In this document: positions 1 to 64,000 of the stretch, in pieces | Numbering within the stretch: the stretch's first letter is position 1 | How the letters are laid out: every line of letters begins with the position of its first letter | Assembly (NCBI RefSeq): GCF_004766055.1 | Contig: NZ_SPQR01000007.1 | Span: 186,001-250,000 of the forward strand | Length of the DNA stretch: 64,000 nt | Source of the DNA: Desulfosporosinus sp. Sb-LF | GTDB lineage: Bacteria > Bacillota > Desulfitobacteriia > Desulfitobacteriales > Desulfitobacteriaceae | Direction of reading: 5' to 3' | Notes under the pieces: model-generated | Seen by the model: the letters and a program-made list of their open reading frames with translations, nothing else | Databases searched by the model: none | What the model was told of the DNA's origin: nothing | Made by a program: the position numbers and the translations under genes

Positions 1-2
1 TA

Positions 3-548
3 CCTGATCCTGGATACATTAAAGGGTATGTTCCTGGGGTTCGTGAAAATGGCGGGCAATATACTCATGGAGCAGCTTGGGCGATTTTGGCTTATACAAA
101 TTTGGGGGAAGGGGATAAGGCTACAGAGTTATTTCAGATGTTGAGCCCCATTCATCATGCTCGTACAGAACATGAAGTGAATCGCTACAAAGTTGAGCCC
201 TACGTGATGGCGGCGGATGTCTATGCCACTCACCCGCATGTTGGTCGAGGTGGCTGGACGTGGTATACTGGGGCTGCTGGATGGATGTATCAGGCAGGTC
301 TTGAGGGAATTTTAGGGTTTAAACGTCAAGGGGATAAATTAGTCTTAAAGCCATGTATTCCAAGTCGTTGGACGGGTTACCGTTTATCTTATCAGTATCA
401 AACGACACAATATGAGATCATTGTCGAGAATCCCAATGCTAGGATGAGTGGGTGTGAGCAGATTACCTTAGATGAGGAAGTTCTGCTGGAACCTGTAATT
501 TTGTTAAAAGACGACGGTCGAGTTCATACGGTTCGCTTAATACTGTAG
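3..548 (+). CDS. Glycosyl hydrolase family 94 / NdvB-type C-terminal end (partial)
   Basis: The reading frame is open from the window edge, so this is the last ~181 residues of a larger protein. It holds PGVRENGGQYTHGAAW, then LGEGDKATELF, then a YVMAADVY segment and GWTWYTGAAGWMY, the signature C-terminal half of the (alpha/alpha)6 barrel of GH94 enzymes (cellobiose and chitobiose phosphorylases, and the phosphorylase-like end of cyclic beta-1,2-glucan synthases). A beta-sandwich tail with LKPCIPSRW follows. The family phosphorolyses or transfers beta-linked glucans in the cytoplasm. The N-terminal part lies outside the window, so phosphorylase and cyclic glucan synthase cannot be told apart; the very NdvB-like wording of the tail makes me lean to the latter. 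Confidence 0.85.
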   Translation, partial: PDPGYIKGYVPGVRENGGQYTHGAAWAILAYTNLGEGDKATELFQMLSPIHHARTEHEVNRYKVEPYVMAADVYATHPHVGRGGWTWYTGAAGWMYQAGLEGILGFKRQGDKLVLKPCIPSRWTGYRLSYQYQTTQYEIIVENPNARMSGCEQITLDEEVLLEPVILLKDDGRVHTVRLIL

Positions 549-627
549 GAGTATCGGACTTTTATGAGTAACTTGCGTATAAAGAAGTTACCTTTCCCCT
601 TGCCTTACCACAAGAGAGGGTGATTGA

Positions 628-1362
628 ATGGATTTTTACCACGCTTTATCTGAATACTATGATGAGATCTTTCCATTAAAGGGACCACAGAAAACATTTC
701 TGCAGGATTATCTAAGGCAGGAATCTGTGTCATCGGTTCTTGATATTGGTTGCGGTACAGGGACGTTTGCTTTGGAAATGAGCCAAACGGGTGTGCAAGT
801 GCTTGGCGTGGATTTAAGCGATGAGATGATTGAGATTTCCAAAATAAAAGCTCAAAAAACAGCAAGCTCGGCTTCATTTTCAGTTGCGGATATGCGGGAC
901 CTAAGTAGTATCAATGAACGTTTTGACGGAATCGTTTGTTTGGGAAATACATTAGCACATGTGTCTGGGGAAATTGAGTTGAAACAAGTTTTGGCTCAAT
1001 TTCGTGAGAAGGGAGATCGACTGTTATTACAAATCGTGAATTACGATCGGATTTTGGCTCAGCAAATTAAAGAACTACCCTTTATCAAGACGGAACATTT
1101 ATTCTTTTACCGATTGTATACCCATCGTGCAGATGGGAAACTTGATTTTGCTATGAAAATTGAATTTCCTGCCACGAGACAGGTTGTGTCAGGTGTCAAC
1201 ATTTTATTTCCGATTACGTGCGATATCCTGAAAAATGCTTTAATGGATACTGGATGGGAAGTATCCAAACTATGGGGCAACTTTGAAAGAAAGCCATGGA
1301 CTGTAGATTCTCCTGCCACTATTTTGTCGGCGAAGCGAATACCACTCACTTATCTCAAGTAG
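628..1362 (+). CDS. Class I SAM-dependent methyltransferase
   Basis: A 244-residue soluble protein of the Methyltransf_25/11 type. Motif I is VLDIGCGTGTFALEM at residues ~38-52, followed by the acidic strand end VDLSDEMIEIS (~60-70) that would bind the SAM ribose, and a motif II-like region DGIVCLGNTLAHV near residue 100. The start is ATG 628, preceded by GAGAGGGTG at 614-622. It stands alone between the GH94 gene and a strong terminator. The substrate cannot be told from sequence; related proteins methylate small molecules or glycine-like amines, but that is family knowledge only. Confidence 0.8.
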   Translation: MDFYHALSEYYDEIFPLKGPQKTFLQDYLRQESVSSVLDIGCGTGTFALEMSQTGVQVLGVDLSDEMIEISKIKAQKTASSASFSVADMRDLSSINERFDGIVCLGNTLAHVSGEIELKQVLAQFREKGDRLLLQIVNYDRILAQQIKELPFIKTEHLFFYRLYTHRADGKLDFAMKIEFPATRQVVSGVNILFPITCDILKNALMDTGWEVSKLWGNFERKPWTVDSPATILSAKRIPLTYLK

Positions 1363-1429
1363 AGGGGTCATGGTGGTATTCACGGCATTAGAGTCTTAAT
1401 GTTGAAAAGCTAGTAGCTTTCCGAAAAAA

Positions 1430-1482
1430 ATACCCTATAGAGTAGACGATTTAAAAAGTCTACTCTATAGGGTATTTTGTGG
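1430..1482. terminator. Perfect 18-bp stem-loop, transcription terminator
   Basis: Arms 1430-1447 and 1458-1475 are perfectly complementary around a 10-nt loop and are flanked by an A run upstream and TTTTGTGG downstream. It lies between the methyltransferase and the convergent MFS gene, so it could serve both strands. Confidence 0.75.
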
Positions 1483-1487
1483 TGGTT

Positions 1488-1546
1488 AGAAGATTCAATG
1501 GCAATCACCGGCGCCTAGAAGCTTGACGATCGCCATTGAATCTTCT
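1488..1546. repeat. 15-bp inverted repeat with 29-nt spacer
   Basis: Arms 1488-1502 and 1532-1546 are exact reverse complements, only 12 bases after the preceding terminator. The loop includes GGCGCC. It sits 3' of the MFS transporter gene and may be its terminator on the minus strand, although no clear T run follows. Confidence 0.5.
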
Positions 1547-1586
1547 TTATAGTCGGATTTTTTTGGTAGAAAGGAATATTAATTAT

Positions 1587-3038
1587 TTAAGATTTTGGTT
1601 CTCGGATGTATCCTCTACGATTCAGGGAAAGTAGAGCAGCAAAAATGGCTATGCCCATTGAGGTAAGCATGACAGTATGGTATGCACTTACGAACGCATT
1701 GGCTTGTTGGATTGCTGTAGGGTTATTTACGCCCATAAGGAGCATCGCTTCACGGTTTTCAAATAATGAGACGGAGTAGGCGATACCGATTACCATGCCG
1801 ACATTGCGGACAAGTGCATTAATTCCGCCTGCTACGCCCAATTTTCTAGGTGGGACTGCACTCATGACACTGCTGTTATTGGGAGATTGGAACAGGCCGG
1901 CGCCCATGCCCATGAGGAGAGTGCCAGGTATTATCTGCCAAAATAGTGAGGTTGCGGTCACTGTTGAAAGATAAAATAAACCTAAAGCCGTAATGAACAG
2001 TCCGCTAGTAGTAAGAGCTATTGGGCCGATGCGGTCAGAGGCATGTCCACTGATTGGTGCGATGATCGCCATCATCAGGGGAAAAGAGGTCATCAGTAAT
2101 CCCACTTGAGTTGGACTGTAATTTAACACATGTTGTAGATAAAAAGGCATGAGTATCGTATTAGCAAACATAGTAACGAATGAGAGAAGGCCAGTAATAT
2201 TTCCTATGAAAAAAGGGCGGATTCGGAACAGAGAAAGATCAATCATGGGATTGGTGACTCGAACCTCTGTATAGAAAAAGAATGCTAAACAAAGTGTTCC
2301 CAGTAGTATTCCTCCAAGGATTGGGTAAGATCGCCAACCCCAATTCTGGCCATTGCTGATCGCAAATAATAAGCTGATCATTCCTAGCGTGAAGAAAAGT
2401 GCCCCCACAAAATCGAAGGTTTCGTTATTGTGTTGGGGTTTGTCATTAGGGAGAATGTTTTGTGCGGCGAGATAGCCGAGAATCCCAATCGGCAAATTAA
2501 TATAGAAAATAGAGCGCCAGTTTAATAAACCAACTAAGAGACCGCCGACAGCCGGGCCTGTTAGGCTTCCTAATGCGACAACAGTTCCTGTCAGTCCTAG
2601 CGCCCGTCCTCGTTCCTTGGGCGGGAAGTTGGCAATAATTAGCGCGGCACTGTTTGCCATCAACATAGAAGCACCTATGGCTTGGAGTACACGCATCCCA
2701 ATCAGAAACCAAATATTCGAGGCTATTCCGCAGAAAACCGAACCAAGGGTGAAAACCAAAAATCCCAAAGAGTAAACTCGTCTGCGCCCTAGAAGATCTG
2801 CAATTCGCCCAAAAACAGGCAACAAACTGGATACGGTTAATAGATAGGCAATAACGACCCATTGCAATATTGAAAGGCTCGCATTTAATTTGCCGGAAAT
2901 GGTGGGTAGGGCCACATTAACTATACTGCCATCTAGAGTTGCCATGAATGTGCCAATTGATACGGTTGCAAGGATAAACCAGCGGTAATGAGGCGAAGCT
3001 TTAAGACGTGTTGATAGGGTGCTTGCGACTTGATTCAA
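1587..3038 (-). CDS. MFS multidrug efflux transporter, DHA2 (EmrB/QacA) family
   Basis: A 483-residue integral membrane protein of about 14 hydrophobic segments. The N-terminal segment carries FMATLDGSIVNVALPTI, the motif D1 wording of the 14-TMS drug:H+ antiporter family, then LLPVFGRIADLLGRRRVYS (motif A, ~75-93) and ALGLTGTVVALGSLTGPAVGG (motif C, ~145-165), which marks exporters. The start is TTG, with AAGGGG 8 nt upstream. It is monocistronic and convergent to the methyltransferase. The substrate is unknown; family members expel dyes, biocides and antibiotics. Confidence 0.88.
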   Translation of the reverse strand: MNQVASTLSTRLKASPHYRWFILATVSIGTFMATLDGSIVNVALPTISGKLNASLSILQWVVIAYLLTVSSLLPVFGRIADLLGRRRVYSLGFLVFTLGSVFCGIASNIWFLIGMRVLQAIGASMLMANSAALIIANFPPKERGRALGLTGTVVALGSLTGPAVGGLLVGLLNWRSIFYINLPIGILGYLAAQNILPNDKPQHNNETFDFVGALFFTLGMISLLFAISNGQNWGWRSYPILGGILLGTLCLAFFFYTEVRVTNPMIDLSLFRIRPFFIGNITGLLSFVTMFANTILMPFYLQHVLNYSPTQVGLLMTSFPLMMAIIAPISGHASDRIGPIALTTSGLFITALGLFYLSTVTATSLFWQIIPGTLLMGMGAGLFQSPNNSSVMSAVPPRKLGVAGGINALVRNVGMVIGIAYSVSLFENREAMLLMGVNNPTAIQQANAFVSAYHTVMLTSMGIAIFAALLSLNRRGYIREPKS

Positions 3039-3392
3039 AGTGTAATACCCCTTCCGTGATCTGATGAACTGTTAAAATTCTTGAGCATCGGACAAACTTT
3101 TAATTAAAAAGAGAAGAATTCTGAGCGGAACTTTTAAAGCTAAATATAGCATATTACAGGTCATTTTAACACATATAAAGCAAGTTATATAATCGCTGTC
3201 GTTTTTGAGAAAACAATGCGTTTGAATATTGGATTTTCCATGGTTTTCTGTAGGCTTTCGAGCTAAGGTATATAATAACGTATAGTAGAAGAGACAAGCC
3301 ATATTTAGCTTGTCTCTTCTACTATACGTTATATGATTGAACACAAGGGTTCTGACTGGAATGGTCATAGTTTTATTGTAAAATTTGACCTT
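3039..3392. other. Intergenic region with a long perfect hairpin
   Basis: About 350 bases between the start of the MFS gene and the end of the AbrB-RelE fusion gene. It should hold the MFS promoter. The only strong structure is the inverted repeat at 3275-3332. A 98-codon frame on the minus strand runs through the hairpin and has no convincing ribosome binding site or protein character. Confidence 0.5.
3275..3332. repeat. 25-bp perfect inverted repeat, 8-nt loop
   Basis: Arms 3275-3299 and 3308-3332 are exact reverse complements with loop CATATTTA. Neither strand has a clear T tract after the stem, so it is an unusual terminator at best. It may be a rho-independent stem without tail, an RNA stabiliser, or a relic of a small mobile repeat. 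Confidence 0.7.
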
Positions 3393-4055
3393 TCAGGCTA
3401 TCCCGTTAAGCCGTTCATAAATCACCTCGCGCGCTCCAACTGTTAAAATAGCGATAAGATTTTCTGGGGCAAAGACGGTGTAAACGACCCGATATTCCTT
3501 TGATCCACTACGGAAAGAAACCCGATAAGTTTCGTAATATGGCCCGCTAAGATGTTTAAAGGCTAGGGGGTCTTGTTCTAAGCTCTCGAAGACAGCCGGA
3601 ATTTCGCGGAGTTCGTCTTCACTAAGGACGACTAAATCATGAACCCCGCGGGTGGTTAGCATAACATCATAGATCCCTTTGGAGATTTTCTTAATACCCA
3701 GGGATTCTAACGCTGGAGTTTCCCACCATTTGATCGATTGACCATTTTTATATGCCCTGTAGGCCTCTTCTGATAAGCGATCGAGTACGGTACTGAGTTT
3801 TAACTTGCGCTCTAAAAGCTTGTTTTTAAGAACATCCCCTGTACACCCGTCACATCGCAAATCACCTATAATCAGATCTTCAAAGAAATCCGAGAGCGGC
3901 CGGACAGAACGTTCGGCGGTATGAACGAAAACTTTTCCTTCAGAGTCGACACACAAATCTAACGTATCTTCTGCAACTAGTCCGAAAAGCTTACGCAATT
4001 CCAAGGGCAAAATGATTTCTCCTTCTGCACCAACCTTTACCCTATAAGTCTCCAT
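3393..4055 (-). CDS. AbrB/SpoVT-type domain fused to a RelE/ParE-like domain
   Basis: A 220-residue protein with two recognisable ends. Residues 1-50 read as a swapped-hairpin AbrB DNA-binding domain (VKVGAEGEIILPLELRKLFGL). The middle (~60-145) has a Cys pair LRCDGC and a region around KNGQSIKWWETPALESLG. Residues ~150-218 match the RelE/ParE fold: EIPAVFESLEQDPLAFKHLSG, YRVSFRSGSKEYRVVYTV, then ILTVGAREVIYERL. AbrB-like antitoxins and RelE toxins are normally separate neighbouring genes; here both ends lie in one frame with no internal start. The start is ATG, with GGGGGAG just upstream. No partner gene adjoins. It could be a self-contained toxin-antitoxin module, or a regulator whose toxin domain has lost activity. 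Domain calls are from motif reading. Confidence 0.7.
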   Translation of the reverse strand: METYRVKVGAEGEIILPLELRKLFGLVAEDTLDLCVDSEGKVFVHTAERSVRPLSDFFEDLIIGDLRCDGCTGDVLKNKLLERKLKLSTVLDRLSEEAYRAYKNGQSIKWWETPALESLGIKKISKGIYDVMLTTRGVHDLVVLSEDELREIPAVFESLEQDPLAFKHLSGPYYETYRVSFRSGSKEYRVVYTVFAPENLIAILTVGAREVIYERLNGIA

Positions 4056-4257
4056 AATTACTCCCCCTTCTTATTATTTGTTGAAACATACATCCAGCTA
4101 AGATCGAGTTTCTTTTAAAGCTATATATTTATTTTCAACAATATTTTGAATTATCCTTCTTTTGCTAAGGGGATATTCGTACGTTTCTAGAAGCTACTGT
4201 TTTATTTTTGGAATGAAACGATTTATAATAGTTAGAAGCGGATAAGGGGTGACAATT

Positions 4258-4890
4258 TTGGGTAAAAAAAATTATTACGTAGTCAAAAGGGGATCTAGGA
4301 TCGGCATTTTTAACAACTGGCCGGAATGTCAAGCATCCGTCAAGGGATATAAAGGGGCTATGTTTAAAGGATTTGAAACGAAAGCTGAAGCCCTTGAGTG
4401 GCAAGCCCAGAAAGATGAAGTTTCTATTACGATTGCCGGAAGTTCTAAGGCAAATGAGCAGGTTAATCAAGAGAGTGTTGTTGACTTCGAGGTTTATACA
4501 GATGGAAGCTATTCCAATGGCAGATATTCCTATGGTTATGCCTTTATTAAGGATGATCAGGTCGTTTTCGAAAGCAATGGAGTTGGTGAAGACCTTGAAG
4601 CCTCAAGCATGAGAAACGTGGCAGGGGAAATCGCTGCCGTACGACATGCTGTGGAAAAAGCCAAAACACTAGATGTGCGGATTCGAATCTATCATGACTA
4701 TTCTGGTATTTCGCACTGGGTTAATGGGGATTGGCAGGCCAAAAACAAGTTTACACAAGCATATGTGACGTTTATGCGAGCACATCATGGATTGTACGAA
4801 TTTAAAAAGGTGGCCGGCCATAGCGGAGATCGGTTTAACGATTACGTTGACCGGCTTGCCAAAGAAGCTCTTGGATTAAGCACAAAGTAA
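4258..4890 (+). CDS. rnhA: Ribonuclease HI with N-terminal viroplasmin (RNA/DNA hybrid-binding) domain
   Basis: About 210 residues. The N-terminal ~45 residues (KKNYYVVKRGSRIGIFNNWPEC) are the caulimovirus viroplasmin/hybrid-binding domain of eukaryotic-type RNase H1. The catalytic domain starts at FEVYTDGSYSNG with the first Asp; the conserved Glu is in NVAGEIAAVRHA, the next Asp in YHDYSGI and the last in GDRFNDYVDRLA. It cleaves RNA in RNA-DNA hybrids. I prefer TTG 4258 as start because AAGGGGTG lies 6-7 nt upstream and the protein then begins like its relatives; GTG 4249 would overlap that site. Its stop codon abuts the stop of the convergent DsrE2-like gene with no spacer. Confidence 0.88.
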   Translation: MGKKNYYVVKRGSRIGIFNNWPECQASVKGYKGAMFKGFETKAEALEWQAQKDEVSITIAGSSKANEQVNQESVVDFEVYTDGSYSNGRYSYGYAFIKDDQVVFESNGVGEDLEASSMRNVAGEIAAVRHAVEKAKTLDVRIRIYHDYSGISHWVNGDWQAKNKFTQAYVTFMRAHHGLYEFKKVAGHSGDRFNDYVDRLAKEALGLSTK

Positions 4891-5367
4891 TTAGATAAAG
4901 AGTTGCATGTCTGAGTCTAAAGCATCACTTAAATATTCTTTTGCCGTAATAACTTTAACCTCTGGTAGTAGTTCGGATTCCTCAAATCCCATGACGTCAA
5001 CGGATAATTTGCATCCGTAAAATTTAACTCCTTTTTTCCTTGCTCCATTGAGGAAATCTGTCAGAGAAGGGGTTTTTTCATCGTCCATCATGTCAAGAAG
5101 CATTTGCTTCCCTAGACCTGCCATGTTCATCCGTGAGAGGGGCAATTCTTCAGGTCCCTTTGGAGTAACCATTCCGAACATGCTCTCAAAAGCAGTTTTG
5201 TTGTCAAAAGTTACTTTTTCAGGATCGCGAACTAAAAAGAGTCCCCAAAAAGCGAAGAACATGGTCACATCGACATCCAGCTCTCTAGCTGTGTTGGCAA
5301 GGATCAGCGCGGCTAGTGCTTTATCATAATCACCGCTAAACATGAGAAGGTTCATTTTCTTATTCAT
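4891..5367 (-). CDS. DsrE2-like sulfur-carrier/peroxiredoxin-family protein
   Basis: About 158 residues, DsrE/DsrF-like fold of the DrsE_2 type: MNLLMFSGDYDKALAALILA with VTMFFAFWGLFLVRDP, and a single conserved Cys near residue 119 in FYGCKLSVDVMGF. In the family this Cys carries persulfide sulfur, as in sulfur oxidisers and in sulfurtransferase-linked operons. ATG 5367 is chosen because AAGGGG lies 8 nt upstream; the longer GTG start would sit on that site. It follows a cysteine desulfurase gene on the same strand after 65 bases, which suggests a donor-acceptor pair. The exact sulfur acceptor is unknown. Confidence 0.78.
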   Translation of the reverse strand: MNKKMNLLMFSGDYDKALAALILANTARELDVDVTMFFAFWGLFLVRDPEKVTFDNKTAFESMFGMVTPKGPEELPLSRMNMAGLGKQMLLDMMDDEKTPSLTDFLNGARKKGVKFYGCKLSVDVMGFEESELLPEVKVITAKEYLSDALDSDMQLFI

Positions 5368-5432
5368 TTCATACACCCCTTAAATGCTATATACAAAACC
5401 TATTATAAGTAGAAATAGAAATTGTATAACAT

Positions 5433-6749
5433 TTAGTAAATGTAAGTTGTTGGGTGTCTAATAATTCTTTCAAGCATTTGGGTCAAAACATTAATTTCAT
5501 TAAAATCGTTGTATAATCCAAAGCTCAGTCGTACTATACCAGGCCGGGGAGCATTCACGCTCCTTTTGTAGAACTCCATTTGCTTAGGAGAAATCGATAA
5601 AAGTTTCTGAATATAGGGCTGGGTGCAAAAACACCCGGTTCGAACCGCAATACCCGCTTCGTTCGATAAGATAGATGCCACTCGTTCATGTGGCATTCCG
5701 TTTATATTAAAAGGGATGACCCCAATTCGTGGTTCGCCCGGGAAAAATTGAGAGTAAAGCGTAATACCTGGAATTGATTTCAGTCTCGAATGGGCATAGT
5801 CAGCAAGTTGATGTTCGTATTGATCAATATTTTTCATTCCAATGGCTGTTAGTGTTTTAATTGCAGCCACGAGGGCTACAACGCCCATGACGTTGGGAGA
5901 GCCAGCTTCATCCTTGTGTGGAGAGTCATTCCACTTTACCCAATCATGAGTTACGACTTCTGCAGTACCTCCTCCTACGAATTCTGAAACACCTTGCTTA
6001 AACGTTTCGTGCGGGCCGATAAGTACTCCAATGCCAAAGGGCGCGTACATTTTATGAGCTGAAAATGCTAAGTAATCGATATGTTCAAGCGGATTGTTAG
6101 GTTTCATGTTAATAGCGGTATGAGGAACCATCTGTGCCCCATCAACAAGTATTTTCGCCTGATAACGATGTGCCAGTTCAGCTATTTTATGTATCGGGTT
6201 TACATATCCTGTTACATTTGAAGCTCCCGTAACAGTGACAAGTTTCACCTTACCTTTGTATTTGATTAATTTACTCTCAAGGTCTTTGAGGCTCAGTTTT
6301 CCATAAGAGTCTGTCTGAACATAATCAACTTGAAACTTATTTCTCCAAGGGAGATCATTAGAGTGGTGTTCCATCCAAGTTGATAGAATAACACTTTTCT
6401 TTCCACCTTCCCAGAGACGATGGGATAATTTATTAATGGCTTCTGTTGTGTTCTTTACAAAGATAACCGTATCTTGGCGTGGGTCTGCATTGACAAATTT
6501 AAGGACGACAGATCTTGCTTCTTCAAAGAGCTGGGAGGACATTTGTGATTTGTACCCTGTGCCACGATGAATGGAAGAGTACATTGATGAGAAATTATTT
6601 ATTTCCTCCATCACTGAAACAAAAGGAGGGGTTGAAGCCGCGTTATCAAAGTTGATGCCTGTTGTAAATTGACCGTTAAAGAGCGGGATCTTAGTGTCAG
6701 TCCCCACAACTAGTTGCCTGTAATTAGAGCGCGACAACTTATAATTCAT
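5433..6749 (-). CDS. Class V aminotransferase, cysteine desulfurase (SufS/CsdA-like)
   Basis: A 438-residue PLP enzyme. Early INFDNAASTPPF (~32-43), then TTEAIN (~101), EHHSN (~127-131), VDGAQMVPH (~202-210), the Schiff-base lysine K233 in LAFSAHKMYAPFGIG, and RTGCFCTQPY near residues 370-379 with a candidate persulfide Cys. These are the marks of group II desulfurases, which release sulfur from cysteine as a persulfide. There are extra residues at the N-terminus relative to SufS and no suf genes nearby; the DsrE2-like gene lies directly downstream. It may feed sulfur to that carrier, or to tRNA or cofactor sulfuration. The start is ATG with GAGGTG just upstream. Confidence 0.85.
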   Translation of the reverse strand: MNYKLSRSNYRQLVVGTDTKIPLFNGQFTTGINFDNAASTPPFVSVMEEINNFSSMYSSIHRGTGYKSQMSSQLFEEARSVVLKFVNADPRQDTVIFVKNTTEAINKLSHRLWEGGKKSVILSTWMEHHSNDLPWRNKFQVDYVQTDSYGKLSLKDLESKLIKYKGKVKLVTVTGASNVTGYVNPIHKIAELAHRYQAKILVDGAQMVPHTAINMKPNNPLEHIDYLAFSAHKMYAPFGIGVLIGPHETFKQGVSEFVGGGTAEVVTHDWVKWNDSPHKDEAGSPNVMGVVALVAAIKTLTAIGMKNIDQYEHQLADYAHSRLKSIPGITLYSQFFPGEPRIGVIPFNINGMPHERVASILSNEAGIAVRTGCFCTQPYIQKLLSISPKQMEFYKRSVNAPRPGIVRLSFGLYNDFNEINVLTQMLERIIRHPTTYIY

Positions 6750-6911
6750 TCTATCACCTCAAGTTTGTAGATGTATAAGGCCTTTGTACGTTACTAGTAG
6801 GATATTTTATTTTAAAGAAAAGGTTACAGAAGTTTTTAGGTTACATGAACTCTCTGCTACTGAAACATACTAAACATGGGTTCTAAAAGTCTTAGAAGCA
6901 TGGAGGTAAGT

Positions 6912-7037
6912 ATGAAGAAGTCAGGAGAAATTCAAAAACATACTAAAGGGCGAACTAGTGCAAAGTATGATTCTAGAAGCGCAGAATTCAAACAGGAGCA
7001 GAAAAAGGCCAAAGAGGCTACAGACAGTGGAAGCTAA
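6912..7037 (+). CDS. Small basic hydrophilic protein, 41 residues
   Basis: ATG 6912 has GGAGGT 5 nt upstream and the frame ends at TAA 7037, followed at once by a strong terminator. The product is rich in Lys, Glu, Ser and Gln (KKSGEIQKHTKG ... EQKKAKEATDSGS), with no hydrophobic core, no Cys and no Trp, so it is probably unstructured. This composition recalls small acid-soluble or stress-type proteins, but I recognise no family. Good signals on both sides support a real gene. Confidence 0.55.
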   Translation: MKKSGEIQKHTKGRTSAKYDSRSAEFKQEQKKAKEATDSGS

Positions 7038-7055
7038 GACTTAAAGGCCAATGAA

Positions 7056-7097
7056 AAGGCCTCAAGCTATCGGGCTTGAGGCCTTAATAGTTTTTTT
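7056..7097 (+). terminator. Rho-independent terminator
   Basis: Arms 7056-7067 and 7074-7085 (AAGGCCTCAAGC and its complement) with a 6-nt loop, then AATAG and TTTTTTT at 7091-7097. It ends the 41-residue gene. Confidence 0.88.
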
Positions 7098-7230
7098 GGA
7101 AACATCTAAAATAATGCTTTAGTAGTTTGCGATTCTAAACAAGTACATAGAATAGAATTAGTAGATTAAACAATATTTATTGACGTTGCTTACTTAAACG
7201 TACGATAGTTGAGATATGGAGGATTTTATT

Positions 7231-8451
7231 ATGGACGTTACAGCAAGATTTTTAAAGTATGTCAAATTTGATACTCAATCCGTTGAAGAAAATAATTTCC
7301 CTACGACTCAAGGACAAATCGAGCTGGCTAAAGTACTCGTAGATGAGTTAAAAACTCTAAATTTAGAGGATATTTCCCTAGATGATAACGGCTATGTTAT
7401 GGCTTGCTTACCCGCAAATACTGATAAGATCTTACCTTCTCTTGGTTTTATTGCACATTTGGATACAAGTCCTGATATGAGCGGTAATGGAGTCAATCCT
7501 CAAATTATCGAACACTATGATGGTGGCGATATAGTCCTTCATAAAGAAAAGAATATTGTACTATCTCCGAAGGAGTTTCCAGAACTTAACAACTATAAGG
7601 GAAAAACTCTAATCACGACAGATGGAACGACATTACTAGGAGCAGATGACAAGGCAGGAATTGCTGAGATTATGACCGCGATGGAATATCTCAAAAACAA
7701 TCAAGAGGTCAATCATGGTAAAATCTATGTTGCGTTTACGCCAAATGAAGAGGTGGGAAGAGGGACAGATCACTTTAATATTGAAAGATTCGGTGCGGAT
7801 TTTGCATACACAATTGATGGCGGGCCTATCGGAGAATTGGAATATGAAAATTTTAATGCAGCTGGAGCGATAGTAAGTGTACAAGGGAGAAACATTCACC
7901 CTGGTTCAGCAAAAGGAAAAATGATCAATGCTAGCCTACTTGCTCAGGAATACATCAATCTGTTACCAAAAGAAGAAACACCAGCTGTAACAGAAGGATA
8001 TGAAGGATTTTATCACTTGACCAATATTCTAGGGAAAGTCGAAGAAGCCGAGTTACGTTATATCGTACGGGATTTCGATTTAGCTTCTTTTGAAAAACGA
8101 AAAAAACTAATGCAGCGGATTGCAAATCAACTGAATGAGAACTATGGGAAAGATACATTTACTGTCGAAATTAAAGATCAATATTTCAACATGAGAGAGA
8201 AGATTGAGCCAGTCAAACACATTGTCGACACCGCTTCAAAAGCAATGGAGGCGGTGGGAGTCGCTCCAGATATCCGTCCGATCCGTGGTGGAACCGATGG
8301 GGCTAGGCTCTCCTACATGGGCATACCTACTCCTAATATTTTTGCTGGGGGACACAATTTTCATGGTAAATATGAGTTCATCCCCACGTACGCCATGGAA
8401 AAGGCTGTAGAAGTCATTCTGAAAATTGTCGAGATGTATGCAATAGAATAG
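7231..8451 (+). CDS. pepT: Peptidase T (tripeptide aminopeptidase)
   Basis: About 406 residues, M20B family. Zinc ligand and catalytic motifs are HLDTSPDMSG (H76, D78), LGADDKAG (~137-143) with the bridging Asp, and PNEEVGRG (~171-178) with the general-base Glu pair; the lid domain follows and NFHGKYEF near the C-terminus holds the last His. It removes the N-terminal residue of tripeptides in the cytoplasm. ATG 7231 is preferred over the upstream ATG 7216 because GGAGG lies 8 nt ahead. It stands alone and probably has a nutritional role. Confidence 0.93.
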   Translation: MDVTARFLKYVKFDTQSVEENNFPTTQGQIELAKVLVDELKTLNLEDISLDDNGYVMACLPANTDKILPSLGFIAHLDTSPDMSGNGVNPQIIEHYDGGDIVLHKEKNIVLSPKEFPELNNYKGKTLITTDGTTLLGADDKAGIAEIMTAMEYLKNNQEVNHGKIYVAFTPNEEVGRGTDHFNIERFGADFAYTIDGGPIGELEYENFNAAGAIVSVQGRNIHPGSAKGKMINASLLAQEYINLLPKEETPAVTEGYEGFYHLTNILGKVEEAELRYIVRDFDLASFEKRKKLMQRIANQLNENYGKDTFTVEIKDQYFNMREKIEPVKHIVDTASKAMEAVGVAPDIRPIRGGTDGARLSYMGIPTPNIFAGGHNFHGKYEFIPTYAMEKAVEVILKIVEMYAIE

Positions 8452-8545
8452 CTAAGGTCCGAACTTATTGCTCATTTATTAAAACCTTTCATTGTTCTTG
8501 GCAGCGGTGCTAAAATGTTATAATTCTTAGAGGGGGTCCAAAAAA

Positions 8546-9316
8546 ATGCCGCTTATCAATGTTCAGGGAAAGAAAATTCATTATCATCAGAATGATTATT
8601 TTCAAGCTGACCTACCGACAATATTGTTTGTACATGGGGCGGGCGGGACAGGAAAAACTTGGGCTAACCAGTTGTCAGGAATCGAGGGCTATAACCTAAT
8701 TGCCCCGGATCTCCCAGGGCATGGTCTATCTGAAGGTCCAACAGCAGATGCCATAATTGCTTACCGAGAGTTTTTATGGCGGTTCGTAAGAGCTTTAAAT
8801 TTAGATCCATTCATTGTCGCAGGGCACTCTATGGGCGGAGCTATTGCTATAGAGATGGCCTTAACCTATCCCGATTTGATGAAAGGGCTGATCATCGTCG
8901 ATAGCGGGGCAAGGTTGCGGGTAAACTCTGAGACGCTAGAAGTACTAGCAAGGGGCGAACACCCGCTGGGAAACGTCAGTTACAGCTATTCCTTCAAAGC
9001 TTCCTTGGCAGTATTAGAACAGGCTGTCGAAGCAATGAAAACAGTCCCAACTGTGGTTTATCTCGCTGATTTCAGAGCATGTGATGATTTTAATGTTATG
9101 GACCGTGTAAGTAATATTAAGCTTCCTGCATTAGTCATTTGTGGAGAAGATGATCAAATGACTCCGGTACGATATTCTGAATACCTTTCTAAAGAACTAG
9201 CTCACTCAACCCTTGTTCTTATTGCAGATGCAGGGCATATGTCTATGACAGAACAACCCGATAAGGTCAATAGCGCGATTAAGAATTATTTAAAACAGAT
9301 GTTCTGTTCTGCTTAA
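8546..9316 (+). CDS. Alpha/beta hydrolase
   Basis: 256 residues. The oxyanion region is VHGAGGTGKTW (~29-39), the nucleophile elbow is GHSMGG with Ser95, an acid lies in CGEDDQMTP (~200), and the catalytic His is H231 in ADAGHMSM. All triad members are present, so it should be an active esterase, lipase or C-C hydrolase of the cytoplasm; there is no signal peptide. AGAGGGGG lies just before ATG 8546. The substrate is unknown and the neighbours give no clue. Confidence 0.85.
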   Translation: MPLINVQGKKIHYHQNDYFQADLPTILFVHGAGGTGKTWANQLSGIEGYNLIAPDLPGHGLSEGPTADAIIAYREFLWRFVRALNLDPFIVAGHSMGGAIAIEMALTYPDLMKGLIIVDSGARLRVNSETLEVLARGEHPLGNVSYSYSFKASLAVLEQAVEAMKTVPTVVYLADFRACDDFNVMDRVSNIKLPALVICGEDDQMTPVRYSEYLSKELAHSTLVLIADAGHMSMTEQPDKVNSAIKNYLKQMFCSA

Positions 9317-9333
9317 TAAACTGGAGAAATTAT

Positions 9334-9368
9334 AAAGGCATGTTGGGTTTCAGAGCTTACATGCCTTT
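9334..9368 (+). terminator. Stem-loop after the hydrolase gene
   Basis: Arms AAAGGCATGT (9334-9343) and ACATGCCTTT (9359-9368) with a 15-nt loop. The T tract is short, so this is a weak terminator. Confidence 0.5.
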
Positions 9369-9420
9369 GACTCGTAAAACAAAAAAGAGTTATAAGAAGA
9401 GTGAGTGAGGGAGTCAGAAA

Positions 9421-9513
9421 ATGCCATTCCGTTTTTTGGGATTAAAAGATAGACTGTGGCGAAGAATATGTTGTAAGGGATTTTCAATAATTAAGGAGGA
9501 ATATGGGAATTGA
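9421..9513 (+). CDS. Possible 30-residue leader peptide coupled to the YlbF-family gene
   Basis: ATG 9421 follows GAGGGAG. The 30-codon frame (MPFRFLGLKDRLWRRICC...) is basic and ends in TGA 9511-9513, which overlaps the TTG start of the next gene. The overlap would allow translational coupling. Nothing beyond the signals supports it. Confidence 0.3.
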   Translation: MPFRFLGLKDRLWRRICCKGFSIIKEEYGN

Positions 9514-9860
9514 ATGAACTTGAGAAAATTATGCAGAAAAGCACCGAACTCGGTCAATCAATTGCTCTTACAACGGTGTACAAAGAATATAAAAAGGCAG
9601 AATATGATCTTCTTCATAACACTGAAGCTCGCAAGCTAGTAGAAGACTTTCAGAAAATCCAGCAGGAACAATATCGAAAGAAAATTTCTGGAATAGAATT
9701 GAGTAAAGAAGAACTGGAGAAAATTAAAGAGATAGAGGAAATCTGTATAAGAAATCCTCAAGTCTATTTATCTAACAACGCTAACACAAAGTTTCAAGAG
9801 TTTATGGAGCAAATATCTAGTAAAATTAAAGAAGGAATCAAAAGCACTGATAAAATTTAA
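9510..9860 (+). CDS. YlbF/YmcA-family protein
   Basis: A 116-residue helical protein with the family pattern: N-terminal helix LEKIMQKSTELGQSIALT, then VYKEYKKAEYDLLHN with the following TEARKLVEDFQKIQQEQ, and a second helical pair. In Bacillus, YlbF, YmcA and YaaT act together on RNase Y-dependent RNA processing and on development; other members are of unknown function. The apparent start is TTG 9510 with AGGAGG about 10 nt upstream. No partner genes are nearby. Confidence 0.75.
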   Translation: MNELEKIMQKSTELGQSIALTTVYKEYKKAEYDLLHNTEARKLVEDFQKIQQEQYRKKISGIELSKEELEKIKEIEEICIRNPQVYLSNNANTKFQEFMEQISSKIKEGIKSTDKI

Positions 9861-9890
9861 CCGTTGATTCAGTAGAAATACTGAAAATAT

Positions 9891-9913
9891 AAAGAAGTTA
9901 TAACCTCTTTTTT
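9891..9913 (+). terminator. Short terminator after the YlbF-family gene
   Basis: AAAGAAGTT (9891-9899) pairs with AACCTCTTT (9902-9910) with one mismatch, and T's continue to 9913. Confidence 0.55.
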
Positions 9914-10045
9914 AACCAGTACTGATTAAGAACTTGCCATTTGGGCTTACACCACTTATGATAGAAAAGATACAGATTAAAACCTATTTAAATGGTCATT
10001 ATGTGGATCATGTATATTGTCTGATTTAAGAGAGGTTGAATCCAT

Positions 10046-11188
10046 ATGGCAAAAATTGAGCTAATTGCAACTGCTGCTTTTGGTTTAGAATCTATTGTGG
10101 CGCGTGAACTTAAAAACCTTGGGTATGATGAGCTTAATGTCGAAAACGGGAGAGTTTTATTTACGACAGATGAACTGGGACTTTGCCGAACAAACCTTTG
10201 GTTACGTAGTTCTGATCGAGTCCTACTCAAAATGGGCTCATTTAAAGCTCAGACATTCGAAGAACTTTTTCAGCAAACAAAAGCACTACCTTGGGAAGAA
10301 TGGCTTACAGAGGATGCAAACTTTCCTGTTCAAGGAAAATCCATAAAATCGCGGCTTTTTAGTGTTTCGGACTGCCAAGCGATTGTTAAAAAGGCCATTG
10401 TAGAACGTCTTAAGGAAACCTACGGACGGAGCTGGTTTGAAGAGACGGGACCCCGTTATCAGATCGAAGTAGCTCTACTAAACGATATGGTTACGCTAAC
10501 CATTGACACATCTGGGCTTGGTTTGCATAAGCGTGGTTATCGGCAGCTCGCGGGTCAAGCGCCGTTGAAAGAAACTTTGGCAGCAGCGATGATTCAGCTA
10601 AGCTTTTGGAATAAGGAGCGTGCGTTAATAGATCCTTTTTGCGGGACAGGGACTATTCCCATTGAGGCGGCCTTTATTGCACAAAATCGAGCACCGGGAC
10701 TCAAACGTAGCTTTGCAGCAGAAAAATGGCCAAATATCCCTAAAGCACTTTGGCAAGAGGCATGGCAGGAAGCGCTAGATGTATGGGATCGTAACGTACC
10801 ACTACATATCTACGGTTCGGATATAGACCCTAACGCTCTGTCCTTGGCCCGCACACACGCCATTGAGGCAGGAGTAGAGGACGTCATTCACTTTCAGCGC
10901 CTGCCCGTGGCAGAAGTACGATCTAGATTTAAATATGGGCATATGATCGCTAATCCACCCTATGGAGAACGACTTGGTGAATTGAAAGAAATCGAAGGAC
11001 TCTATCTTGAACTTGGTGAAACATTTAATCGTTTGGAAAATTGGTCTTTGCATATGCTTACCACTCACCAATTTCCTGAACGATTAATTGGACGTCGTTG
11101 GGATAAAAGCAGAAAGCTCTATACTGGACGGCTTGAATGCCATTATTTCCAGTTCTTCGGACCACGTCCACCTAGAGAACCGTACTAG
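10046..11188 (+). CDS. THUMP-domain class I RNA methyltransferase, RlmL/YpsC-like
   Basis: 380 residues. The N-terminal ferredoxin-like and THUMP region (~1-160) opens with ELIATAAFGLESIVARELKNLG, typical of YpsC/RlmL N-termini. The Rossmann methyltransferase domain follows: LIDPFCGTGTIPIEAA (~190-205), IYGSDIDPNALSLA (~253-266) and the catalytic NPPYGER (~303-309), which marks N2-guanine or N6-adenine methylation. E. coli RlmL makes m2G2445 in 23S rRNA; the Firmicute homologue is shorter and lacks the RlmK half, as here. ATG 10046 is preceded by AGAGAGG. Confidence 0.88.
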   Translation: MAKIELIATAAFGLESIVARELKNLGYDELNVENGRVLFTTDELGLCRTNLWLRSSDRVLLKMGSFKAQTFEELFQQTKALPWEEWLTEDANFPVQGKSIKSRLFSVSDCQAIVKKAIVERLKETYGRSWFEETGPRYQIEVALLNDMVTLTIDTSGLGLHKRGYRQLAGQAPLKETLAAAMIQLSFWNKERALIDPFCGTGTIPIEAAFIAQNRAPGLKRSFAAEKWPNIPKALWQEAWQEALDVWDRNVPLHIYGSDIDPNALSLARTHAIEAGVEDVIHFQRLPVAEVRSRFKYGHMIANPPYGERLGELKEIEGLYLELGETFNRLENWSLHMLTTHQFPERLIGRRWDKSRKLYTGRLECHYFQFFGPRPPREPY

Positions 11189-11273
11189 GCCATGCTTCCG
11201 GCAACATTTCTGGATTCATGATGGTCTGGAAATAGACCGCATATCCAAGGTCGTCGAAATCGCACTTTAGAAT

Positions 11274-11459
11274 CTATTTCAGAACATAAAACAGATAATC
11301 CGTATCAGCCACGAATTCCATCGGTTCTATCATTTGGTTATAAAACCACTGCCATTTGAATTCATCAAGGCTATCACAGTAGCGCCTCACATAGTTAGGC
11401 ACTTGCGAACTGCTCATATATTCTTTGAAGATATCCAATGATTTCATTAACTTTTCCAT
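11274..11459 (-). CDS. Hypothetical protein, ~61 residues
   Basis: I do not recognise a family. A Met at 11459 gives a 61-residue acidic, aromatic-rich product (FKWQWFYNQMIEPMEF near the C-terminus). A longer frame up to 11537 exists, but its first part coincides with a compound hairpin and is unlikely to be coding. The ribosome binding site is weak. It lies between the rRNA methyltransferase and the 250-residue unknown, on the minus strand. Confidence 0.4.
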   Translation of the reverse strand: MEKLMKSLDIFKEYMSSSQVPNYVRRYCDSLDEFKWQWFYNQMIEPMEFVADTDYLFYVLK

Positions 11460-11484
11460 AATCCGTATAGATATGAGTTTGAAT

Positions 11485-11532
11485 AAAAGCACTGGAAATT
11501 GTATCCGCAGGGATGCAACAACCAGTGCTTTT
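11485..11532. terminator. Compound stem-loop, probable bidirectional terminator
   Basis: Outer arms AAAAGCACTGG (11485-11495) and its complement (11522-11532) enclose an inner stem TGTATCC/GGATGCA. T's end the outer arm on either strand. Confidence 0.5.
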
Positions 11533-11757
11533 GTCATATCTCCTCCTTATCAGGAGTGTATATGAAATATCTTGATTTTATAATGCCCCTTTTTCAAAAT
11601 GTCCTTGACATGGGGACCACTTTAAAATGTGTCATCCAGTTTGTTACACCCTATTTTAAAATTAAGTAAGAAGAAATCTCAAGATTGCTTGGCCATTGAA
11701 ACGTATGTAGTAAGAGTAAGTTTCATCAAATGACAGATTCGAGGAAAGAGGTGGGCA

Positions 11758-12510
11758 TCATTGAACTGAAATCTGAGGCTCGCCTTTTATGGATTGAATG
11801 TCTCTGATTACCCTTTGCACTTCTTCCTCTATACCTTCGACAGCGAGCGTAACGGCGCCTTCTGAGCCATCGACTCCACCGGCAGCGATGCATCGGACTT
11901 CAACATCATAGAGTGTTTCTAGGGCCGCCAATTCCGTAACAACAGTTGCACCAACCATAGGAACGAGACCAACTTTATGCCCAATCGCTTCGTCAATCGG
12001 AGATTTGGTCATGAAATCTACGGCTACTCGAACATCGGGAATCATCTTTTCTAGGCCGATCGGAACAATTAGTTCAATTCCTCGTGCATAGAGGATTCCC
12101 TGAGCTGCCCCGATCGTACCCCCTGTTGAATCGGAAACCATCACAGCGGTTAAGCCAGTGTTATCAACCGCGCTGCCGCCTTTGATGAAAATATCTCCCA
12201 CTTGTAACTTAGGCAAGTATTCTTTCCAGGAGATGTTGAGAGCTTTCCCTCGCTCGATAACATAAGGAGCCGTTCTTTTAGATGATTGACTGACTCCTAG
12301 CTCCCCTTTCGTAACGATACCCACTGTATATCCGGTTTTATCCTCGATGTGTATTCCTAGTAATTCTTCAGCGACAAAGGCATTAGACGTGCCGCCAGCA
12401 ACGATGATCGTGTGTCTTTCCAAAGCGTTCTGAACGCTTGGTAGTGCTGTTACTCCTCGTGCAATAAGTCGTTTTGATTCACTCGATGTTAATGTAATCA
12501 AGGCCTTCAT
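11758..12510 (-). CDS. Conserved-looking protein of unknown function, 250 residues
   Basis: I do not recognise the family. The protein is soluble, with alternating beta/alpha character and several glycine-rich turns: VAGGTSNAFVAEELLG (~37-52), FIKGGSAVDNTG (~108-119), VSDSTGGTIGAAQG (~125-138) and VPMVGATVVTELAALE (~183-198). The pattern of GG-turns with Ser/Thr suggests a nucleotide- or phosphate-binding fold, but no standard Walker or Rossmann fingerprint is complete. It starts at ATG 12510 with AGGAGG upstream. It is divergent from dsrM, with about 210 bases between the two starts that could hold shared control. Confidence 0.65.
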   Translation of the reverse strand: MKALITLTSSESKRLIARGVTALPSVQNALERHTIIVAGGTSNAFVAEELLGIHIEDKTGYTVGIVTKGELGVSQSSKRTAPYVIERGKALNISWKEYLPKLQVGDIFIKGGSAVDNTGLTAVMVSDSTGGTIGAAQGILYARGIELIVPIGLEKMIPDVRVAVDFMTKSPIDEAIGHKVGLVPMVGATVVTELAALETLYDVEVRCIAAGGVDGSEGAVTLAVEGIEEEVQRVIRDIQSIKGEPQISVQ

Positions 12511-12720
12511 AGGTATCCTCCTTATATATATGTTTGTCTAAGCTACTCATATCTTATACCAAAACTTCTAGATCTAAAAGTGTTCAGAAGAGTCATAATC
12601 GTGGGATGAATCTCAATCAATAAATTAGATGCTGTAATAGCAAATGGTAATTTTACAAGCAATAGCAACTCACGTAGACTGGTTAGTGACAATTATAACA
12701 ACTGTAAGGAGGCTGAGGTT

Positions 12721-13608
12721 TTGTTACTAAGTATTATTGCGTATCTATCCATTCTCCTATTTGTAGGACTATCTGCTTTCAAAGCTTATCAATTTGCGAA
12801 AATGCCCATGCACGGGCGTATGGATCTCTATCCAATTCCCAAAGAAGAAGGATTTGAACATGGAGGTTCCTTTTATGAGCAATCTGAATGGTGGAATAAA
12901 CCACACAAAGTTTCTCACGTACGCGAAATAAAAGAAATGTTAAAAGAAATTATTTTTATTAAGAAGCTGTTCGAAAACCAACGTCCGTTATGGTGGATTT
13001 CTTATGCTCTTCACTTAGGTATTTACCTTCTGATGACTTGGACTATATTATTAGTGATCGGTGTATTTTCTATCCCCAACGGGGTTGCTATAGAGAGCTT
13101 GAGCGTCTGGGGATCGTTGATTTACTACCTAACTGTTGTAACGGGAATTTCCGGTCTTGCACTAGCTACTTTAGGATCTGGGGCATTATTTCTTCGTCGG
13201 CTGTTCGACAATACTTTAAAAAAGCATACAACTCCTCAAGAGTATTTTAATCTGTTGCTCATTTTTGCAGCTCTTGTTTCTGGGATCATGACCTGGGGCA
13301 CTGATTTATCCTTTGGTACTGCTCGAGAAGTGACTGGAAGTCTTATTACTTTCTCTTCTACTTTTGCAGCCACTACCCTTCAAACTCTAAACATTATTCT
13401 TGTCGGAATTATGCTGATTTATATTCCTATCAGTAAGATGAGCCATTATGTTGGAAAGTACTTTACCTTCCATAAGGTTCTTTGGGACAATGATCCGAAT
13501 CTTAAGGGAAGCGCGATCGAGCATCAAGTCAAAAAAGCATCGACTTTTCGCCCGACCACTTCGTGGTCTGCCCCTCATTTAAAGCCACCCGTTGCACCAG
13601 GAAAATAA
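12721..13608 (+). CDS. dsrM: DsrM-like membrane cytochrome b subunit
   Basis: 295 residues with about five membrane spans, resembling the gamma subunit of respiratory nitrate reductase. A first span is at the very N-terminus, then WWISYALHLGIYLLMTW (~86-102), spans near 120-140 and 160-185, and a last one with IILVGIMLIYIPISKMSHYVGKYFTFHK, whose histidines are candidate heme b ligands. In sulfate reducers DsrM takes electrons from menaquinol and passes them to DsrK. The start is TTG with AAGGAGG 8 nt upstream. It is followed after 43 bases by dsrK. Gram-positive sulfate reducers commonly carry DsrMK without DsrJOP, as seen here. Confidence 0.85.
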   Translation: MLLSIIAYLSILLFVGLSAFKAYQFAKMPMHGRMDLYPIPKEEGFEHGGSFYEQSEWWNKPHKVSHVREIKEMLKEIIFIKKLFENQRPLWWISYALHLGIYLLMTWTILLVIGVFSIPNGVAIESLSVWGSLIYYLTVVTGISGLALATLGSGALFLRRLFDNTLKKHTTPQEYFNLLLIFAALVSGIMTWGTDLSFGTAREVTGSLITFSSTFAATTLQTLNIILVGIMLIYIPISKMSHYVGKYFTFHKVLWDNDPNLKGSAIEHQVKKASTFRPTTSWSAPHLKPPVAPGK

Positions 13609-13651
13609 CTTAAATCTTGAATGTCGACTTTATGGAAAAGGAGATCAAAGT

Positions 13652-15271
13652 ATGATAAATCAAAAAGATCTACGTCCGAAGGATATGGGACGCTCTGATG
13701 AGCAACTTATCAAACTCGAACTAGGTCAATTAATACCTCTACTGGCGCCATATGATAAGCCTGGAATGGAATCCCAATTAACTGATCCTAAGTCTGCATG
13801 GAAAGAAAAATACTGCACTTCTTTAGATGGATATGTTGGTATAGGAACCTTAGTTCGACCCAAAACTAAGGAGGAAGAAAATGAATTTGTCAATAGTTTT
13901 CTCAGAGGATTAGAAAAGATTTTCTCCGATGCCAATAATGGGGTGCTCCAACCTATCTTGTTGACATATGAATACTGTGCGAAATGCGATACCTGTTCAA
14001 GTGCCTGTCATATTTATGAAGCGACAGGAGACAACGAGATGTACCGACCGATTTTCCGTTCTGAGGTTCTTCGTAAAATTATGAAGAAGTATTTCACCAC
14101 TAGTGGAAAACTCTTAGGCAGTTTTGTCGGGGCAGATATCGATGTTAACTGGGAAACGATTGCTCGGCTAGGGGAATTAGCCTACCGCTGTAATCTTTGC
14201 AGGCGCTGTGCTCAGACCTGTCCCCTGGGGTTGGATAACTCCCTTCTCGCCAAAGAAATTCGCAAGATCTTCAGCCAGGAGATGGGGATTGCTCCAACTC
14301 CTATTCATGCCAAAGGTACGATGAACCAGCTGAAGACTGGCTCATCAACTGGCTTGACTAAAGCAGCGTTTTTAGATACCCTTGAGTTCTTAGAAGAAGA
14401 TACCGAAGAAAGATTTGGCATAAAGCTTAAATTCCCAGTGGATAAAAAAGGTGCCGACATTCTACTGCTGCATAATGCTGGAGAGTTTATAGCCTGGCCA
14501 GAAAACCCTGTTGCATTTGCCATTCTTATGAACGCAGCTGGCTTAAACTGGACCCTTAGTAGTGAGGTTTTGGGGTATGACAGTGTTAACTATGGTCTCT
14601 GGTATGATGATCCTCAGGCTAAAAAGATCGCCTTGGGACAGATGAAAGTAGCTAAAGACTTAGGCGTCAACCGCATGGTGATGGGGGAATGTGGGCATGC
14701 CCATAAGGCTTCGGCGATTGTGGCTGACCGCATGGCCTTTGGTGACGCTAAGATTCCTGTAGAGAGCTGTTTCCCTCTTTTTTGGGATATCGTCAAGAAT
14801 AAGCGTGTAAAATTTGATCCCGGTAAGAATAATTTCCCAGTAACTCTCCACGATCCTTGTAATGTGGTGCGCCAAATGGGAATTGTAGAGCCTCAAAGGA
14901 ATGTTGTAAAAGCATTGTGTCCTCAGTTTAGAGAAATGGCACCTCACGGAACAGAAAACTACTGCTGTGGCGGGGGTAGTGGTTTCGCCATTATGAATGA
15001 CGCAAACTTCCCTGAGTTTAGAACTCAAATTGCTTCTCGGGTGAAATTTAACCAGATTCTTGGAGCCTTTAAGGATACCATAGCAGACCCCTCAATTATT
15101 AAATATATTTGTGCTCCTTGTTCTAACTGCAAGGGAGCTATGCGTGGTATTTTGGAACACTACGATGCTACTGAGAAATTTAATCTCCAGTATTCCGGTT
15201 TAGTGGAGTTAATGGTGAACGCAATGGTGGATATGAAGAAGCCTTTCTTTGAGTTTCTAGAAACAAAGTAA
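13652..15271 (+). CDS. dsrK: DsrK, HdrD-like iron-sulfur subunit of the DsrMK complex
   Basis: About 539 residues, soluble. Two [4Fe-4S] motifs lie near residues 105-120 (CAKCDTCSSACHIY) and 175-190 (CNLCRRCAQTCPLG). The C-terminal half holds a CCG domain like the catalytic subunit of heterodisulfide reductase: LHDPCNVV, then NYCCGGGSGF, then CAPCSNCKG. Such a domain can bind a noncubane [4Fe-4S] cluster that acts on a disulfide; in sulfite reduction the partner is thought to be the DsrC trisulfide. I choose ATG 13652 because AAAAGGAGATC precedes it; the longer frame begins inside dsrM. A terminator follows the gene. Confidence 0.9.
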   Translation: MINQKDLRPKDMGRSDEQLIKLELGQLIPLLAPYDKPGMESQLTDPKSAWKEKYCTSLDGYVGIGTLVRPKTKEEENEFVNSFLRGLEKIFSDANNGVLQPILLTYEYCAKCDTCSSACHIYEATGDNEMYRPIFRSEVLRKIMKKYFTTSGKLLGSFVGADIDVNWETIARLGELAYRCNLCRRCAQTCPLGLDNSLLAKEIRKIFSQEMGIAPTPIHAKGTMNQLKTGSSTGLTKAAFLDTLEFLEEDTEERFGIKLKFPVDKKGADILLLHNAGEFIAWPENPVAFAILMNAAGLNWTLSSEVLGYDSVNYGLWYDDPQAKKIALGQMKVAKDLGVNRMVMGECGHAHKASAIVADRMAFGDAKIPVESCFPLFWDIVKNKRVKFDPGKNNFPVTLHDPCNVVRQMGIVEPQRNVVKALCPQFREMAPHGTENYCCGGGSGFAIMNDANFPEFRTQIASRVKFNQILGAFKDTIADPSIIKYICAPCSNCKGAMRGILEHYDATEKFNLQYSGLVELMVNAMVDMKKPFFEFLETK

Positions 15272-15296
15272 TCAGACTTCAACTATATTCTTATAG

Positions 15297-15335
15297 AATA
15301 GACCATTTCAGATATTCTGAAATGGTCTATTTGTT
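15297..15335. terminator. Terminator after dsrK
   Basis: Perfect 16-bp stem 15297-15312 / 15316-15331 with a 3-nt loop, followed by TTGTTC. It separates dsrMK from the dsrAB transcript. Confidence 0.85.
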
Positions 15336-15429
15336 CAGGTTTCAATCATGTATTACTAGTCAAAGATAATTGACATCTAAAGTCAATGTGTGGTGTAAAG
15401 CCATAGGCATTGGCAGGAACAATATAATC

Positions 15430-16203
15430 GGTTTTGGCACGCAAACTTAGTAACGGATTTCGAGGAAACCTTGACTTCTGATTATTTTGTTCTCGCTACT
15501 GTGGATAAGACGAGTGCCCAACAGGTTCCAGGTGTAGCCGGATCTTTACATTGAGATCATTCGCATGATGCCAGAAGGTCAAGGGTTTAATAAACACCAA
15601 GCAGGTGAAACATGACATGGTCATGGGATCTGAACCCATCTGAGTTGAAACAGCTGATGCAATAGTTGGCCCTCGTTTAAAGGTTACCTTAGGTGAGGCT
15701 GATTCTCGAGTGTTACTCATATTGTTTGATTCTGGCATGTCAAAACAGGTAGAAATGAAGGGACATGGCGTTGATCTTCAATTCACTTGCAAAGTGAAGG
15801 CTTTTGAAAGGGATGCTGAAGGAAAGGTGTGTCGTGTCATCACAGAACAGGTAATATTGAAACACAAAAGTTTATTGTAGTCATTGGGTATGTCCAGAAG
15901 TTAGACTTGCTCGCGGGGCCGGGTTCACTATTGAAAGCATAGGAGCTATTCATGTGGATGAGCAGTTGCGGACTAATGATCCTTCTATTTTGATGCGTAG
16001 ACTCTGCAGAACAAATTCACCTTATTACGGGTGAATCGGTTTATATTCCATTAGCCTCGACCTCCAACAAACAAAGTCGCGTCATCGCTGACCATATCGC
16101 TGGACTTCCCGCGCGTTTGCTCATTGAGGACACTTCTGTACTTCAAGCCTTTGATCTTTGTATGCTCCAAGGAAAAGATATTAGTGAAGTAACTTATCTT
16201 TAA
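15430..16203 (+). pseudogene. Decayed FAD-dependent NADH oxidase / CoA-disulfide reductase-like gene
   Basis: No frame is open across the region, but pieces of a pyridine nucleotide-disulfide reductase can be read in order in different frames. First DYFVLAT with QQVPGVAGS (~15480-15545), then LKVTLGEADSRVLL (~15677-15718), then GVDLQFTCKVKAFERDAEGK (~15769-15828), then GAIHVDEQLRTNDPS (~15943-15990), and finally DSAEQIHLITGESVYIPLAST with NKQSRVIADHIAG (~16005-16110). At least three frameshifts and several stops interrupt it. The functional version would use FAD and NAD(P)H on small disulfides or oxygen. The N-terminal FAD-binding part is missing or unrecognisable. Boundaries are approximate. 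Confidence 0.7.
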
Positions 16204-16424
16204 GGAGGACTCTCAGTCTGGATGCGTATTTTAAACAAGACTAATACACCTCAACTTCATAATCAGTATTCCGTATAGTTCAATCGGTATTCAATATTGT
16301 ACGGATACAACTCAAGGTGTTAAATTAAGGACATGGACTAGTGTTAATTTACACAAGTAAAACTCGTATTAAGGTTTGTCCACTGTTTGATTTTTCTCTT
16401 TATTAGTTTAAGGAGGTGTTATTT

Positions 16425-16613
16425 GTGTTTATTGTATCAATCGATGAAGATCTATGCTCAGGTTGCAACTCTTGCACTGAAGGATGTCCAGCTCACCTAC
16501 TTGGCTTTAGTGAGGACAAGGCTCATGTAGTTGGTGACGAATCAGAGTGCATGGGTTGTGAAAGCTGTACGTCGGTCTGTCCAACAGAAGCCATCAGTAT
16601 TTCCGAAATGTAA
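16425..16613 (+). CDS. Two-cluster [4Fe-4S] ferredoxin upstream of dsrAB
   Basis: A 62-residue ferredoxin with two complete Cys motifs, C11-C14-C17-C21 and C42-C45-C48-C52, each of CxxCxxCxxxC form followed by Pro in CP. The start is GTG 16425, which has AGGAGG 8 nt upstream; the earlier in-frame GTG overlaps that site. It lies 35 bases before dsrA on the same strand, so it is probably co-transcribed. As an inference it could deliver electrons to DsrAB or accept them from DsrK; nothing in the sequence decides this. Confidence 0.9.
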   Translation: MFIVSIDEDLCSGCNSCTEGCPAHLLGFSEDKAHVVGDESECMGCESCTSVCPTEAISISEM

Positions 16614-16648
16614 GAAACTCCCATAAACTTGAAGACGGAGGGTGTGCC

Positions 16649-17872
16649 ATGACAGAAAAGAAAACGCCTCTACTAGACGAACTAGAAAAAGGCAAATGGC
16701 CCAGTTTTGTAACTGAAATCAAACGGGCCGCAGTAAAAAGTGCTGCTTCAGCTGAATTACTACAAGTCTTGGAAAGATCTTATGAAGAGCGCAGAGGACA
16801 CTGGAAACACGGTGGGATCGTTGGTGTTAGGGGTTATGGTGGCGGTGTAATTGGCCGTTATATCGATGAGCCTCAAACGTATCCTAACGTTGCTGAGTTC
16901 CATACTGTTCGTCTGCTTCAACCATCTGGCTGGTTCTACAACACGAAAACACTTCGTTCCATTTGTGATGTTTGGGAGAAACACGGAAGTGGTTTAACGA
17001 ACATGCACGGTTCAACAGGGGATATTATTCTACTAGGATGCAAAACAGAGAGTATTCAACCCATCTTCGATGAGTATAGTGAGCTAGGATTTGACTTAGG
17101 CGGATCTGGGTCCTGCCTGAGAACAACTAACTGCTGCGTAGGACCAGGACGTTGTGAACATGCCTGCTATGACACACTTGAAGCCTGTTATAATATAACC
17201 AATGAATTTATGGATGAGCTTCATCGTCCAATGTGGCCTTACAAGAGCAAAATTAAGTTCTCTGGTTGTGCTAATGATTGTACTTCTTCGATTGCCCGCT
17301 CTGATTGCTCCGTGATCGGAACTTGGCGCGATACTTTAAGAATCGATCAAGACGCAGTAAAAGAATATGTAGCTAATAAATACGATATTCAAGGTTTGGT
17401 TTGTGACAAATGCCCAACGAGCTGCCTGAAATTCAATTCTGAAACTCAAGAACTTTCAGTAATTGGCGAAGATTGCACGCGTTGCATGCATTGTATAAAT
17501 ATGATGCCTAAGGCTATTCGAGCTGGCAAAGAAAAAGGCGCTAGTATTTTGATCGGTGGAAAATCCACGATTGTTCAGTCCGCTTTCATGTCTTGGGTTA
17601 TTGTGCCATTCATGAAGATGGAAAAAGAAGACGATTTTGAAGAGTTTAAGGATCTCATGCGCCGCATTTGGGAATGGTGGGATGAGAATGGTAAATCACG
17701 TGAACGTATTGGTGAGACAATTTACCGCTTAGGAATGACCAAATTCCTAAAGGAAACGGAAATTCCTCCTGTACCGCAAATGGTCTTCCGCCCACGTGCT
17801 AACCCATATGTCTTCTGGGATCAAGATGATCTTGACAAATCCGGAACTGCTCTTGATGGATCTAAGCTCTAA
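16649..17872 (+). CDS. dsrA: Dissimilatory sulfite reductase alpha subunit
   Basis: 407 residues. The coupled siroheme-[4Fe-4S] ligands are in C163-x5-C169 (within NCCVGPGRCEHAC) and C207-x3-C211 (SGCANDC). An inserted ferredoxin domain at ~250-290 has C252, C255, C259 and C276, C279, C282. RLLQPSGWFYNTKTLR near residues 88-103 is typical of DsrA. With DsrB it forms the alpha2beta2 enzyme that reduces sulfite, passing the sulfur to DsrC. The sequence is that of the reductive, bacterial type, in keeping with dsrD downstream. GACGGAGGGTG precedes the ATG. Confidence 0.97.
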   Translation: MTEKKTPLLDELEKGKWPSFVTEIKRAAVKSAASAELLQVLERSYEERRGHWKHGGIVGVRGYGGGVIGRYIDEPQTYPNVAEFHTVRLLQPSGWFYNTKTLRSICDVWEKHGSGLTNMHGSTGDIILLGCKTESIQPIFDEYSELGFDLGGSGSCLRTTNCCVGPGRCEHACYDTLEACYNITNEFMDELHRPMWPYKSKIKFSGCANDCTSSIARSDCSVIGTWRDTLRIDQDAVKEYVANKYDIQGLVCDKCPTSCLKFNSETQELSVIGEDCTRCMHCINMMPKAIRAGKEKGASILIGGKSTIVQSAFMSWVIVPFMKMEKEDDFEEFKDLMRRIWEWWDENGKSRERIGETIYRLGMTKFLKETEIPPVPQMVFRPRANPYVFWDQDDLDKSGTALDGSKL

Positions 17873-17910
17873 TTTCAAAATAATAAGTAGCTAACGAGAG
17901 GTGGATTACG

Positions 17911-18969
17911 ATGGCAAAACTAGATCAAGGACCTCCAAATTATAAAGATATGCTTCCTCCGGTCATCCTGGAAAACTACGGCAAATGGAAATATCATGAG
18001 ATTCCCCGTCCAGGCGTTCTCAAACATGTTTCTGAAAGCGGCGCAGCACTTTATAGTGTACGTGTGGGTTCTCCTCGTTTGGTCAGTATTGATTTTATCC
18101 GTGATTTATGTGTAGTGGCTGACGAATATTGTGATGGGCATCTTCGCTTCACAACTCGTAATAATGTTGAATTTTTAGTTTCTGATGAGTCTAAACTTCA
18201 ACCACTACTTGATTCTTTAGATGCTAAAGGATACTGTGTAGGTGGAACAGGCGCATCCATTAGCAATATTGTTCACACTCAAGGGTGGGTACACTGTCAT
18301 ACTCCAGCAACGGATGCTTCAGGCGTTGTTAAAGCCGTTATGGATGATTTATATGAGTATTTTAATTCCATGAAGCTCCCTGCTAAATTGAAAATGGGCT
18401 TGGCGTGCTGTTTAAATATGTGTGGTGCAGCACACTGCAGTGACATCGCGATTGTCGGTGTTCATAGAACTCCTCCTCGTATTAACCATGAGATTATTCG
18501 AAAAGGCACTGAGATTCCTAGTCTCGTTGCTAGTTGCCCGACTGGCGCTATTCGTCCAGATCCTAAGAACAAGAGTGTTATCGTCAATGAAGATAAATGT
18601 ATGTATTGCGGTAACTGCTATACGATGTCTCCTGCTATGGAAATCTATGATCCTAAGAACGATGGAATCGCGATTCTTATTGGGGGTAAAACCTCAAATG
18701 CCCGTTCTGCACCGAGCTTTTCTCGTATGGTGATTCCTTTCCTACCAAACAATGCTCCACGTTGGCCTGAAACAACTGAAGCAATTCGCAATATCTTAGA
18801 GCTCTGGATTGCAAATGCTCACAAAGGTGAACGTGTTGGTGAATGGGTTGAGCGGATTGGTTGGGAGAAATTCTTCAGCATGGCTGGACTTCCTTTCTCT
18901 TCAATGTTGATCGATGATTACATCTTCTCAAGAGAGACCTTCCGTACATCAGCATCATTTAAGTACTAA
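17911..18969 (+). CDS. dsrB: Dissimilatory sulfite reductase beta subunit
   Basis: 352 residues. Cluster and siroheme ligands lie in the [13 protein letters not shown] region (C129) and in [12 protein letters not shown] (C166, C167, C171). The ferredoxin domain has ASCPTGAI (C209) and CMYCGNC (C230, C233, C236). DsrB carries the catalytically active siroheme site in known structures. It starts 38 bases after dsrA, with CGAGAGGTGG upstream, and is followed by dsrD after 37 bases: the standard dsrABD order. Confidence 0.97.
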
Positions 18970-19006
18970 TTTGATAATTAAAGAAAGTTAGAAAGCTGGT
19001 ATCTAA

Positions 19007-19231
19007 ATGGCAAAAGGACCTGCAAGCCCCGAAGTAAAAGCGAAAGTACTTGAATATCTTGGGAAAGTGCAAAAAGCCAAGAGTAGAGATGTCGCTGTTG
19101 CCATAGGCGAGACAAAGGGCGATGTGGATAACGCAGTTAAAGAGCTTACCGCTGAGGATCTAGTTGAATATCTTTATATTACGACCACCTTTATTTGTTT
19201 AAAAGGTAAGGTTCAAACACCTAATGGTTGA
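19007..19231 (+). CDS. dsrD: DsrD, winged-helix protein of the sulfite reductase operon
   Basis: 74 residues with the DsrD pattern: VKAKVLEYLGKVQKAKSRDVAVAIG, then GDVDNAVKELTAEDLVEYLY, a small winged-helix fold. In sulfate reducers DsrD has been reported to activate DsrAB rather than to bind DNA. Its presence is a mark of reductive dsr operons. A large stem-loop follows before the next gene. Confidence 0.93.
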   Translation: MAKGPASPEVKAKVLEYLGKVQKAKSRDVAVAIGETKGDVDNAVKELTAEDLVEYLYITTTFICLKGKVQTPNG

Positions 19232-19285
19232 TTCTTTTTCCCTAGGTAGACGAAACTAAAGCGATACTTTTTTTATATACTTTCT

Positions 19286-19379
19286 ATTGACCATCTGAAG
19301 GATATCCTTTCCCAAAATTTCTGCTGATTCTCTCAAATCTGCATTGCTGGGAATGGGCTGAGGATGGTCAATTTTTTTG
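19286..19379 (+). promoter_or_regulatory. Long-range stem-loop with T tract between dsrD and dsrN
   Basis: Arms ATTGACCATC (19286-19295) and GATGGTCAAT (19363-19372) are exact complements around a 67-nt loop, and a run of T's follows directly (19372-19378). The loop contains the palindrome AAGGATATCCTT (19298-19309). The shape fits a terminator or attenuator that could lower expression of the downstream gene. No known riboswitch consensus was recognised in it. Confidence 0.55.
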
Positions 19380-19433
19380 TGTTAGTTATAGATTCACTCC
19401 TGAATAAATTGCTCCAAGAAAGGTGCGGGTGTT

Positions 19434-20900
19434 ATGTTACCATTGACAGCTATGAACGAATTGAGTATCAGGAATGTCCCTCGCTTAGTAATTGGAGCAC
19501 CTCAGGGGCGGAGTGGGAAAACAACGTTTACTTTAGGGTTACTCAGAGCATTTGCACGGCAAGGAATTGTAGTTCAACCCTTCAAGAAGGGACCAGACTA
19601 TATTGATGCTAGTTGGCATACGACCGCGGCGGGGAACACTTGCCGTAACCTGGATTCTTTTTTCATGAGAAAACAGGAGATTTGTAGTTCTGTGTCTAAT
19701 CACTCCTTCGGAAAATCAATTACCATCATTGAAGGTGCGATGGGCCTATATGATGGTTTAGATTTGCAAGGAAGTAGTTCTACTGCTGAAATTGCTAAGG
19801 TAACCCAATCCCCAGTGCTACTTGTGGTTGATGCAACCAGGATGACACGTAGTATAGCCGCTATAGTGATGGGCTATCAACATTTTGACCCAGACGTGAA
19901 AATCGTGGGTGTCGTTTTGAATAAAGTAGCACGTGCCCGCCATGAGAAGATTGCTCGTGAAGCCATAGAAGAATTCTGTAAAATACCAGTTGTGGGTGCG
20001 ATTCCAAAAGACATCAATTTACGCATTCCTGATCGGCACCTTGGACTCGTTACGAAGGGCGAAATTGATGAAACGGATAATTTACTGGATTATTTTGCAG
20101 ATGTCATAATTGAACATGTGGACTTAAACAGAATCATGTCTCTAGCCCAAAGCGCTCCAGAACTGCCTCAGTTTGGTGAGTCGCTGGTTCCTAACTTAGC
20201 TAAATACGCGGCCAAAAATAGGGGAATGAAACCCAAAATTGGAGTTATCCAAGACTCGGCTTTTAGCTTTTATTATCCTGAAAACTTGGAAGCATTGAGA
20301 GACTCAGGGGCTGATTTGGTTCCTATAAATAGCCTTTCAGATAGCCAACTCCCTGGAGACCTTGACGGGCTCTATATAGGAGGGGGATTTCCAGAAGTTT
20401 TCGCTGCTGAGCTCGAAGAGAACAAACCTCTTCGTTTAGAAATTCGACGGGCAGGAGAAAAGGGACTACCAATTTACGCCGAATGTGGAGGGCTAATGTA
20501 TCTTGGCCGCTCGATTCGAACGTCTTCTCATAACTTTGAAATGGTTGGCTTACTTCCGCTTGATACCCAGATGGAAAATAAACCTCAAGGGCATGGGTAT
20601 ACGATCATGGAAGCAATTCCAGATCAGCCTTGGTTTACGGAGAATATGGAGATTAAGGGCCATGAATTTCATAATTCCCGGGTGATCAACTTAGCACCTT
20701 ACTTGAAGTTTGGGTTTAAGGTTAAACGGGGGTTTGGAATCGATGGGCAGCATGACGGAATTTGTTATAAGAACGTTTTTGCAGCGTATAATCATATTCA
20801 CGCTCTGGGATGCCCTGAATGGGCTGAACGAATGGTGAAGTTGGCAACCAACTTCAGCCAGACTAAGTGGGCACAGGATGAGAAAGTTGCGGGACAATAA
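19434..20900 (+). CDS. dsrN: Cobyrinate a,c-diamide synthase family protein (DsrN/CbiA)
   Basis: 488 residues with two domains. The N-terminal P-loop dethiobiotin-synthetase-like ATPase has LVIGAPQGRSGKTTFTLGLL (~18-37), FKKGPDYIDASWH and EGAMGLYDG (~95-103). The C-terminal class I glutamine amidotransferase-like domain has YIGGGFPEVFA, YAECGGLMYLG with the nucleophile Cys (~353), and HEFHNS. CbiA amidates the a and c side chains of cobyrinate; in dsr clusters the homologue DsrN is thought to amidate siroheme for DsrAB. The position right after dsrD supports that role. A biosynthetic role in cobalamin cannot be excluded, as no other cob genes are here. Start ATG 19434; ATG 19449 is possible. 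Confidence 0.88.
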   Translation: MLPLTAMNELSIRNVPRLVIGAPQGRSGKTTFTLGLLRAFARQGIVVQPFKKGPDYIDASWHTTAAGNTCRNLDSFFMRKQEICSSVSNHSFGKSITIIEGAMGLYDGLDLQGSSSTAEIAKVTQSPVLLVVDATRMTRSIAAIVMGYQHFDPDVKIVGVVLNKVARARHEKIAREAIEEFCKIPVVGAIPKDINLRIPDRHLGLVTKGEIDETDNLLDYFADVIIEHVDLNRIMSLAQSAPELPQFGESLVPNLAKYAAKNRGMKPKIGVIQDSAFSFYYPENLEALRDSGADLVPINSLSDSQLPGDLDGLYIGGGFPEVFAAELEENKPLRLEIRRAGEKGLPIYAECGGLMYLGRSIRTSSHNFEMVGLLPLDTQMENKPQGHGYTIMEAIPDQPWFTENMEIKGHEFHNSRVINLAPYLKFGFKVKRGFGIDGQHDGICYKNVFAAYNHIHALGCPEWAERMVKLATNFSQTKWAQDEKVAGQ

Positions 20901-21476
20901 AGCATCAACGGACATTTGCAGAATGATAGTCCTTGTTATATTGTTCAAATCTTCTCTGAATAGTTTGTTGGAAAGATGGTCTATTTCAAAGCAATTCGAA
21001 AGCCTTCCGTATGGGAGGCTTTTTGAATTGGTCAGGGCGTGGTCAAAGAATAAAAGGCCTTAGGAAACACATGAGAAATGTAACGAAATATTGCTTGTGG
21101 TTTTCTCATTAAATGTTATGAGTCTTATTAAGAAAATTTTTCTTTGTTTTTATAGAAAAGGAAGTGTGGCTGTCTGGCTAATACTTCTCCTTAATGATAT
21201 TATAAACATAAGGATATTTTATAATAATACTAGGATTTTTCAGAGAGCAAGCAAAGCCTTTGGGAGAGGCCGTTGATGATTTTCAACGTTTATTGCCCTG
21301 TACAAAGCAATTGCGCGGTTTTAGGCGCTTGAGCCTTGATGCAGTTTGAACCCTCGAATTTAGTTCATTGTAACGAGTTGAACCAGTGTTTTTATTATCA
21401 TGAACTTCGTGAGGGACGGGCATTTCTTAGAGTACACTATTTATTTATAAGGATCGAGGAAGGGAGATACATCATC
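20901..21476. other. Intergenic region between dsrN and the LysR gene
   Basis: It begins with a terminator at 20998-21025. Short frames at 20878-21063 and 21091-21276 have no good start signals. Around 21250-21290 two small stems can be drawn, GCCTTT...AGGC and CGTTGA...TCAACG (21271-21276/21283-21288), in the leader of the LysR gene; I see no known riboswitch. The frame of the LysR gene is open upstream to 21336 but has no start signal there. Confidence 0.5.
20998..21025 (+). terminator. Terminator after dsrN
   Basis: AGCCTTCC (21001-21008) pairs with GGGAGGCT (21013-21020) through one G-U pair, extended by AAA/TTT and ending in TTTTTG. Confidence 0.75.
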
Positions 21477-22418
21477 ATGGAACAACACCTTCTTGTTTTT
21501 AAAGAGGTGGCAGAAACCAAAAATATAACCTTATCAGCTAAGAAACTTCACATGAGTCAACCCAGTATTAGCTTGCAGATTCAGAATCTCGAAAATCAGT
21601 ATGGCGCTCGTTTTTTTGATCGCACAAATAAAGGGGTAACTCTTACCAAAGAAGGTAAAATTTTCTATGCTCATGTTCGGAGTGTCCTGGATATACTTAC
21701 GAATGCCAAAGAACAGATAAACGCTCTTGCCAAGGATCAGAGAGGACTTATCTATCTTGGAGCCACTTTAACGATTGGGGAGTATATTCTACCAAATATT
21801 CTTGCATTCTTGTTCAAGACGCATCCTGACGTGGACTTCAAGGTGAAAATCGCAAATACAGAATCGATTTCTCAAGATGTTTTAGAGAAAAAAATGCATA
21901 TTGGCCTGATCGAGGGTCCGGTGCCAGTGCATAAGGATCTTAATGTAGAAAATTTCTGGGAAGATGAGTTAGTAGTCGTGCTTCCGTATTTTCACCCCTG
22001 GGCGTCCAGGAATAGCATCACCTTAGCTGAACTTCCAAACGAACGTCTGGTGACACGAGAAGATGGCTCAGGGACTCGTAGAGTAATGGAGATGGCCTTA
22101 AAAGAGAGAGGGCTTGAACCTGATCAGTTAAATATCACGATGGAATTGGGAAGTACTCAGGCCATCAAACAACTGGTTTCGGCTGGACTTGGAATTACGA
22201 TTATTTCCTCACTGACTGTTAGTAGGGAAGACGATCAGAAAATATTCAAATGCTTAAAGATTCAAGATGCTCCTATTTATCGGCCCCTCAGTATTCTTAC
22301 TAATGCCCGAACCACCCAGACTAAAGATGAACGTCTCTTGATCAATCTCCTCCATGATCATAGGTTACTATCGGATGTTTTAAGTAAGGACTATAATGAA
22401 CTAGAAGATCTCGAATAA
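21477..22418 (+). CDS. LysR-family transcriptional regulator
   Basis: 313 residues. The N-terminal helix-turn-helix reads FKEVAETKNITLSAKKLHMSQPSISLQIQNLE (in two parts, ~7-38), then RFFDRTNKGVTLTKEG. The periplasmic-binding-like effector domain (~90-295) includes IYLGATLTIGEYILP and STQAIKQLVSAGLGI. ATG 21477 is chosen: the protein then begins exactly as LysR proteins do, with GAAGGGAGA about 9 nt upstream. The CysL-like wording of the effector domain suggests sulfur or anion sensing, but that is inference. It is followed by the nitrilase gene after 54 bases. Confidence 0.9.
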   Translation: MEQHLLVFKEVAETKNITLSAKKLHMSQPSISLQIQNLENQYGARFFDRTNKGVTLTKEGKIFYAHVRSVLDILTNAKEQINALAKDQRGLIYLGATLTIGEYILPNILAFLFKTHPDVDFKVKIANTESISQDVLEKKMHIGLIEGPVPVHKDLNVENFWEDELVVVLPYFHPWASRNSITLAELPNERLVTREDGSGTRRVMEMALKERGLEPDQLNITMELGSTQAIKQLVSAGLGITIISSLTVSREDDQKIFKCLKIQDAPIYRPLSILTNARTTQTKDERLLINLLHDHRLLSDVLSKDYNELEDLE

Positions 22419-22472
22419 GCTATTATTTACTCATAGTCTGTAGTGAGTAGTAGGGAAGGACGAGAACAAAAA

Positions 22473-23342
22473 ATGAAAACAGACTGCCGGATTGGACTCG
22501 TTCAGATGGAATCCATTGTTGGAGAGACTGAACGTAATTTTCAAAGAATTATTCACTTGGCTGAGCTTGCTCATAAGCAAAAGATCTCCCTGCTGTGCTT
22601 TCCGGAATGTGCCTTAGACGGCTATTCACCGCCGGATGCATCGGAAATGGGAGACACACTTGAAAGTCCTTGGATTTCACGATTAAGGGAGTGTTCGCAA
22701 GACTTAGGGATCACTCTTTTAGTGGGTCTAGTAGAGCAAGGTAAAGTTGCCAAAAAACCTCATATATCTCATGTTATCTTGTCTCCAGATAAGGAACCTG
22801 CGATTTATCGGAAAGTGCATCTGGGTCGGAGTGAGCTGGCATATTTCACAGCTGGAGATCATTTTCCAATCTTTTCAGCTCATGGAACGACATTTGCTGT
22901 GGGGATTTGCTGGGACTGGCATTTCCCAGAAACGGCAGCGATTTATTCTCTAAAGGGTGCTGAGGTCTTGTTTGCTCCTCATGCTTCCCCACTTGTAGCT
23001 GGTGATCGAAAAGAGATTTGGTTGCGTTATCTCGGTGCACGCGCTTATGATAATTCCGTTTACCTCGGAGCGTGTAATTTGATGGGAGGCAACGGTAAAG
23101 CGAAGGAATTTAGCGGAGGAGCCATTGTTATTGGCCCAAAGGGAGATCTGCTTAATCAATCATATCTGAGGGAAGAAGGAATACTCTCAGCGTCCTTGTC
23201 AGCTGATCGGATCAATCTAATTCGTCGCTCTGAGCGTGCATCTATGAGAGATAGCTTTTTTCTAGCGGATCGACGAAAGGAACTTTATCATGAATTAATT
23301 GAACTAGACATTGCGGATCGTTCAAAGGTATCGAAAGAGTAG
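22473..23342 (+). CDS. Carbon-nitrogen hydrolase (nitrilase superfamily)
   Basis: About 289 residues. The catalytic triad is complete: E45 in LLCFPECALDGY, K114 in IYRKVHLG and C146 in VGICWDWHFPE. The family hydrolyses amides or nitriles of small molecules. The sequence is closest in feel to N-carbamoyl-putrescine/omega-amidase-like members, but the substrate is not evident. ATG 22473 has a weak AAGGA upstream; a GTG at 22443 would add ten residues. The LysR gene directly upstream may control it. Confidence 0.85.
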   Translation: MKTDCRIGLVQMESIVGETERNFQRIIHLAELAHKQKISLLCFPECALDGYSPPDASEMGDTLESPWISRLRECSQDLGITLLVGLVEQGKVAKKPHISHVILSPDKEPAIYRKVHLGRSELAYFTAGDHFPIFSAHGTTFAVGICWDWHFPETAAIYSLKGAEVLFAPHASPLVAGDRKEIWLRYLGARAYDNSVYLGACNLMGGNGKAKEFSGGAIVIGPKGDLLNQSYLREEGILSASLSADRINLIRRSERASMRDSFFLADRRKELYHELIELDIADRSKVSKE

Positions 23343-23467
23343 AAGTGGCCCGCTTTCATGCATAGATTTTCGAAACGGAACCACTCTTGGGTAAAGTTAA
23401 CTGTTAACTTTGATATATTCCCGTTTGTATCAAAAAATGTATAGACTAAAGATGTTCAGAGAAAAAA

Positions 23468-23506
23468 AGAAGCCTTCCTAGCATTGATGCTAGGAAGGCT
23501 TCTTTT
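23468..23506. terminator. Strong bidirectional terminator
   Basis: Perfect 16-bp stem 23468-23483 / 23488-23503 with a 4-nt loop. A's precede and T's follow, so it serves the nitrilase gene and the convergent zinc-ribbon gene. Confidence 0.88.
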
Positions 23507-23515
23507 AAAAACGAT

Positions 23516-23827
23516 TTACCAATTGTTGCGTGCTCGAGGTTGGTAACAATCACGACAATACACTGGTTTATCACCGGAAGGTTGAAACGGCACCGTGGTT
23601 TCTTTTCCACACGTAGCACAGATAGCGGGGAACATTTCACGTGGTTGACGAGAATAACCGCCACCGCCACCGTTATTTCTAGTTTGTGCTTTGCGTGCAG
23701 CACGACATTCTGGGCAACGTCCGGGCTCATTGGTAAACCCTTTCTCTGCATAGAACTCTTGCTCGGACGCTGTAAATTCAAAATCACGTCCACAATCTTT
23801 ACAATTTAAAATTTTGTCATTAAACAC
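23516..23827 (-). CDS. Zinc-ribbon protein with two Cys4 motifs
   Basis: 103 residues. An N-terminal ribbon has NCKDCG (~9-13) and RCPECR (~37-42), then a Gly-rich, basic linker (NNGGGGGYSRQ), then a second ribbon with CATCGKE (~70) and YCRDCY (~90). Four CxxC pairs make two zinc sites. Such small proteins are common in clostridial and deltaproteobacterial genomes and probably bind nucleic acid or ribosomes; the true role is unknown. The start is GTG 23827, with GGAGG 9 nt upstream. Confidence 0.8.
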   Translation of the reverse strand: MFNDKILNCKDCGRDFEFTASEQEFYAEKGFTNEPGRCPECRAARKAQTRNNGGGGGYSRQPREMFPAICATCGKETTVPFQPSGDKPVYCRDCYQPRARNNW

Positions 23828-24137
23828 TAATAAAAACCTCCGTTTTATTATTACCCGCTACATGGGAAGTTCTAAGAAATCTTCCCATAGCCTTAGGCAA
23901 TCGAGAAGGTTTGGAAATCCACAAGTATTAACGAGTTTCTTTTAGTATAGCTATTAAATGAATACAAGTCAATTGTTTACCGAAAATTTTCCACTATATT
24001 CTGTAAGTTCCCACTTATAAATAATAGTTAGGGATTAGGAGTGTATTTATCTCAAAATCCAGTGCTTAATAAAATACGGTAATATCGCATAACAATAAAC
24101 ATAAGAGCATGCAGGCAAGATGAGGAGGATGACCATA
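23828..24137. other. Divergent promoter region
   Basis: About 310 bases between two divergent genes, A+T-rich. It must hold the promoters of both the zinc-ribbon gene and the small gene at 24138. I see no operator or RNA structure that I can name. Confidence 0.4.
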
Positions 24138-24374
24138 TTGAAGCAACTCGATTTAGGGACTCTACCGGATCGTATACTTGGTATGCATAGACTGGAGACA
24201 ATATTTAACCAGAATGGCTATTTGATTTGCCAGTCTTCAGGAGAAAGACTATATAACTTTGAGGATATTGTAGCCATTTTCATTCCGCTTAGTCCAGGGA
24301 GTGATCAGGTTGTTGCAGTTCATAGTGAATATGCTAAGGCGTTTATCCAGGGCTTAATCTCAAACCTTCATTAA
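24138..24374 (+). CDS. Hypothetical protein, ~78 residues
   Basis: I do not recognise the family. The product is soluble and mixed alpha/beta, with one Cys (YLICQSSGERLYNFEDIVAIFIPL at ~28-51, in two parts). AGGAGG at 24123-24128 fits a TTG start at 24138; ATG starts at 24120 and 24129 overlap the ribosome binding site. It stands alone before the Tad locus, and a hairpin follows 48 bases downstream. Confidence 0.5.
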   Translation: MKQLDLGTLPDRILGMHRLETIFNQNGYLICQSSGERLYNFEDIVAIFIPLSPGSDQVVAVHSEYAKAFIQGLISNLH

Positions 24375-24688
24375 TTTTTATAAAAGGGATTGAAAGAATG
24401 AAGTGCATCATTGATATAGAATGGACTTATATAAAGGTAGGGCCGTCTTATGAATGGTCCTACCCTTATATAAGTCCAATTTCTGGCTAGATCAGATTAA
24501 ACTCTCCCATTACTAGTTACAGAGAACAAACGTTAAGCGAATTGTTTCTGAGTCATTAGACATAGGACTATCGAATAGGTCTAGATCACCTTCGATTGTG
24601 ACTATAGCCTTATATTTGTTAGCACAACTCAAGATTATAATGAAATTAATAGACAATAGGTTGCAAAAAGACGAAGGAGGGTTTTGAA
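24375..24688. other. Intergenic region before the Flp pilin gene
   Basis: Holds an imperfect 19-bp stem-loop (24423-24441 / 24459-24477, one mismatch), probably the terminator of the preceding gene, and about 200 bases that should carry the pilin promoter and leader. No further structure recognised. Confidence 0.45.
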
Positions 24689-24862
24689 TTGAAAGCAAAA
24701 TTAATGGGACTCTTACGGGACGAAACGGGACAAGCAATGACCGAATATGGACTCATTATCGCACTCGTGGCGATCGGCGTCATAGTTGCTCTAACAGCGA
24801 TGGGTGGCCAACTTAGTACCCTTTTTGATACAATAAAAACTAAGCTTACACCTGCCACTTAA
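24689..24862 (+). CDS. flp: Flp/Fap-type pilin subunit
   Basis: 57 residues, TTG start with AAGGAGG 8 nt upstream. The sequence has the Flp signature: a short basic leader (MKAKLMGLLRDE), TGQAMTEYGLIIALVAIGVI with the Glu-Tyr pair and hydrophobic helix, and a short tail. The prepilin peptidase would cut in the leader ahead of the hydrophobic segment. It is the major subunit of a Tad pilus, and the assembly genes follow. A stem-loop right after the gene could let the pilin be made in excess of the machinery. Confidence 0.88.
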   Translation: MKAKLMGLLRDETGQAMTEYGLIIALVAIGVIVALTAMGGQLSTLFDTIKTKLTPAT

Positions 24863-24918
24863 CATATTTGTAATTAAAGCCGCTCATAACCATTGCTAAT
24901 TAATTAAGAACACAACCC

Positions 24919-24950
24919 AGAACCCTACTGCCCGCAGTAGGGTTCTTTAG
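24919..24950 (+). terminator. Stem-loop between the pilin gene and the Tad assembly genes
   Basis: Perfect 12-bp stem 24919-24930 / 24935-24946 with loop CCCG and the short tail TTTAG. Probably a leaky terminator that sets the pilin/machinery ratio. Confidence 0.7.
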
Positions 24951-24967
24951 AAAAAGGGGGAGCTGTA

Positions 24968-25489
24968 ATGGGAGTGAATGAGGTTGCGATGGGATTGACA
25001 TTAGGCATCGCTGTCTTCACTGACTGGCGTGAACACAAGATCTACAACAGACTGCTCGTTCCCGCTTTTTTCACTGCGATCCTGCTCCATACGTTTCAAG
25101 GAGGGGTCTCTGGATTGACGAGCAGTCTCTTGGGAGCCGTTACCGGTTTTGTTTTACTCTTTCTACCATATCTCTTAGGGGGGATGGGAGCAGGGGATGT
25201 AAAGTTACTTGCGGTGATCGGGGCTTTTGGCGGTGCCCATTTTGTCATTACCAGTGTCCTATACGGAGCCGTCATAGGTGGTCTTATCTCTGCCGTTTTG
25301 CTTGCTCGTCGAAAAGCCTTTGGAAATACGCTTAAGCACTTCCTGCTCTTTATCCCCATTCTTCAAAAGCCTCAACATATAAATGTAGCAATGAACAATG
25401 TGCGACAAGAGAAATTCCCCTACGGAATTGCGATTGCCTTAGGTACACTGATTGCCTTGTTTTTGCCCTTGGGAGGGAGATGGTCATGA
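24968..25489 (+). CDS. tadV: A24-family prepilin peptidase (TadV/CpaA)
   Basis: 173 residues, about five or six membrane spans. The two aspartates of this family are present: one in TDWREHKIYN (~19-28) and one in GMGAGDVKLLA (~73-83), which contains the GxGD motif. It cleaves Flp prepilin and the TadE/G pseudopilins in the membrane. It lacks the methylase domain of type IV prepilin peptidases, as usual for TadV. AAAGGGGGAG precedes ATG 24968. It overlaps tadE by a few bases. Confidence 0.9.
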   Translation: MGVNEVAMGLTLGIAVFTDWREHKIYNRLLVPAFFTAILLHTFQGGVSGLTSSLLGAVTGFVLLFLPYLLGGMGAGDVKLLAVIGAFGGAHFVITSVLYGAVIGGLISAVLLARRKAFGNTLKHFLLFIPILQKPQHINVAMNNVRQEKFPYGIAIALGTLIALFLPLGGRWS

Positions 25490-25881
25490 TTCAAAGACTC
25501 CGGAAAGGAGAACATGGCCAAGCTTTAGTCGAAATGGCCCTTGTCTTGCCTCTTTTTTTCCTGTTACTGTTTGGCGTGATTGAGATGGGGCGCGTCGGCT
25601 ATGCTTATATTACAGTTAGCAATGCCGCTCGGGCAGGTGGCCGAACCGCAACCATCGGAGGAACAGACGCCGATATTAATAATTCCGTTCAGTATGCAGC
25701 GACTTCCCTTGATTCAGCGAGTCTAACGATCGCAATTACACCAACTCAAAGCCAACGAAAGTCAGGGCAACAAGTAACGGTTAAAGTCAATTATCCCGTT
25801 CAACTAATCATTCCAATCATTAGTAATGTGATACCCAATCCTGTCGTGGTGAGTTCAAGCATCATTATGCGACTAGAATAG
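25486..25881 (+). CDS. tadE: TadE-like pseudopilin
   Basis: About 131 residues. The N-terminus has a basic leader, then HGQALVEMALVLPLFFLLLFGVIEMGR, the TadE hydrophobic segment with Glu, read here in two parts at ~10-37. The rest is a small exported beta-rich domain. The start ATG 25486 has GGGAGG 9 nt upstream and overlaps the end of tadV by four bases, so the two are coupled. TadE is thought to join the pilus assembly at the membrane. Confidence 0.88.
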   Translation: MIQRLRKGEHGQALVEMALVLPLFFLLLFGVIEMGRVGYAYITVSNAARAGGRTATIGGTDADINNSVQYAATSLDSASLTIAITPTQSQRKSGQQVTVKVNYPVQLIIPIISNVIPNPVVVSSSIIMRLE

Positions 25882-25923
25882 GAAAATCCATAGTGCCCAT
25901 TTCCATAAGATGGAGGAGTGGTC

Positions 25924-27039
25924 ATGATTATAATAAAATCTCCTGTTTCTAAACGATGGAAACCCTCGCTACAAAAGTTTAAACAACTATTTTGCCAAGG
26001 GTTTAACAATACCGATGTTAATAGGAAGGAACGCGGGAGCGTTGTCGTGCTAGTTACCTTGTCATTAACAGTCCTGCTCGGTTTCTGTGCAATTGTAACA
26101 GATGTTGGTTTAATGTATGCCCAAAAGGCACATCTTCAAAATTCGGTCGATGCAGCAGCCCTCGCTGGTGTGCAAGAGCTTCCGAATAATCCCAGTCTTG
26201 CTGAGCAGAAAGCTAGGGATTATGCCGACGAAAATGGAGTTCCAGCTGTTACTGTGTCTTTAGAAGCAAATAACGCCAAAATAATTGTTCAGGCCACTCA
26301 GCAAGTTCCTACCTATTTTGCCCGAATCTGGGGCATTACTGAGGAACAGATTTCCGTCTCCGCCAAGGCCATGATGGTTCCACCGACAGAACTATCTGGA
26401 GCAGTGCCTCTTAGCATCCAGGAACAAGACTTTGTCTATGGGCAGAAGTATGTGCTCAAATCTGGAGGAGGATCTGGAACCTCCAGTTGGTACCTTGATG
26501 ACAGCAAGAATAATGCCGTTGAAAAATCTGGCGAAGACTCTGTAACCCCAGGCTGGTATGGAGCTTTGGATCTTAGTGGTAATGGTGCCAATACGTATGA
26601 AACGGATTTAGCCAATGGGTATCAGGGAACTTTACGGGTGGGACAGATTGTGGATGTCAAACACGGAAATATGAGCGGACCAACGGCAGACGGAATCAAC
26701 ACGAGATTAAGAAGTGACATAGAGATTCCGCGAAATACCTTCGTTAATTATAACCGGAATGCCCCGGAAATTATTTATATCCCTATTGTCCGGATTATTT
26801 CCGAAAGTGGGAATTCCATTCAACAAGTGCAAATCGTTGGATTTGCCGCTTTCTTTCTCGAAGGGGTTGCCGGAAACGGGAACGATTCTATCGTAACAGG
26901 TTGGTTTATACAGACCCTTGCTTCGAATGGCCATACTTCGGCTAGCCTATCTGACCTGATAAAGACAGAACAGGACATGGAGCATGGGATAGCGAATATG
27001 GATTTCGGTCTATACACGCCGAAACTCGTTGACAATTAA
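25924..27039 (+). CDS. tadG: TadG-like pilus assembly protein
   Basis: About 371 residues. A cytoplasmic N-terminus of ~35 residues leads to a membrane segment (GSVVVLVTLSLTVLLGFCAIV) and then DVGLMYAQKAHLQNSVDAAALAG, the TadE/G-like signature. The outside part (~80-371) holds repeats of Gly, Ser and Asn and a region YGQKYVLKSGGG that resembles the Flp-assembly putative domain found in Firmicute TadG proteins. ATG 25924 is selected by GGAGG 7 nt upstream. A role in pilus anchoring or surface exposure is inferred from the family. Confidence 0.82.
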   Translation: MIIIKSPVSKRWKPSLQKFKQLFCQGFNNTDVNRKERGSVVVLVTLSLTVLLGFCAIVTDVGLMYAQKAHLQNSVDAAALAGVQELPNNPSLAEQKARDYADENGVPAVTVSLEANNAKIIVQATQQVPTYFARIWGITEEQISVSAKAMMVPPTELSGAVPLSIQEQDFVYGQKYVLKSGGGSGTSSWYLDDSKNNAVEKSGEDSVTPGWYGALDLSGNGANTYETDLANGYQGTLRVGQIVDVKHGNMSGPTADGINTRLRSDIEIPRNTFVNYNRNAPEIIYIPIVRIISESGNSIQQVQIVGFAAFFLEGVAGNGNDSIVTGWFIQTLASNGHTSASLSDLIKTEQDMEHGIANMDFGLYTPKLVDN

Positions 27040-27110
27040 CCCTCCTCTGAAACAGTCTGGAACGTAATGCCTGAGTAAGATAATAGTAACCATAATGAGG
27101 AGTGACTATC

Positions 27111-27863
27111 ATGCAGCGTAGAGGTTTTTTTCTTCTGGCACTCGTTTGTGGGTTGATAGCGGCTGGATCAATGTATTTCTATCTTAACAATGCGAACAGA
27201 AACACATCAGTTTCGTTCAAACCTTTGGTGATCGTAAAGACGAACATTCCGGCCCGTTCGGTCATTGAGGCCAGCCAGTTGGAGGTTAAGGATGTTCCGA
27301 CTCAGGGATATCCCCAGGGTGGTTTTTCTACCATTCAAAATGTCGTGGGTTCTGTGGCCCTATTAAATCTCTCAGCCGGAGATTTGCTCCTCAGTTCAAT
27401 GCTTGAACGTCGGAATATTCAGAATAAAAGTAATGGCAACTCCACAGGCAGCCCAACTGCCCTCACCGTTCCGGACGGAAAAAGGGCGGTTGCGATTCCG
27501 ATTGGTTTAGTCAGTGGGGTCGGTTATGCTGTAAAACCCGGAGATCACGTCGATGTTCTCGTGACGATAGACACGAAGGACTCCTCCGCAAATTCACAGG
27601 CCGTGGCTATAACGACATTGGCTGCCCAGGATGTTTTGATATTAAGCGTGGGGGAGAGTGTAAGTGGAGATAAAACAAAGGTTGATACCAAATCTTACAC
27701 GTTGGCTCTGAGCGTACCACAAGCAATGGCGATAACCTACGGAAGTGAAAAAGGAAGTCTGCGTTTGATGTTGCGTAATCCTGCAAATACGGACATTCGT
27801 CAAGATACCCCGGTAAGCGGGAATGTGTTTTTGGATCCCAGTTATTTTAATCGTTATAAGTAA
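27111..27863 (+). CDS. cpaB: CpaB/RcpC-like Flp pilus assembly protein
   Basis: 250 residues. One N-terminal membrane segment (GFFLLALVCGLIAAGSMYFY), then an SAF domain: VVIVKTNIPARSVIEASQLEV in spirit at ~35-60, with NVVGSVALLNLSAGDLLL. The RcpC/CpaB domain follows with VPDGKRAVAIPIG and GYAVKPGDHVDVLVT (~140-155). In Gram-negative Tad systems CpaB helps the secretin; in this Gram-positive cell it must work at the outer face of the membrane. GAGGAG lies 8 nt before ATG 27111. Co-directional with cpaE after 13 bases. Confidence 0.87.
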   Translation: MQRRGFFLLALVCGLIAAGSMYFYLNNANRNTSVSFKPLVIVKTNIPARSVIEASQLEVKDVPTQGYPQGGFSTIQNVVGSVALLNLSAGDLLLSSMLERRNIQNKSNGNSTGSPTALTVPDGKRAVAIPIGLVSGVGYAVKPGDHVDVLVTIDTKDSSANSQAVAITTLAAQDVLILSVGESVSGDKTKVDTKSYTLALSVPQAMAITYGSEKGSLRLMLRNPANTDIRQDTPVSGNVFLDPSYFNRYK

Positions 27864-27876
27864 GGGGGTACCTACC

Positions 27877-29118
27877 ATGAAACGCATTAGCGTGTTGATT
27901 GTTGACGATATTAGCGACACTAGGGATAGCATCCGGCGACTTCTTCAATTTGAAGACGATATGGAGGTAATAGGCGAGGCAGGATCCGGTTCCGAAGCGA
28001 TACTGATGGCTGAAGAGAAACGGCCGGATATTATTTTGATGGATATCAATATGCCAGAAATGGATGGAATACGGACAACTGAGCTCATGGCCCTTCGAGT
28101 ACCGGAAAGTTCCGTGATTATTATGTCGGTCCAAGGGGAGCAGGCCTATTTGCGCAGGGCCATGATGGCTGGAGCTCGGGAATATATTATTAAGCCCTTT
28201 AACGGAGGTGAATTGGCTAGTGTCATTGCCAAGGTCAGTGAAATGGATCAACGAAAAAGGGATGCTTTGGGAGAACACTCTAAGGTGTTTGTCGATTCAA
28301 AAATGCGAAATGGGCAAATCATTTCTTTCTTTAGTACTAAGGGTGGAGTAGGTAATACCACGTTAGCTACCAATCTAGCGGTCCAATTAGCAAGTTCAGG
28401 AAAATGGAGAGTTCTGCTAATTGATCTCAACCTTCAATTCGGAGATGTTGCCGTCTTTCTTAATCTTGTTCCAAAACGAACGATTGCCGACTTGACTCAG
28501 TCTGGACCAATTAAGTTTTCCGAGATTCAATCTTACTTTTTAACTCACTCTTCCGGTCTTCAGGTTTTGGCAGCTCCAACACGCCCAGAATATGCCGAAC
28601 TAATCACAGCAGAACATGTAGAACAAATCCTTACAGAGGTAAAGGCTCATTTTGATTTTATAATTTGTGATAATGTCAGCCGATTTGAAGATATTAGTCT
28701 AGTAAGTTTTGATGCGGCAACTCAAATTTGGCTAGTGGTCGCAATGGATGTACCCACCCTTAAGAATGCAAAGCTAAGCCTTGAGGTTATCGAGGGGCTT
28801 CATCATACCCCCAAAGTGCACGTTGTTCTTAACCGTTCCAGTAAAGAAATGGGAATGGATCCTCATGATGTGGAAAAGAGCCTGAATGTCAAAATAAGCT
28901 ATGAAATTCCGAGCGACGGGCGAGCACTTGTTGCCGCCCTCAACCGAGGGGTACCTTTTGTGATGTCCCACTCTCAAATCAAGGTATCAGAAGCAATTCG
29001 CAAGATGGCGGAAGAACTTACTTCATCAGAACCCTTTGAGACAAAGCCAGCCCCGCAAGAGCACGAGCGTCGAAGGCCAAAACCCTTAATGGAGCTAAGT
29101 AGAATTTTTGGATTTTAA
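27877..29118 (+). CDS. cpaE: CpaE/TadZ-like protein with N-terminal receiver domain
   Basis: 413 residues. Residues ~1-120 form a response-regulator receiver: LIVDDISDTR, phosphoacceptor Asp in LMDINMPEMDG and the conserved Lys in IIKPF. Residues ~145-400 form a MinD/ParA-like ATPase with ISFFSTKGGVGNTTLATNLA, where Asn replaces the usual second Lys of the Walker A motif, and LIDLNLQFGDVAVFL. TadZ proteins place the pilus machine at the cell pole. Here the receiver looks intact, so phosphorylation may act on it; no histidine kinase gene is near. ATG 27877 follows AAGGGGG. Confidence 0.88.
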   Translation: MKRISVLIVDDISDTRDSIRRLLQFEDDMEVIGEAGSGSEAILMAEEKRPDIILMDINMPEMDGIRTTELMALRVPESSVIIMSVQGEQAYLRRAMMAGAREYIIKPFNGGELASVIAKVSEMDQRKRDALGEHSKVFVDSKMRNGQIISFFSTKGGVGNTTLATNLAVQLASSGKWRVLLIDLNLQFGDVAVFLNLVPKRTIADLTQSGPIKFSEIQSYFLTHSSGLQVLAAPTRPEYAELITAEHVEQILTEVKAHFDFIICDNVSRFEDISLVSFDAATQIWLVVAMDVPTLKNAKLSLEVIEGLHHTPKVHVVLNRSSKEMGMDPHDVEKSLNVKISYEIPSDGRALVAALNRGVPFVMSHSQIKVSEAIRKMAEELTSSEPFETKPAPQEHERRRPKPLMELSRIFGF

Positions 29119-29131
29119 GGAGGCATGAATA

Positions 29132-30484
29132 GTGTCTTTGCTTAAACGTTTAGAAAAGGAAAAGATTCTTCAATCCGAAGAGCCAACGAACGAGTCCAGA
29201 ACAATTCGTTCCACTTCACAAATTGACCCCTGGCGTGAATTTAAAAGCACCGTACATCATGAAGTCATCCAAGCTTTGGATAAGATTAACACCCAGGACC
29301 TCACTTCCGAGACACTGCATCCGCTTGTTGAACACACGCTTGACGCGAGGGCAGATGCCTTGGGGTTAACCCCTCCACGGATGGAACGACAGCGCCTAGT
29401 GAAAGAGGTTATAGACGAGATCTTAGGGTTTGGGCCGATTGAATCGTTGCTACAAGATCCTACTGTAAATGAAATCATGGTTAATGGACCACGCCAAGTG
29501 TATGTTGAACGAAAGGGCAAACTTGAACCAGCCGGGGTAACGTTTTACGATGATGCTCACGTCTTGCATATTATTGAAAAAATCGTTGCTCCTTTAGGGC
29601 GGCGTATTGATGAGAGTCAGCCAATGGTTGATGCCCGTTTACCAGACGGTTCTCGGGTTAATGCGATTATCCCACCTTTGGCTTTAAATGGACCGATTCT
29701 TACCATTCGTAAGTTTTCTAAAATCCCGTTTGGAATTAGCAATCTGGTCAATTTTGGAACATTAACAATTGAAATGGGAGAATTCACAAATGCCTGTGTC
29801 AAAGCACGTTTGAATATTATTGTCTCAGGGGGGACCGGTTCCGGAAAAACTACAACACTTGGGGTGATCTCTGCTTTCATTCCAGAGGATGAACGTATTA
29901 TTACTATTGAAGATGCCGCTGAACTCCAGCTACGTCAAACTCATGTCGTCACCTTGGAAACTCGTCCAGCAAATATCGAAGGCAAAGGAGCAGTTAATAT
30001 ACGCGACCTTGTGCGCAATGCTTTACGGATGAGACCAGAACGCATTATTGTGGGCGAAGTCCGAAGCGGAGAAGCCCTTGATATGTTACAAGCTATGAAT
30101 ACCGGTCACGATGGCTCCCTGACCACCGGTCACGCCAATACTCCCCGTGATATGCTTTCTCGTCTGGAAACAATGGTTCTCATGGCCGGGATGGATTTGC
30201 CTGTCCGGGCAATCCGTGAGCAAATTTCCAGTGCCCTGGACGTTATTATACAGCAGAGCCGTTTGCGGGACGGAAGCCGTAAAATAACTCATATTACAGA
30301 AGTCCTTGGGATGGAGGGGGATGTGATCGTGCTTCAAGACATTTTTCGTTTCGAGCAGACAGGAATTGATAAACAAGGTAAGGTCCAAGGCCATTTTAGG
30401 GCGACCGGAATTCGACCTCATTTTATTGATAAACTGATTGCTGCAGGGCAGATACTCCCAGAAGATCTATTTTTAAATAATTAG
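29132..30484 (+). CDS. cpaF: CpaF/TadA secretion ATPase
   Basis: 450 residues, type II/IV secretion NTPase. N-terminal helical domain to ~120, then [20 protein letters not shown], Walker A in [15 protein letters not shown] (~230-244), the Asp box [11 protein letters not shown], Walker B-like [15 protein letters not shown] and His box [15 protein letters not shown]. It powers pilus assembly as a hexamer at the inner face of the membrane. The start is GTG 29132 with AAGGAGG 7 nt upstream. Confidence 0.93.
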
Positions 30485-30571
30485 TTTTCTTCATACCTAT
30501 GGTGACAGCTTTCACTAAGGATTGGCGCTAGCCATGTTTTCGTAATAATCTCGGATGTAAGGAGGAACCGT

Positions 30572-31531
30572 ATGGTTAAGGGGATGGCTCAAACAGTCAT
30601 ACTCATTCCGGCAGTCACCACATTTTTAACGGTTTACCTCGGAATCCTTGCCCTTACACGCCATGAAGAGACACTTGAAGCTAAACTTCGACGGTTTACG
30701 GCGTTAAGGGCTCCGTCTAACCCGGGAACAAGTAAAAGAGATATAAGACACTTGCTCACACTTTTAGGTCGTATCGCACCACGTCATTGGTGCGAGGGTT
30801 TGGACCTCGAATTGATCCGTGGAAATATTCCACTCAAAGGCGGAGAATTTTTGGTTCTCCAAGCTTTTTTAACCGTTCTCTTTTTCCTCATTGGCATTAT
30901 GCTCACGCAAAAAATTTACCTGGGAATTCTTTTTGCCGTAGGTGGAGGGATACTTCCTAGGTTATGGTTAAAATCTGCCCAGAAAAGGAAACGCAGCCAA
31001 TTTAACAATCAGCTGGCAGACGCTTTGCTGGTTTTGGCCAATTCTCTGCGGGCGGGATTTAGCCTTTTACAAGCCATGGAAATGGTCAGTCAGGAAATGC
31101 CTAATCCTATTTCAGGGGAATTTCATCTTGCTTTGCGTGAAATGACGTACGGAACCGCTACGGAAATAGCCTTGATCCATTTATCTGAACGAGTCGGTAG
31201 TGATGTCTTAGACCTGCTCGTAACAGCCATGCTGATTCAGCGTCAGGCTGGAGGGAATTTGGCAGAAGTACTCCTGAATATTCATGCGACGATCCAGGAT
31301 CGCCTTCGCATCCAGCAAGAAATTAAAACACTCACCGCCCAAGGCCGGATGTCCGGATATATTATCGCCGCCCTTCCATTTGGAATAGCAGCTGTTTTGA
31401 GTGTGATCAATCCGAGCTATCTTTCCATACTATTCAGTCATCCTATCGGGTGGGCAATGATTGCCGCCGGTCTTATCTCCCAATTCATCGGCTTTATAAT
31501 CATCCGAAAGATCATTACGATCGAGGTCTAA
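30572..31531 (+). CDS. tadB: TadB-like type II secretion F-family membrane protein
   Basis: 319 residues. N-terminal membrane segment, a cytoplasmic part, a pair of spans at ~100-135, the T2SSF domain NNQLADALLVLANSLRAGFSLLQAME (~150-175, read in two parts), and two C-terminal spans. TadB and TadC form the inner-membrane platform on which CpaF acts. TAAGGAGG lies 6-8 nt before ATG 30572. Confidence 0.9.
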   Translation: MVKGMAQTVILIPAVTTFLTVYLGILALTRHEETLEAKLRRFTALRAPSNPGTSKRDIRHLLTLLGRIAPRHWCEGLDLELIRGNIPLKGGEFLVLQAFLTVLFFLIGIMLTQKIYLGILFAVGGGILPRLWLKSAQKRKRSQFNNQLADALLVLANSLRAGFSLLQAMEMVSQEMPNPISGEFHLALREMTYGTATEIALIHLSERVGSDVLDLLVTAMLIQRQAGGNLAEVLLNIHATIQDRLRIQQEIKTLTAQGRMSGYIIAALPFGIAAVLSVINPSYLSILFSHPIGWAMIAAGLISQFIGFIIIRKIITIEV

Positions 31532-31585
31532 AGAAGATCATCTTAACCCCAATCTGGGCGAACTAGGAACAAAGGAGTGAGCCCC

Positions 31586-32503
31586 TTGCTATTAGCCATT
31601 ATTCTATTGAGCATAGTTGGTGCCGTCTGTTTTACGCTGATCGGGATTTTTTCTACTAAGCAAGAAAGTAAGGCGCAAGAACGGATTTCGCGGGCCTTGG
31701 GACAGGGAGAAATGACGGTCGATGAAGATATCCGCCCGCTACGCGAGCGGATGTTACGTCCGTTGCTCCATCAATTTGCCCATCTCACAACACGGTGGGC
31801 TCCTAAAGGACAACGAGAACAAACGACAGTGAAGCTTAGTGCTGCCGGATTATCGGGTAAATGGGAAGACGCGGAATGGAAAGGGTTACAATACGCTCTA
31901 AGCGTGCTACTTTCACTTGTGTTTTTGGGAATATTTTCGTTGATAAATGCCGGATTTCTAACGCGGATAGAAATGGGGATCATCGGCTTCCTTATTGGCT
32001 ACATGTTTCCTAATTCCTGGTTGAAGGCGAAAGCTAAGCAACGGCAAATGGAAATCCAGCGCACGTTGCCTGATGTTCTCGATCTCTTAACCGTCAGTGT
32101 AGAAGCAGGGCTCGGGTTTGATGCTGCCTTACTCAAAGTTGTGGAGAAGCAAAAAGGTGTTCTAGCGGAAGAATTTTTGAGGATGTTGCAGGAAATTAAA
32201 ATGGGTCGTCCGCGTCGGGAAGCTTTACGAGACTTAGCGAGGCGCAACAAGCCCGCTGAAGACTTCAGCAATGTTATAGCTTCACTCGTACAAGCCGACC
32301 AACTGGGGATATCTATTGGTAGCGTTTTGCGAAATCAAGCTATACAGATTAGGCAGAAACAACGGCAACGCGCAGAGGAAAAGGCCCAAAAAGCCCCTGT
32401 GAAAATGATGATTCCTTTAGTATTTTTTGTCTTTCCCAGTATATTCATCATTGTTCTTGGACCGGCAATTATTCATATTATGGAGATGTTTAAGCAGAAA
32501 TAA
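31586..32503 (+). CDS. tadC: TadC-like type II secretion F-family membrane protein
   Basis: About 305 residues. Membrane span at the N-terminus, two spans at ~110-150, the T2SSF domain with TLPDVLDLLTVSVEAGLGFDAAL (in two parts, ~165-190) and a C-terminal span IPLVFFVFPSIFIIVLGPAII. TTG 31586 is preferred because AAAGGAG lies 8 nt upstream; GTG 31577 would overlap that site. Partner of TadB. Confidence 0.9.
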   Translation: MLLAIILLSIVGAVCFTLIGIFSTKQESKAQERISRALGQGEMTVDEDIRPLRERMLRPLLHQFAHLTTRWAPKGQREQTTVKLSAAGLSGKWEDAEWKGLQYALSVLLSLVFLGIFSLINAGFLTRIEMGIIGFLIGYMFPNSWLKAKAKQRQMEIQRTLPDVLDLLTVSVEAGLGFDAALLKVVEKQKGVLAEEFLRMLQEIKMGRPRREALRDLARRNKPAEDFSNVIASLVQADQLGISIGSVLRNQAIQIRQKQRQRAEEKAQKAPVKMMIPLVFFVFPSIFIIVLGPAIIHIMEMFKQK

Positions 32504-32540
32504 TCGTTGGGTTTTCTGAAAAGGAAAGGAAGAAACATTA

Positions 32541-32900
32541 ATGAGATCTGGACAATTTCGCAATCTTAGGACAGGTGAAATCGTAGGGGAATGGGTATGG
32601 AAAACGGATTCGTTCTGGACTCGATTCCGTGGACTGTTGGGAAGGCCTCGTATAGCACTAGGAGAGGGGCTTTGGCTTAAACCTTGTCAACAAGTTCATA
32701 TGATAGGTATGCACTATCCACTTTCAGTGTGGTTTTTGGACAAAACGGGCCATGTTTGTGCACTAATAGATGAATTACACCCCTGGAGAATTTCTCCTTT
32801 TATCCGGGAGGCGACCAGTATCATCGAGTTTCCTGTGAGATGGGGGAAAGCTACTAATACTCAACTCGGTGACAAATTGGAGTGGGAAGAAAATTTATAG
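32541..32900 (+). CDS. DUF192 family protein
   Basis: 119 residues matching DUF192: FWTRFRGLLGRPRIALGEGLWLKPC (two parts, ~26-50), then VHMIGMHYPLSVWFLDKTG and a C-terminal region around ATSIIEFPVRWG. The fold is a small beta barrel; the function is unknown, and family members often follow Tad or secretion genes. No signal peptide. It is the last gene of the Tad run and its end overlaps the end of the convergent M18 peptidase gene by six bases. Confidence 0.85.
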   Translation: MRSGQFRNLRTGEIVGEWVWKTDSFWTRFRGLLGRPRIALGEGLWLKPCQQVHMIGMHYPLSVWFLDKTGHVCALIDELHPWRISPFIREATSIIEFPVRWGKATNTQLGDKLEWEENL

Positions 32901-34217
32901 TGTTTCATAGAATTGAGAGAAGACATTTGCGATAGCCAAGTGGTCTTTGACCCCTCCAAGCTCGCGTATGGAATGCATGGCTAAGACGGGGTTCCCAATG
33001 TCTACAGAACGAATATCAAGATGAGTGCTAGATATCGGACCGATGGTCGATCCTCCTCGTTCATCTGATCGATTGATGAATTTCTGAACTGGAACACATG
33101 CTTGCTGACAGAGGGCCACGAAAACAGACGCAGATTCTGCGTCTGACGTATAGCTTTGGTTTGCACTGATTTTAATCACAGGTCCCCCATTGAGGATTGG
33201 TCGAATAACAGGATCATGCTTTTCGACGGCGTTTGGGTGAAGAGCATGCGCCATATCAGCTGATATGAGGAAAGAATGCGCCAAGGCCCGAAAATAGCAT
33301 TCTCGATCCTTTTTTTGCGCCAGCAGGATTCGTTCTAGAACATGGGCCAGTAATGGAGAAGCTGCTCCTTGCTTAGAAGTACTTCCGCATTCTTCATGAT
33401 CGAAACAGGCCAGGACCTGCGTCATTAAAGCAGGATTTGCATTAGATAGGGCCCAAGCACCTGCATGAATCATAGCCAAATCATCGAGTCGTCCACTTGA
33501 AATAAATTCTTGCTGAAGCCCGACAAAACAGCCTTTTTCACAGTCATGAAGGAAGAGGTCAAAGTCTAAGATATCCTCAGGAAGACACTGCACGGTTTCG
33601 GCAAGGTGCTGAATCATGGCCCCTTCATTTTGTAAACTCTCCGTAATTTGTGTCCATAATGGTAGCATGTCCTTTTGTTTATTCAATTCGATTCCTTCAT
33701 TGATCTTGCGGTTCATATGAATCGCAAGATTTGGTATCACAAGTAACGGACGTTCACTTCGAATGAGTTTAGTTATAGGAGAGAAAGGAGAGTCCCCACG
33801 TAGGATAATCCGACCTGCCAAAGAAAGTGGCCGGTCCAACCAAGTATTCAAAATCGGACCTCCATACGTTTCGACATTCAATTTTAAATAACCCCCTTCT
33901 ACCTGGATTTCAGGTGAAGATTTAAGTCGGAAACAAGGACTGTCTGTGTGCGTTCCTATGAGGTGAAACCCATACTCTTCTGGTGAACCCTGTCCGACTA
34001 TAAAAGCAATCAAGGCCGAATTATTTAGTGTAACAAAATATTTTCCCCCAGGAGTTAGCGACCATTTCTCATCTAAGGTCAACTCGCGAAATCCTTGAGG
34101 AGCGAACATTTTCTTTATGTTCTCGACTACATGGAAGGAAGATGGGCTTTCTTCAATAAAATCAAGCAGTTCTTGAGCAAACTGCCGTTCCGTATTACTA
34201 ATACAAGAAGTTTTCAT
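32895..34217 (-). CDS. apeB: M18 family aminopeptidase
   Basis: 440 residues. Metal ligands lie in GTHTDSPCFRLK (~87-98), GRLDDLAMIHAG (~240), CFDHEECGSTSKQGA (~265-279, with the catalytic Glu pair) and ISADMAHALHPN (~315-326). The family (aspartyl aminopeptidase and LAP4-like) removes acidic or hydrophobic N-terminal residues in the cytoplasm as a large tetrahedral oligomer. ATG 34217 has AAAGGTGG 7 nt upstream; a TTG further up lies on that site. Alone on its strand, convergent with the Tad run. Confidence 0.9.
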   Translation of the reverse strand: MKTSCISNTERQFAQELLDFIEESPSSFHVVENIKKMFAPQGFRELTLDEKWSLTPGGKYFVTLNNSALIAFIVGQGSPEEYGFHLIGTHTDSPCFRLKSSPEIQVEGGYLKLNVETYGGPILNTWLDRPLSLAGRIILRGDSPFSPITKLIRSERPLLVIPNLAIHMNRKINEGIELNKQKDMLPLWTQITESLQNEGAMIQHLAETVQCLPEDILDFDLFLHDCEKGCFVGLQQEFISSGRLDDLAMIHAGAWALSNANPALMTQVLACFDHEECGSTSKQGAASPLLAHVLERILLAQKKDRECYFRALAHSFLISADMAHALHPNAVEKHDPVIRPILNGGPVIKISANQSYTSDAESASVFVALCQQACVPVQKFINRSDERGGSTIGPISSTHLDIRSVDIGNPVLAMHSIRELGGVKDHLAIANVFSQFYETL

Positions 34218-34411
34218 ATTTTTACCACCTTTCAAGAAAAAATGTTTTCCGATTTGCCTTCTTTAATGGAGTGAAATAATACTTATTCGCCCCGCAAAAC
34301 GTCTTTCCTTTAAAACATAGGGAAACCCTTTAAATAGTTAGCAGGAAATTAGCTCTACATAATCGAAAGATTCATGAGAGCTAAGAAATTAAAACTATTG
34401 AGGAGAATAAA

Positions 34412-35239
34412 GTGGAGTTACTAACCATGAGAAATATTAGTGTGACAACTCTTAAATCGATTAATTTAGTCGATTTAACGAAGATTTGGAACCGTTGTTG
34501 GCGCGGGTACTACTGTGATATGTCGTACAAACCTGAGTACATGAAACTCTGGCTTGACCTAAGCCAAGTTTCCTTGCAGCATTCAATTGCTATTATTTTC
34601 AAAGAGCAAGTCATTGGGTTTGCTTTGCTATCAATTGAAGGGGCTGATGGCTGGATCGCTGGGACATGTATCGATCCTGATTACCGACGTAAAGGGATAT
34701 TTGCTCCACTATTACATACCCAACTTGATTTGGCTAATCGCATCGGTCTAAAACGAATTTACCTAGAGGTTTTAGAGCAAAATCATGCGCGTATAGTCTA
34801 TCAGTCAGTTGGTTTTATTCAAGTGCGCCAACTCGGTGTATATCGTTCACAAACTCGGTTTCTTTCTAATCGTATTGAGGCTCGTCCACTTAGATCGATT
34901 TCCTTGAAGCAATACTTTGAAATCCGGCGCCGTGCCTTTTTTAATCCTTCATGGCAAAGAAGAGAGGGATATCTACGACGGTATAGACAATCTTTAGCCT
35001 TTGTGAACTCGGCAGGGACCGCTGGTGCTCTCTTTGCCGGTGAGAAAAATGCCCCATTAATTGATGTTTGGAGTGGTACCGCAGCTGGGGCTGAAGAGGT
35101 GGTTAACAAACTATTACTGCACACAGGCGAAGCCTGGTCCTTGACAAATCAACCCGAAGATTGGATTGCCGCTTTGCTCAGATCGAATGGAATTAATCCG
35201 AGTGTAAAACAGTTCGAAATGTGTTGTGAGCTGACATAA
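34412..35239 (+). CDS. GNAT family N-acetyltransferase
   Basis: 275 residues. The acetyl-CoA binding signature is GTCIDPDYRRKGIFAPLL (~89-106), followed by RIYLEVLEQNHARIVYQSVGF. The C-terminal half (~150-275) is a second, degenerate domain with WSLTNQPEDWIAALLRSNGI, so the protein looks like a tandem GNAT. The start GTG 34412 has AGGAG 6 nt upstream; ATG 34427 is an alternative. The substrate is unknown. Confidence 0.8.
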   Translation: MELLTMRNISVTTLKSINLVDLTKIWNRCWRGYYCDMSYKPEYMKLWLDLSQVSLQHSIAIIFKEQVIGFALLSIEGADGWIAGTCIDPDYRRKGIFAPLLHTQLDLANRIGLKRIYLEVLEQNHARIVYQSVGFIQVRQLGVYRSQTRFLSNRIEARPLRSISLKQYFEIRRRAFFNPSWQRREGYLRRYRQSLAFVNSAGTAGALFAGEKNAPLIDVWSGTAAGAEEVVNKLLLHTGEAWSLTNQPEDWIAALLRSNGINPSVKQFEMCCELT

Positions 35240-35350
35240 ATTGCTGGCACGTGCATAGGTTATTAAAGTCCGGTGTTTTACGTAAATAACGGGTCGGTTT
35301 TCGTCAAAACATTCGTAAACCCCAAAATTCTAACTAATTCTCAAATGAAC

Positions 35351-35378
35351 TTGACATTTATTCAAAAAAGTATATACT
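35351..35378 (+). promoter_or_regulatory. Sigma-A type promoter before the 34-residue gene
   Basis: TTGACA (35351-35356) and TATACT (35373-35378) are separated by 16 bases, 41 bases before the start of the small gene. Near-consensus on both hexamers. Confidence 0.7.
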
Positions 35379-35419
35379 TGTTTGGTTAGACAAAATTTAA
35401 TTGAAAGGAAGAAATCTAT

Positions 35420-35524
35420 ATGACGCAAAAAGAACAATTAATGATTAATGCGATTTTGGAATCGGTTGGACTAGAATCAATTAAGTCCACACAGACTCAA
35501 AGGCAAGCTCATGAAGAAGGATAA
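35420..35524 (+). CDS. Small protein, 34 residues
   Basis: ATG 35420 with GAAAGGAAG about 8 nt upstream and a near-consensus promoter. The product begins with a possible amphipathic helix (QLMINAILESVGLESI) and ends hydrophilic and charged (QRQAHEEG). No family recognised. A terminator lies 92 bases downstream. The complete set of signals makes it a likely real gene, perhaps a signalling or regulatory peptide, though no exporter or receptor is adjacent. Confidence 0.5.
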   Translation: MTQKEQLMINAILESVGLESIKSTQTQRQAHEEG

Positions 35525-35616
35525 GTAGTTACAGAAAGGGTGCGGTATTTTGACCCAGATCCTAATCCTATATTGTAATCTAATTAGCTTTAATCCATGC
35601 GGAAAAAGTCAAATCT

Positions 35617-35658
35617 AAAAGCGAGTTTCTTAAATCTTTAAGAAGCTCGCTTTTGTAC
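35617..35658 (+). terminator. Terminator after the 34-residue gene
   Basis: 16-bp stem 35617-35632 / 35639-35654 with one mismatch and a 6-nt loop, ending in TTTT. Confidence 0.8.
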
Positions 35659-35719
35659 TTGGCTAGGATATTCTTTATGTGTGAAAAAAAAACTATAGCT
35701 GAAATGGAGTCGAAGAATA

Positions 35720-36298
35720 ATGGCATTATCTGTGCTTGGAATTGCTTGCAGCCCACGTCGTAACGGGAACACAACCTCATTACTTTTAGAGGGAATGAAA
35801 ACAGCCGAAATTGAGGGTCATATTACAGAGATGCTTTATCTATCGGATTTTAAAATAACCCCCTGTCAAGGATGTGGTGCATGTTCTGCCAATGGGGTAT
35901 GCGTAATTAACGATGATGTCCCCAAGCTTCAAGAAAGATTGATTCATGCTGATCGTCTGATCCTCGCTGCTCCAATCTTTTTTATGGGCTTGAATGCCCA
36001 AACCAAAATTTTGATCGACCGGATGCAACCTTTTTGGGCACTCAAATACCTCCATCATCAGTCGCTTGCCAACCCAGCAGGACCCGATCGTATCGGACTA
36101 TTTCTTTCGACTGCAGGTACACAAAAAAAGGACTTGTTTAAATGTGCTGAACGATCCATTCAAACCTTCTTTCATATGTTAGATATTAAATACGCCCAAC
36201 CCTGCCTTTACGGTGGAATTGATCTAGCTGGAGAAATTATTGAACATTCTACAGCTTTTGATGATGTGCGCAAAGCTACACAAAGGTTGATATCCTAA
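35720..36298 (+). CDS. Iron-sulfur flavoprotein, NADPH-dependent FMN reductase family
   Basis: 192 residues. The FMN phosphate loop is SPRRNGNTTSLLLEGM (~11-26) and a Cys-rich stretch CQGCGACSANGVCV (~48-61) fits the compact [4Fe-4S] site of archaeal-type iron-sulfur flavoproteins. APIFFMGLNAQTKILIDRMQ is the typical second FMN contact. It would pass electrons from ferredoxin or NAD(P)H to an unknown acceptor. Short gap to the DegV gene. Confidence 0.85.
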   Translation: MALSVLGIACSPRRNGNTTSLLLEGMKTAEIEGHITEMLYLSDFKITPCQGCGACSANGVCVINDDVPKLQERLIHADRLILAAPIFFMGLNAQTKILIDRMQPFWALKYLHHQSLANPAGPDRIGLFLSTAGTQKKDLFKCAERSIQTFFHMLDIKYAQPCLYGGIDLAGEIIEHSTAFDDVRKATQRLIS

Positions 36299-36389
36299 CC
36301 TGCAAAACTTGCAAGTTCAATTTGTCGGATATTATGATATACTGAATAATATATTCAGAATTATTGTATGATGGAAAGGAACTAGCTTC

Positions 36390-37274
36390 ATGCAAGAAAC
36401 TCCATTGCCGACGAATGTCCCTAAAATAGCGATCGTAACAGACAGTACGAGTGACTTGGATCCAGAAATGATTAAAGAGTTTGGGATCGAACTCCTTCCT
36501 TTGCACGTGGTCTACAGAGATCGAGAATATCTGGACCGGGTAAATATCAGTCCAGATGAGGTTTATGACAATATGGAAATTGAGGTCCCTACGACATCTT
36601 TGCCTTCTCCTGCAGAAATAGCCAATTTGTTTAGCCGGTTAAAAGACGCGCATGTGACACACGTTCTTTCAATGCATATATCGAGTGGTTTAAGTGGAAC
36701 CTATGAAACTGTATGCCAGGTAGCTCAGGAGTACAAAGAGATGCTCATAGAAGTGTTAGATTCGAAATCACTTTCTATGGGGTTAGGTTTTCCGGTTCTC
36801 GAAGCAGCACGCGAACTCAGGCGTTCGATGAATTTTCAAGTTGCAGTTGATGTTGCAAAAAATGTTTCGCGACAAACTAAGATGTTTTTTGTGCTTTCCA
36901 CATTAGAATATCTAAAACGAGGCGGACGTATCGGATACGTTTCAGGGACTATTGGTGAACTCTTGAATATAAAACCGATTATTACTGTGAATTCTGAAGG
37001 AAAATACATTACCCATGCAAAAGTTCGTGGCAGAGATCAATCGCTAAAAAAGTTATCTGAAATTTTAGCAGAATGTACTCAGGGCGCAGATTATAATGTC
37101 GCTGTTGTCCATGGCGGTGCTGAGAAAGAAGCTCGAAATTTATGGGAAAAAGCGCGCCAAATCCCCAATGTCAAGGAATTACAATTCAATCAGATTAGTC
37201 CAGTCATGGGAGTTCATACTGGCCCAGGACTTGTGGGAATAATAATCTCTACGGTTATTGAACCTCAGTTTTAG
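36390..37274 (+). CDS. DegV family fatty acid-binding protein (first copy)
   Basis: 294 residues. Typical DegV opening IAIVTDSTSDLDPEMIKEFGI (~11-31, two parts), ligand Ser/Thr regions TSLPSPAEI and SMHISSGLSGTYE, then LSTLEYLKRGGRIGYVSG and a C-terminal HTGPGLVGI. In Firmicutes these proteins (FakB type) hold a fatty acid for phosphorylation by FakA. No fakA gene is in the window. GGAAAGGA precedes ATG 36390. A second DegV gene lies at 56161. Confidence 0.9.
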   Translation: MQETPLPTNVPKIAIVTDSTSDLDPEMIKEFGIELLPLHVVYRDREYLDRVNISPDEVYDNMEIEVPTTSLPSPAEIANLFSRLKDAHVTHVLSMHISSGLSGTYETVCQVAQEYKEMLIEVLDSKSLSMGLGFPVLEAARELRRSMNFQVAVDVAKNVSRQTKMFFVLSTLEYLKRGGRIGYVSGTIGELLNIKPIITVNSEGKYITHAKVRGRDQSLKKLSEILAECTQGADYNVAVVHGGAEKEARNLWEKARQIPNVKELQFNQISPVMGVHTGPGLVGIIISTVIEPQF

Positions 37275-37287
37275 ACTGAGGTTTTTT
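37261..37287 (+). terminator. Terminator overlapping the DegV stop codon
   Basis: AACCTCAGT (37261-37269) pairs with ACTGAGGTT (37275-37283), then TTTTTG. The stem begins inside the last codons. Confidence 0.85.
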
Positions 37288-37354
37288 GTATATCAAGCCT
37301 GTTATTTAAACACCGACTTTAGCTCAAACAGTCTGAAAAACTCCATGAATCTGA

Positions 37355-37384
37355 TTGTTCTTACAGGTGAGAATATGCTATACT
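37355..37384 (+). promoter_or_regulatory. Probable promoter of the phosphoglucomutase gene
   Basis: TTGTTC (37355-37360) and TATACT (37379-37384), spacer 18. About 170 bases of leader follow, with no structure that I recognise. Confidence 0.45.
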
Positions 37385-37552
37385 ATGTTTCGTAGGAAAT
37401 ATTATCCATTTCCGTATGTTTCAACGGAACATCAGTCATTGGACGGTTATTACTGAGATATATTAAGTAATATTGGTTTAAAACTTGGAGAAGGGTACAA
37501 GAAATTTTACGAAAGGAAAAGGTTAGGTTTGTCCAAGTTTTCTTAACTCGGG

Positions 37553-39304
37553 ATGTTAATGAAGAGTATTCAAGATCGCTACCGCTTATGGTCAGAAAAC
37601 CTTTACTTTGACGAAGAAACACGGCAGGAGCTTGGTCTGATAACTGATACTCAAGAAATTGAGGACCGCTTCTACATGGATTTAGAATTTGGTACGGGTG
37701 GTTTAAGAGGGATCATAGCAGCAGGTACAAACCGTATGAACAAGTACGTCATACGGAAAGTAACCCAGGGGTTAGCAGAGTGTGTTTGTGATCACGGGAC
37801 TGAAGGGATGCAGCGAGGAGTTGTTATTGCCTATGATTCTCGAAGGTACTCACCCGAATTCGCTCTTGAAGCAGCTCTTGTACTTGCACAAAACGGAGTA
37901 AAGGCTTATCTCTTTGATGGACTTCGCCCTACACCAGAGCTTTCTTTTGCTGTCCGTCATTTGCATGCTTTGGCTGGTATTGTGGTGACCGCTAGCCATA
38001 ACCCCAAGACCTATAATGGTTACAAGGTGTATTGGGATGACGGTGGCCAGGTACCTCCTGCAAAAGCAGACCAAATACTTGCTCGTATTGAAGCGCGCGA
38101 AAACTGGTTGGGTATCGAACCAATGTCAATAGAAGCAGCTAAGACGAGTGGGCTACTCGAAATTATCGGTGAAGAAATCGATCGACCTTACCTTGCTCTC
38201 GTCCGAGAACTCGCGTTGAATCCAGGCCTCGATGCACAAAAAGGAGAGAACCTCCGTATCGTTTACACTCCTTTACACGGAGCAGGAAACATTCTCGTCC
38301 GTCGGGCTTTATCAGAACTTGGCTTCTCTTCGGTCACTATTGTTCCTGAGCAAGAACTTCCCGATTCAGACTTCACGACCGTCCCATATCCCAATCCGGA
38401 AATTCCTGAAACATTTGAACTAGCCCGCAAATATGGGGTTAAGATAAATGCTGACCTTCTCTTAGCAACTGATCCAGATGCAGATCGTTTGGGCGTGGTT
38501 TTGCGCGCTTCTAACGGAGACTTTGAGCAGCTTACCGGTAATCAAATTGGTGTACTGTTAACTTTCTATATACTGTCTCGAAAAAAGGCATTAGGAACTC
38601 TTCCTGAAAACGCAACGATCATTAAAACAATAGCCTCAACAGATTTGGCTGATGAGGTTGCTAATTACTTTAATGTCCGCGTCGAAAACGTGTTGACTGG
38701 ATTTAAGTTCATTGCCGAAAAGGAAAAGGAAATGGAAGAGAACGGCTGGGGGACTTTCCAGTTCGGGTTTGAAGAGAGTTACGGATATCTCGCCGGTGAT
38801 TTTGTCCGAGATAAAGACGGAATTATTGCCTCAGTCCTCTTGGCAGAAGCGGCTCTCTATTATCAACAGGTGGAAGGAAGTAACCTTTTTGATATTCTGG
38901 AGGGCATCTATAAAAGATTTGGATATTACCTTGATGCACAAGAGTCTCTAGCGTTGGAAGGCATGAAAGGTAAAGAGGAGATGGCACGGATTATGGATAC
39001 TCTTCGTCAGGAAGAGATCCTTGAATTGGGTGGCATTCTCATTGAGAAATTCGACGATTATGAACATCGAATTGGTAAGAATCTTGGGTCAGGACAAACA
39101 TACCCCCTCAAACTTCCCCGTTCAAATGTTTTGAGGTTTTCCTTCAACGGTGGGGGATTCGTTATGGTACGCCCCTCTGGAACAGAGCCTAAGATTAAAT
39201 TCTATTTCTCGGTAAAAGGAGACACTCTTCTAGAAGCAGAGGATACCCTTCGGAAGGTTAAAACCGATGTTATGCATCGAATTACGCAAATACGATCCTC
39301 TTGA
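37553..39304 (+). CDS. Phosphoglucomutase / phosphomannomutase
   Basis: 583 residues, alpha-D-phosphohexomutase family. Catalytic Ser loop TASHNPKTYNGYKVYW (~143-158), metal loop ATDPDADRLGV (~305-315), sugar loop FGFEESYGY (~405-413) and phosphate loop RPSGTEPKIKFY (~553-564). The length and order match Bacillus PgcA, which makes glucose-1-phosphate for lipid and wall polysaccharides. The ribosome binding site before ATG 37553 is weak; ATG 37559 is equally possible. Confidence 0.93.
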   Translation: MLMKSIQDRYRLWSENLYFDEETRQELGLITDTQEIEDRFYMDLEFGTGGLRGIIAAGTNRMNKYVIRKVTQGLAECVCDHGTEGMQRGVVIAYDSRRYSPEFALEAALVLAQNGVKAYLFDGLRPTPELSFAVRHLHALAGIVVTASHNPKTYNGYKVYWDDGGQVPPAKADQILARIEARENWLGIEPMSIEAAKTSGLLEIIGEEIDRPYLALVRELALNPGLDAQKGENLRIVYTPLHGAGNILVRRALSELGFSSVTIVPEQELPDSDFTTVPYPNPEIPETFELARKYGVKINADLLLATDPDADRLGVVLRASNGDFEQLTGNQIGVLLTFYILSRKKALGTLPENATIIKTIASTDLADEVANYFNVRVENVLTGFKFIAEKEKEMEENGWGTFQFGFEESYGYLAGDFVRDKDGIIASVLLAEAALYYQQVEGSNLFDILEGIYKRFGYYLDAQESLALEGMKGKEEMARIMDTLRQEEILELGGILIEKFDDYEHRIGKNLGSGQTYPLKLPRSNVLRFSFNGGGFVMVRPSGTEPKIKFYFSVKGDTLLEAEDTLRKVKTDVMHRITQIRSS

Positions 39305-39432
39305 TACGGTATTTCATCTACCGAGAAATTGATGATATTGTCAAGTATTAGTCACTTTCTGCTTATCCAAACTATTTTCATATAAAGTTGGAATATGAGT
39401 AAGAAGCAATTTGATAGATTATCAAACTGATA

Positions 39433-39471
39433 ATCGGGTAAGGAATTCATAGAATTTCTTACCCGATATTT
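39433..39471 (+). terminator. Terminator after the phosphoglucomutase gene
   Basis: ATCGGGTAAG (39433-39442) and CTTACCCGAT (39458-39467), followed by a T/A-rich tail. Confidence 0.7.
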
Positions 39472-39518
39472 ATTACTATATGACACTAATTATTAGTTAA
39501 AAAATAGTCAAAAATATA

Positions 39519-39535
39519 TCTGACCATTATTGACC
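39519..39535 (-). promoter_or_regulatory. Likely CtsR operator
   Basis: Read on the minus strand this is GGTCAAT-AAT-GGTCAGA, two direct heptads of the CtsR type (consensus GGTCAAA-NAN-GGTCAAA) with three bases between. It overlaps the -35 hexamer of the promoter below, as repressor sites do. A further AGTCAAA lies at 39506-39512 on the plus strand. No CIRCE element was seen. Confidence 0.6.
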
Positions 39536-39558
39536 TTTATAATAAAAGAGGCTATAAT
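39530..39558 (+). promoter_or_regulatory. Sigma-A promoter of cbpA-clpB
   Basis: TTGACC (39530-39535) and TATAAT (39553-39558) with a 17-base spacer. The transcript would have a leader of about 110 bases. Confidence 0.75.
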
Positions 39559-39675
39559 TTAATTGTAAAGAAGAATAATATTCTAATATATACCATACAA
39601 ACTTAAACAATAACCACAAACAGAAACTAAACAAGGATAACCATTGCCGAAACTAATAGTATATGAGGTGAGAGA

Positions 39676-40683
39676 ATGGATTTTAAAGATTATTATGTAA
39701 ATCTGGGTGTTTCGCCAGATGCAGATGAAAAGACAATAAAGAAAGCCTATCAAAAATTAGTTAAAAAATATCACCCAGATGTCAATCCGGGGGACAAAGC
39801 TGCTGAAGCTAAGTTCAAGGAAGCCACAGAAGCTTATCAAGCGATCAGCGATCCCGAGAAACGACATAAATACGATGAACTGCGGCAAGATTATCAACAA
39901 TGGCAGACACGTGGAGGACGTGGAGATTTTGATTGGGGTCGTTGGCAATCGAATCCTGGAGGAGGGGGCGGTGGCAGGCAGACCCATACAATGTCTCCAG
40001 AAGATTTTGCAGAAATGTTCGGTGGCTCAGGAAGAACGGGAGGATTTAACGGGTCGGGTGGAGACGGGTACTCTGACTTTTTCTCGACCCTTTTTGGAGG
40101 GGGTGGAGGGCAAGGTCGCGGATTTGCGGGAGGATTTGCCGAGGGACGCCCCCGCGCCGGCCAGGATCTTGAAGTTGAAGTCCAAGTGACCCTAGAAGAA
40201 ACTCACCGTGGAACAACACGCGTTATCCATACTGGTGATAAAAAAATAGAAGCCAAAATACCGAAGGGAGTGCGGACTGGTTCAAGAGTACGCTTAACAG
40301 GCCAAGGGAGTCCGGGAATTTCGGGCGGGCCGGTGGGGAATCTCTATTTAAACATAACGGTAAGCCCGCATACTCGTTTTGATCGAGATGGAGATAACTT
40401 AAGGGCAGATCAGCCGATTGACTTCTATCGGGCGGTTTTGGGAGGAGAGGTCAGTATTCAAACCTTTGACGGGGAAGTCCTTCTCAAAATTCCACCCCTC
40501 TCTCAAAGTGGGAAGAAATTCCGCTTAAAAGGAAAAGGTTTGCCAAATTTAGAACAGCCGAACCAATATGGAGACCTTTTGGTAGAATTATCGATCGTTC
40601 TACCAGAAGACATTAGGGAGCCAGAAATTACAGCTCTTCGAGATTTAGCTGATAAACGCAAAGCCACAGTGAAGAATATTTAA
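39676..40683 (+). CDS. cbpA: DnaJ C-terminal/J-domain co-chaperone, CbpA-like
   Basis: 335 residues. J domain at ~1-70 with the HPD tripeptide in KKYHPDVNPG, then a Gly-rich linker (GGGGGGRQ, and several more GGG runs up to ~155), and the two beta-sandwich peptide-binding domains with KIEAKIPKGVRTGSRVRL. No zinc finger, so it is a type II (CbpA/DnaJ2) protein. With DnaK it handles unfolded proteins. It is followed after ~105 bases by clpB, and the pair probably share the CtsR-type promoter. Confidence 0.9.
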   Translation: MDFKDYYVNLGVSPDADEKTIKKAYQKLVKKYHPDVNPGDKAAEAKFKEATEAYQAISDPEKRHKYDELRQDYQQWQTRGGRGDFDWGRWQSNPGGGGGGRQTHTMSPEDFAEMFGGSGRTGGFNGSGGDGYSDFFSTLFGGGGGQGRGFAGGFAEGRPRAGQDLEVEVQVTLEETHRGTTRVIHTGDKKIEAKIPKGVRTGSRVRLTGQGSPGISGGPVGNLYLNITVSPHTRFDRDGDNLRADQPIDFYRAVLGGEVSIQTFDGEVLLKIPPLSQSGKKFRLKGKGLPNLEQPNQYGDLLVELSIVLPEDIREPEITALRDLADKRKATVKNI

Positions 40684-40788
40684 ACTATAGGTTATATTTC
40701 TTGAATTCATTAAAGTTCCTTCCATACGCAATGCGGAATGCATTTGAACACCCCGACTAAACCTATCTCGAAAAGGAGTGAGCGAATT

Positions 40789-43386
40789 ATGTCTTTTGAT
40801 ACCAACCGTTTTACTCAGAAATCCCAGGAAGCAATTACAGACGCCCAAACCAAGGCGGAACGCAACACAAATAGCCAGGTGGAGCCAGAACATCTGTTGC
40901 TCGCCCTTCTAGAGCAAGGCGATGGTGTTGTGCCTCAAGTACTAACTAAATTAGACATAGCAGTTGGCGTACTCATCCAAACCACCCGGCAGGAGATTAA
41001 TCGCTTTCCCCGCATTAGCGGTGGCAACGTACAAATTAGCATTTCTCCTCGTTTGCGGACTGTGTTAGTGGCGGCCCATGATGAAATGATCCCGTTTGGG
41101 GATGAATATGTTAGCACAGAGCATTTATTACTTGCTATTTTCGGAAAATCCGGGGGATCTTCCGAACAAATTCTAAAACAAGCGGGGCTGACCCGCGAAA
41201 AATTGCTACAGGCCTTGCGTGAAATCAGAGGAACCCAACGAGTTACAAGCCCTCATCCTGAAGGCACTTATGCTGCCCTTGAACAATATGGGCTAAATCT
41301 AGTGGAACAAGCGAGGCGCGGACGTCTTGATCCAGTCATTGGTCGTGACGTGGAGATCCGTAGAGTCATTCAGACACTTTCCAGACGTACGAAGAATAAC
41401 CCCGTTTTGATCGGGGAGCCAGGAGTGGGTAAAACCGCAATCGTCGAAGGATTAGCTCAACGGATTGTCCGCGGAGATGTTCCTGAAGCAATTAGGGGAA
41501 AACAAGTTATTTCCCTGGATATGGGAACCTTAATCGCAGGAGCTAAGTATCGAGGAGAGTTTGAAGAACGCCTAAAAGCGGTGCTCAAAGAAATCCAAGA
41601 TCGTGACGATGTGATTTTATTTATTGACGAATTGCATACGGTTGTGGGAGCGGGGGCTGCTGAAGGAGCAATGGATGCTAGCAATATGTTAAAACCCATG
41701 TTGGCCCGTGGAGAACTCAGTATGCTTGGAGCGACAACATTAGCGGAGTATCGCAAACACATTGAGAAAGATGCTGCACTGGAACGGCGCTTTCAACCGA
41801 TCATGGTGGAGGCTCCTAGTGTGGAGGATACCATCTCTATCTTGCGTGGTCTCAAGGAGCGCTATGAAACGCACCATGGTGTACGAATTACAGACGGAGC
41901 AATCATTGCATCAGCAGTGCTCTCAGATCGTTATATCAGTGATCGTTTTCTCCCCGACAAGGCTATTGATCTTATTGATGAAGCGGGAGCACGTATGCGT
42001 ATGGAAATTACGAGCGATCCTTACGAATTAGATCAAATTAAACGTCGGATGATGCAATTGGAAATTGAACGAGAGGCTTTAAAAAAAGAAAAAGATGAAG
42101 CCAGCAAGGAACGCTTATCAAAAATCGAAGAAGAGTTAGCCAACCTCAAAGAAGAACGTTTTGGGCTGGAAGCTCAATTGCAAGGTGAACGCGAAACTCT
42201 TGCCCGAATTCAACAACTCAAAGAGGAAGTCGACCGCTCACGTAACCTCATGGAGCAAGCCCAACAGCAGTTGGATTATAATAAGGCGGCAGAACTTCAG
42301 TATGGCATAATCCCGACTCTAGAAAAAGAACTTCAAACCACGGAACAAAAACTGCTTGAAAAGAAAACTACATTGTTAAAGCAAGAAGTGGTAGAGCAAG
42401 ATATCGCTGAAATTGTGGCAACGTGGACCCATGTTCCCGTCTCTAAACTCATGGAGAGTGAAATGGAAAAGCTCGTCAAAATGGAAGAAAGGATACATGA
42501 ACGTGTAATCGGTCAAGAAGAAGCCGTTCGTGCCGTTGCTGATGCTGTACGACGAGCTCGTGCGGGGTTACAGGATCCAAATCGGCCCTTGGGTTCCTTC
42601 CTCTTTTTGGGGCCGACAGGCGTTGGGAAAACTGAACTGTCAAGGGCATTGGCTGAATTTCTTTTTGATGACGAACAGGCTATGGTTCGAATTGATATGT
42701 CAGAGTATATGGAAAAACATACCGTGGCACGCCTAATTGGAGCCCCTCCAGGGTATGTAGGATATGAGGAAGGCGGGCAACTCACTGAAGCCGTACGTCG
42801 TAAACCGTATAGTGTAATCCTCTTCGATGAAATAGAGAAAGCACATAGTGATGTCACGAATGTGCTCTTGCAGCTCCTCGACGACGGACGGTTAACAGAT
42901 GGGCAAGGGCGAATGGTAAACTTTAAAAACACGGTTGTCATTTTGACTAGTAATATTGCTAGCCCCGCTATTCAGGACCTCGCTCGAAGTAACTCACCTC
43001 AAGAAGAAGTTCGTTCTATTATAAATGAGGAACTTAGACACCACTTTCGGCCGGAATTTCTAAACCGATTAGATGAAGTCATTGTCTTCCATCCTCTAGG
43101 TCGCGAGCATATCGGAAGAATCGTAGAAATTCAACTTGGACTGTTACGTAAACGCTTAAGTGAACGAAAGCTCACGCTAGTATTGACTGATCAAGCCCGT
43201 CGACAACTTGCTAATGAGGGGTATGACCCTGTTTATGGGGCAAGACCTCTCAAACGGGTGATCCAACAACGTCTGCAAAATCCTTTTGCACTTAAACTTC
43301 TGCAAGGTGAATTTATGGAAGGGCAACAGATCCAGGTAGATGTAGATGAATTAGGAACTTTTACGTTCTTAAATAATAAGAATTAA
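40789..43386 (+). CDS. clpB: ATP-dependent chaperone ClpB
   Basis: 865 residues. ClpN repeats in residues 1-145, first AAA domain with [13 protein letters not shown] (~205) and [11 protein letters not shown], a coiled-coil middle domain rich in Lys, Glu and Leu (~410-520), second AAA domain with [18 protein letters not shown] (~605) and a C-terminal D2 domain. There is no ClpP-binding loop that I can see, and the middle domain length fits ClpB rather than ClpC. It dissolves aggregates together with DnaK. ATG 40789 has AAAAGGAG 10 nt upstream; the longer frame starts earlier without a good site. Confidence 0.95.
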
Positions 43387-43435
43387 GAGTGCCAAGTTAA
43401 CCCATTAATAAATAATTTAAACAGGAAAGAGATTG

Positions 43436-43472
43436 AAAAAGAGCCGGGGAAAGGCCCCCGACTCTCTTTTTG
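43436..43472 (+). terminator. Terminator after clpB
   Basis: G/C-rich stem around GAGCCGGGG/CCCCCGACTC in 43440-43465, preceded by A's and followed by TTTTT. Confidence 0.8.
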
Positions 43473-43574
43473 TATGCTTTAACGAACGTTGAGTTTTATA
43501 AAACTTCCTTATCGTCACAACTGAATGTATAATGTACTCACATAATCTTAAATCATAGTAGGGGGAAAAATTAA

Positions 43575-43979
43575 GTGTCCGATAAAAAACCGATCTATTT
43601 CCCTGTTTGGCAACAACAAAAAGGGGAAGGACGTTGTCAAATTTCCTTAACACTTATGGACACCAGCAACGGCATTCAAGGCCTTTTGATAGGCGGTGAG
43701 AAGCCGCATATTGGTGGGGTAGTTCTGGCCCTCCCACGCCCAAGCCTTCGTGGCGATGGGTGGAGCACCGATGTCTACATAATGCCAGTTCCGGGGCATA
43801 AAGATGTTGATGTAGCCCGAACGGTTGCTGAAACGCTGGCTCGAGAACTTCGATTTCCAGTGGCTATAACAGCTGGAATTCACTCTGAACAACTTTGTCC
43901 AGAGGAATTAAAAGAAATCATTAGTCATTGCAATACTCTAACTCAAACAGCCCTGGCCTCCTTGAATTCAAAGAATTGA
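43575..43979 (+). CDS. Prenylated-flavin chaperone LpdD-like protein
   Basis: 134 residues. It has no catalytic motif that I can see; the pattern GLLIGGEKPHIGGVVLALPRPSL with GWSTDVYIMPVPGHKDVDVARTVAE (each in parts) fits the small LpdD-like proteins that accompany UbiD decarboxylases and are thought to help load or mature the prenyl-FMN cofactor. The start is GTG 43575, with GGGGG upstream. The UbiD gene follows after nine bases, so the two are almost certainly co-transcribed and translated together. Confidence 0.65.
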   Translation: MSDKKPIYFPVWQQQKGEGRCQISLTLMDTSNGIQGLLIGGEKPHIGGVVLALPRPSLRGDGWSTDVYIMPVPGHKDVDVARTVAETLARELRFPVAITAGIHSEQLCPEELKEIISHCNTLTQTALASLNSKN

Positions 43980-43988
43980 GGTGAAACA

Positions 43989-45761
43989 ATGCACGCAAAT
44001 TTACGCCATTTTATAGAGACTTTACGACGGGAGAACCAAATTGTTGAGATTGACGCTGAAATTGACCCTTACCTAGAGCTGGCAGAGATTCATCGTCGTG
44101 TTATTGAGGAAGAAGGTCCAGCCCTATTTTTCAAGCGAGTTAAAGGCAGCGATTTTCCCGTCATCACTAATTTGTTTGGAACACGTCGTCGCGTTGACCT
44201 GGCCATTGGACCGAAACCAGAGAAAATAGTAGAGGATGCCGTTTCTGCTCTGCATCGCTTACTTCCACCAAAACCTTCCGTACTTTGGCAAGAAAGGGAC
44301 TGGATGTTTTCCTTGGCAAAAAGTGGACTTCGTACCGTAAATCCGAAGAATGCACCAGTCCTTGAGATACAAGATCGCGTAGTGGATTTGACTCGACTTC
44401 CGGTACTCACCAGCTGGCCAGAAGATGGTGGCCCGTTCGTCACATTGCCCTTAGTTTATACAGAGCACCCTTTGACTGGAGAACATAATCTAGGAATGTA
44501 TCGTATTCAAATCTATGGTCCAGACCAGACAGGAATACACTGGCAGATTCATAAGGGTGGAGGATTTCACTATTATGAAGCAGAACGTTTGGGAAAAGCT
44601 CTTCCATTGACCCTTTTCTTAGGGGGTCCTCCTGCTCTGATCCTCTCTGCTATAGCTCCGCTCCCGGAAATGCTACCAGAACTTATTTTTACTTCTTTTT
44701 TAATGGGGGAAAAACTTTCTAGAGTTAAGCTTCCTACTCATCCACATGCTCTCATTGCAGAAGCGGAGTTTGCCATCTGCGGAACAGTGCCCGCTCACGT
44801 TCGCAAGCCAGAGGGGCCTTTTGGAGATCATTATGGCTATTATTCTCTAGCTCATGATTTCCCGGTTTTCAACCCGCATACTGTTTATCATCGGCGCGAT
44901 GCAATTTACCCCGCTACAATTGTAGGGAAACCCCGTCAGGAAGACTATTTTATAGGAGAATATTTGCAGTCCTTGTTGTCCCCTATGTTTCCAGTAGTTA
45001 TGCCTGGCGTTAAGGCGCTCTGGACGTATGCTGAAACTGGTTTTCACGCTCTGGCAGCTGCTATTGTAAGGGAAAGTTATCAGCGTGAGGCCTTAGCCCA
45101 TGCTTTCCGAATCCTTGGCGAAGGGCAACTTACGTTAACGAAGTTTTTGATCCTTACCGACGTCATTCTTGATTTACAAGATTTTAGAGCCCTATTGGAA
45201 ACTGTGTTGGCTCGCTTCGAACCGGAGACAGATCTTCTAATCCTCAATGAAACGTCTATGGATACCTTGGACTATACAGGTCGACGTCTTAATCATGGAA
45301 GTAAGGCTATAATGCTTGGTTTAGGAACTCCTAAACGGGACTTGCCTCGGCATATCGAGGGGGCGACACTTCCAGGAATAAAAGGTATATTGCCCTTTTG
45401 TGCTGGGTGTCTGTTATTAGAGGCTCCTTCGTATAATATTACTCCAGAGCTTGCTACGGAGGTGTTGAAGCATCTTCAGGATGAAACGTTTTGGAATTGG
45501 CCCCTGGCGATTTTGGTTGATGACCTCGCCCTTGCCTTAGAATCAACTGGTTTTCTCTGGCAAGTCTTTACCCGTTTCGACCCAACTTATGATATCTATG
45601 CTACGACTGAAGTGCACCAGCATCGATTGAAATATCATGGTCCAATCCTGATTGATGCGCGGATGAAACCGGGTTACCCCGGAGAAGTACTTCCTAACGA
45701 GGCGACCGTTAAACTCGTTGACCAGCGATGGCAGGAGTATGGCGTTATTCTTGGTGCTTGA
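43989..45761 (+). CDS. UbiD family decarboxylase
   Basis: 590 residues, long for the family. An N-terminal region ends with the HANLRHFIETLRRENQIVEI opening, then the prenyl-FMN binding core with NLGMYRIQIYGPDQTGIHWQIHKGG (in parts, ~157-181) and KPEGPFGDHYGYY (~275-288), which contains the conserved Glu motif of UbiD. The C-terminal part (~320-590) is the usual oligomerisation and decarboxylase domain. UbiD enzymes reversibly decarboxylate aromatic or unsaturated acids. The substrate is not evident; no UbiX prenyltransferase gene is in the window. Confidence 0.9.
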   Translation: MHANLRHFIETLRRENQIVEIDAEIDPYLELAEIHRRVIEEEGPALFFKRVKGSDFPVITNLFGTRRRVDLAIGPKPEKIVEDAVSALHRLLPPKPSVLWQERDWMFSLAKSGLRTVNPKNAPVLEIQDRVVDLTRLPVLTSWPEDGGPFVTLPLVYTEHPLTGEHNLGMYRIQIYGPDQTGIHWQIHKGGGFHYYEAERLGKALPLTLFLGGPPALILSAIAPLPEMLPELIFTSFLMGEKLSRVKLPTHPHALIAEAEFAICGTVPAHVRKPEGPFGDHYGYYSLAHDFPVFNPHTVYHRRDAIYPATIVGKPRQEDYFIGEYLQSLLSPMFPVVMPGVKALWTYAETGFHALAAAIVRESYQREALAHAFRILGEGQLTLTKFLILTDVILDLQDFRALLETVLARFEPETDLLILNETSMDTLDYTGRRLNHGSKAIMLGLGTPKRDLPRHIEGATLPGIKGILPFCAGCLLLEAPSYNITPELATEVLKHLQDETFWNWPLAILVDDLALALESTGFLWQVFTRFDPTYDIYATTEVHQHRLKYHGPILIDARMKPGYPGEVLPNEATVKLVDQRWQEYGVILGA

Positions 45762-45778
45762 AAAGGAGTGGTGCAGAG

Positions 45779-46159
45779 ATGATTGGGGAAAACTGGAGTT
45801 TCCTTTGCGGCGTTTCGCAGGACCTTGAGGCAGATATTATCATCGGTCTTCTTAAACAGGAGGCCATACCGGCTATTAAACAATACCCGGAAGCCGGGGG
45901 ATTCCTAAAAATTGCCTATGGGTTAACAACAGGTGTGGATCTCTATGTCCCTAAAGAATCTCGACATACGGCACTTCAACTGATCGAGGAGTCCGTAGAG
46001 ATCCCTTTTGACAATGAAGAAGGGCATGAAAAAGAGGTCGAATCGATGCATAATGCATTGGTTTCGACCTCTTTTCGAACTTCCCATAGCCTTTTTTGGA
46101 CCATAGTATGTGTGGTACTCGTACTTGTAACCTTTGTTTATTATTACTACCTTCTATAA
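45779..46159 (+). CDS. DUF2007-like protein with C-terminal membrane anchor
   Basis: 126 residues. An N-terminal region (~1-75) of the signal-transducing/DUF2007 type: FLCGVSQDLEADIIIGLLKQEAIPA, and GVDLYVPKESRHTALQLIEE. A charged linker leads to a C-terminal membrane segment SLFWTIVCVVLVLVTFVYYYYLL. ATG 45779 has AAAAGGAG about 10 nt upstream. It is close to the UbiD gene (17-base gap), so it belongs to that transcript, but its role there is unknown. Its end overlaps the convergent DivIVA gene by six bases. Confidence 0.7.
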   Translation: MIGENWSFLCGVSQDLEADIIIGLLKQEAIPAIKQYPEAGGFLKIAYGLTTGVDLYVPKESRHTALQLIEESVEIPFDNEEGHEKEVESMHNALVSTSFRTSHSLFWTIVCVVLVLVTFVYYYYLL

Positions 46160-46657
46160 GGGCCCGAGTAACTCTTTGACCATTTCTAAATATAGTACAG
46201 CTTGATCAACTTGACTTTGAATTTTTTCCTTTTGTTCAGCCAATTCTTGCAAGTGTTCTTCGACTTGGATAATTTCCGCCCTTTTTTCATTGAGCATTGT
46301 TTCTGCATCGATTTCTTTCGATTCTGCAATACGAGTTGCTTCGCTAAGTAATGCTTCACTTTCATGCCGGGCAGATTGCATAAGTTCGTCGGCCTGTTTT
46401 GAAGCTTCATCTTTAACTTGGTTAGCAATTCTTTGCGCGCTTAATAGAGCATCGCGTAGGTCATTTTCAATCTGTTCATAGTTTTTGAGGCGATTTCCCC
46501 ATTCTGAGTTTTGTTCCCTTAAACTGTTTATTTGCAAGCGCAGCTCTTTATTAGCGGCATTAGCTTCAGATAATTGACGATCTGTCTCTGTCCACGCTTG
46601 GTCGACAGCTTCCGGATCATATCCACGGATAACTCGTTTGAAATCTGGCGTTTCCAA
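46154..46657 (-). CDS. DivIVA-domain coiled-coil protein
   Basis: About 167 residues. The N-terminus has FKRVIRGYDPEAVDQAW (~6-22), a DivIVA/GpsB lipid-binding motif, followed by almost continuous coiled coil (~25-160) rich in Glu, Gln, Lys and Ala. TTG 46657 is selected by AAGGGGG 7 nt upstream. DivIVA proteins bind curved membrane and recruit division or polar partners. The coiled-coil tail is shorter than in cell-pole DivIVA, so a sporulation or secretion-related scaffold is also possible. Confidence 0.78.
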   Translation of the reverse strand: METPDFKRVIRGYDPEAVDQAWTETDRQLSEANAANKELRLQINSLREQNSEWGNRLKNYEQIENDLRDALLSAQRIANQVKDEASKQADELMQSARHESEALLSEATRIAESKEIDAETMLNEKRAEIIQVEEHLQELAEQKEKIQSQVDQAVLYLEMVKELLGPL

Positions 46658-46717
46658 TTCGTAGCCCCCTTTTCTGATATTCCGTAAATATACTCTACCA
46701 TTTTCTATGTCCAACGT

Positions 46718-46763
46718 GAAGTACAATCAGTCCTAAATTTGAAGTACAATCAGTCCTAAATTT
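46718..46763. repeat. Perfect 23-bp tandem duplication
   Basis: 46718-46740 and 46741-46763 are identical (GAAGTACAATCAGTCCTAAA and three T's). It lies upstream of the DivIVA gene, in its promoter region. No coding role. Confidence 0.9.
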
Positions 46764-46868
46764 GATAACGTAGATAAGCTTTTTTAGGGGCTTTAAAAGT
46801 TAATGACCATGAATAATTTGTGATCATTTTACACATCCTGAAACTGTTATTAAAAAGGAGGGATATAG

Positions 46869-47078
46869 ATGCAACTCAATGATATGGAAATGAAGAAAGT
46901 TCTAGACCAAGGTATGTTAACTAGAAGTCTTATCGAAACTGAAACGGCTATGAAAAAGTGCCAAATGTATAACGAGATGGCAAAAGATGCAGCTGTTAAG
47001 GGATTCTTTAAAGAACAAGCAAAAGGTTTAGAAAACGTAATGGGTTATTTTAACAAAGGAATGTCAGAACTACAATAG
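46869..47078 (+). CDS. CotF-like small spore coat protein (first)
   Basis: 69 residues, all helical: MKKVLDQGMLTRSLIETETAMKK (in parts) and FFKEQAKGLENVMGYFNKG. The pattern matches the small spore coat proteins of the CotF/ferritin-like family in clostridia. AAAGGAGG lies 7-8 nt before the ATG. It is paired with the next gene, 16 bases downstream. Confidence 0.7.
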   Translation: MQLNDMEMKKVLDQGMLTRSLIETETAMKKCQMYNEMAKDAAVKGFFKEQAKGLENVMGYFNKGMSELQ

Positions 47079-47094
47079 AAAGGGGGCTTCGCAA

Positions 47095-47292
47095 ATGAGC
47101 CAATTTACAGATTTAGATATGTTGTATGATTATGAAAAAGACGCTGCGAGTGCCGCAATGGGATACATGACACTAGCAACACGTGCCCATCATGGAGATT
47201 TGAGACAGATATACCTACGTTTAGCCAACGAAGCGACCAATGCCCATAGTAAGGTCAGCAAGTTGATTAACCAAAGTGGCGGAATTGCATAA
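47095..47292 (+). CDS. CotF-like small spore coat protein (second)
   Basis: 65 residues, helical: LDMLYDYEKDAASAAMGYMTLATR (in parts) and DLRQIYLRLANEATNAHSKV, of the same ferritin-like coat family as its neighbour. AAAGGGGG precedes ATG 47095. Together they point to sporulation; expression would depend on a sporulation sigma factor. A strong terminator follows. Confidence 0.72.
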   Translation: MSQFTDLDMLYDYEKDAASAAMGYMTLATRAHHGDLRQIYLRLANEATNAHSKVSKLINQSGGIA

Positions 47293-47305
47293 AGTAGCGT
47301 TTAAA

Positions 47306-47344
47306 AGAAGAACTGGGAACCATTTGTTCCCAGTTCTTCTTTTA
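47306..47344. terminator. Strong terminator after the coat genes
   Basis: Perfect 15-bp stem 47306-47320 / 47326-47340 with a 5-nt loop, then TTT. It also lies at the 3' end of the convergent gene. Confidence 0.88.
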
Positions 47345-47869
47345 TTTCCACCATCCCGAGGTCATACTATCTGTAATTTGACTGAAAGCATAGATAGTAG
47401 ACTCATTAATACGGAACGTTTGTTGGCCAAAACGAACAATACTCTTTGCAGGGTAATATTGTAGAGTATAGTCCTCCTCAGTATGGTAGCGGGAAGGTGC
47501 TCGATGCAATGTAAAGTACAGTTTTTTTTGAGATTCTAGTGTGCCTAAATCTTGGTCAGATGAGAGGGCAGTCGCACGCTGTAAGTTTTGCAGTAAATCC
47601 TGGATCTTTCCTTCGTTGATGTAGTAATATGGATGAAAAGGATCATCCGAATTCAGTATTCCCACCTTATTAATTGCATGAGGACGAAGCTCTCGATTGG
47701 GAATATTGAGCGTGCTGAAAGGATCAAGCCAACTTTCTTGATAAACAGGAGGCCCCAAAAGGCTAATAGCGATAATAAACAGGGCTCCTATACTAAGAGA
47801 GATTTTATGGGTCTTTAACCTTGATAGGCGCATTCGCCAAGAAAAAACAAGGCTAGAAAATGAAAGCAT
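47342..47869 (-). CDS. Single-pass membrane protein of unknown function, downstream of a sigma factor gene
   Basis: About 175 residues. A short basic cytoplasmic N-terminus (SWRMRLSRLKTHK), one membrane segment at ~28-46 (ISLSIGALFIIAISLLG) and an outside domain of ~130 residues with no Cys and several Tyr/Phe pairs (DPFHPYYYINEG). ATG 47869 has GAGGAGG 6 nt upstream. I recognise no family. It follows the SigH-like sigma factor on the same strand after 64 bases, so the two may be co-transcribed; an anti-sigma role is possible but unproven. Confidence 0.6.
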   Translation of the reverse strand: MLSFSSLVFSWRMRLSRLKTHKISLSIGALFIIAISLLGPPVYQESWLDPFSTLNIPNRELRPHAINKVGILNSDDPFHPYYYINEGKIQDLLQNLQRATALSSDQDLGTLESQKKLYFTLHRAPSRYHTEEDYTLQYYPAKSIVRFGQQTFRINESTIYAFSQITDSMTSGWWK

Positions 47870-47933
47870 CAGCAGCCTCCTCAAGTCCGCAAATAAATTC
47901 ACTAATAGTAAGTAATCGAACTAATTGGTGAAT

Positions 47934-48554
47934 TTAACCAGCTGCTTGGCGCGAACGATACAGTACTGTTTTATGTCGAATCCGTTGGATTGCATTATCT
48001 AGAGATTTCGGATGAAGCCCCAAGTGCTTGGACACTTCACGTTGTTTAAATCCTTGAATAAAATAATGTTCAAACACCCTGCGTTCAAGACTCGAAAATT
48101 TTTGATTTAAGCCTTGTATCATTGAATGGGCTTCATCATTGGCGATGACCATCAAGGCAGGATCCTCGGCATTGGGTAAAAGTTCTAAGAAACTTCTTTC
48201 TTCTAATTCTGATATCACATTGTTGAGGGAATAAGCTTCATTTAAATTGACATGTTTTTGGCGCGTGTACTTACGTAAGCAATCAATGAGTTTGCGTTTA
48301 ACAACCATTCTTAAAAAATGAAGAAAGGGAATATCTAATTTTTCGTCATACGATAAGACAGCTCTGTAAATAGCGATTCGCCCTTCTTGGATTAGGTCAT
48401 CATAATCTGCTCGAGGTAAAAAATATTTACTAGCAATCATACGAACCTCAGGTTCATAATGTTGTATGATTTCATTTAATGCTTCTTCATTACCTGAGCG
48501 CGCTGCTTCAAGCATGGTCGCTTCCTTATCCAGGGCGTTGATGTTCGAAGTCAT
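47934..48554 (-). CDS. SigH-like RNA polymerase sigma factor
   Basis: About 206 residues. Region 2 is EALNEIIQHYEPEVRMIASKYF, then DYDDLIQEGRIAIYRAVLSYDEK (each in parts, ~20-75), followed by the KRKLIDCLRKYTRQKHVNLN stretch that is typical of SigH. Region 4 with a helix-turn-helix is at ~155-200 (SSLERRVFEHYFIQGFKQREVSKHLGL, in parts). ATG 48554 has AAGGAG 9 nt upstream. It is not in the usual sigH context, so it may be a second, specialised copy. Confidence 0.82.
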   Translation of the reverse strand: MTSNINALDKEATMLEAARSGNEEALNEIIQHYEPEVRMIASKYFLPRADYDDLIQEGRIAIYRAVLSYDEKLDIPFLHFLRMVVKRKLIDCLRKYTRQKHVNLNEAYSLNNVISELEERSFLELLPNAEDPALMVIANDEAHSMIQGLNQKFSSLERRVFEHYFIQGFKQREVSKHLGLHPKSLDNAIQRIRHKTVLYRSRQAAG

Positions 48555-48698
48555 TGCACTCAACTCCTTGTCAATTAATAGACACATTACCTATATGAGT
48601 CTAATCAAAATTATGTCTTTTGACAAGGAGTACTTTGTGGACAATTCGCCAAATCTTGCTATTAATTATAGTTAGTAAGAAAAAACCCAATTGAAACG

Positions 48699-49160
48699 TT
48701 AGAAGGATTTAAGCAAATTTGCGGTTTCAATCGCAGTCATAGCAGCGTCAAAGCCCTTATTTCCAGCCTTTGTTCCTGCTCGTTCAATTGCTTGTTCAAT
48801 ACTGTCGGTGGCTATAACGCCGAAAATAACAGGAACTCCAGTTTGTAAGCCTACTTGGGCGATTCCTTTACTAACCTCATTGCTGACAAGGTCAAAATGA
48901 GGTGTAGCGCCACGAATAACGGCACCCAGACAAATGACTGCATCATAGCGTTTAGAAAGGGCCATTTTTTGGGCTACTAGCGGAATTTCGAAAGCACCAG
49001 GTACCCAGGCTAGTTCAATATCGTCGTCCAGAGCCCCATGTCGGCGTAGTGCATCCATTGCCCCACCTACTAATTTACTGGTGATAAATTCATTGAAACG
49101 TGCTGCGATAATTCCAATCTTGAGTCCTTGGGAAATTAGATTTCCTTCATAAGTTTTCAT
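48699..49160 (-). CDS. ribH: 6,7-dimethyl-8-ribityllumazine synthase
   Basis: 153 residues. Typical motifs: [19 protein letters not shown] (~20-38), [16 protein letters not shown] (~52-67), [17 protein letters not shown] (~76-92) and [17 protein letters not shown] near the end. It joins the pyrimidine and the butanone phosphate to give lumazine. Last gene of the rib operon. Confidence 0.97.
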
Positions 49161-49227
49161 GATAACATCCTTTCTTCATTTCGGCATTAATATTTAAAAT
49201 GTATTTGAAATAAAGTGGTTAAGTTTA

Positions 49228-50430
49228 TTATTGAACACTTGTTAAATAATGTCCCATTTTTTGTTTCTTTGTGCAAAGATATTTTGAATTTTCGGGTTTG
49301 GAAGGAGTCTCCAATGGAACACGTTCCACGACATTCAAACCATACCCTTCGAGGCCAACGATTTTTCGTGGATTATTGGTCATTAGACGCACTTTTGATA
49401 TTCCGAGATCTTCCAAAATTTGAGCACCTACACCATAGTCACGTAGGTCTTCCTGAAATCCTAAGGCTAAGTTGGCTTCAACGGTGTCTTTTCCTTCTTC
49501 TTGAAGTTTATAGGCTTTAAGTTTATTCAATAAGCCAATTCCTCGGCCTTCCTGGCGCATATAGAGTAGTACACCGCGACCTTCATGTTCGATATCCTCC
49601 AAAGCAGCACTCAATTGATCACCGCAGTCACAGCGTTTGGAATGGAAAACATCGCCAGTCAAACATTCTGAGTGAACCCTGACAAGCACCGGAGCCCCAT
49701 CATCAACTTTTCCTTTAACTATTGCTAGGTGTTCTTTTTGATCGATAATACTGAGATAGCCAACGGCACTAAAATCACCAAATTCGGTAGGAAGATTGAT
49801 ACTTTCGACCCTTTCAATCAGTTTTTCCGATCGGCGTCGATAACTAATCAGATCTTTAAGGGTTATGATTTTAAGATTATGTTTTTCCACAAAAAGAAGC
49901 AAGTCAGGTACTCTGGCCATAGTCCCGTCTTCATTCATAATCTCGCATATTAGGCCTGTTGGTTGAAGACCAGCAAGACGTGCTAAATCTACCGAGCCTT
50001 CCGTATGGCCCGCTCGAACCAAAACTCCACCTTCTCGGGCTTTAAGGGGAAAGATATGTCCAGGACGATGTAAAGCAGTCGGTTCACTGTGAGGGTCAGC
50101 CAAAATTTTGACGGTGGCTGCGCGTTCAAATGCAGAGATTCCAGTAGAGCTTGTAACTGCATCAACGCTGACCGTAAAGGCAGTTCCATGTGGGTCAGTA
50201 TTTACGGTTACCATCGGTTCAAGTTTCAAGGCATGAATTCGATCCGCTGTCATGGGAACGCAAATGAGCCCTCGCCCATAGGTTGCCATGAAATTAATTG
50301 CTTCTGGGGTTGCCATCTCAGCAGCCATGAGCAGATCCCCTTCATTTTCACGATCCTCATCATCAACCATGACAATCATCTTACCTTGTCGAATATCTTC
50401 TAAGGCTTCTTCAACTGTATTAAATGACAT
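49228..50430 (-). CDS. ribBA: Bifunctional GTP cyclohydrolase II / 3,4-dihydroxy-2-butanone-4-phosphate synthase
   Basis: 400 residues. The N-terminal RibB domain has [18 protein letters not shown] and [23 protein letters not shown]; the C-terminal RibA domain has [21 protein letters not shown] with the zinc Cys residues, [10 protein letters not shown] and [14 protein letters not shown]. It supplies both starting products of the pathway. ATG 50430 is chosen because AAGGAG lies 8 nt upstream. Confidence 0.97.
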
Positions 50431-50507
50431 GTCTTTCACTCCTTTAAACTAATTAAATTATTAAACATCCGTTTTCTCCATGCTCATTTTTGATCTTAAA
50501 GCAAGCA

Positions 50508-51161
50508 CTAAATAAAGCCGTGTTCAGCCAAAAAGCCTAGAGAAAGATCTTGTTTGCCTTTGCTTTGTTCCGTACCTAACCCCATAAAACGAGCAACGTA
50601 TTTGCCGATCAAGTCTGTTTCGAGGTTGACACTTGTTTCAATTCCCTTTAATCCCAATGTAGTCTGCTCAAACGTATGGGGAATCAGAGAGACAGTAAAA
50701 TAATCAGCTTCAACATCGATGACCGTTAGCGAAATTCCGTCAATTGAAATGGATCCTTTAGGTAGCATATAGTGTAAAAGTGCAGGAGCAGCGTTAATTT
50801 CATAAACTTGTGCAATACCCCAGGGGGTTATTCGACGAATTTTGCCAACTCCATCGACATGCCCACTGACCAAATGTCCACCTAAACGGGTTTGTAGCTG
50901 TAACGCTCGTTCTAGGTTGACACGGCTTCCACTTTTAAGTTCCGCTAGATTTGTCTTTGACAACGTCTCAGCCATCACGTCGACCGTGAATTCTCGTCCA
51001 TTCAACCGAACGACGGTTAAGCAAACGCCGTTAATGGCAATGCTGTCACCAATTTGAGTACCCTCAAGAACCTTTTTTCCTTCTAAGGTAAGCAGCCCCG
51101 ATTCTGGCAAGAGGCGAAGGTCTCGAACAATACCCAGTTCTTCTACAATTCCGGTAAACAA
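50508..51161 (-). CDS. ribE: Riboflavin synthase alpha chain
   Basis: 217 residues, two homologous lumazine-binding barrels: MFTGIVEELG and GDSIAINGVCLTV in the first, GHLVSGHVDGVGKI, then KGSISIDGISLTVIDV in the second. It dismutates two lumazines to riboflavin. There is a gap of about 165 bases to ribD upstream. Confidence 0.96.
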   Translation of the reverse strand: MFTGIVEELGIVRDLRLLPESGLLTLEGKKVLEGTQIGDSIAINGVCLTVVRLNGREFTVDVMAETLSKTNLAELKSGSRVNLERALQLQTRLGGHLVSGHVDGVGKIRRITPWGIAQVYEINAAPALLHYMLPKGSISIDGISLTVIDVEADYFTVSLIPHTFEQTTLGLKGIETSVNLETDLIGKYVARFMGLGTEQSKGKQDLSLGFLAEHGFI

Positions 51162-51325
51162 GTGTATCTCCTCCTGAGCATCTAGTTATCGTTTTTAAAG
51201 GTTTGTAGGCATCTGTGGCGTTTCGACACTAGAAGATCTGTTCCGATTTCTGCGTTTATCTGTACAAAGTATGTTAAAATCTCCTCTGAAATTTGATTTA
51301 ATACTTTTACAGATCCTGAATTTTG

Positions 51326-52447
51326 TCAAGAATGTTCTTGTCGAAGATACCCAGTAACATGGAGATCCCCGGTTTCAAGATCAACTCGCAGATCCTGAAG
51401 CTCCAAGGCTTCGCTCATTCGTTGGATATGTAAACCCGACAGAGGAGAGGGGCCAATTCCACCGACCAGCTTAGGCGCAATAAAAAATTCAAGTTTGTCC
51501 ACTAACTTCTCCTCTATAAACGTTCCTGCAAGTCCACCGCCCCCCTCTAGTAATACACTTGTCCAACCTCGATGAACAAGATCACGCAACAGTTTTACTA
51601 GGGGAACATGTCGTGGAGTATCATATTGCCAAACTTCAACATGTTTAAGACGTTTAAGACGATCAACCTTTGCAGTAGACACCACGTTAGTGGTCGCAAT
51701 AATACAGGGACTGTGTTCGGATGAGGAAAGCACCTGAGCGTTTTCCTCAATGCGTAATTGCCCATCGATTACAATTCGAACAGGGTCTTTCCCGCCGGAA
51801 AGGCGACAGGTCAGGGCTGGATTATCCTTTAAAACGGTTTCACTTCCAACCAAGATAACATCGTATCGATCGCGTAGCTCGTGGACATAATGGCGGGATT
51901 CTTCCTTACTAACCCATCGTGAATCCCCCGACTCGGTAGCAATTTTACCATCCAAGGTCATCGCTGTTTTATAAACAACAAAGGGTAAGCCAGTCGTGAT
52001 CGCTTTAACAAAGACTTCATTGATAGCGGAAGCTTCAGGGAACAAGATACCCACGTCTACTTGAATTCCTGCTTTTCGCAAACGATCTATACCGCGGCCA
52101 GAGACAAGTGGGTTCGGATCTTTCATAGCGACGACGACTCGATTGATTTCTGCACTAATCAGTGCGTCGGCGCAAGGGGGTGTCCGACCAAAATGCGAGC
52201 AAGGTTCTAAGGTTACATAAGCCGTAGCACCGCGTGCTTGATCCCCCGCAGCTGAGAGAGCGTGTACTTCCGCGTGAGCAGATCCTGCTTTTATGTGATA
52301 CCCTTCCCCAACAATTTGGTTATTTTTAACGATCACACACCCCACAAGAGGATTTGGACTAGTTCTGCCCAGTGATTTGACCGCCAACTCAAGCGCTCTT
52401 CTCATAAATCTTTCATCGCTAAAATTTGAAGGACTTGATTCGTGCAT
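51326..52447 (-). CDS. ribD: Bifunctional diaminohydroxyphosphoribosylaminopyrimidine deaminase / reductase
   Basis: 373 residues. The deaminase has the zinc motif HAEVHALSAAG and PCSHFGRTPPCADAL; the reductase has FVVYKTAMTLDGKIATESGDSRWV and VLLEGGGGLAGTF. First gene of the riboflavin operon; AGAAAGGA lies just upstream of the ATG, behind the FMN riboswitch. Confidence 0.97.
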   Translation of the reverse strand: MHESSPSNFSDERFMRRALELAVKSLGRTSPNPLVGCVIVKNNQIVGEGYHIKAGSAHAEVHALSAAGDQARGATAYVTLEPCSHFGRTPPCADALISAEINRVVVAMKDPNPLVSGRGIDRLRKAGIQVDVGILFPEASAINEVFVKAITTGLPFVVYKTAMTLDGKIATESGDSRWVSKEESRHYVHELRDRYDVILVGSETVLKDNPALTCRLSGGKDPVRIVIDGQLRIEENAQVLSSSEHSPCIIATTNVVSTAKVDRLKRLKHVEVWQYDTPRHVPLVKLLRDLVHRGWTSVLLEGGGGLAGTFIEEKLVDKLEFFIAPKLVGGIGPSPLSGLHIQRMSEALELQDLRVDLETGDLHVTGYLRQEHS

Positions 52448-52502
52448 GTGAATTTCCTTTCTGCGAAATTAGGATTTAGTGTCTCCAAAAAACGTAAAAA
52501 TA

Positions 52503-52538
52503 GAAAATAAAAACACACCGTTTTTCTCCAGGTGTGTT
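52503..52538 (-). terminator. Terminator of the FMN riboswitch expression platform
   Basis: Stem AACACACC/GGTGTGTT (arms 52531-52538 and 52512-52519 on the minus strand), followed by a T-rich stretch in the direction of transcription. Confidence 0.75.
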
Positions 52539-52589
52539 GAGTAAAAAGTCACAGCTCAAAAAAGCGCATCTACGCTTAATTTTACATGT

Positions 52590-52697
52590 TCCTCTTCTCA
52601 TCCAGACTGTACTGTCGGCCCCGGAATGTCACCGGGTCTGCCAAAAGGCTCGCGGGCTTTACCGCCGGTAGGGAATTTCACCCAACCCCAGAGGATT
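52590..52697 (-). promoter_or_regulatory. FMN riboswitch (RFN element)
   Basis: On the minus strand the conserved order is present: GGGTGAAATTCCCTACCGGC, then GGTAAAGCCCGCGAGCC, CCGGTGACATTCCGGGGCC and GACAGTACAGTCTGGATGAG, closing with AGAAGAGG against the start CCTCT. It lies directly upstream of ribD and a terminator stands between. FMN binding should end transcription early. Confidence 0.96.
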
Positions 52698-52754
52698 ATT
52701 GTATATTTTAAATTTATTATAGTTTACTCTTAACTTTCGATTTTGGCAACCCTA

Positions 52755-53294
52755 TTATTTACCATGTAAGGAGAGAAACTCATCGCGCAATAATCCCATA
52801 AGAATGGCGTCGTGGTAGTTTCCTAATACGAAACGCGCTTCGCGCTGGCGGCCTTCGATTTTGAAACCGACTTTTTCATAAGCCTTAGTCGCACGAATAT
52901 TTTCATCCCACGTATCCAATGAGATACGGTGAAAATTCCACTGGGTAAAGAGAAAACGTATCAATGTGATTAATGCATCTGTGCCGTATCCTTTACCCCA
53001 ATATTCTTTATTTCCGATAACTATATAGAGAGTAGCTGATCGACCAGGAATGTTAACCTCTTTAAAACCCAAAGTTCCAATGAGTAAATCGTTTTCATCT
53101 AAAATTGCATAGCGATAGGTGTCCGGTGACCCGTCAAGAAACTTTACCGCCAGTTGATCTTTACTTTGTAGTGTATTCAATGGCCAAGCTCCGCTCGACC
53201 ATAGATTAACCTCTTGATCATTGTACCATAGGTATAAGGTATCAATATCATCTTCCTCAATAGGACGAATTCGTGTTTTTTGACCTTTTAACAT
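52755..53294 (-). CDS. GNAT N-acetyltransferase, RimJ/RimL-like
   Basis: 179 residues. Opening RIRPIEEDDIDTLYLWYND, acetyl-CoA loop NKEYWGKGYGTDALITLI (~93-110) and the later ISLDTWDENIRATKAYEKVGF region that matches the RimJ/L (SpeG-like) subfamily. The target may be a protein N-terminus, an amine or an antibiotic. Stands alone upstream of the riboswitch, on the same strand. Confidence 0.85.
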   Translation of the reverse strand: MLKGQKTRIRPIEEDDIDTLYLWYNDQEVNLWSSGAWPLNTLQSKDQLAVKFLDGSPDTYRYAILDENDLLIGTLGFKEVNIPGRSATLYIVIGNKEYWGKGYGTDALITLIRFLFTQWNFHRISLDTWDENIRATKAYEKVGFKIEGRQREARFVLGNYHDAILMGLLRDEFLSLHGK

Positions 53295-53439
53295 TTTGTC
53301 AAGATCTCCTTAAATGCGTTTTTTACTCTGAGTTTATTTATATCTTAACATTTTTCTACAATGCTGATCAACTTTTGAAGTAAAACGTTTAATCAGTGAC
53401 AATATTATTTCTTTAAGCATATACTAAAAGAAATAATAT

Positions 53440-53770
53440 TTTAACAGAAATAGTAGGTCAGATGGAGTTTTTAGGAAATTGGAGTGGGTGGAAGTCTGAA
53501 ACAGTTTTCTTTAACGGTATGGGTCTTCGAGTTGTGATCCAAAGACGTCGATTGTTAGAGGTTATGCCGGGAGTTTCCTCACAGAAACTCGGATATCGAG
53601 AAAAGCTTCTCTGCATCCGATTAGATGGTCTGAGATATGCTAATTTCCTTCAAATCGAAAGAAGTTCGGATTAAAGGAAAGGTAAAGACAATCTCAGGCA
53701 AAATAAGATGGTACCACAGAACTGACTTTCTGTCCTTTTAGAGGATAGGGGGCTTTTATTTTTTTAAATT
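53440..53770 (+). promoter_or_regulatory. T-box riboswitch-like leader upstream of an old yellow enzyme gene
   Basis: The 3' part has the T-box layout: TAAGATGGTACCACAG (53707-53722), an antiterminator bulge UGGUACC followed by ACAG that can pair with CTGT (53733-53736). In competition CTGTCC can pair with GGATAG, closing a terminator followed by a long T stretch (53756-53766). Upstream, AGTAG near 53452 and stems such as CCGGGAGTTTC/GAAACTCGG fit stem I and II/III parts. I could not read a specifier codon. A 70-codon frame here (53462-53674) is probably not translated. Confidence 0.6.
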
Positions 53771-53888
53771 GTATTCTCACGTATTTTATATGTTTGATAG
53801 GGAAAAGGATCCTTGTAAAACAAGATGATTTACAATAATATATTGTTTAAATTATAAATTTTTTCAAACACAAGGAGGGAAAAAGAAT

Positions 53889-54962
53889 ATGTTTTCAAAG
53901 AACAATATTAAGAATTTAAAGATTAAAAATAGAATTGTATTACCACCAATGGTCATTTTCAATTATTTAGAAGAAGATGGATTTGTAAGTGCTGAGCATG
54001 TAAACCACTACGAAGAAAGAGCTAGAGGCGGAATAGGCTTAATCATCGTTGAAGCGACCTGTGTCAATGCTAATGGTAGATTAGCGGGCAATCAGCTGAG
54101 ATTATGGTCGGACAAACACATTGTAGAAATCAGTAAGATTGTAAAGGCTTGTCATAATCATGGGGCCAAAGTTATAGTTCAAATTCATCATGCGGGTTTA
54201 AAAACTGTTCCGAGCTCATCAACGGATATTGTGGCTCCATCGATTTATGAAGAGAAGTCTAATCAAAAGAACAGCGGACTATCAGCTAGATCATTAACAA
54301 TTACAGAACTCCACGAGTTACAGAATGATTTTGTGGATGCTGCGTTAAGGGCTAAAAAAGCAGGGGCTGATGGAGTAGAATTGCATGGTGCACATGGGTA
54401 TTTGATAAGTCAGTTTCTGTCCCCTTTGATAAATAAAAGAGAAGACTCTTATGGAGGAAACTTGATTAATAGAACCAGATTTACAACTGAGATTATTACG
54501 GGAATAAGAGAAGTCACAGGCAAGGATTTCATGATTGGATGCAGGATGGGCTGTAATGAGCCTGACTTGAAAACGTCTATTGAAATAGCCAAAGAGTTTG
54601 AAAAGGCTGGGGCGGATTTGCTTCATGTTTCGATTGGGTTTGACATGACACCGAGTGAACTACCCGTGGTTCCGGAGGAATTTAAGCATAATTGGGTTGT
54701 ATATGGTGGTACAGAAATTAGAAGAAATGTTAATATTCCAGTTATAGTAGTAAACGGGATTAAAACACCCGAACAGGCTAGTGATCTCATAAAAAATGAT
54801 CAAGCCGATTTTGTGGCTGTTGGAAGGAGTTTGTTAGTGGATCCGGAATGGGTTAATAAAGCCCAACAAACTTTACCGATCAAACCTTGTTTGAACTGCA
54901 AGATCTGTCAATGGTTTAAGACTGGAAAATCTTGCCCCGGAAAAACCTCATCAATTTCATAG
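53889..54962 (+). CDS. NADH:flavin oxidoreductase, old yellow enzyme family
   Basis: 357 residues. FMN-binding TIM barrel with KNRIVLPPMVIFN (~13-25), ARGGIGLIIVEAT, IVQIHHAG (~93-100), the pair ADGVELHGAHGYLISQFLSP (~160-179) and FVAVGRSLLVDPEW near the C-terminus. At the end NCKICQWFKTGKSC has three Cys close to each other, resembling the [4Fe-4S] site of the larger dienoyl-CoA reductases, but the NAD(P)H-binding half is absent. AAGGAGG lies 10 nt before ATG 53889. It may reduce an activated double bond. Confidence 0.88.
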   Translation: MFSKNNIKNLKIKNRIVLPPMVIFNYLEEDGFVSAEHVNHYEERARGGIGLIIVEATCVNANGRLAGNQLRLWSDKHIVEISKIVKACHNHGAKVIVQIHHAGLKTVPSSSTDIVAPSIYEEKSNQKNSGLSARSLTITELHELQNDFVDAALRAKKAGADGVELHGAHGYLISQFLSPLINKREDSYGGNLINRTRFTTEIITGIREVTGKDFMIGCRMGCNEPDLKTSIEIAKEFEKAGADLLHVSIGFDMTPSELPVVPEEFKHNWVVYGGTEIRRNVNIPVIVVNGIKTPEQASDLIKNDQADFVAVGRSLLVDPEWVNKAQQTLPIKPCLNCKICQWFKTGKSCPGKTSSIS

Positions 54963-55029
54963 GAGTTCTTTCTTATAAATTATTGCGTTTCGCAGTGTAG
55001 CAAGGAATGAAATATTTATGATTAGAGAT

Positions 55030-55080
55030 GGCACTTGCACGGCGAAGGAAAGATCGAGAGTTCCGAAAGGAGTGCCTTTT
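55030..55080 (+). terminator. Imperfect stem-loop after the old yellow enzyme gene
   Basis: GGCACT (55030-55035) and AGTGCC (55071-55076) close a stem with an inner GGAA/TTCC, ending in TTTT. Probably a terminator with internal bulges. Confidence 0.45.
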
Positions 55081-55099
55081 CTTATCTTCAAAATAGAAA

Positions 55100-55130
55100 G
55101 AAAGCCACCCTAAAGGGCGGCTTTCCTTTT
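55100..55130. terminator. Terminator of the small membrane protein gene
   Basis: 12-bp stem 55100-55111 / 55114-55125 with one G-U pair and a 2-nt gap. A's on one side and T's on the other, so it can work on both strands. Confidence 0.75.
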
Positions 55131-55251
55131 AATAATTTTCAGTTTTTCTTTCCCAAGCTTTACCTAACCAAATCGCTCCTCCTATGCCGACAACATGGAG
55201 AGCCAACATACCAGGATTCAATAAACTAGTTTTACTCTTCATCATTCTCAT
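55129..55251 (-). CDS. Small membrane protein, 40 residues
   Basis: ATG 55251 has GAGGAGG 8 nt upstream. The product has a basic N-terminus (MRMMKSKTS), one hydrophobic segment NPGMLALHVVGIGGAIWLG and a charged tail KAWERKTENY. No family recognised. It is followed by a terminator and sits alone, next to a tRNA gene. Small single-span proteins of this kind are common in Firmicutes and often act on larger membrane partners. Confidence 0.6.
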   Translation of the reverse strand: MRMMKSKTSLLNPGMLALHVVGIGGAIWLGKAWERKTENY

Positions 55252-55527
55252 AATAGAAACCTCCTCTTTTAAATTGCAGTTTTAGTTTTTGTTATTTGAA
55301 TCGGAACAATACTAACTAAAATCTGTAAAAATAGTTGAGATGCCTAAAAAGAAAGCGAGGTTTCAACTAATGATGAATCAAGGGAGAAATTCATAAAATT
55401 ATAGCTTAAATAAACAAAATGTGTATTTGTCTCATTCGATTTGATCAAAATCCAATAAGTGGGTCAAAAGAAAGTTAGATAGTAAAAAAATAAAGGGCTT
55501 CCATCTAAGGAAACCCTTTGATACCAG

Positions 55528-55604
55528 TGGTCGGGGCGACGGGATTCGAACCCACGGCCTCTTGGTCCCGAACCAAGCACGCTACCAAACTGCGCCACGC
55601 CCCG
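55528..55604 (-). tRNA. tRNA-Pro (anticodon CGG)
   Basis: Complete cloverleaf on the minus strand: acceptor CGGGGCG/CGCCCCG, D-loop with GTTTGGTAGCG, anticodon stem CTTGG/CCAAG with loop TTCGGGA (anticodon CGG, followed by G), T-loop GGTTCGAATCC and discriminator A with an encoded CCA (55528-55530). It reads the codon CCG. Confidence 0.96.
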
Positions 55605-56160
55605 TTTATTAGAACGATCATTATCATAACAAACCACTTGGATCCTGTCAACTTTAATTTTCGTTTTCTCACTTTTTCTATTATCTTTTTACATATTTCT
55701 TTTCACCAAGTGCTTACAAAGCTAAGATCTTAGGGTACACCACATAAACTTCAAAAATTAGATCACCTTTTTAGCAACAACCATCATTTGCTAACGTCAT
55801 TGTAATTAAATAATTAGATATTAAATAATTTTAATAATTAAACAATTCGGTAATCAATCGTGAGCAAAGTATAATATAACTGCAAATTAATCTTATCGTA
55901 AACAAAAAAATTAATTTTAACATTAATTTATGCAAACTAAATATATAATACAACAATATATTTAGTTAATAATTTGTCTAGCTATGCTACTATAGTTACT
56001 CTGCCTGACTGACCATATGAAATCATAATGAATCAATAACATTTCACTAGACTACTTGACCGGTCTTGTAATTGCTACTCCTATTAATTTAGGATATAAT
56101 TTAGACGACCCTAATAACAAATAATGTTGTGAGGTGTTTACATAAGAGGAGAGAAGAGAT
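55605..56160. other. A+T-rich intergenic region
   Basis: About 550 bases between the tRNA and the second DegV gene, very rich in A and T between 55800 and 56000, with several TTAATAATT-like repeats. It should hold the tRNA and DegV promoters. I see no gene and no RNA structure that I can name. Confidence 0.5.
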
Positions 56161-57018
56161 TTGAGGAAAATAGGAATCGTTATGGATTCTACAGGATATT
56201 TAACAAACGATATCCTAGAGCAATTCCAGATTCTCGTCGTACCCCTCACTGTTAATATTGGAAACGAAACCTATCCGGAAACAGAATTATCCAATGTTCT
56301 ACTTTTTGAAAAACTTAGTCATATAACAGGCTTATCTACGACTTCGCAACCATCCGTTGGTGCATTTCTCGAAACATATGAATCTTTGTTTTCAGAGGGC
56401 ATAGAGGAGATTGTGAGTATTCATCTCTCGGGTGCTATTAGCGGCGCATTGCGTTCAGCCAAGATGGCGAAAGATTTGGCCTCCAACCCTAACATTTACA
56501 TCTATGATTCAATGTCCTCGGCGTTGGGGTTAGGTGTTCTAGTTTGGGCTGCAGCTGAATGGGCAGAGCAAGGACTGAGTGCATCAGAAATTATGGCACA
56601 GCTTCAAATCCTAAAGGAACAGACCGAACTCTACTTCATTGTCAATACCCTTGAAAATTTACGAAAAGGTGGACGAATCGGTGGAGCTGTAGCTTTAGTT
56701 GGAACCTTACTTCAGATAAAACCGATTCTCTATTTCAATAAACATGCAGAAATCGATGTTTTTGATAAAGTACGGTCACGTTCACGAGCTTGGCAACGCG
56801 TTCTTGACGAATTAACTCGGGCATTATCTTCTGGGAAACGTTACCGCATTTGTATAATGCATGTTAATATACCTGAGCAAGGAGAAACCTTACTAAACGA
56901 ACTTCTGGTTCGTTTTCCGGAACATGACGTACGTCTGTTTGAAGCCGGAGCCGTAATTGCGACTCATGTTGGACCAGGGGCTTTTGGACTTACATTTCAT
57001 CCCTGGCCTATTGCTTAA
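56161..57018 (+). CDS. DegV family fatty acid-binding protein (second copy)
   Basis: 285 residues. Same architecture as the DegV at 36390: IGIVMDSTGYLTNDILEQF, TTSQPSVGAFLETYE, SIHLSGAISGALRSA, then NTLENLRKGGRIGGAVALVGTLLQIKPIL (in parts), and a final HVGPGAFGL. TTG 56161 with AGGAGAGAAGAG upstream. Two copies in one window suggest that they bind different fatty acids, as FakB1 and FakB2 do; that is inference. Confidence 0.9.
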   Translation: MRKIGIVMDSTGYLTNDILEQFQILVVPLTVNIGNETYPETELSNVLLFEKLSHITGLSTTSQPSVGAFLETYESLFSEGIEEIVSIHLSGAISGALRSAKMAKDLASNPNIYIYDSMSSALGLGVLVWAAAEWAEQGLSASEIMAQLQILKEQTELYFIVNTLENLRKGGRIGGAVALVGTLLQIKPILYFNKHAEIDVFDKVRSRSRAWQRVLDELTRALSSGKRYRICIMHVNIPEQGETLLNELLVRFPEHDVRLFEAGAVIATHVGPGAFGLTFHPWPIA

Positions 57019-57338
57019 TGTAACTATAAAAAAGGCGAGTGTTCTTCCTTCGAATTTTATTATTATTTGGCCAAGGAAAATTGACTTTGTTAGCGAATAG
57101 TACTCATAGGGGGTTATCCTCTCCAATCTCAAGTGCCCATAACGTGAGTCATCATTGAAATCTTTTGATTTTACTTTTTTTTAACAGCGAGCGTCTAAAT
57201 ATTCAAAAAAAACAATAAAATCGACAAATATTATCAGAATGTTTGAAGGATTCTAGGAAACGAAGAAGAATATATTTATAAAAGGAAGAATTATTAATGA
57301 AAATGTCTCATAAATAACCTTTAGAAGGAGTGAAGGCT
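57019..57338. other. Intergenic region before the CO dehydrogenase operon
   Basis: About 320 bases, A+T-rich, which should carry the promoter of cooC-acsABC. No clear -35/-10 pair of high quality and no known riboswitch was found. Confidence 0.4.
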
Positions 57339-58103
57339 TTGAAAATTGCAATCTCTGGAAAAGGCGGCGTCGGTAAAACCACTTTTGCGGCAAATTTTGC
57401 ACGTTGGCTATCACAAAAGGGAGTTACTGTTTTGGCAGTTGATGCAGACCCAGATGCAAGCCTTGGGACAGTTTTGGGAATTTCTGACGAAGTTCTTGCT
57501 GATTTAAAACCGATCGTTGATATGAAGGAATTAATTGAAGAGAGAATGGGAGGGAGTGGAACCTACTATCCTCTAAATCCCAATGTTGACGATATATTAG
57601 AAGACTACTGCATTCCACTTGGACCTCTACGCTTTTTCCGAATGGGTAACATTAAAGGGGGAGGAACCTCCTGTTATTGTAAGGAAAACAGCTTTCTACA
57701 AGCATTAGTTAATTCACTGATCCTGGGGGAACAAGATACTGTCATATTGGATATGGGCGCAGGTATTGAACAACTCACCCGGGGAACTGCCCTTGGTGTA
57801 GATGTTCTAGTCATTGTTACTGAACCAACTAAAGTTAGTGCTCAAACAGTGAAGGTCATACAGCAACTCGCTCTTGAGCTGGGAATTCCTCGTGTGGTCA
57901 TTGTCGGCAATAAAGTCCGAAATTCTAAAGATGAAAATTTTCTTAGAGACCGCTTTTCTTCAGATCAGCTTATAGGCATCATCCCGTACAGCGATGAACT
58001 GTTGGAGATGTCCATAAATACAGGCAATAACGAATTGCTTGGAGGGTCTCTGGAAGTTCAGCTCCATACAATTTATCAAAGAATAATTGATGAAGGGAGA
58101 TGA
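57339..58103 (+). CDS. cooC: CooC-type nickel insertion ATPase
   Basis: 254 residues. Deviant Walker A at ISGKGGVGKTTFAANFARWL (two parts, ~4-22), VLAVDADPDASLG, and CYCKEN near residue 110, a Cys pair that fits the metal site of CooC. DTVILDMGAGIEQLTRGTALG is the Walker B region. It loads nickel into the C-cluster of CO dehydrogenase. TTG 57339 is preferred because AAGGAG lies 9 nt upstream; GTG 57330 overlaps it. First gene of the operon. Confidence 0.88.
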   Translation: MKIAISGKGGVGKTTFAANFARWLSQKGVTVLAVDADPDASLGTVLGISDEVLADLKPIVDMKELIEERMGGSGTYYPLNPNVDDILEDYCIPLGPLRFFRMGNIKGGGTSCYCKENSFLQALVNSLILGEQDTVILDMGAGIEQLTRGTALGVDVLVIVTEPTKVSAQTVKVIQQLALELGIPRVVIVGNKVRNSKDENFLRDRFSSDQLIGIIPYSDELLEMSINTGNNELLGGSLEVQLHTIYQRIIDEGR

Positions 58104-58167
58104 AAAAGGTTTTCGTTCGGAGATGTGAGAGTAAGAGAAGAGATCTTAAAAAAGAGGAGGTTGTAAC

Positions 58168-60186
58168 ATGCCTAGATATCGGGATTTAACCCATACTGCC
58201 CGACCATCGGATGCACCAAGAGTCGTAGATCCTAAGAATCCTATTCGCACTACAGACCCAGGTGCCCTACAAGTGTTAAAAATGGCACAAGATAGCAAAA
58301 TTGAGACGGTTTTTGACCGATCAGTTGCTCAAAACCCGCAGTGTGCGTTCGGATATAAAGGAATATGTTGCCGAATTTGTATCGCAGGTCCTTGCCGGGT
58401 AAAAACTGAAGAAGGTGTTGGCAGTCGCGGATTATGCGGAGCATCTGCATATACTATTGTTTCGCGTAATGTTGTTCGACTCATTGCAGGAGGAACTGCA
58501 TCCCACTCTGAGCACGCGCGTCATGTACTGCATACCGCTCATGCTTTAGTTGAGGGTCATGCTCAGGATTATGAGATTAAATCACCTGCTAAACTTCAAA
58601 AATTAGCACAGGATTTAGGGATTGACACTCTAAACCGTGAGGACAAAGAAATCCTTAAAGACGTTGTTGAGGTGGGGTATGCAGATTTTGGTCGCTACCA
58701 AGACCGTCCTCTAGCATTCTTAGACGCCTTTATAACCGAAGGTCGCCGCAAGAAATTTCAGCACACTAATATTATGCCGACAGCTATTGATCGCTCTGTC
58801 ACCGAGCTCATAGCACAAACTGCCATGGGTGTTGACAGCGATCCTGTAAATATTATTTTCGGTGGGCTTAAAGCTGCGCTCGCTGACTTAGGTGGGGAAT
58901 ACATCGGGACAACTCTCAGTGACGTTTTGTTTGGAATTCCAGTACCTATAGTCTCTGAGGCTAATCTAGGAGTAATTAACCCGAAAATGGTGAATATAGC
59001 GGTCCACGGACACAACCCCGTTTTGAGTGAAATGGTTGTTGCTGCAGCACGGGCAATGAAAGAGGACGCCATTAAAGTTGGAGCCGAAGGGGTAAATATC
59101 GTTGGTATTTGCTGTACCGGTAATGAGTTGCTCATGCGCGAAGGGGTATATCTAGCAACATCCTCAGCCTCTCAAGAAATGGCTATCCTGACGGGTGCGT
59201 TGGATGCGATGGTCGTTGATATTCAATGTATTTACCCTGCAGTGCAAACTCTTGCGGAATGTTACCATACCAAAGTTGTCACAACAGAAGCTATAATGAA
59301 AATCCCTAATGCCCAACACATCGCCTTTAATACAAGTTCAGCTATGAACGATGCTAAGAAACTTATTAGCATCGCTATTGAAGCATACAAGAAGCGGGAT
59401 CCCAAAAAAGTCAATATTCCTAATGAACGTCATAAACTTGTTGCCGGCTTCAGTCTTGAAGCCATTAAGGATATTTTATCCAAGATTAACCCTGACCGTC
59501 CGATCTCAGTACTAACAGATGCTATCCTGAGCGGACAACTCAAAGGGGTCGTTCTCATGGCAGGATGTAACAATCTAAGAAGGGCCCAAGATGAAGGTCA
59601 CATTACCGTATTAAAAGAACTTGTTAAAAATGACGTTTTCGTCATTGCCACTGGTTGCTCTGCCGGAGCAATTGCCAAATTTGGTCTAATGTCACCTGAA
59701 GCGGTTGATACTTATGCTGGCGAAGGACTCAAATCTTTCCTTAAAACGCTGGAAGCAGCCAACCCCCAATTATCAACAGGCCTACCATTAGTCTTCCATG
59801 TCGGTTCCTGTGTGGATAACAGCCGTGGTATGGATTTAGCGATGGCAATGGCTAATGAACTGGGTGTAGATGTCCCTAAAGTTCCATTTGCTGCCTCTGC
59901 TCCAGAAGCAATGCATGAAAAAGCGGTTGCGATCGGTTCTTGGGCTGTCACCATGGGACTTCCTACCCATGTTGGTGCTATGCCCCCGGTTGAGGGTAGT
60001 GACCTTGTCTATGGAGTTACGACCCAAATTGCCCATGATGTCTTTGGCGGAAACTTCATATTAGAAGTAGATCCCGTCATTGGCGCACAGAAACTCTTAA
60101 ATGCCCTAGAGTATAGGACTTGGAAACTTAATATTCATAAAAAGGCTGCCGAAAAGAATAACACGCCACTAGCCCAAGGTTGGTAA
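58168..60186 (+). CDS. acsA: Anaerobic carbon monoxide dehydrogenase catalytic subunit
   Basis: 672 residues, the length of the beta subunit of the acetogen CODH/ACS. Cluster B and D motifs are near residues 50-80: CAFGYKGICCRICIAGPCRV (with CxxCxxxxxC). The C-cluster Cys and His residues follow: ICCTGNELL, DIQCIYPAV, AGCNNLRRAQDEGH, TGCSAGAIAKFG and HVGSCVDNSRGM. It reduces CO2 to CO for acetyl-CoA synthase. AGGAGG lies before ATG 58168. The next gene follows after 16 bases. Confidence 0.95.
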   Translation: MPRYRDLTHTARPSDAPRVVDPKNPIRTTDPGALQVLKMAQDSKIETVFDRSVAQNPQCAFGYKGICCRICIAGPCRVKTEEGVGSRGLCGASAYTIVSRNVVRLIAGGTASHSEHARHVLHTAHALVEGHAQDYEIKSPAKLQKLAQDLGIDTLNREDKEILKDVVEVGYADFGRYQDRPLAFLDAFITEGRRKKFQHTNIMPTAIDRSVTELIAQTAMGVDSDPVNIIFGGLKAALADLGGEYIGTTLSDVLFGIPVPIVSEANLGVINPKMVNIAVHGHNPVLSEMVVAAARAMKEDAIKVGAEGVNIVGICCTGNELLMREGVYLATSSASQEMAILTGALDAMVVDIQCIYPAVQTLAECYHTKVVTTEAIMKIPNAQHIAFNTSSAMNDAKKLISIAIEAYKKRDPKKVNIPNERHKLVAGFSLEAIKDILSKINPDRPISVLTDAILSGQLKGVVLMAGCNNLRRAQDEGHITVLKELVKNDVFVIATGCSAGAIAKFGLMSPEAVDTYAGEGLKSFLKTLEAANPQLSTGLPLVFHVGSCVDNSRGMDLAMAMANELGVDVPKVPFAASAPEAMHEKAVAIGSWAVTMGLPTHVGAMPPVEGSDLVYGVTTQIAHDVFGGNFILEVDPVIGAQKLLNALEYRTWKLNIHKKAAEKNNTPLAQGW

Positions 60187-60202
60187 GAAAGGAGGAACGT
60201 TT

Positions 60203-62383
60203 ATGTCGATGGAGGAAATTTACGCAGACGCAATTAAAGACCCTAGTATTCAACCAAAAAAACTTTTACGCAAAGCATACGACGGAACAATTATTGCAAT
60301 GAGTTATGCAGAAATACTTCTGAATCGGGCTATCAAAGACTTTGGTACCGAACAAATCGTCGGTTATCCGGATACCGCTTACCACCTCCCGGTCATCACA
60401 TGTCTTTCAGGCGAAAAGGTCACTAAATTGGGTGAATTGGTGCCTATTCTGAACCGCATGCGTAATCAAGTTCGCACAGAGCTAACCTTTGACAATGCAA
60501 GGCTTTGGGGTGAATCCGTCCTTTATGCCGCAGAAATCATTGAGACGCTAAATTATCTTCGTGGAGATGAACCCAAAACGAAACCTTGGACTGGATTCTT
60601 AGGTGACCCGATTGTTCGGAAACATGGAATTAAGATGGTGGACTGGACTATTCCGGGTGTTGCCGTTATTCTGGGTCGAGCCAAAGATTCTAAAGCAGCC
60701 AAGAAAATCGTGGATAATCTCATGGGTAAAGGATTCATGATCTTTCTTTGTGATGAGGTCATTGAGCAATTACTTGAAGAAAACGTCAAAATTGGGGAGG
60801 ACTATATTGCTTTCCCACTAGGAAACTTTACTCAGATAATTCATGCTGTAAACTATGCCTTCCGGGCAGGCTTGGCCTTCGGCGGTATTCCAGCTGGAGA
60901 ACGGGAAAATCACCGTGATTATCAGAGACGTCGGATTCGGGCCTTTGTCCTTAGTTTGGGAGAATTGGATGATGTCAAGATTGCTGCCTCACTGGGTGCA
61001 ATATTTATGGGATTCCCAGTCTTGACGGACCAAACACTTAATGATGATATGCAAATTCCTGATTGGTATATTTCTGAGCCTGATTATGAGAAAATCGTTC
61101 CGTTGGCAATGGAAGTACGCGGTATTAAGTTAACAAATATTGAAATACCGATTCCGGTAAACTTCGGACCTGCTTTTGAGGGCGAAACGATCCGTAAAGG
61201 GGATACCTACGTCGAATTCGGCGGCGGACGTACTACGGCATTTGAACTAGTCCATATGGTCGGACCCGATGAAATCGTTGATGGTCAGATTACGGTTATT
61301 GGGCCTGAAATTGATAGTGTTCCTGAAGGATCTAAGCTTCCTTTGGGAATCAGAATCGACGTTTATGGACGTAAGATGCAGGCGGATTTTGAAGGCGTTT
61401 TAGAGCGTCGAATTCATTACTTTGCAAACTATGGAGAAGGTATCTGGCACGTGGCTCAACGGGATTTGTGTTGGGTACGGGTTTCCAAAGATGCTAGGGC
61501 AAAAGGCTTCTTAATTAAACACTTCGGTGAACTCCTGTTGGCGAAGTTAAAGCAGGAATTCCCGGCGATCATCGACCGTGTTCAAGTCACCATTTGTACT
61601 GACCAAGCAGCTGTTGAGGAAGGTCTCATCAAAGCACGCGAGCGCTATAAATCTCGTGATGATCGCATGAAGAGTTTAACGGATGAGTCTGTTACAGACT
61701 TTTACTCCTGTTTGCTTTGTCAATCCTTTGCACCAAACCACGTTTGCATTGTCTCCCCTGAAAGGGTAGGTTTGTGCGGAGCTGTTAGCTGGTTAGATGC
61801 CAAAGCATCCTTTGAAATTACACCAAACGGACCAAACCAGCCCATTCCAAAAGGCCCGGCGATTGATGAGCTAAAAGGTATGTGGCAAAGTACAAATGAA
61901 TTCTTATATAAAGCTTCAAACAACACATTAGAAGAGGTTAATCTCTATACGCTAATGGATAAACCGATGACCTCTTGCGGATGTTTTGAGGCTATTATGG
62001 CAATTGTTCCTGAGGCTAACGGTATCATGCTTACTACTCGTGAACATTCCGGTATGACCCCTTGTGGAATGAACTTTTCTACACTAGCCGGAACTTGCGG
62101 TGGTGGAATGCAAACCCCTGGATTTATGGGAATTGGTCGAACTTATCTCTTAAGCAAGAAGTTTATTCCCGCTGATGGTGGAATTGCCCGTATTGTGTGG
62201 ATGCCTAAGGAATTGAAAGACTTCTTGCGTGAGGATTTTGTTCAACGTTCCATCGACGAAGGTTTAGGCGCAGACTTTATCGATAAGATTGCCGATGAAT
62301 CAATCGGTGCTACGGTAGAGGAAATCTTACCTTTCCTTGAGGAAAACGGACATCCTTGCTTTGCTCTAGAATCATTAATGTAA
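60203..62383 (+). CDS. acsB: Acetyl-CoA synthase (CO dehydrogenase/acetyl-CoA synthase alpha subunit)
   Basis: 726 residues, close to the ~729 of the acetogen enzyme. The A-cluster ligands are in YSCLLCQSFAPNHVC and RVGLCGAVSW (~500-530) and in TSCGCFEAI (~592-600). The N-terminal ~300 residues form the CO tunnel domain that docks on AcsA. It joins CO, a methyl group from the corrinoid protein and CoA into acetyl-CoA. AAAGGAGG precedes the ATG. Confidence 0.96.
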   Translation: MSMEEIYADAIKDPSIQPKKLLRKAYDGTIIAMSYAEILLNRAIKDFGTEQIVGYPDTAYHLPVITCLSGEKVTKLGELVPILNRMRNQVRTELTFDNARLWGESVLYAAEIIETLNYLRGDEPKTKPWTGFLGDPIVRKHGIKMVDWTIPGVAVILGRAKDSKAAKKIVDNLMGKGFMIFLCDEVIEQLLEENVKIGEDYIAFPLGNFTQIIHAVNYAFRAGLAFGGIPAGERENHRDYQRRRIRAFVLSLGELDDVKIAASLGAIFMGFPVLTDQTLNDDMQIPDWYISEPDYEKIVPLAMEVRGIKLTNIEIPIPVNFGPAFEGETIRKGDTYVEFGGGRTTAFELVHMVGPDEIVDGQITVIGPEIDSVPEGSKLPLGIRIDVYGRKMQADFEGVLERRIHYFANYGEGIWHVAQRDLCWVRVSKDARAKGFLIKHFGELLLAKLKQEFPAIIDRVQVTICTDQAAVEEGLIKARERYKSRDDRMKSLTDESVTDFYSCLLCQSFAPNHVCIVSPERVGLCGAVSWLDAKASFEITPNGPNQPIPKGPAIDELKGMWQSTNEFLYKASNNTLEEVNLYTLMDKPMTSCGCFEAIMAIVPEANGIMLTTREHSGMTPCGMNFSTLAGTCGGGMQTPGFMGIGRTYLLSKKFIPADGGIARIVWMPKELKDFLREDFVQRSIDEGLGADFIDKIADESIGATVEEILPFLEENGHPCFALESLM

Positions 62384-62397
62384 AGTTTCTCGGACGG

Positions 62398-62448
62398 GAC
62401 GACAAGGCCTCATACAGTTTCAATTATTATCAGGGGCCTTTGTTCGTC
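62398..62448 (+). other. Stem-loop between acsB and acsC
   Basis: GACGACAAGGCC (62398-62409) pairs with GGCCTTTGTTCGTC (62435-62448) with two bulges around a 25-nt loop. TTTTT follows eight bases later. It may protect the acsB message or act as a leaky terminator. Confidence 0.5.
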
Positions 62449-62488
62449 TGTAAGCTTTTTCCTAAATCGATTAGAAAGGGGATTCAAA

Positions 62489-63814
62489 ATGGCTCTAACA
62501 GGTTTAGAAATCTATAAACAATTACCCAAGAAAAACTGCGGAGAATGTGGCGTTCCTACATGTCTAGCCTTTGCCATGGCGTTGGCTTCAGGCAAAGCAG
62601 CGCTAGATACTTGCCCTTATGTCACTGCCGCTGCTCGTGAGGCCTTGGATTCAGCGGCTGCACCTCCGATTAAGGCTATTAAATTTGGCAATGGGTCTGT
62701 TATCGGAGACGAAAACGTCCTCTTCCGTCATGATAAAACTTTCTACCACCCTACCACCTTGATCATTCGACTGTCTGACACATTAAGTGATGAAGAAGTG
62801 GGTGTCAAACTCCAAGAAATTAATGGGTTGGAATTTGATCGAGTCGGACTACACTATTCAATCGATGGTGTAGCCGTGGTTCATGAATCCGGAGATGCTG
62901 CGCGCTATGCAAAAGTTGCTGGCCTTGTAGCTGCAGGTACTGATAAATCGTTACTCTTGCTTAGCAGTGATCCAATAGCCTTGAAGGCTGCTCTTGTGCC
63001 AGTAGCATCCCGAAAGCCCTTAATTGGTGAGGCAACTGCTGATAACTATGAAGCAATGGTCAACCTAGCTAAGGAGAATTCCGTTCCTATAATTATTAAA
63101 GCAGAAGGGCTTGAGGCACTTGATGATCTCGTCGTAAAAGCTCAGGCTTTAGATTATAAGGAATTCGTCTTGGATCCGGGTTCTAGAACAGCTGTTCAGA
63201 CTTTAGAAAACTTGACGCATTTACGCCGATTGTCAATCAAGAAAAAATTCCGTCCGTTTGGTTATCCTGTTATTGCCTATACAAGCAATTCAGAGCCACT
63301 AGACGAAATCATGGAGGCCTCTGTTTACGTTGCGAAATACGCCAGTGTCGTTGTCTTAAACACGAGCGTAAAATCCCATATCTTGCCTTTAATGACGATA
63401 CGACAAAATCTATACACTGATCCCCAAAAACCTATTCAAGTTGAGCCTATTCTCCATTCAGTTGGGGATGTTAATGAAGATTCCCCACTGTATATTACTA
63501 CAAACTTCTCCTTGACGTACTACAGTGTTGAGGGTGAAGTCGAGACTTCCAAAATTCCTAGTTATATACTCCCTATTGATACAGATGGAACTTCAGTTCT
63601 TACTGCCTATGCTGCAGGTAAATTTGAGCCAGAGAAAATTGCTGAGGCAATGAATGCTTGCGGAATTGCCGATAAAGTGAAACATCGTAATGTGATCATA
63701 CCTGGTTACGTTGCCGTGATCTCGGGTAAACTTTCAGAAGTATCCGGTTGGAAAGTTGTTGTCGGCCCACGTGAATCCAGTGGAATTGTATCCTTTTCAA
63801 AATCAATATCTTAA
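62489..63814 (+). CDS. acsC: Corrinoid iron-sulfur protein large subunit (AcsC)
   Basis: 441 residues. N-terminal [4Fe-4S] domain with KKNCGECGVPTCLAFAMAL and CPY (~15-45), a TIM barrel (~80-320) and a C-terminal corrinoid-binding domain. It receives a methyl group from methyltetrahydrofolate and hands it to AcsB, as a heterodimer with AcsD. GAAAGGGG precedes ATG 62489. AcsD should lie further downstream, outside the window. Confidence 0.94.
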   Translation: MALTGLEIYKQLPKKNCGECGVPTCLAFAMALASGKAALDTCPYVTAAAREALDSAAAPPIKAIKFGNGSVIGDENVLFRHDKTFYHPTTLIIRLSDTLSDEEVGVKLQEINGLEFDRVGLHYSIDGVAVVHESGDAARYAKVAGLVAAGTDKSLLLLSSDPIALKAALVPVASRKPLIGEATADNYEAMVNLAKENSVPIIIKAEGLEALDDLVVKAQALDYKEFVLDPGSRTAVQTLENLTHLRRLSIKKKFRPFGYPVIAYTSNSEPLDEIMEASVYVAKYASVVVLNTSVKSHILPLMTIRQNLYTDPQKPIQVEPILHSVGDVNEDSPLYITTNFSLTYYSVEGEVETSKIPSYILPIDTDGTSVLTAYAAGKFEPEKIAEAMNACGIADKVKHRNVIIPGYVAVISGKLSEVSGWKVVVGPRESSGIVSFSKSIS

Positions 63815-63915
63815 ATACTAACGTCGCCCTAAGTGATTAAAGAGAGCAACGCAAAGATGATCTCTTGCATAGACTCGTGAAAGGGATTTCTTGGTAGAGT
63901 GAGGAAGTGAAAACG

Positions 63916-64000
63916 ATGCCCCCATTTCAAATCAAATTCATGCCCGAAAACCGTATTATTGAAGCTGATAACGGTACATCACTGCTCAATGCAGCCGCAA
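63916..64000 (+). CDS. acsV: AcsV-like corrinoid activation protein (start only, partial)
   Basis: Only the first 28 residues are in the window: MPPFQIKFMPENRIIEADNG and LLNAAA. This is the start of a plant-type [2Fe-2S] ferredoxin domain of the kind found at the N-terminus of RACo/AcsV (the protein that reductively reactivates the corrinoid protein). The place after acsC fits. The rest of the protein is outside the window, so the call rests on these few residues and context. Confidence 0.65.
   Translation, partial: MPPFQIKFMPENRIIEADNGTSLLNAAA

Follow-up and report, generated by a model that had tools for sequence, protein, structure and literature searches.

A degenerate tryptophan T-box leader, probably the relic of a lost trp operon, in front of an old yellow enzyme gene of Desulfosporosinus sp. 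Sb-LF

The window analyzed here, a stretch of 64,000 nucleotides from Desulfosporosinus sp. Sb-LF, contains a locus with the gene order GNAT, leader, OYE, tRNA-Pro, DegV, CooC, where GNAT denotes an acetyltransferase gene and OYE a gene of the old yellow enzyme family. A preliminary description of this DNA had claimed a T-box-like leader with a UGGUACC sequence and a competing terminator approximately 120 nt before the OYE gene. This is confirmed by the coordinates, by the match to the Rfam T-box model and by homology to leaders of tryptophan operons. The features of the locus are collected in Table 1. Beyond the GNAT gene, an FMN riboswitch (window 52586-52699, reverse strand, 117 bits) is located before genes that resemble a riboflavin operon, their labels being derived from the frames alone. 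The FMN-dependent OYE happens to be encoded near this riboswitch, with the GNAT gene in between. Downstream of OYE, a hairpin GGCACT...AGTGCC with a short T-run is found at window positions 55030-55077, for which no family exceeds its cut-off. Weak Rfam matches near OYE (caiA, cow-rumen-4, sRNA and leader families) fell below the cut-offs and were taken as chance.

Table 1. Features of the locus, in window coordinates.
Feature	Position	Strand	Basis
GNAT-type acetyltransferase gene, divergent, conserved left flank	52755..53294	-	comparison with relatives
Leader promoter GTGACA-18-TATACT, weakened	53396..53425	+	promoter scan, alignment
Trp T-box leader, degenerate	53432..53766	+	Rfam T-box model, blastn homology to trp-operon leaders
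11-nt deletion relative to trp leaders, approximate site	53443..53449	+	alignments
AGUA of the specifier loop, kept	53452..53455	+	
AG bulge, AGGAAA versus AGCGAG in six aligned leaders before trp genes	53473..53478	+	alignment
GUA-UGG, specifier UGG (Trp) kept, preceding GAA of relatives changed to GUA	53517..53522	+	alignment
Antiterminator, AAGA before UGGUACC, AAGG in aligned relatives	53705..53737	+	alignment, folding
Intrinsic terminator with T-rich tail, kept	53726..53765	+	terminator scan; homology to relatives stops about here
Unmatched stretch between leader and tRNA-Pro/DegV flank (no significant similarity to any of the four relatives compared)	53767..55461	+	
Candidate OYE promoter TTTACA-18-TATAAA	53829..53858	+	read by eye in AT-rich DNA
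OYE-family (NADH:flavin oxidoreductase) gene	53889..54962	+	Pfam Oxidored_FMN, E 2e-72

The T-box model (RF00230) aligned end to end over positions 53432-53740 with 33.4 bits, corresponding to an E-value of 9.8e-6 for a 571-base stretch and 4227 families, and of 1.7e-5 for RF00230 alone in the 4.27-Mb genome. Since this score is far under the curated gathering cut-off of 93 bits, though above chance, the leader is absent from a default Rfam scan. A score below threshold had been named in the preliminary description as a mark against the leader; it does fall below, yet this genome has 19 T-box matches, of which nine lie under the cut-off and ten exceed it. The leader is the weakest of all 19, the next weakest reaching 57.7 bits. 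The UGGUACC bulge maps to 53709-53715. It is followed by a terminator hairpin of 12 pairs (53726-53752) whose T-rich tail ends about 120 nt before the ATG of OYE. The terminator scan found two overlapping sites, compared to 0.3 expected in shuffles. The folding energy of the terminator is -9.5, that of the relatives' terminators -10.0 to -14.4 (some with extra downstream pairs), and that of the genome's own trpB leader -8.2. The fold of the entire leader is unremarkable (z -1.6; 6 of 100 shuffles equally stable).

A blastn search with the leader yielded matches at 40 places in 29 of 45 family genomes (own included), the best with an E-value of 3e-74. Of the 39 located in relatives, 29 were examined as loci (L021-L049, two of them within one operon). 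The leader match is followed by trp genes at 27 of these loci, namely by trpC and/or trpF at eight and by trpB at 19. The remaining two are followed by a YgjP-like gene (G032) and by a contig end, respectively. At the G026 and G007 loci trpF is listed first, at 770 and 887 nt, since the listing took in only frames that begin past the match; trpC was confirmed to lie between leader and trpF in G026. The trp labels were profile-checked on examples and assigned by similarity otherwise. The operon of G027 bears the Pfam labels IGPS, PRAI, chorismate-binding, GATase, Glycos_transf_3, PALP and Trp_syntA, i.e., trpCFEGDBA, while trpB at L027 was labelled by NCBIfam. The closest leaders, which are 73-80% identical and score 72-97 bits, belong to G027 and G021, where they occur in tandem, and to G026 and G032. 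Nearest among them are first copies of trp leaders, which score 87-97 bits and are 76-80% identical to the window along more than 310 bases. By virtue of this relation the leader is a T-box sequence by descent and, judged by sequence similarity, it derives from a tryptophan operon, of which it was the first leader. Its specifier codon, left unread in the preliminary description, is UGG (Trp), because the relatives read GAA-UGG at the aligned position. An initial reading as Gly (GGU), suggested by a first alignment, was dropped once the relatives had been compared.

In two other genomes of the genus, G026 and G021, the same neighborhood houses a tryptophan operon. In G026, the gene order is GNAT, leader, trpCFEGDBA, a short gene, tRNA-Pro, DegV, CooC. 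G021 shows GNAT, leader and trpC before its contig stops inside trpD. In G027, GNAT and the trp operon reside on separate contigs, and the end of the trp contig matches the right flank of the window. Similarity between the window and its relatives breaks off at 53760-53766, just past the terminator, and picks up again at 55462 (G027), 55485 (G026) and 55528 (G032). The unmatched stretch thus delimited occupies the place of the trp operon in G026. Remnants of trp coding sequence, sought between leader and DegV in the window, did not appear with any useful E-value. The only candidate ends of a mobile element were two terminator-like stretches that form an imperfect inverted repeat (53744-53766 and 55483-55505), which we did not take as evidence.

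Among 29 genomes of the genus, 27 contain GNAT. Four of the 27 show a leader match in the 1.5 kb after it, namely the window's own genome, G026, G021 and G032; in two of the 27 the contig ends within 300 bases. G032 lacks the trp operon at this locus and shows no trpC match genome-wide (assembly 94% complete). Its locus retains one full leader of 71.9 bits and one whose middle is deleted; another contig still carries trpB together with a leader homolog. These two leaders (L071, 7590-8145) are located ahead of a YgjP-like metallopeptidase gene. They resemble the window in being T-box leaders left where the trp operon is absent, and the bulge is changed in G032 as well (UGGCACA). They differ in that the first is better preserved, the second is middle-deleted and a YgjP-like gene stands next to them. 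At the same locus, G012 harbors a solitary trpF (L117, 1722-2417, reverse strand) without leader or other trp genes. In the locus stretches fetched from G015, G024, G033, G034, G023 and G010, neither a leader match nor a trp gene was found. A different OYE-family gene, 38% identical, lies between DegV and CooC at this locus in G024 (L119, 4924-5985, reverse strand), and G015 (L118) contains a piece of a gene similar to it.

The genome under study encodes trpEGDCF on another contig, preceded by two T-boxes in tandem (121.8 and 118 bits); at a further site, trpBA follows a T-box of 84.5 bits. As these genes have T-boxes of their own, the leader in the window is not needed for tryptophan synthesis.

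The OYE product comprises 357 aa and ends soon after a cysteine cluster. With NamA/BaiCD-type reductases (NF010047, NF041087) it shares the barrel domain and an E-value of 4e-79 to the NamA model; unlike these, it stays below the model cut-offs and represents a short form. No close counterpart exists among the 45 family genomes: nine besides its own match at E-values up to 1e-60, all at 38-41% identity, and for eight of these nine the matching frame is longer than 600 aa. Among 398 genomes sampled from the phylum, the top relatives by E-value, all from a single genus, reach 46-47% identity. This distribution of relatives suggests that the gene came from outside the family.

T-boxes are missing in front of the relatives of this OYE. 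None of 21 loci checked, each with about 1.5 kb of flanking DNA on both sides (L086-L088 left out of the T-box scan), shows one ahead of OYE; 19 have no T-box at all and two have one behind the gene. The latter belong to the closest OYE relatives, G299 and G171, with T-boxes of 109-110 bits (L074/L075, about 1153-1400, reverse strand). Located 3' of OYE, they precede a gene for a class I tRNA synthetase of the Glu/Gln type (tRNA-synt_1c by Pfam in G299), which we read as glnS with the T-box specifier CAA. They are thus not OYE leaders, and a T-box link of these OYE relatives was discarded. Near a further OYE relative (L083, 2362-2445, reverse strand), a fluoride-riboswitch-like match of 28.2 bits was noticed, below the cut-off.

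The preliminary description had pointed out that a promoter between leader and gene would make the leader irrelevant. Such a promoter can be seen, as a candidate noticed by eye. Its boxes agree with the consensus at 10 of 12 positions, the same count as for the leader promoter, and matches of this kind are expected by chance in AT-rich DNA; the 122 nt ahead of the OYE ATG, from 53767, have a G+C content of 24%. The promoter scan missed the candidate because its rule demands T at the last position. A palindrome of 15 nt, ACAATAATATATTGT, is situated within it at 53832-53846. The leader promoter itself reads TTGACA/TATAAT in G026, G027 and G021. The scan that listed its weakened counterpart in the window returned two sites, compared to 2.3 expected by chance.

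The T-box score separates the leader in the window from those that precede trpC: 33.4 bits versus 97.4, 90.4, 86.9, 85.3 and 81.3 bits for five of the latter. At 28 of 167 positions (17%) that are invariant in six leaders before trp genes, the window differs, by 23 substitutions and five gaps. Treated in the same way by leave-one-out, the five trpC-type leaders deviate at 16/183, 3/170, 9/176, 11/178 and 6/173 positions (2-9%), a control that is lenient to a reading as decay, since G021, G027 and their tandem copies are mutually close and the window is more distant. The first-mentioned set of invariant positions gives 17 of 167 for the G032 leader. The own trpB leader, a paralog that is presumably in use, deviates at 47 of 214 positions, 22 of which are gaps that stem partly from an extract cut short. 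Faster evolution of the leader as a whole was considered and dropped. Lineage-specific substitutions in the leader (351 columns) versus GNAT (522 columns) amount to 29 vs 31 in the window, 22 vs 22 in G026, 16 vs 20 in G021 and 38 vs 27 in G032, so that the rate is not clearly raised over the neighboring gene and the ratio in the window is like that of G026. Gap columns number 21 in the window versus 4-6. Only the kind and placement of the changes, together with these gap columns, speak for a decay of the leader sequence.

In Stem I, the AUGA (GA/kink-turn) motif and the 5' strand of the basal helix that carries it are removed by the 11-nt deletion; each of the six trp-gene leaders in the alignment has this strand. 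The canonical kink-turn is therefore absent in the window, where a different local fold is possible. The apical loop of Stem I, GGUGGAAGUC, is close to the relatives' GGUGGGAGUC. In the antiterminator, the change to AAGA costs the pair next to the bulge. Among 26 matches to the pattern AAGx-UGGNAC, 25 read AAGG and the window alone AAGA, overlapping loci counting some leaders twice. In the window's own genome, 13 other T-boxes matched the motif pattern and every one has G before UGG, five more remaining unmatched. As drawn, the antiterminator reaches -0.9 kcal/mol in the window versus -5.3 to -6.3 kcal/mol in the relatives, and its lower hairpin alone -4.6 versus -5.4 kcal/mol in G026. The UGGU bulge would form a wobble pair with the discriminator G of the own tRNA-Trp. 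UGGUACC also occurs in G026, in the first leader of G027 and in the own trpB leader, the other aligned leaders having C at the last position of UGGN.

Compared to the Trp T-box leaders of Bacillota trp operons (RF00230), the leader is thus alike in whole-length homology, UGG, UGGUACC, terminator and the locus shared with G026 and G021. It is unlike them in being single, in having no trp gene behind it, and in its deleted kink-turn strand, its altered GAA, AG bulge and antiterminator pair and its low score.

We consider it probable, at roughly three in four, that the leader is the decayed relic of a lost trp operon and that the OYE gene behind it is transcribed separately. The order of events may have been as follows. 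An ancestor would have possessed a trp operon with T-box leader between GNAT and the tRNA-Pro/DegV flank, as G026 does today. The operon would then have been lost from the locus, with the trp genes and T-boxes at the two other places serving the cell. The first leader would have remained, and an OYE gene foreign to the family would have taken the place behind it. With no trp gene left to control, the leader could have worn down, which would account for the weaker promoter, the lack of a canonical kink-turn, the altered specifier-loop and AG-bulge motifs and the weaker antiterminator. As the terminator is intact, leader transcripts would be expected to stop mostly near 53765, irrespective of the charging of tRNA-Trp. 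Most likely, the leader acts as a default terminator with little or no response to tRNA-Trp, and a separate promoter shortly before 53889 drives OYE. The earlier proposal of a link between the reductase and an amino acid thus finds no support, given a stranded trp leader, several damaged T-box features and an OYE gene without close family counterpart.

A working leader by which OYE was captured into the tryptophan regulon, with uncharged tRNA-Trp letting transcription proceed into the gene, is the alternative to be weighed most seriously, and we regard it as unlikely. It would fit the retained UGG specifier, AGUA, UGGUACC and strong terminator, the lack of any trp fragment between leader and OYE, and an overall substitution count not above that of the GNAT neighbor. 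It has to face, however, the 11-nt deletion over the kink-turn strand, the changes GAA to GUA, AGCGAG to AGGAAA and AAGG to AAGA, the weaker promoter, a score of 33.4 bits where leaders before trpC have 81-97, and the 21 loci of OYE relatives, none with a T-box ahead of OYE and two with one behind. To our knowledge, such a reductase has no role in the making of tryptophan. Slightly more doubtful still is the special case of a regulator capture soon after the event, in which a Stem I devoid of its kink-turn would go on sensing tRNA-Trp for a newly arrived flavin reductase. What speaks for a tryptophan control of OYE is only the set of motifs that remain.

That the leader has been kept solely as a constitutive terminator or a small RNA appears improbable. 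Hairpin and T-tail are kept and the sensing part is damaged, as would be expected; however, little transcription should arrive from the side of GNAT, which is divergent, and the time since the operon was lost may be too short for a terminator to decay. A chance resemblance without any T-box, which the score under the Rfam cut-off and the fold z-score might suggest, is refuted by the homology to first-copy trp leaders and by the leaders of G026 and G021, which adjoin the same neighbor gene.

The interpretation as a stranded relic may be compared with published work on T-boxes. A study on a glycine T-box states that loss of the kink-turn harms tRNA binding, and that kink-turn and T-loop changes harm both binding and function (PMC6197855). 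In contrast, a T-box with a noncanonical GA motif exists in B. subtilis alaS, according to PMC4695836, which also notes that the specifier codon normally fits the downstream gene. Tryptophan synthesis is described, in PMC12452182, as the standout pathway under tandem T-boxes in Bacillota. The acquisition of T-boxes by new genes has been proposed for transporters, in PMC2494555, and for this reason a capture by OYE stays open. Within the limited literature searched, no paper was found on a T-box riboswitch together with an old yellow enzyme, on a T-box with a flavin oxidoreductase and its specifier, or on a T-box as a degenerate riboswitch relic.

Since leaders can outlive their operons, a T-box ahead of a gene need not imply control by an amino acid, which corrects a tempting functional reading. 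Within one genus, the locus offers a small natural series comprising a trp operon preceded by its leader (G026, G021), a solitary trpF (G012), leaders without the operon (G032) and a leader with another gene (the window), completed by the six genomes with neither leader nor trp genes. With such a series, it can be tested directly whether a riboswitch decays or is captured. A further T-box of 99.3 bits (L009, G000:C3:232326-232570) is located ahead of an ABC_sub_bind transporter gene.
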